Source: Treponema sp.
GTDB lineage: Bacteria > Spirochaetota > Spirochaetia > Treponematales > Breznakiellaceae
Reading direction: 5' to 3'
NCBI GenBank assembly: GCA_031279925.1
Contig: JAITHQ010000116.1
Span: 1 to 10,294 of the forward strand
DNA length: 10,294 nt
Below the pieces are notes generated by a model. It had not been told where the DNA came from and made no database searches. It saw only the letters and a list, made by a program, of their open reading frames with translations. Position numbers and translations under genes: made by a program. Shown here one piece after another: positions 1 through 10,294 of this stretch (the stretch's first letter is position 1; the number at the start of each line of letters is the position of its first letter).

Positions 1-28
1 TTTTTTTGTTCCCTTTGTTATCTATACT

Positions 29-149
29 GAGGCTGTTGCAAAACTTCAGTTTTGCAACAGCAACCTCTTAAAAATGCACGTTTCGTAAGGCTTTAGCCTG
101 AGAAACTGCAAGAGCCTGTGCAAAAGCAACCGGCTTTTGCAACAGGCTC
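29..149. repeat. MITE-like palindromic intergenic element
   Basis: The stretch is bounded by 15-base terminal inverted repeats with one mismatch: GAGGCTGTTGCAAAA at 29-43 and TTTTGCAACAGGCTC at 135-149. Each end also folds on itself. Bases 32-45 and 48-61 form a perfect 14-bp hairpin with a 2-base loop. Bases 111-127 and 133-150 form a 17-bp hairpin with one bulged base and loop AACCG. A smaller stem, AGGCT-TT-AGCCT, lies between them at 88-99. No ORF is present. TATA occurs just outside both ends (23-26 and 150-153), which could be a target duplication but is too short and AT-rich to trust. The architecture fits a non-autonomous repeat family or a large REP-type palindrome. The mobile-element reading is inferred from structure alone. 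Confidence 0.6.
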
Positions 150-153
150 TATA

Positions 154-158
154 GGGAG
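154..158 (+). promoter_or_regulatory. Shine-Dalgarno site that fixes the hslV TTG start
   Basis: GGGAG ends 6 bases before the TTG at 165. No ATG lies between it and the conserved N-terminal strand of HslV, and the first in-frame ATG (MAGDG) would remove the catalytic threonine. The site therefore supports TTG as the start. It lies only 3 bases after the large hairpin at 111-150, so folding of that hairpin in the mRNA could affect ribosome access. Confidence 0.7.
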
Positions 159-164
159 AATATT

Positions 165-704
165 TTGACAGGTAAGATCAGATCAACCACGGTTATCGCG
201 GTGCGGAAGGACGGTAAAGTAGCCATGGCCGGGGACGGGCAGGTAACTATGGGCGAGACGGTGATGAAGCACAATGCCCGAAAAGTGCGCCGCCTGATGG
301 ACGGCAAGGTACTGTGCGGATTCGCCGGGGCTACCGCCGACGCCTTTACCCTTTTTGACCGTTTCGAGGCGAAACTTAAGGAATATTCCGGCGACTTGCA
401 GCGGGCGGCGGTGGAACTTGCCAAGGATTGGCGTGTGGATCGCGCTTTGCGCCGGCTTGAGGCCCTGCTCCTTGTGGCGGATCTTTCAAAGACCCTGCTT
501 ATTTCCGGCACCGGCGATGTGATTGAACCGGCACAGAACGCCCTTGCCATCGGTTCAGGCGGCAATTATGCGTATGCCGCGGCGCTTGCCTACCTCGAAG
601 GCAGTCAATTTTCCGCCCCGGAGATTGCGGAAAAAAGTTTGAAAATAGCGGGTGATATCTGTATCTATACCAATGGGCACATAACCCTGGAGGAATTGGG
701 CTGA
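165..704 (+). CDS. hslV: ATP-dependent protease HslV, peptidase subunit
   Basis: HslV is the proteasome-like peptidase of the cytoplasmic HslVU (ClpQY) complex; it is an N-terminal threonine hydrolase capped by HslU. The 179-residue product matches the family over its whole length. After a 7-residue propeptide (MTGKIRS) comes TTVIAVR, so Thr8 should be the catalytic nucleophile after processing. Family active-site positions line up with a constant offset of 7: Asp24 in GDGQ, Lys40 in ARKVRRL, Gly52 in CGFAG and Ser131 in GSGG. The C-terminus [16 protein letters not shown] is typical. The start is TTG, supported by GGGAG 6 bases upstream and by the need to retain Thr8. The TGA stop shares its A with the ATG of hslU, so the two are very probably translationally coupled. 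Nothing looks broken. Confidence 0.97.
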
Positions 705-2284
705 TGAGCGAGAAAAAACGAAACGATGAGGAATTGAACCGGCTTACCCCGAGGGAGATTGTGGCGGAATTGGACAAGTACATCGTAGGCCAAAAAAAGG
801 CCAAACGGGCTGTAGCCGTGGCCCTGCGGAACCGCATCCGCAGACTCAAACTGGACCCGGAACTGCAGGAGGACATCGCCCCTAAAAATATACTGATGAT
901 TGGCCCTACCGGCGTTGGAAAAACCGAAATCGCCCGCCGCCTTGCCAAACTTGCCGGTTCTCCCTTTATTAAAGTCGAGGCTACCAAATACACCGAGGTT
1001 GGCTATGTGGGCCGCGATGTGGAATCCATGGTGCGCGATCTTATGGCCGCCGGTTTCCAGATGGTCAAACAGGAGATGCAGGAATCGGTCATCGCCGAGG
1101 CGGAGAAACGCGCCGAGGAGGCCCTGCTGGACCTGCTCCTTCCCGGAACGGGAAAGAAACCCAGGGGGCAAAAACCCAAGGCAGGGACTGTGGTCAGGCC
1201 GATGGGTTCTTTTTCCATTAACCCTCAAAACGGCAACGGGTTTATCGGGACCGCCATTCAGGTGGGGATTCCCGCCTTTTTGAACCGTTCCGGCGAAAAC
1301 GGCGCCGCGCATGGCGCCGCGCCGCCGGATGATTCTGACGCCCGGCCCGCCGTTCCCGGCGCGGACGGAGAAACGGCTATTCCCGATGCAAACAAGGTTA
1401 AATTCAACGATACCAGGGAAAAATTCCGGGCCATGTTACGCGAGGGTAAACTGGAGAATCGCGCTGTGGAACTGATGGTGAATCAGAATCCCCAGTTTCC
1501 CAATTTTGAAATGATGGGCGCCAACATGGAGGACCTTGAATCGAGCCTTTCGGGGATTGCCGGTTTTTTTGGCGGCGGCAAGAAGAAAAAAGTGGTAACC
1601 GTCGCCCGCGCCAGGGAAATTCTAAAAGCCGAAGAAGCGGAAAAACTGATTGACCGGGACCGGGTAAGCGATGATGCCCGGCAGCGGGTAGAAGAAACCG
1701 GCATTATATTTATCGATGAAATTGACAAGATAGCCGTCAAGGGCGACCGGGGCGGCGGCCCGGACGTTTCCCGCGAGGGGGTTCAGCGGGATATACTCCC
1801 CATTGTGGAAGGGGCTACCGTTACCACCAAGTGGGGGCCGGTGAACACCGACCACATTCTTTTTATCGCCGCCGGGGCCTTTAATGTCAGCAAGCCCAGC
1901 GACCTTATCCCGGAACTCCAGGGCCGTTTCCCCCTGCGGGTGGAACTGGATTCCCTGTGTAAAGACGATTTTCTGCGGATTCTTACTGAGCCAAAAAACG
2001 CCCTTACCCGGCAGTACACCGAACTTTTGGCAACCGAGAACATCGAAATTGTTTTTGACGGCGGGGCTATTGAGCGTCTTGCCGTTCTTGCCGCCGATGT
2101 CAACTCCCGGCTGGAAAACATCGGCGCGCGGCGGCTGCATACGATTATGGAAACCCTTTTGGAGGAACTTTCATTTGAAGCGCCGGATATAGCCCCGGCA
2201 AAGATACCCATTACGGTGGATTATGTGAACCAGAAACTGGCCGATATTGTTACCGACCAGGATTTAGGCAGGTATATTTTATAG
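704..2284 (+). CDS. hslU: ATP-dependent protease ATPase subunit HslU
   Basis: HslU is the AAA+ unfoldase that feeds substrates into HslV. Visible motifs are Walker A GPTGVGKT (residues 67-74), the pore loop GYVGRDV (100-106), Walker B IIFIDEID (334-341), the arginine-finger region LQGRFP (405-410), sensor-2 GARR (474-477), and the C-terminal tail DLGRYIL (520-526), which in the family inserts into HslV. The protein is 526 residues, against 443 for E. coli HslU. The excess lies in the intermediate (I) domain between the pore loop and Walker B. Residues about 145-235 there are rich in Gly, Ala, Pro and Asp and look like a flexible insertion. The core is intact, so the enzyme should be active. 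GGAGGA at 689-694 lies 9 bases before the ATG, inside the end of hslV. The next gene, flgB, starts 98 bases downstream. Confidence 0.97.
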   Translation: MSEKKRNDEELNRLTPREIVAELDKYIVGQKKAKRAVAVALRNRIRRLKLDPELQEDIAPKNILMIGPTGVGKTEIARRLAKLAGSPFIKVEATKYTEVGYVGRDVESMVRDLMAAGFQMVKQEMQESVIAEAEKRAEEALLDLLLPGTGKKPRGQKPKAGTVVRPMGSFSINPQNGNGFIGTAIQVGIPAFLNRSGENGAAHGAAPPDDSDARPAVPGADGETAIPDANKVKFNDTREKFRAMLREGKLENRAVELMVNQNPQFPNFEMMGANMEDLESSLSGIAGFFGGGKKKKVVTVARAREILKAEEAEKLIDRDRVSDDARQRVEETGIIFIDEIDKIAVKGDRGGGPDVSREGVQRDILPIVEGATVTTKWGPVNTDHILFIAAGAFNVSKPSDLIPELQGRFPLRVELDSLCKDDFLRILTEPKNALTRQYTELLATENIEIVFDGGAIERLAVLAADVNSRLENIGARRLHTIMETLLEELSFEAPDIAPAKIPITVDYVNQKLADIVTDQDLGRYIL

Positions 2285-2290
2285 GAAATA

Positions 2291-2323
2291 GAGCCGGTTT
2301 CAAACCACAATTTGAGCAGGCTC
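2291..2323. repeat. Imperfect palindrome after hslU
   Basis: GAGCC at 2291-2295 pairs with GGCTC at 2319-2323, and TCAAA at 2300-2304 pairs with TTTGA at 2311-2315 around the loop CCACAA. A small internal loop separates the two stems. The right arm ends in CAGGCTCT, the same 8 bases that end the large palindrome at 143-150. It is therefore probably a decayed relative of that element. It starts 7 bases after the hslU stop and could act as a weak terminator or RNA-stability hairpin, although only TTATAT, not a real T-run, follows it. Confidence 0.45.
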
Positions 2324-2334
2324 TTATATCCCCC

Positions 2335-2361
2335 TAAACATACTATGGAAACTGCCGATGA
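2335..2361 (+). promoter_or_regulatory. Candidate sigma-28 (FliA/WhiG-type) promoter for flgB
   Basis: TAAACATA (2335-2342), an 11-base spacer, then GCCGATGA (2354-2361) resembles the enterobacterial sigma-28 consensus TAAAGTTT-N11-GCCGATAA. Spacing is exact, 7 of 8 bases match in the -10 box, and 5 of 8 match in the -35 box, including TAAA. Transcription would begin roughly 5-8 bases after 2361, giving a short leader before the flgB ribosome binding site (AGGA at 2371-2374) and ATG at 2383. Transcription from this site would separate the flagellar genes from hslVU. The call rests on motif matching only. Confidence 0.55.
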
Positions 2362-2382
2362 TAAAAAGAGAGGAAGCAGGTT

Positions 2383-2796
2383 ATGAATAGTTTTGCAAAA
2401 ACAGTGGATTTACTGCACCGGTCAATGGACGCCAGTGTGGTGCGCCGTTCGGTCATCGCCAACAATATGGCAAACGCCAATGTTCCCAATTTTAAGCGTT
2501 CCGTTGTGAACTTTGAAAGCGAACTTAAGCGGGCCTTGGACACGGAAAAGCAGAAACCTGCCCTGGAGCTTAGCCTGACCAATCCCAAACACATTCCCAA
2601 TTACCAGGAACGTGATTACCGGGACGTACAGATACGGCGGGTGCTGGACTATACCAGCGCTTACAATAATAACGGAAATAACGTTGATCCCGAGCAGGAA
2701 TTCATGCTGGCAACCGAAAATCAGATGACCTACAGCCTTTTGGCCCAGGCCGCCACCTTTGAGTTCAGCCAGATTAATCAGGTTTTAAGAGGTTAA
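2383..2796 (+). CDS. flgB: Flagellar proximal rod protein FlgB
   Basis: FlgB is part of the proximal rod, which joins the MS ring to the distal rod in the periplasm. The 137-residue product has the family N-terminal helix followed by the rod-protein signature NNMANANVPNFKRS (residues 27-40, equivalent to NNxANxNTPGYK). It ends in a helix (ATENQMTYSLLAQAATFEFSQINQVLRG) that forms the coiled-coil rod core with the N-terminal helix. As in other rod proteins there is no Sec signal peptide; export is through the flagellar type III apparatus. AGGA lies 8 bases before the ATG, and a sigma-28-like promoter lies just upstream. The gene heads the flagellar operon and is separated from flgC by one base. 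Confidence 0.96.
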   Translation: MNSFAKTVDLLHRSMDASVVRRSVIANNMANANVPNFKRSVVNFESELKRALDTEKQKPALELSLTNPKHIPNYQERDYRDVQIRRVLDYTSAYNNNGNNVDPEQEFMLATENQMTYSLLAQAATFEFSQINQVLRG

Positions 2797-2797
2797 A

Positions 2798-3259
2798 ATG
2801 GGAATTTTCAGTTCAATTAACATAGCCGCTACGGGCCTGTCCGCCGAGCGGGTCCGGCTGGATGTAATTGCCGACAACATGGCGAATGTGAACACCACGC
2901 GGACTGCCGAGGGCGGTCCCTTCAGGCGGAGCCGGGTGATTATGCGGCCCCGGGTGGAAAGCCCCTACTGGCGCTCACCGTTCCTTCCCGAATCGATGGA
3001 TAACGGCATTGGTAACGGGGTACGGGTAGCGGAGATACAAAAAGATTTTTCAAAGGAAAATCCCCTGCGATGGGACCCAACTCATCCCGACGCCATTAAG
3101 TCCGGCCCCCGCGAGGGCTATGTGGAACTGCCCAACGTGGATGTGGTAACCGAGATGGTGGATATGATTTCCGCCTCACGGTCCTACGAGGCGAATGCTT
3201 CGATAATCGAAGGCTCAAAGGCTATGTTCCAGCGGGCGCTGGACATCGGCGGGCGATAA
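2798..3259 (+). CDS. flgC: Flagellar proximal rod protein FlgC
   Basis: FlgC is the second proximal rod subunit and is exported by the flagellar type III system. At 153 residues it is slightly longer than enterobacterial FlgC. The N-terminal part carries the rod signature DNMANVNTTRTAEGGPFRRS, and the C-terminal part carries NVDVVTEMVDMISASRSYEAN, the characteristic FlgC helix. The first motif matches the TTRTAEGGP form expected for FlgC and separates it from FlgB. AAGAGG at 2787-2792, within the end of flgB, lies 5 bases before the ATG. Only one base separates the flgB stop from this start, so the genes should be translated together. Confidence 0.96.
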   Translation: MGIFSSINIAATGLSAERVRLDVIADNMANVNTTRTAEGGPFRRSRVIMRPRVESPYWRSPFLPESMDNGIGNGVRVAEIQKDFSKENPLRWDPTHPDAIKSGPREGYVELPNVDVVTEMVDMISASRSYEANASIIEGSKAMFQRALDIGGR

Positions 3260-3283
3260 ACCCTTTAAACCATTGAGGAATGA

Positions 3284-3682
3284 ATGATGGATCTTTTTAA
3301 GAATGATGCGCATATCAGCGCCGGCGCGGCAAAGGATTACCGGACAACGATGGTCCGCACCCATCCTAAACACATGGGCCCCCTGGACAGCCCTTATGCC
3401 GGCAGCGGGAACAATATTCTTTCGCTGGAAAAAAAAATCGGCGCCGAAGGAATTACCAGGGCCGGGACTTTTGAACAGGCCATGCTGCAGGCGCTGGATA
3501 AAGTCTCAGGAGCGCAGCAGTTTGCATCGGGCCTCCAGCAGGAGGCGATCATCAATCCCGATTCGGTTGATGTGCATGATATAACCATTGCCCAGGCTGA
3601 AGCCAGTATGTCGCTTAATATCACCAGGAATATTCTGAGCCGTCTTGTACAGGGCTGGAGGGACTTGATAAACACCAGGTAA
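3284..3682 (+). CDS. fliE: Flagellar hook-basal body protein FliE
   Basis: FliE is the small adaptor that links the FliF MS ring to the FlgB/FlgC rod. The 132-residue product has the diagnostic C-terminal half: FEQAMLQALDKVSGAQQ, then SVDVHDITIAQAEASMSLNITRNILSRLVQGWRDLINTR. It exceeds E. coli FliE (104 residues) by an N-terminal segment of little recognisable structure. Two adjacent in-frame ATGs, at 3284 and 3287, compete. GAGGA at 3275-3279 is 4 bases from the first and 7 from the second, so the second may be the true start; the difference is one methionine. The gene follows flgC after 24 bases and precedes fliF by 23. Confidence 0.93.
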   Translation: MMDLFKNDAHISAGAAKDYRTTMVRTHPKHMGPLDSPYAGSGNNILSLEKKIGAEGITRAGTFEQAMLQALDKVSGAQQFASGLQQEAIINPDSVDVHDITIAQAEASMSLNITRNILSRLVQGWRDLINTR

Positions 3683-3694
3683 GTGGTCTAAAGT

Positions 3695-3702
3695 GGGGGG
3701 GG
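3695..3702 (+). promoter_or_regulatory. G8 homopolymer in the fliF ribosome binding site
   Basis: Eight consecutive G residues lie 3 bases before the fliF ATG at 3706, where the Shine-Dalgarno sequence should be; no AGGAG is present there. The tract presumably serves as the binding site by pairing with the C-rich anti-Shine-Dalgarno. Its length could vary by slippage and so alter spacing and translation. The sequence shows only the tract; variation is an inference. Confidence 0.5.
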
Positions 3703-3705
3703 ACT

Positions 3706-5412
3706 ATGAATGATTTTTTTAAAAAGTTTTTTGGCCGTATTGCCAATCTCTGGGGCAGATGGACTCTGTTGCAGCGGGTAATCCTTATCGGGATTGCCGT
3801 TGTGGTTATAGGGGGAATTATTGCCCTGTTCAGCGTATCTTCCTCACCTACTCTGGCGACGGTTATTGACGCTCCAATCCGGGACGAGGCTGCGCTGGAT
3901 CGCATCGTGCTGAGGATTAACCAGGAAGGGGAACGGGCAACGGTTACCGCCAACGGCCTGGTTCAGGTAGCCAACGAAAGCATTGCGCGGCGCATGAGGG
4001 CAATCCTTATCCGCGAGGACCTGATTCCCTCTGGGATTGACCCTTGGGCGATTTTTGACCGGGAACGCTGGTCGATCACCGACATGGAACGGAATGTTAA
4101 TTTCCGCAGGGCGCAGACGGCGATGATCACCGATCATATCAAAGCCGTTGACGATGTGGATGACGCCAATGTCACCATCGTGTGGCCCGACCGGGAACTC
4201 TTCCGCTCGGATCAGAATCCGGTAAGCGCCAGCGTAATTATCACCCCCAGGCCGGGGAGCGACATTACCCAAAACCGGAAAAAAATTGAAGGGATTCAGA
4301 AGATACTGAAATTTGCCGTTGAGGGCCTGAAAGACGAAAATATCGTTATTACCGATCAGAGCGGCATCCCGCTCAACGATTTTACCGGCATGGCCGCCAT
4401 GGATCGCCTGAATCTTATTGAGCGGGAAAATAAACTTATTCAGCAATTGGAAGCAAAATACCGGGCGCAGGTCTTGCAGGCTTTACAGTCCACCTTCTCC
4501 TCAGACCGGGTACGTGAACTTAATATCAAAATAGATATGGATATGTCCAAGAAGGCCGTTAACACCGAAGAATTTTTCCCTATCGAGATGGTTCCCCGTG
4601 ATCCTGCCCTTTCTTATGATAACTCGGTCCGGGTTCCGTCCATCACCCGCTCAACTTCCACCGCTACTACCAAGTGGGAAGGCACGGGTTACAATCCCGA
4701 AGGCCCCGCCGGAGTTGAAGGCCAGACCCCCCCGGCCTTTAAGGATATGTCAAACCTTTTCGGCAGCATGACCCAGGAAACCGACACCCACAACGAAGAA
4801 ATAAACCGTAAAGTTACCCAGGAAGAACGAAGCCCCCAGATCAACCGGGTAACGGTTTCGGTTAATATCGATGGCAAGTGGAAATGGAAATACGACGAAG
4901 AGGGGCATCCGGTGATACAGCAGGACGGTTCCATTGAACGGGAATATACCGCCGTTCCACAGGAACAGCTCCGGGCGGCTCAGTTGCTTGTACAGAACGC
5001 CATCGGCTACAATTCGGCGCGGGGGGATTCGGTAACCGTGCAGAATATTCCGTTTGACCGGAGCAGGGAATTCGGCGAGGAAGACGCGGCCTATTTCCGC
5101 AAGAAGCAGATGCAGACTACCATAATAGTTTTTATTTCCGGTTTGACATTACTGCTGGTTGGGTTCATAATTTTCAGGATGGTCGCCCGGGAAATGGAAC
5201 GCCGCAGGCGGCTTGCCGAAGAAGAACGCGCCCGGCGTGAACAGGCCCTGCGGGAAAGCGCTATGGCCGAGGCGGAGCAGGAAGGCGTGGACGTGTCCAT
5301 TTCCGTGGAAGAACGAGGCCGTATGGAGCTTATGGAGTCGGTGGTAAACATGGCCAAGGAACATCCAGAAGACTGCGCCCAGCTTATCAGAACCTGGTTA
5401 TTGGAGGAGTAA
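3706..5412 (+). CDS. fliF: Flagellar MS-ring protein FliF
   Basis: FliF oligomerises in the inner membrane as the MS ring, the base on which the rotor and export gate assemble. The 568 residues fit the family. There are two membrane segments: about 24-44 (RVILIGIAVVVIGGIIALFSV) and about 471-491 (TTIIVFISGLTLLLVGFIIF). Between them is the periplasmic region, with ring-building motifs in its first half (for example the segment ending VTIVWPDRELFR near 156-167) and the collar region at about 280-450, including INRVTVSVNIDGKW. After the second membrane segment comes a charged linker (494-528). The C-terminal tail (540-568, ending EHPEDCAQLIRTWLLEE) is the FliG-binding motif. The ribosome binding site is an unusual G8 tract. 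The fliG start lies 3 bases after the stop, and its Shine-Dalgarno sequence overlaps the last fliF codons. Confidence 0.97.
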   Translation: MNDFFKKFFGRIANLWGRWTLLQRVILIGIAVVVIGGIIALFSVSSSPTLATVIDAPIRDEAALDRIVLRINQEGERATVTANGLVQVANESIARRMRAILIREDLIPSGIDPWAIFDRERWSITDMERNVNFRRAQTAMITDHIKAVDDVDDANVTIVWPDRELFRSDQNPVSASVIITPRPGSDITQNRKKIEGIQKILKFAVEGLKDENIVITDQSGIPLNDFTGMAAMDRLNLIERENKLIQQLEAKYRAQVLQALQSTFSSDRVRELNIKIDMDMSKKAVNTEEFFPIEMVPRDPALSYDNSVRVPSITRSTSTATTKWEGTGYNPEGPAGVEGQTPPAFKDMSNLFGSMTQETDTHNEEINRKVTQEERSPQINRVTVSVNIDGKWKWKYDEEGHPVIQQDGSIEREYTAVPQEQLRAAQLLVQNAIGYNSARGDSVTVQNIPFDRSREFGEEDAAYFRKKQMQTTIIVFISGLTLLLVGFIIFRMVAREMERRRRLAEEERARREQALRESAMAEAEQEGVDVSISVEERGRMELMESVVNMAKEHPEDCAQLIRTWLLEE

Positions 5413-5415
5413 GAT

Positions 5416-6477
5416 ATGGCAAAGACAAGCGCTTCCACGGGCGGGGCCGCTCCCGGCGGTTCCAAAAAGAAGGGTGGAAAAGAATACACCGGACGCCAGA
5501 AGGCCGCCATTTTCCTCGTTACCATTGGCTCGGAACTGTCTTCGGAGATATTCAAGTATCTGCGGGAAGATGAAATAGAAACCCTTACCTTTGAAATTGC
5601 CCGTCTTGAAACCATAGACGCGGAACAGAAAGACGTCATTCTTCAGGAATTCCAGGAACTGATGATGGCGAACCAGTTTATTTCCACCGGCGGCATCGAC
5701 TACGCGCGGGAGTTGTTGGAAAAATCCCTGGGCAGCCAGAAGGCCATCGATATTATCAACCGGCTTACCTCAAGCCTTCAGGTGCGGCCTTTCGATTTTA
5801 TCCGGCGTACCGATCCGGCGCACCTCCTCAACTTTATTCAGCAGGAGCATCCCCAGACTATCGCCCTTATCCTGGCATACCTTGAGCCAAACAAAGCGTC
5901 TATCATTTTGCAGAACCTGCCCCACGAGGTGCAGAGTGATGTGGCCCGGCGTATAGCCACTATGGACCGGACCAGTCCCGAAGTGCTGCGGGAAGTTGAG
6001 CGGGTGCTTGAAAAGAAACTTTCAACGCTGTCCAGCGAAGACTATACTACCGCCGGCGGCGTTGAGAGCATCGTTGAGATACTCAATCTGGTTGACCGCG
6101 CTTCCGAAAAGCAGATTATCGAAGCGCTGGAAGATGAAGACCCGGAACTTGCCGAAGAGATCAAAAAACGTATGTTCGTGTTCGAGGACATTGTTATGCT
6201 GGACGACCGCGCCATTCAAAAGGTTATGCGGGAAGTGGATTCCCAGGAACTTGCCAAGGCGCTCAAATCGGTGGATACCGAAGTACAGGACAAGATATTC
6301 AGAAATATGTCCAAACGCGCCGCGACTATGCTTAAAGAAGACATGGAATACATGGGACCGGTACGGCTTAAAGACGTTGAGGAAGCGCAGCAGAAGATCG
6401 TTTCGATTATCAGGCATCTGGAAGACACCGGCGAAATCGTAGTTGCCCGCTCCGGCGAGGACGAGATGGTTGTATAA
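5416..6477 (+). CDS. fliG: Flagellar motor switch protein FliG
   Basis: FliG forms the cytoplasmic rotor ring that receives torque from the stator and transmits switching by FliM. The 353 residues cover the whole family. A Gly/Ser/Lys-rich leader (1-23) precedes the N-terminal FliF-binding domain. The middle domain contains EHPQ (144-147), the FliM-binding motif. The hinge MFVFED begins at 253. The C-terminal torque domain carries the charged residues expected there, including LDDRAIQKVMREVDSQELAKAL (262-283) and RNMSKRAATML. GGAGGA at 5403-5408 lies 7 bases before the ATG. Spirochaetes often carry two fliG genes; the copy in the flgB-fliJ operon is the motor copy in Borrelia (FliG2), so this one is probably the functional rotor protein. 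That paralogue assignment is inferred from context. Confidence 0.97.
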   Translation: MAKTSASTGGAAPGGSKKKGGKEYTGRQKAAIFLVTIGSELSSEIFKYLREDEIETLTFEIARLETIDAEQKDVILQEFQELMMANQFISTGGIDYARELLEKSLGSQKAIDIINRLTSSLQVRPFDFIRRTDPAHLLNFIQQEHPQTIALILAYLEPNKASIILQNLPHEVQSDVARRIATMDRTSPEVLREVERVLEKKLSTLSSEDYTTAGGVESIVEILNLVDRASEKQIIEALEDEDPELAEEIKKRMFVFEDIVMLDDRAIQKVMREVDSQELAKALKSVDTEVQDKIFRNMSKRAATMLKEDMEYMGPVRLKDVEEAQQKIVSIIRHLEDTGEIVVARSGEDEMVV

Positions 6478-6483
6478 GGAGGA
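6478..6483 (+). promoter_or_regulatory. Shine-Dalgarno sequence stranded upstream of fliH
   Basis: GGAGGA directly follows the fliG TAA stop, yet no start codon lies at normal distance. The nearest good start, the ATG of fliH at 6620, is 136 bases further on. The intervening 6486-6612 is a long inverted repeat. With that stem excluded, the distance to the ATG is 2 + 7 = 9 bases, a normal spacing and the same as for hslU. No other purine-rich site precedes the fliH ATG; the bases just before it are pyrimidine-rich. Confidence 0.6.
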
Positions 6484-6485
6484 AA

Positions 6486-6612
6486 GGGAATAGGGAGCGG
6501 GGAAGAGGGAACAGGGAACAGGGACTGAACGTCAGCGAGTTTTACGTGTATACGTATTGCTTATAGACAATGCTCCCTGCTCCCTGCTCCTTGCTCCCTG
6601 CTCCCTGCTCCC
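6486..6612. repeat. Inverted array of 7-base repeats between fliG and fliH
   Basis: The left arm (6486-6527) is six heptads of GGGAACA type: GGGAATA, GGGAGCG, GGGAAGA, GGGAACA twice, then a degenerate GGGACTG. The right arm (6571-6612) is six heptads of TGCTCCC with one changed base (TGCTCCT at 6585-6591). The arms are complementary in register over 42 bases, with about one mismatch per heptad, mostly A opposite C, plus some G-T wobbles. The 43-base loop contains a smaller palindrome, TACGT-GTAT-ACGTA (6543-6556). Such heptad arrays resemble the short tandemly repeated repetitive sequences known from cyanobacteria; common origin is not implied. Confidence 0.85.
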
Positions 6613-6619
6613 CACAATC

Positions 6620-7705
6620 ATGGCGAAGGCAGTATTCAGACCCGGTGAACTTACCGAACTTAACGAGAAAGTTGTCATCGAGACCCCTACATCTTTTCCC
6701 GATCTTGCCCATCTTGCCCCTGAGGAAGAGGAAATTGAAACAGAGGAGCCGGTAGAGGAATATTTGGGCCCTACTGCGGAAGACCTGCGGCGTGAAGCGG
6801 AAGCCTTCAAGTTTCAGTGGGATACTGAACGCGAAGCGATGATTCAAAACGCAAAGGACGAGGCAGAGCGTATAGTAAAAGAGGCTGAGGAAGCCGCAAG
6901 CGGTACATTGCAGCAAAAACACGAAGAAGCGGAAAAGCTAAAAACAGAGGCGCAGGAAGAAGCGGAAAAAATCATTACCGGGGCAAAACTGCAAATCCAG
7001 GAGCTTGAGGCTGAAAGCCACAAGACCTTTGAGGCCGGGCGGAAGGAAGCGGAAGAGCAGGGTAGGGAAGCGGGGCGGGAGGCCGGCTTTGCCTCCGGTA
7101 AGGCCGAGGTTGAACGGCTTATCCAGCGTACCCAAATCGTGCTTGAACGGGCACAGGACAAGCGGGCGGAAATTCTTGCCGAGACCGAGCAGGAAATTAT
7201 CGATCTGGTGCTGCTTATCTCCCGTAAAGTTGTCAAAGTTATTTCCGAAAATCAGCGCAACGTGATTGTTTCCAATGTGATTCAGGCCCTGCGGAAGGTG
7301 CGGGATCGGGGGAACATTATTATCCGTGTAAATATTGCCGATGTAAAACTTGCCACCGAACACACCAAAGACTTTATCCAGATGCTTGAGGGCGTAAAGT
7401 CCATTCAGGTGGTGGAGGATTCTTCGGTGGATTCAGGCGGCTGCATTATCGAAACCGATTTTGGCGAAATTGACGCCCGCATCGCAAGCCAGCTTGCCGA
7501 GCTTGAAGCAAAGATACTGGAAATTTCTCCAATAAAGTCAAAGATACGGCAGTCCCCGGCAGGGACGGCAAACGGCGTTCCATCCAACGGGGCTGCCCGT
7601 GCGGCGCTGGCTGCCCGCGCGGCTGCGGCGACCAAAGCCGTAAGCGCCGCCGCTGAAACAGCCGCAGCGCCGGCGGCGGCTGTGAGTGAAGCGCAAAATG
7701 AATAA
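6620..7705 (+). CDS. fliH: Flagellar assembly protein FliH
   Basis: FliH is the cytoplasmic stator-like regulator of the export ATPase FliI, tethering it to the export gate. From the ATG at 6620 the product has 361 residues. An acidic stretch (34-47) and a long Glu/Lys/Ala coiled coil (about 55-145) lead into GREAGREAGFASG (148-160), three overlapping GxxxG motifs typical of FliH. The C-terminal globular domain (about 185-310) includes VVEDSSVDSGGCIIETDFGEIDARIASQLAEL, a strong family signature. Residues from about 315 form an Ala-rich tail, not needed in most homologues. An in-frame TTG at 6557 would add 21 residues made of the translated repeat (APCSLL repeated) and has no good ribosome binding site, so I chose the ATG. 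The start lies just after the heptad inverted repeat. Confidence 0.93.
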   Translation: MAKAVFRPGELTELNEKVVIETPTSFPDLAHLAPEEEEIETEEPVEEYLGPTAEDLRREAEAFKFQWDTEREAMIQNAKDEAERIVKEAEEAASGTLQQKHEEAEKLKTEAQEEAEKIITGAKLQIQELEAESHKTFEAGRKEAEEQGREAGREAGFASGKAEVERLIQRTQIVLERAQDKRAEILAETEQEIIDLVLLISRKVVKVISENQRNVIVSNVIQALRKVRDRGNIIIRVNIADVKLATEHTKDFIQMLEGVKSIQVVEDSSVDSGGCIIETDFGEIDARIASQLAELEAKILEISPIKSKIRQSPAGTANGVPSNGAARAALAARAAAATKAVSAAAETAAAPAAAVSEAQNE

Positions 7706-7732
7706 TCGGCGTTACCCTGGGGGAGGGAAGGC

Positions 7733-9253
7733 ATGGAAAACGCAATATTTGAAAAATATCTTGAAACCGCTGAACGTACCGATACAATAAAATGCACCGG
7801 CAGGGTATCGAAAGTCCATGGACTCCTTATCGAAAGCAGGGGGCCGCAGGCGGTTATCGGCGAGATATGCCGCATCGAGGCGCCCAGAGGCCGCGGCCTT
7901 ATCCAAGCCGAGGTGGTGGGTCTGCGGGACGAAATCGTTCAGCTTATGGCTTTTGAGGAAACCGGCGGCCTTGAGGTGGGGAGCCGCGTTATTGCTTCTG
8001 GTTCACGGCTGGAAGTGCCGGTATCGGTAAAGCTCCTTGGCCGGGTGCTTGATGCCCTGGGGAATCCTGTTGACGGCAAAGGTGACATAGAATCCGTATT
8101 TTTGTACCCGGCTCTGGCAAATCCCCCCGACCCCCTCAAGCGGCGGCGCGTTACCGAAAGGATCGTTACCGGAGTGCGGGCCATAGACGGACTCCTTGCC
8201 GTGGGCAGGGGGCAGCGCCTGGGTATCTTTGCCGGTTCCGGCGTGGGCAAGTCGACCCTTTTGGGAATGATAGCCCGCAATACCAACGCCGATGTTAACG
8301 TGGTGGCCCTTATCGGTGAACGGGGGCGGGAGGTGAATGACTTTATCGAAAACGACCTTGGTCCGGAAGGGCTTGCCCGTAGTGTGCTGGTTGTTACTCC
8401 TTCAAACTCGCCGCCCCTTGCCCGTCTGCGGGGGGCATACGTGGCCACTGCTGTCGCCGAATTTTTCCGTGACCAGGGCCTTGACGTGATGCTCCTTTTT
8501 GATTCAGTCACCCGCTTTGCCCGCGCCCAGCGGGAAATCGGCCTCGCATCGGGCGAGCCGCCGGCCACCAGGGGTTATACTCCCAGCATGTTCGACTCCA
8601 TGCCCAAGCTGCTTGAACGTAGCGGTACTGCCGATGTTGGCAGTATCACCGGCTTTTATACAATCCTTGTTGACGGCGACGATATGGACGAACCGGTTGC
8701 CGATACGGTGCGGGGAATTTTAGACGGCCACATTGTGCTTTCCCGCAGGCTTGCCCAGGCATACCATTATCCGGCGATTGATGTGCTGCAAAGCGTTTCC
8801 CGCCTTGCCTCTTCGGTATCGGGGCCGGTAACGGCCAGGGCCGCAGGTTCCATCCGCAGAAGCATGGCGGTCTATGCCGAGGCAGAAGACCTTATCAATG
8901 TGGGGGCCTATCATGCGGGATCAAACCCGTCGATAGACGAATCCATTGCCAAACACGGCTACATCGAAGATTTCCTTGTTCAGGCGGTGGATGAGCGTTC
9001 CTCCCTTTCGGAAACCCTCCAGATCATGTCCAAAATTAGCGGCGTTCCCATACCGCAGGAAGAGATGAACGGCAGCCTGCCCGGTAAACTACAGAATTCT
9101 CAATCGCAAAAGGAAGCCTTTCCATCCCGCACGGCAGGCGGCATGTTCGGTTCCCCGGGGGAAACAGGCAAGGCGGCGGACAGGGCGCTGAGCAGCGTAG
9201 CCGCTCTGTTTTCGGCCTTTAACGGGATTAATCCGTCTGCCGCCGCTCCATGA
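7733..9253 (+). CDS. fliI: Flagellum-specific ATP synthase FliI (export ATPase)
   Basis: FliI is the hexameric ATPase of the flagellar type III export apparatus, homologous to the F1 beta subunit. The 506 residues show an N-terminal beta-barrel domain (about 20-95), Walker A GSGVGKST (168-175), GERGREV with the catalytic Glu196, and Walker B DVMLLFDSVTR (251-261). The segment PSMFDSMPKLLERSG (284-298) is typical of FliI and related type III ATPases and distinguishes them from F1 subunits. The C-terminal domain carries SVSRLASSVSG and the rest of the family fold to about residue 440. Residues 445-506 extend beyond the roughly 457 residues of enterobacterial FliI and are low in complexity. GGGAGG at 7721-7726 is 6 bases before the ATG. 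The stop overlaps fliJ by 4 bases. Confidence 0.97.
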   Translation: MENAIFEKYLETAERTDTIKCTGRVSKVHGLLIESRGPQAVIGEICRIEAPRGRGLIQAEVVGLRDEIVQLMAFEETGGLEVGSRVIASGSRLEVPVSVKLLGRVLDALGNPVDGKGDIESVFLYPALANPPDPLKRRRVTERIVTGVRAIDGLLAVGRGQRLGIFAGSGVGKSTLLGMIARNTNADVNVVALIGERGREVNDFIENDLGPEGLARSVLVVTPSNSPPLARLRGAYVATAVAEFFRDQGLDVMLLFDSVTRFARAQREIGLASGEPPATRGYTPSMFDSMPKLLERSGTADVGSITGFYTILVDGDDMDEPVADTVRGILDGHIVLSRRLAQAYHYPAIDVLQSVSRLASSVSGPVTARAAGSIRRSMAVYAEAEDLINVGAYHAGSNPSIDESIAKHGYIEDFLVQAVDERSSLSETLQIMSKISGVPIPQEEMNGSLPGKLQNSQSQKEAFPSRTAGGMFGSPGETGKAADRALSSVAALFSAFNGINPSAAAP

Positions 9254-9684
9254 AGCGATTCCACTTTAAGCTCCAGAAAATTCTGGAACTGCGGAAGCAC
9301 CGGGAAGACGAAGCTAAAATAGAGCTTGGCCGGGCCATTGGCATACTTACGGAAATTGAAAACCAGATTAAGCAGAATGCCGTCAAACATCAGCACGCCG
9401 CCGCTAAACGCTTTGCCGATGCCGGTGACGCCGCGGCGATTATTTCCTGGGACCGTTACATCCTTCGGCTGGAGCAGGAAGCGGACAGGCTTCTGCAAAA
9501 GGCGGCGCAGGCGGAGCTTGTTGTCGAGGAAAAACGCAGCCGGTATCTTGAGGCTTCCCGTGAGCTTAAGGTGATGGAGAAACTGAAAGAAAAACGGGGC
9601 TTGGAGTACCGACAGGAATTTTTTGCCGCTGAAACCGCCGGGCTTGATGACCTTTGGCGGAAACATTCAGACAGCGCCGATTAA
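9250..9684 (+). CDS. fliJ: Flagellar export protein FliJ
   Basis: FliJ is the small coiled-coil stalk that sits in the FliI hexamer, couples it to the export gate and escorts chaperones. The 144 residues are almost wholly helical and charged. They begin MKRFHFKLQKILELRKHREDEAKIELG, the usual FliJ opening (FxFxLxxVLxxRxxxE), with a second long helix from about residue 75 to 125. The start ATG overlaps the fliI stop as ATGA, and no Shine-Dalgarno sequence precedes it, so translation probably depends on coupling to fliI. FliJ diverges fast, so the name rests on the N-terminal motif, size and position. It is the last flagellar gene in the window; the following DNA is AT-rich. Confidence 0.92.
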   Translation: MKRFHFKLQKILELRKHREDEAKIELGRAIGILTEIENQIKQNAVKHQHAAAKRFADAGDAAAIISWDRYILRLEQEADRLLQKAAQAELVVEEKRSRYLEASRELKVMEKLKEKRGLEYRQEFFAAETAGLDDLWRKHSDSAD

Positions 9685-9833
9685 ATCCAATCGTAACGAT
9701 ATTTATATACACAAAACATCCTGCAATTCTATAATGCTTATGCGCTATATATTTATCTTTGCTCTGGTGAAACCAGAGTATGTGCCAGAACCAGCATAAT
9801 CCATAAAATTCGTGTTAATCCCGATACTTTGAA
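9685..9833. other. AT-rich spacer after fliJ with a small hairpin
   Basis: No gene is visible here. The only structure is CTCTGGT-GAA-ACCAGAG at 9762-9778, a perfect 7-bp stem 77 bases after the fliJ stop. It is followed by TATGTG rather than a T-run, so it is not a standard intrinsic terminator, although it may protect the 3' end of the operon mRNA. The base composition is visibly more AT-rich than that of the flagellar genes, as expected for an intergenic or transferred stretch. Confidence 0.5.
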
Positions 9834-10205
9834 TTGCTGATTCGGGAGTGCTTCTTTCCTGTGGTTATGTCCATTCCCCTATTTCCTTTTTTGAGCTTCC
9901 ATACTGTATTCCGAATTCAACCCCTTTACGGTTACAGTATTTACAAAACGGTTTCGGCGTATATAAAAAATTATGTACTTAATAAAGAGTTATCATACGT
10001 AGTGCGCTGGCCCTGGTATTTTGGGATAGAAAAGATCAGTCAGTTGATCCAGCGGCTGAAAGGGGAACCGAACCGGCGGCTGTTATGCGGATTTACGAAG
10101 GTACCCGGCAAGGCTACGTTTTCACGGTCGCTTAGGCTTTTGTCGGAGCAGGACATACTTGAAAAGACGCCGGATAAGCCAGGGCCAGCGCATATAAATT
10201 TATAA
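9834..10205 (+). pseudogene. Truncated N-terminal fragment of an IS4/IS5-like transposase
   Basis: The 123-residue reading frame (TTG start at 9834, or ATG at 9867) resembles only the N-terminal helical domain of DDE transposases of the IS4/IS5/IS1182 type. The informative part is residues about 65-111: GIEKISQLIQRLKGEPNRRLLCGF, then VPGKATFSRSLRLLSEQDILEK. The pattern of a helical region, LCGF, and then a TFSR motif is familiar from that domain. The catalytic DDE core is missing: the frame runs into a short unrelated end (PDKPGPAHINL) and stops. The first 30 residues are hydrophobic and of doubtful coding value. It is most likely a remnant left by deletion. The alternative, a small standalone DNA-binding protein, is less likely. 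The exact IS family is not certain. Confidence 0.6.
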
Positions 10206-10235
10206 TTCCTTATGGGATAAGGAATTAGCTTTTTT
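10203..10235 (+). terminator. Hairpin with T-run, probable intrinsic terminator
   Basis: TAATTCCTTAT (10203-10213) and ATAAGGAATTA (10217-10227) form a perfect 11-bp stem with loop GGG, followed after GC by six T residues (10230-10235). It overlaps the stop of the transposase fragment. The stem is AT-rich, so termination may be weak. The same sequence recurs 56 bases on, which suggests it may be part of a repeat rather than a dedicated terminator. Confidence 0.5.
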
Positions 10236-10279
10236 AGACTGTTTTACTCATGATTTTGTAATTCCTTACAGGATAAGGA
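10203..10279. repeat. Two direct copies of a TAATTCCTTA hairpin
   Basis: TAATTCCTTA-TG-GGATAAGGA at 10203-10223 recurs as TAATTCCTTA-CA-GGATAAGGA at 10259-10279; 19 of 21 bases match and the copies start 56 bases apart. Each copy is itself an inverted repeat: 11 bp in the first, and 6 bp in the second (TCCTTA at 10263-10268 with TAAGGA at 10274-10279). No gene lies between the copies or after them to the window end. The array may continue past 10294. Confidence 0.7.
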
Positions 10280-10294
10280 GATACGATTTTATAT

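Follow-up and report, generated by a model that had tools for sequence, protein, structure and literature searches.

Background

Among described systems, those closest to the locus analysed here are the split ribosome binding sites of bacteriophage T4, where an mRNA structure between the Shine-Dalgarno sequence (SD) and the AUG reduces their spacing from 22 to 5 nt in gene 38 and from 27 to 11 nt in gene 25, and where mutations destabilising the structure lower initiation (PMC3014915). In Escherichia coli thrS, a hairpin in the ribosome-binding region (A-14 to U-48), which stands between the start region and a single-stranded landing region upstream of it, is accommodated without unfolding; pushing an upstream hairpin aside is estimated to take about 0.2 kcal/mol for each nt of its height (PMC3936740).

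The fliG-fliH junction of the window (the whole stretch of 10,294 nt analysed here) resembles T4 genes 38 and 25 in that a structure between SD and AUG is predicted to bring an over-long spacing to a working one, and resembles gene 25 also in being intercistronic, judging by the title of a reference cited for that gene. It differs in that the spacing would be reduced from 136 to 9 nt, against 22-27 nt at the outset in T4, that the structure is a repeat element in what is apparently a bacterial chromosome, and that bridging is a prediction here. These distances agree with the sequence-only reading, which had cited gene 38 as precedent and called the present hairpin unusually long. The likeness to thrS is that a hairpin interrupts the ribosome-binding region; the thrS hairpin, as we understand it, lies upstream of the SD, whereas that of the window lies between SD and AUG.

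Comparable heptad repeats include the STRR repeats of cyanobacteria. In Xanthomonas and Nostoc, G-rich heptads have been described close behind stop codons, on the sense strand, and close ahead of start codons, on the antisense strand (PMC4692102). The window shares with them intergenic GGG heptads in inverted copies able to form stem-loops, and its two arms fit both positions at once. However, its units are of GGGARCA type as opposed to GGGNATC and GGGGAYT, it belongs to another phylum, and the splitting of an SD is not mentioned in the consulted sections of PMC4692102. The titles and abstracts covered by a literature search likewise describe neither a split SD in a spirochaete nor a heptad repeat that splits an SD.

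Genomic setting of the junction

The window reads as a spirochaete flagellar operon, which we take to comprise hslV, hslU, flgB, flgC, fliE, fliF, fliG, fliH, fliI and fliJ. These names are presumed from reading the ORFs, except for FliH, which is backed by database sources, and FliG, whose name comes from the sequence-only reading and from relatives. The database relatives are titled Treponema, Spirochaetaceae or Breznakiella, and many such relatives are termite-gut organisms. The features of the junction are collected in Table 1. Rfam gave zero matches at gathering score in the window, and a consensus scan of 6380-6720 found neither a sigma-70-type promoter nor a terminator.

Two further observations concern the downstream part of the window. 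fliJ (position 9250) overlaps fliI by 4 nt and has as its sole anti-SD match a duplex of -3.1 kcal/mol at 16 nt; thus starts without a real SD, presumably served by coupling, exist in this operon. The end of the window (10192-10294) carries a 36-nt inverted repeat together with related direct copies (TAATTCCTTA...GATAAGGA).

Table 1. Features at and around the fliG-fliH junction (window coordinates)
Feature	Position	Strand	Description
fliG	5416..6477	+	gene upstream of the junction; stop TAA 6475-6477; from the ORF list; relatives up to 96% identical
GGAGGA, putative SD of fliH	6478..6483	+	directly 3' of the fliG stop; anti-SD duplex -9.3 kcal/mol
Left G-rich arm	6486..6527	+	six heptads of type GGGARNA, read from the sequence
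Loop	6528..6570	+	43 nt; 3' part (about 6557-6570) a degenerate heptad continuation, read in register
Right C-rich arm	6571..6612	+	six heptads TGCTCCC/TGCTCCT
Linker CACAATC	6613..6619	+	seven bases from stem to start codon
fliH	6620..7705	+	start ATG 6620 (MAKAVFRPGEL); N-terminus conserved in relatives
TTG, in frame	6557..6559	+	alternative start, judged unlikely; best SD duplex -3.1 kcal/mol at 16 nt
AUGGUUGU at fliG end	6466..6473	+	predicted pairing with ACAAUCAU (6614-6621) in short folding contexts

The fliH start and the absence of a near SD

In the 25 nt before ATG 6620, the best anti-SD duplex is 0 kcal/mol (spacing 2-16 nt), as compared with -9.3 kcal/mol for GGAGGA, which confirms that the only evident SD of fliH stands 136 nt from its start. 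GGAGGA is found at 9 nt for hslU and at 7 nt for fliG, and the SD duplexes of the window's other eight genes tested, fliJ aside, range from -6.2 to -11.8 kcal/mol. The anti-SD letters used are those present in the two 16S genes of the relative Breznakiella homolactica (...GGATCACCTCCTTT). As a chance level, 500 random 25-mers of the window had a median of -3.3 kcal/mol, with 12% lacking any match and 29% reaching -5.

Comparison of the proteins indicates that ATG 6620 is the right start, with MAKAVFRPGE conserved, because FliH relatives begin at the same Met and TTG 6557 is almost without an SD. Among the best 120 of 3069 FliH matches, 112 have KAV or KAI at residue 3 (P0001 and P0002, for example, begin at the M of MAKAVF) and a further six share this first Met although their motif is altered; P0003 and P0006 are extended before it.

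Predicted fold of the spacer

Between GGAGGA and ATG 6620 the order is AA, left arm, 43 nt, right arm and CACAATC. The left-arm heptads are GGGAATA, GGGAGCG, GGGAAGA, GGGAACA, GGGAACA and GGGACTG, and those of the right arm TGCTCCC, TGCTCCC, TGCTCCT, TGCTCCC, TGCTCCC and TGCTCCC. A 42-bp heptad stem with a 43-base loop had been read here from the letters. The arms and the 43 nt between them are present, but the predicted main stem joins 6486-6524 with 6574-6612 in 34 base pairs out of the 42-nt arms, and the loop region folds further. Pair probabilities in the main stem were 0.78-1.0 in four folding contexts. The region 6460-6660 has a folding energy of -86.6 kcal/mol, vs. -60.7 (sd 4.5) in 200 shuffles, none of which was as low (z -5.7); for the 142-nt spacer the values are -74.5 vs. 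-44.5 kcal/mol (sd 4.2; z -7.1, 0/200 as low).

With the left arm 8 nt past the fliG stop and the right arm 7 nt ahead of the ATG, the folded stem leaves 2 + 7 = 9 nt between GGAGGA and ATG, the spacing of hslU, as the sequence-only reading had calculated. The distance from fliG stop to fliH start falls from 142 nt in linear mRNA to 15 nt, close to the median of 11 nt in 122 relatives with short spacers. GGAGGA is itself partly paired in some contexts (0.26-0.61 over 6380-6720, up to 0.63 over 6478-6660), and in short contexts part of the start codon (AU) is drawn into pairing with the end of fliG, in a helix that a ribosome finishing fliG would be expected to open. This helix was also considered as a special feature and rejected, its -9.9 kcal/mol ranking 9/81 among long-spacer junctions and so not being exceptional.

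The junction in related genomes

Relatives were gathered by a FliG search (best 80 of 587 loci) and by FliH searches (loci from 98 and 195 genomes, overlapping sets, used in part); the 241 rows parsed gave 203 distinct junctions including the window, after 26 duplicates and 12 unparsable rows had been dropped. The window is alone among these 203 in having no anti-SD pairing near the fliH start, which makes the split junction rarer than its sequence by itself could tell. Each of the 202 relatives shows, at 3-14 nt, anti-SD pairing of -3.5 kcal/mol or stronger, a mild cut-off that lies near the median (-3.3) of random window 25-mers; in 186 the pairing is -5 or stronger. The sequence-only reading had counted relatives with an unsplit SD as evidence against itself, and every one of the 202 is of that kind. 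With these relatives read as lying outside the window's clade, the split layout of fliH is derived and exceptional, and no control element common to the group at large.

Stop-start spacing is 25 nt or less in 122 of the 202 relatives (median 11) and longer in 80; at short spacers, even tiny ones, the anti-SD match can sit inside the end of fliG, and in several relatives the fliG stop and fliH start overlap or lie 0-3 nt apart. The four closest relatives with junction DNA (L102, L001, L002 and L104; FliH identity 75, 73, 73 and 72%) have spacers of 9, 9, 0 and 3 nt, and three of them carry GG right after the fliG stop. Because these spacers are so short, insertion of the heptad element between SD and start in the window's own lineage is well supported by the comparison. 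GG directly follows the stop in 24 of 85 short-spacer junctions, at the place where the window has GGAGGA, which reads as if an SD there were ancestral. The comparison proposed earlier turned up short-spacer relatives, but none with exactly GGAGGA nine bases from ATGGCGAAG and free of the repeat. A fifth relative (L106, FliH 68%) has a 98-nt spacer with an SD near its ATG.

The other parsed junctions with an insert keep an SD after it. In at least four relatives (L115, L119, L137 and L266, recognised by eye), heptad hairpins with units of their own occupy the same junction, with an SD between hairpin and start, and their folds stand out less against shuffles than that of the window (z -2.3, -2.0, -5.1 and -2.3). 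Since their units differ and an SD is near, the idea that the same-sequence element recurs at this junction was discarded. Eight other fliG-fliH spacers (L004, L006, L007, L111, L112, L128, L139 and L140) carry unrelated hairpin repeats of GGTGCCAG/CTGGCACC, ATCCGTG and CACAGAG/CTCTGTG types, again with an SD lying between repeat and start. The fliG-fliH site is not special in this regard, as long structured spacers occur at other operon junctions too. It was rejected as an insertion hotspot, spacers above 40 nt being found in 17/76 fliG-fliH junctions (window included) vs. 48/66 at fliE-fliF, where starts are less certain; flgC-fliE junctions could be parsed in only 10/81.

Heptad arrays in the style of the window were present in 7/23 and 21/98 related genomes, in accord with the earlier suggestion that a repeat element had been inserted between site and start; the strict inverted heptad pattern was seen in 3/98. 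Among 55 loci (several overlapping) there were 11 inverted heptad elements, all with the G-rich arm first. The heptad hairpins of L172, L173, L174 (about 1480-1610) and of the L115 and L137 spacers have a common core with TTGTTGTT. Most of them carry AACAAC or AACAACAA opposite, like a small inverted element, which is absent from the window core.

N-terminal extensions in the FliH clade

P0003 and P0006 have predicted N-terminal extensions ending in ...IQFPIPHSPFPIPHPIPHSPPLTN before MAKAVF and in ...ASGFRLPLPTD, respectively. Back-translated, these read as heptads of other units abutting the ATG (CCCATTC-like in P0003, GCTTCCG-like in P0006). Peptide shuffles as 7-periodic as the repeat stretches, trimmed by eye, numbered 0 (P0003) and 3 (P0006) of 2000; for the whole extensions they numbered 0 and 19 of 2000. 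When codons for the last seven residues were drawn at random 1500 times, no good SD appeared, the strongest duplex being 0 for P0003 and -2.7 kcal/mol for P0006. Searching for proteins with the P0003 extension returned only P0003 itself (1 match of 2 candidates), and 26/72 candidates matched the P0006 query, the 25 others than P0006 covering 53-57% of it, namely its FliH part. The two database extensions are probably mis-called starts resulting from the missing SD, and such extensions could serve as a cheap marker for further split sites.

In a FliH tree of 30 proteins, the window, P0002, P0003, P0004, P0005, P0006 and P0008 form one clade (support 99/94), whose first fork, under midpoint rooting, has P0006 on one side and the window and P0003 on the other. 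The neighbouring group is weakly supported (81/76) and includes P0009, matched to the short-spacer genome of L001. The parsed relatives with a near SD read as lying outside the window's clade; two of them were placed on the tree, P0009 and P0018 (matched to L001 and L002), and both fall outside it. A start that lacks an SD and abuts heptads may go back to one event before the clade divided, or to as many as three. The whole clade may share the split layout, with its arms replaced, the extensions revealing the right arm only. It is a tentative possibility that the fliH site of this clade has been split by a heptad hairpin since the common ancestor, with the unit replaced while the position, the lack of an SD and presumably the pairing were kept. 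On that reading, an amplifying or mobile repeat would have become a permanent component of a ribosome binding site in a cell, at a length far beyond that of the bridges in T4.

Proposed mechanism and alternatives

As in a split site, the SD is too far from the AUG in linear mRNA (136 nt, with no nearer SD), and a structure that would restore the spacing is found by computation (stem 6486-6612, leaving 9 nt). We propose that a heptad-repeat inverted element was inserted between the SD and the start codon of fliH, and that in the mRNA its arms would pair into a stem of about 34 bp whose base lies 2 nt past GGAGGA and 7 nt before the AUG. A ribosome, either a free 30S subunit or one just done with fliG, 15 unpaired nt before the AUG, would then find the stem moved out of the way and SD and AUG at an ordinary distance of 9 nt. 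Folding-out is the geometry that best suits tolerance of the element; we infer that the stem is formed in vivo, that ribosomes use GGAGGA across it and that fliH is translated well. Taken together, the proposal that the inserted element folds out, as a long counterpart in a cell of the split sites of T4 genes 38 and 25, has in our judgement about an even chance of being correct. Against it, the structures in T4 are much shorter, GGAGGA is similar to the heptads and might itself be part of the element, and RNase III may cleave a stem of 34 bp. The suggestion that the hairpin acts as a structural switch for FliH synthesis found no support.

The first alternative is termination-reinitiation, in which a ribosome that ends fliG reaches the fliH AUG with no need of GGAGGA and the folded stem does no more than place stop and start within 15 nt. 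This would suit the several relatives whose stop and start overlap or nearly touch, the fliJ start with its poor match, and the finding that coupling is most efficient at short distance (PMC12548453). But relatives with tiny spacers still keep an anti-SD match within the end of fliG, the linear stop-start distance here is 142 nt, and structure just past a stop codon has been reported to lower coupling (PMC12548453), so we hold this route to be unlikely.

It is rather improbable that the hairpin serves as a site of RNase III cleavage, or of pausing, and parts fliG from fliH mRNA, so that FliH is lowered, the leader without an SD is weakly translated and the insertion is tolerated as mildly harmful. 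The duplex is long, an RNase III family protein is encoded in 8/8 relatives tested, and hairpin-bearing spacers are common at fliG-fliH and other operon junctions; yet fliH has an intact frame and a protein with close relatives, and the SD kept after the insert at the other parsed inserted junctions suggests that fliH initiation matters.

An assembly error in the short inverted repeat, hiding a true junction with an SD after the hairpin, appears very doubtful. Repeats are easily misassembled and the junction rests on one DNA record, but repeat letters likewise run close up to the Met in P0003 and P0006, which come from other contigs. There is scant likelihood that the G-rich arm forms an RNA G-quadruplex before the C-rich arm is made, thereby controlling access to the adjacent SD: a motif of GGG tracts with 4-nt loops does start at 6486 on the mRNA strand, and the Xanthomonas/Nostoc heptads form quadruplexes as DNA oligonucleotides (PMC4692102), but the very stable hairpin occupies the same G tracts. 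Initiation at TTG 6557, which would give FliH a 21-residue extension in a frame that is indeed open, is hardly credible given its -3.1 kcal/mol SD at 16 nt, its location inside the hairpin, the starts of the best 120 homologues (112 with KAV or KAI at residue 3, six more at the same Met), and the repeat letters that make up the P0003 and P0006 extensions.

Implications

If the folding-out of the element is true, the fliG-fliH junction would show what length of folded structure can stand between SD and start when a ribosome initiates, and that split sites occur in cellular operons, beyond phage T4. It would also mean that a repeat inserted into a ribosome binding site can be neutral, with RNA folding it away. 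The seven-member FliH clade offers a natural test of this without experiment, since differing arms that are each self-complementary would mean selection on the fold.
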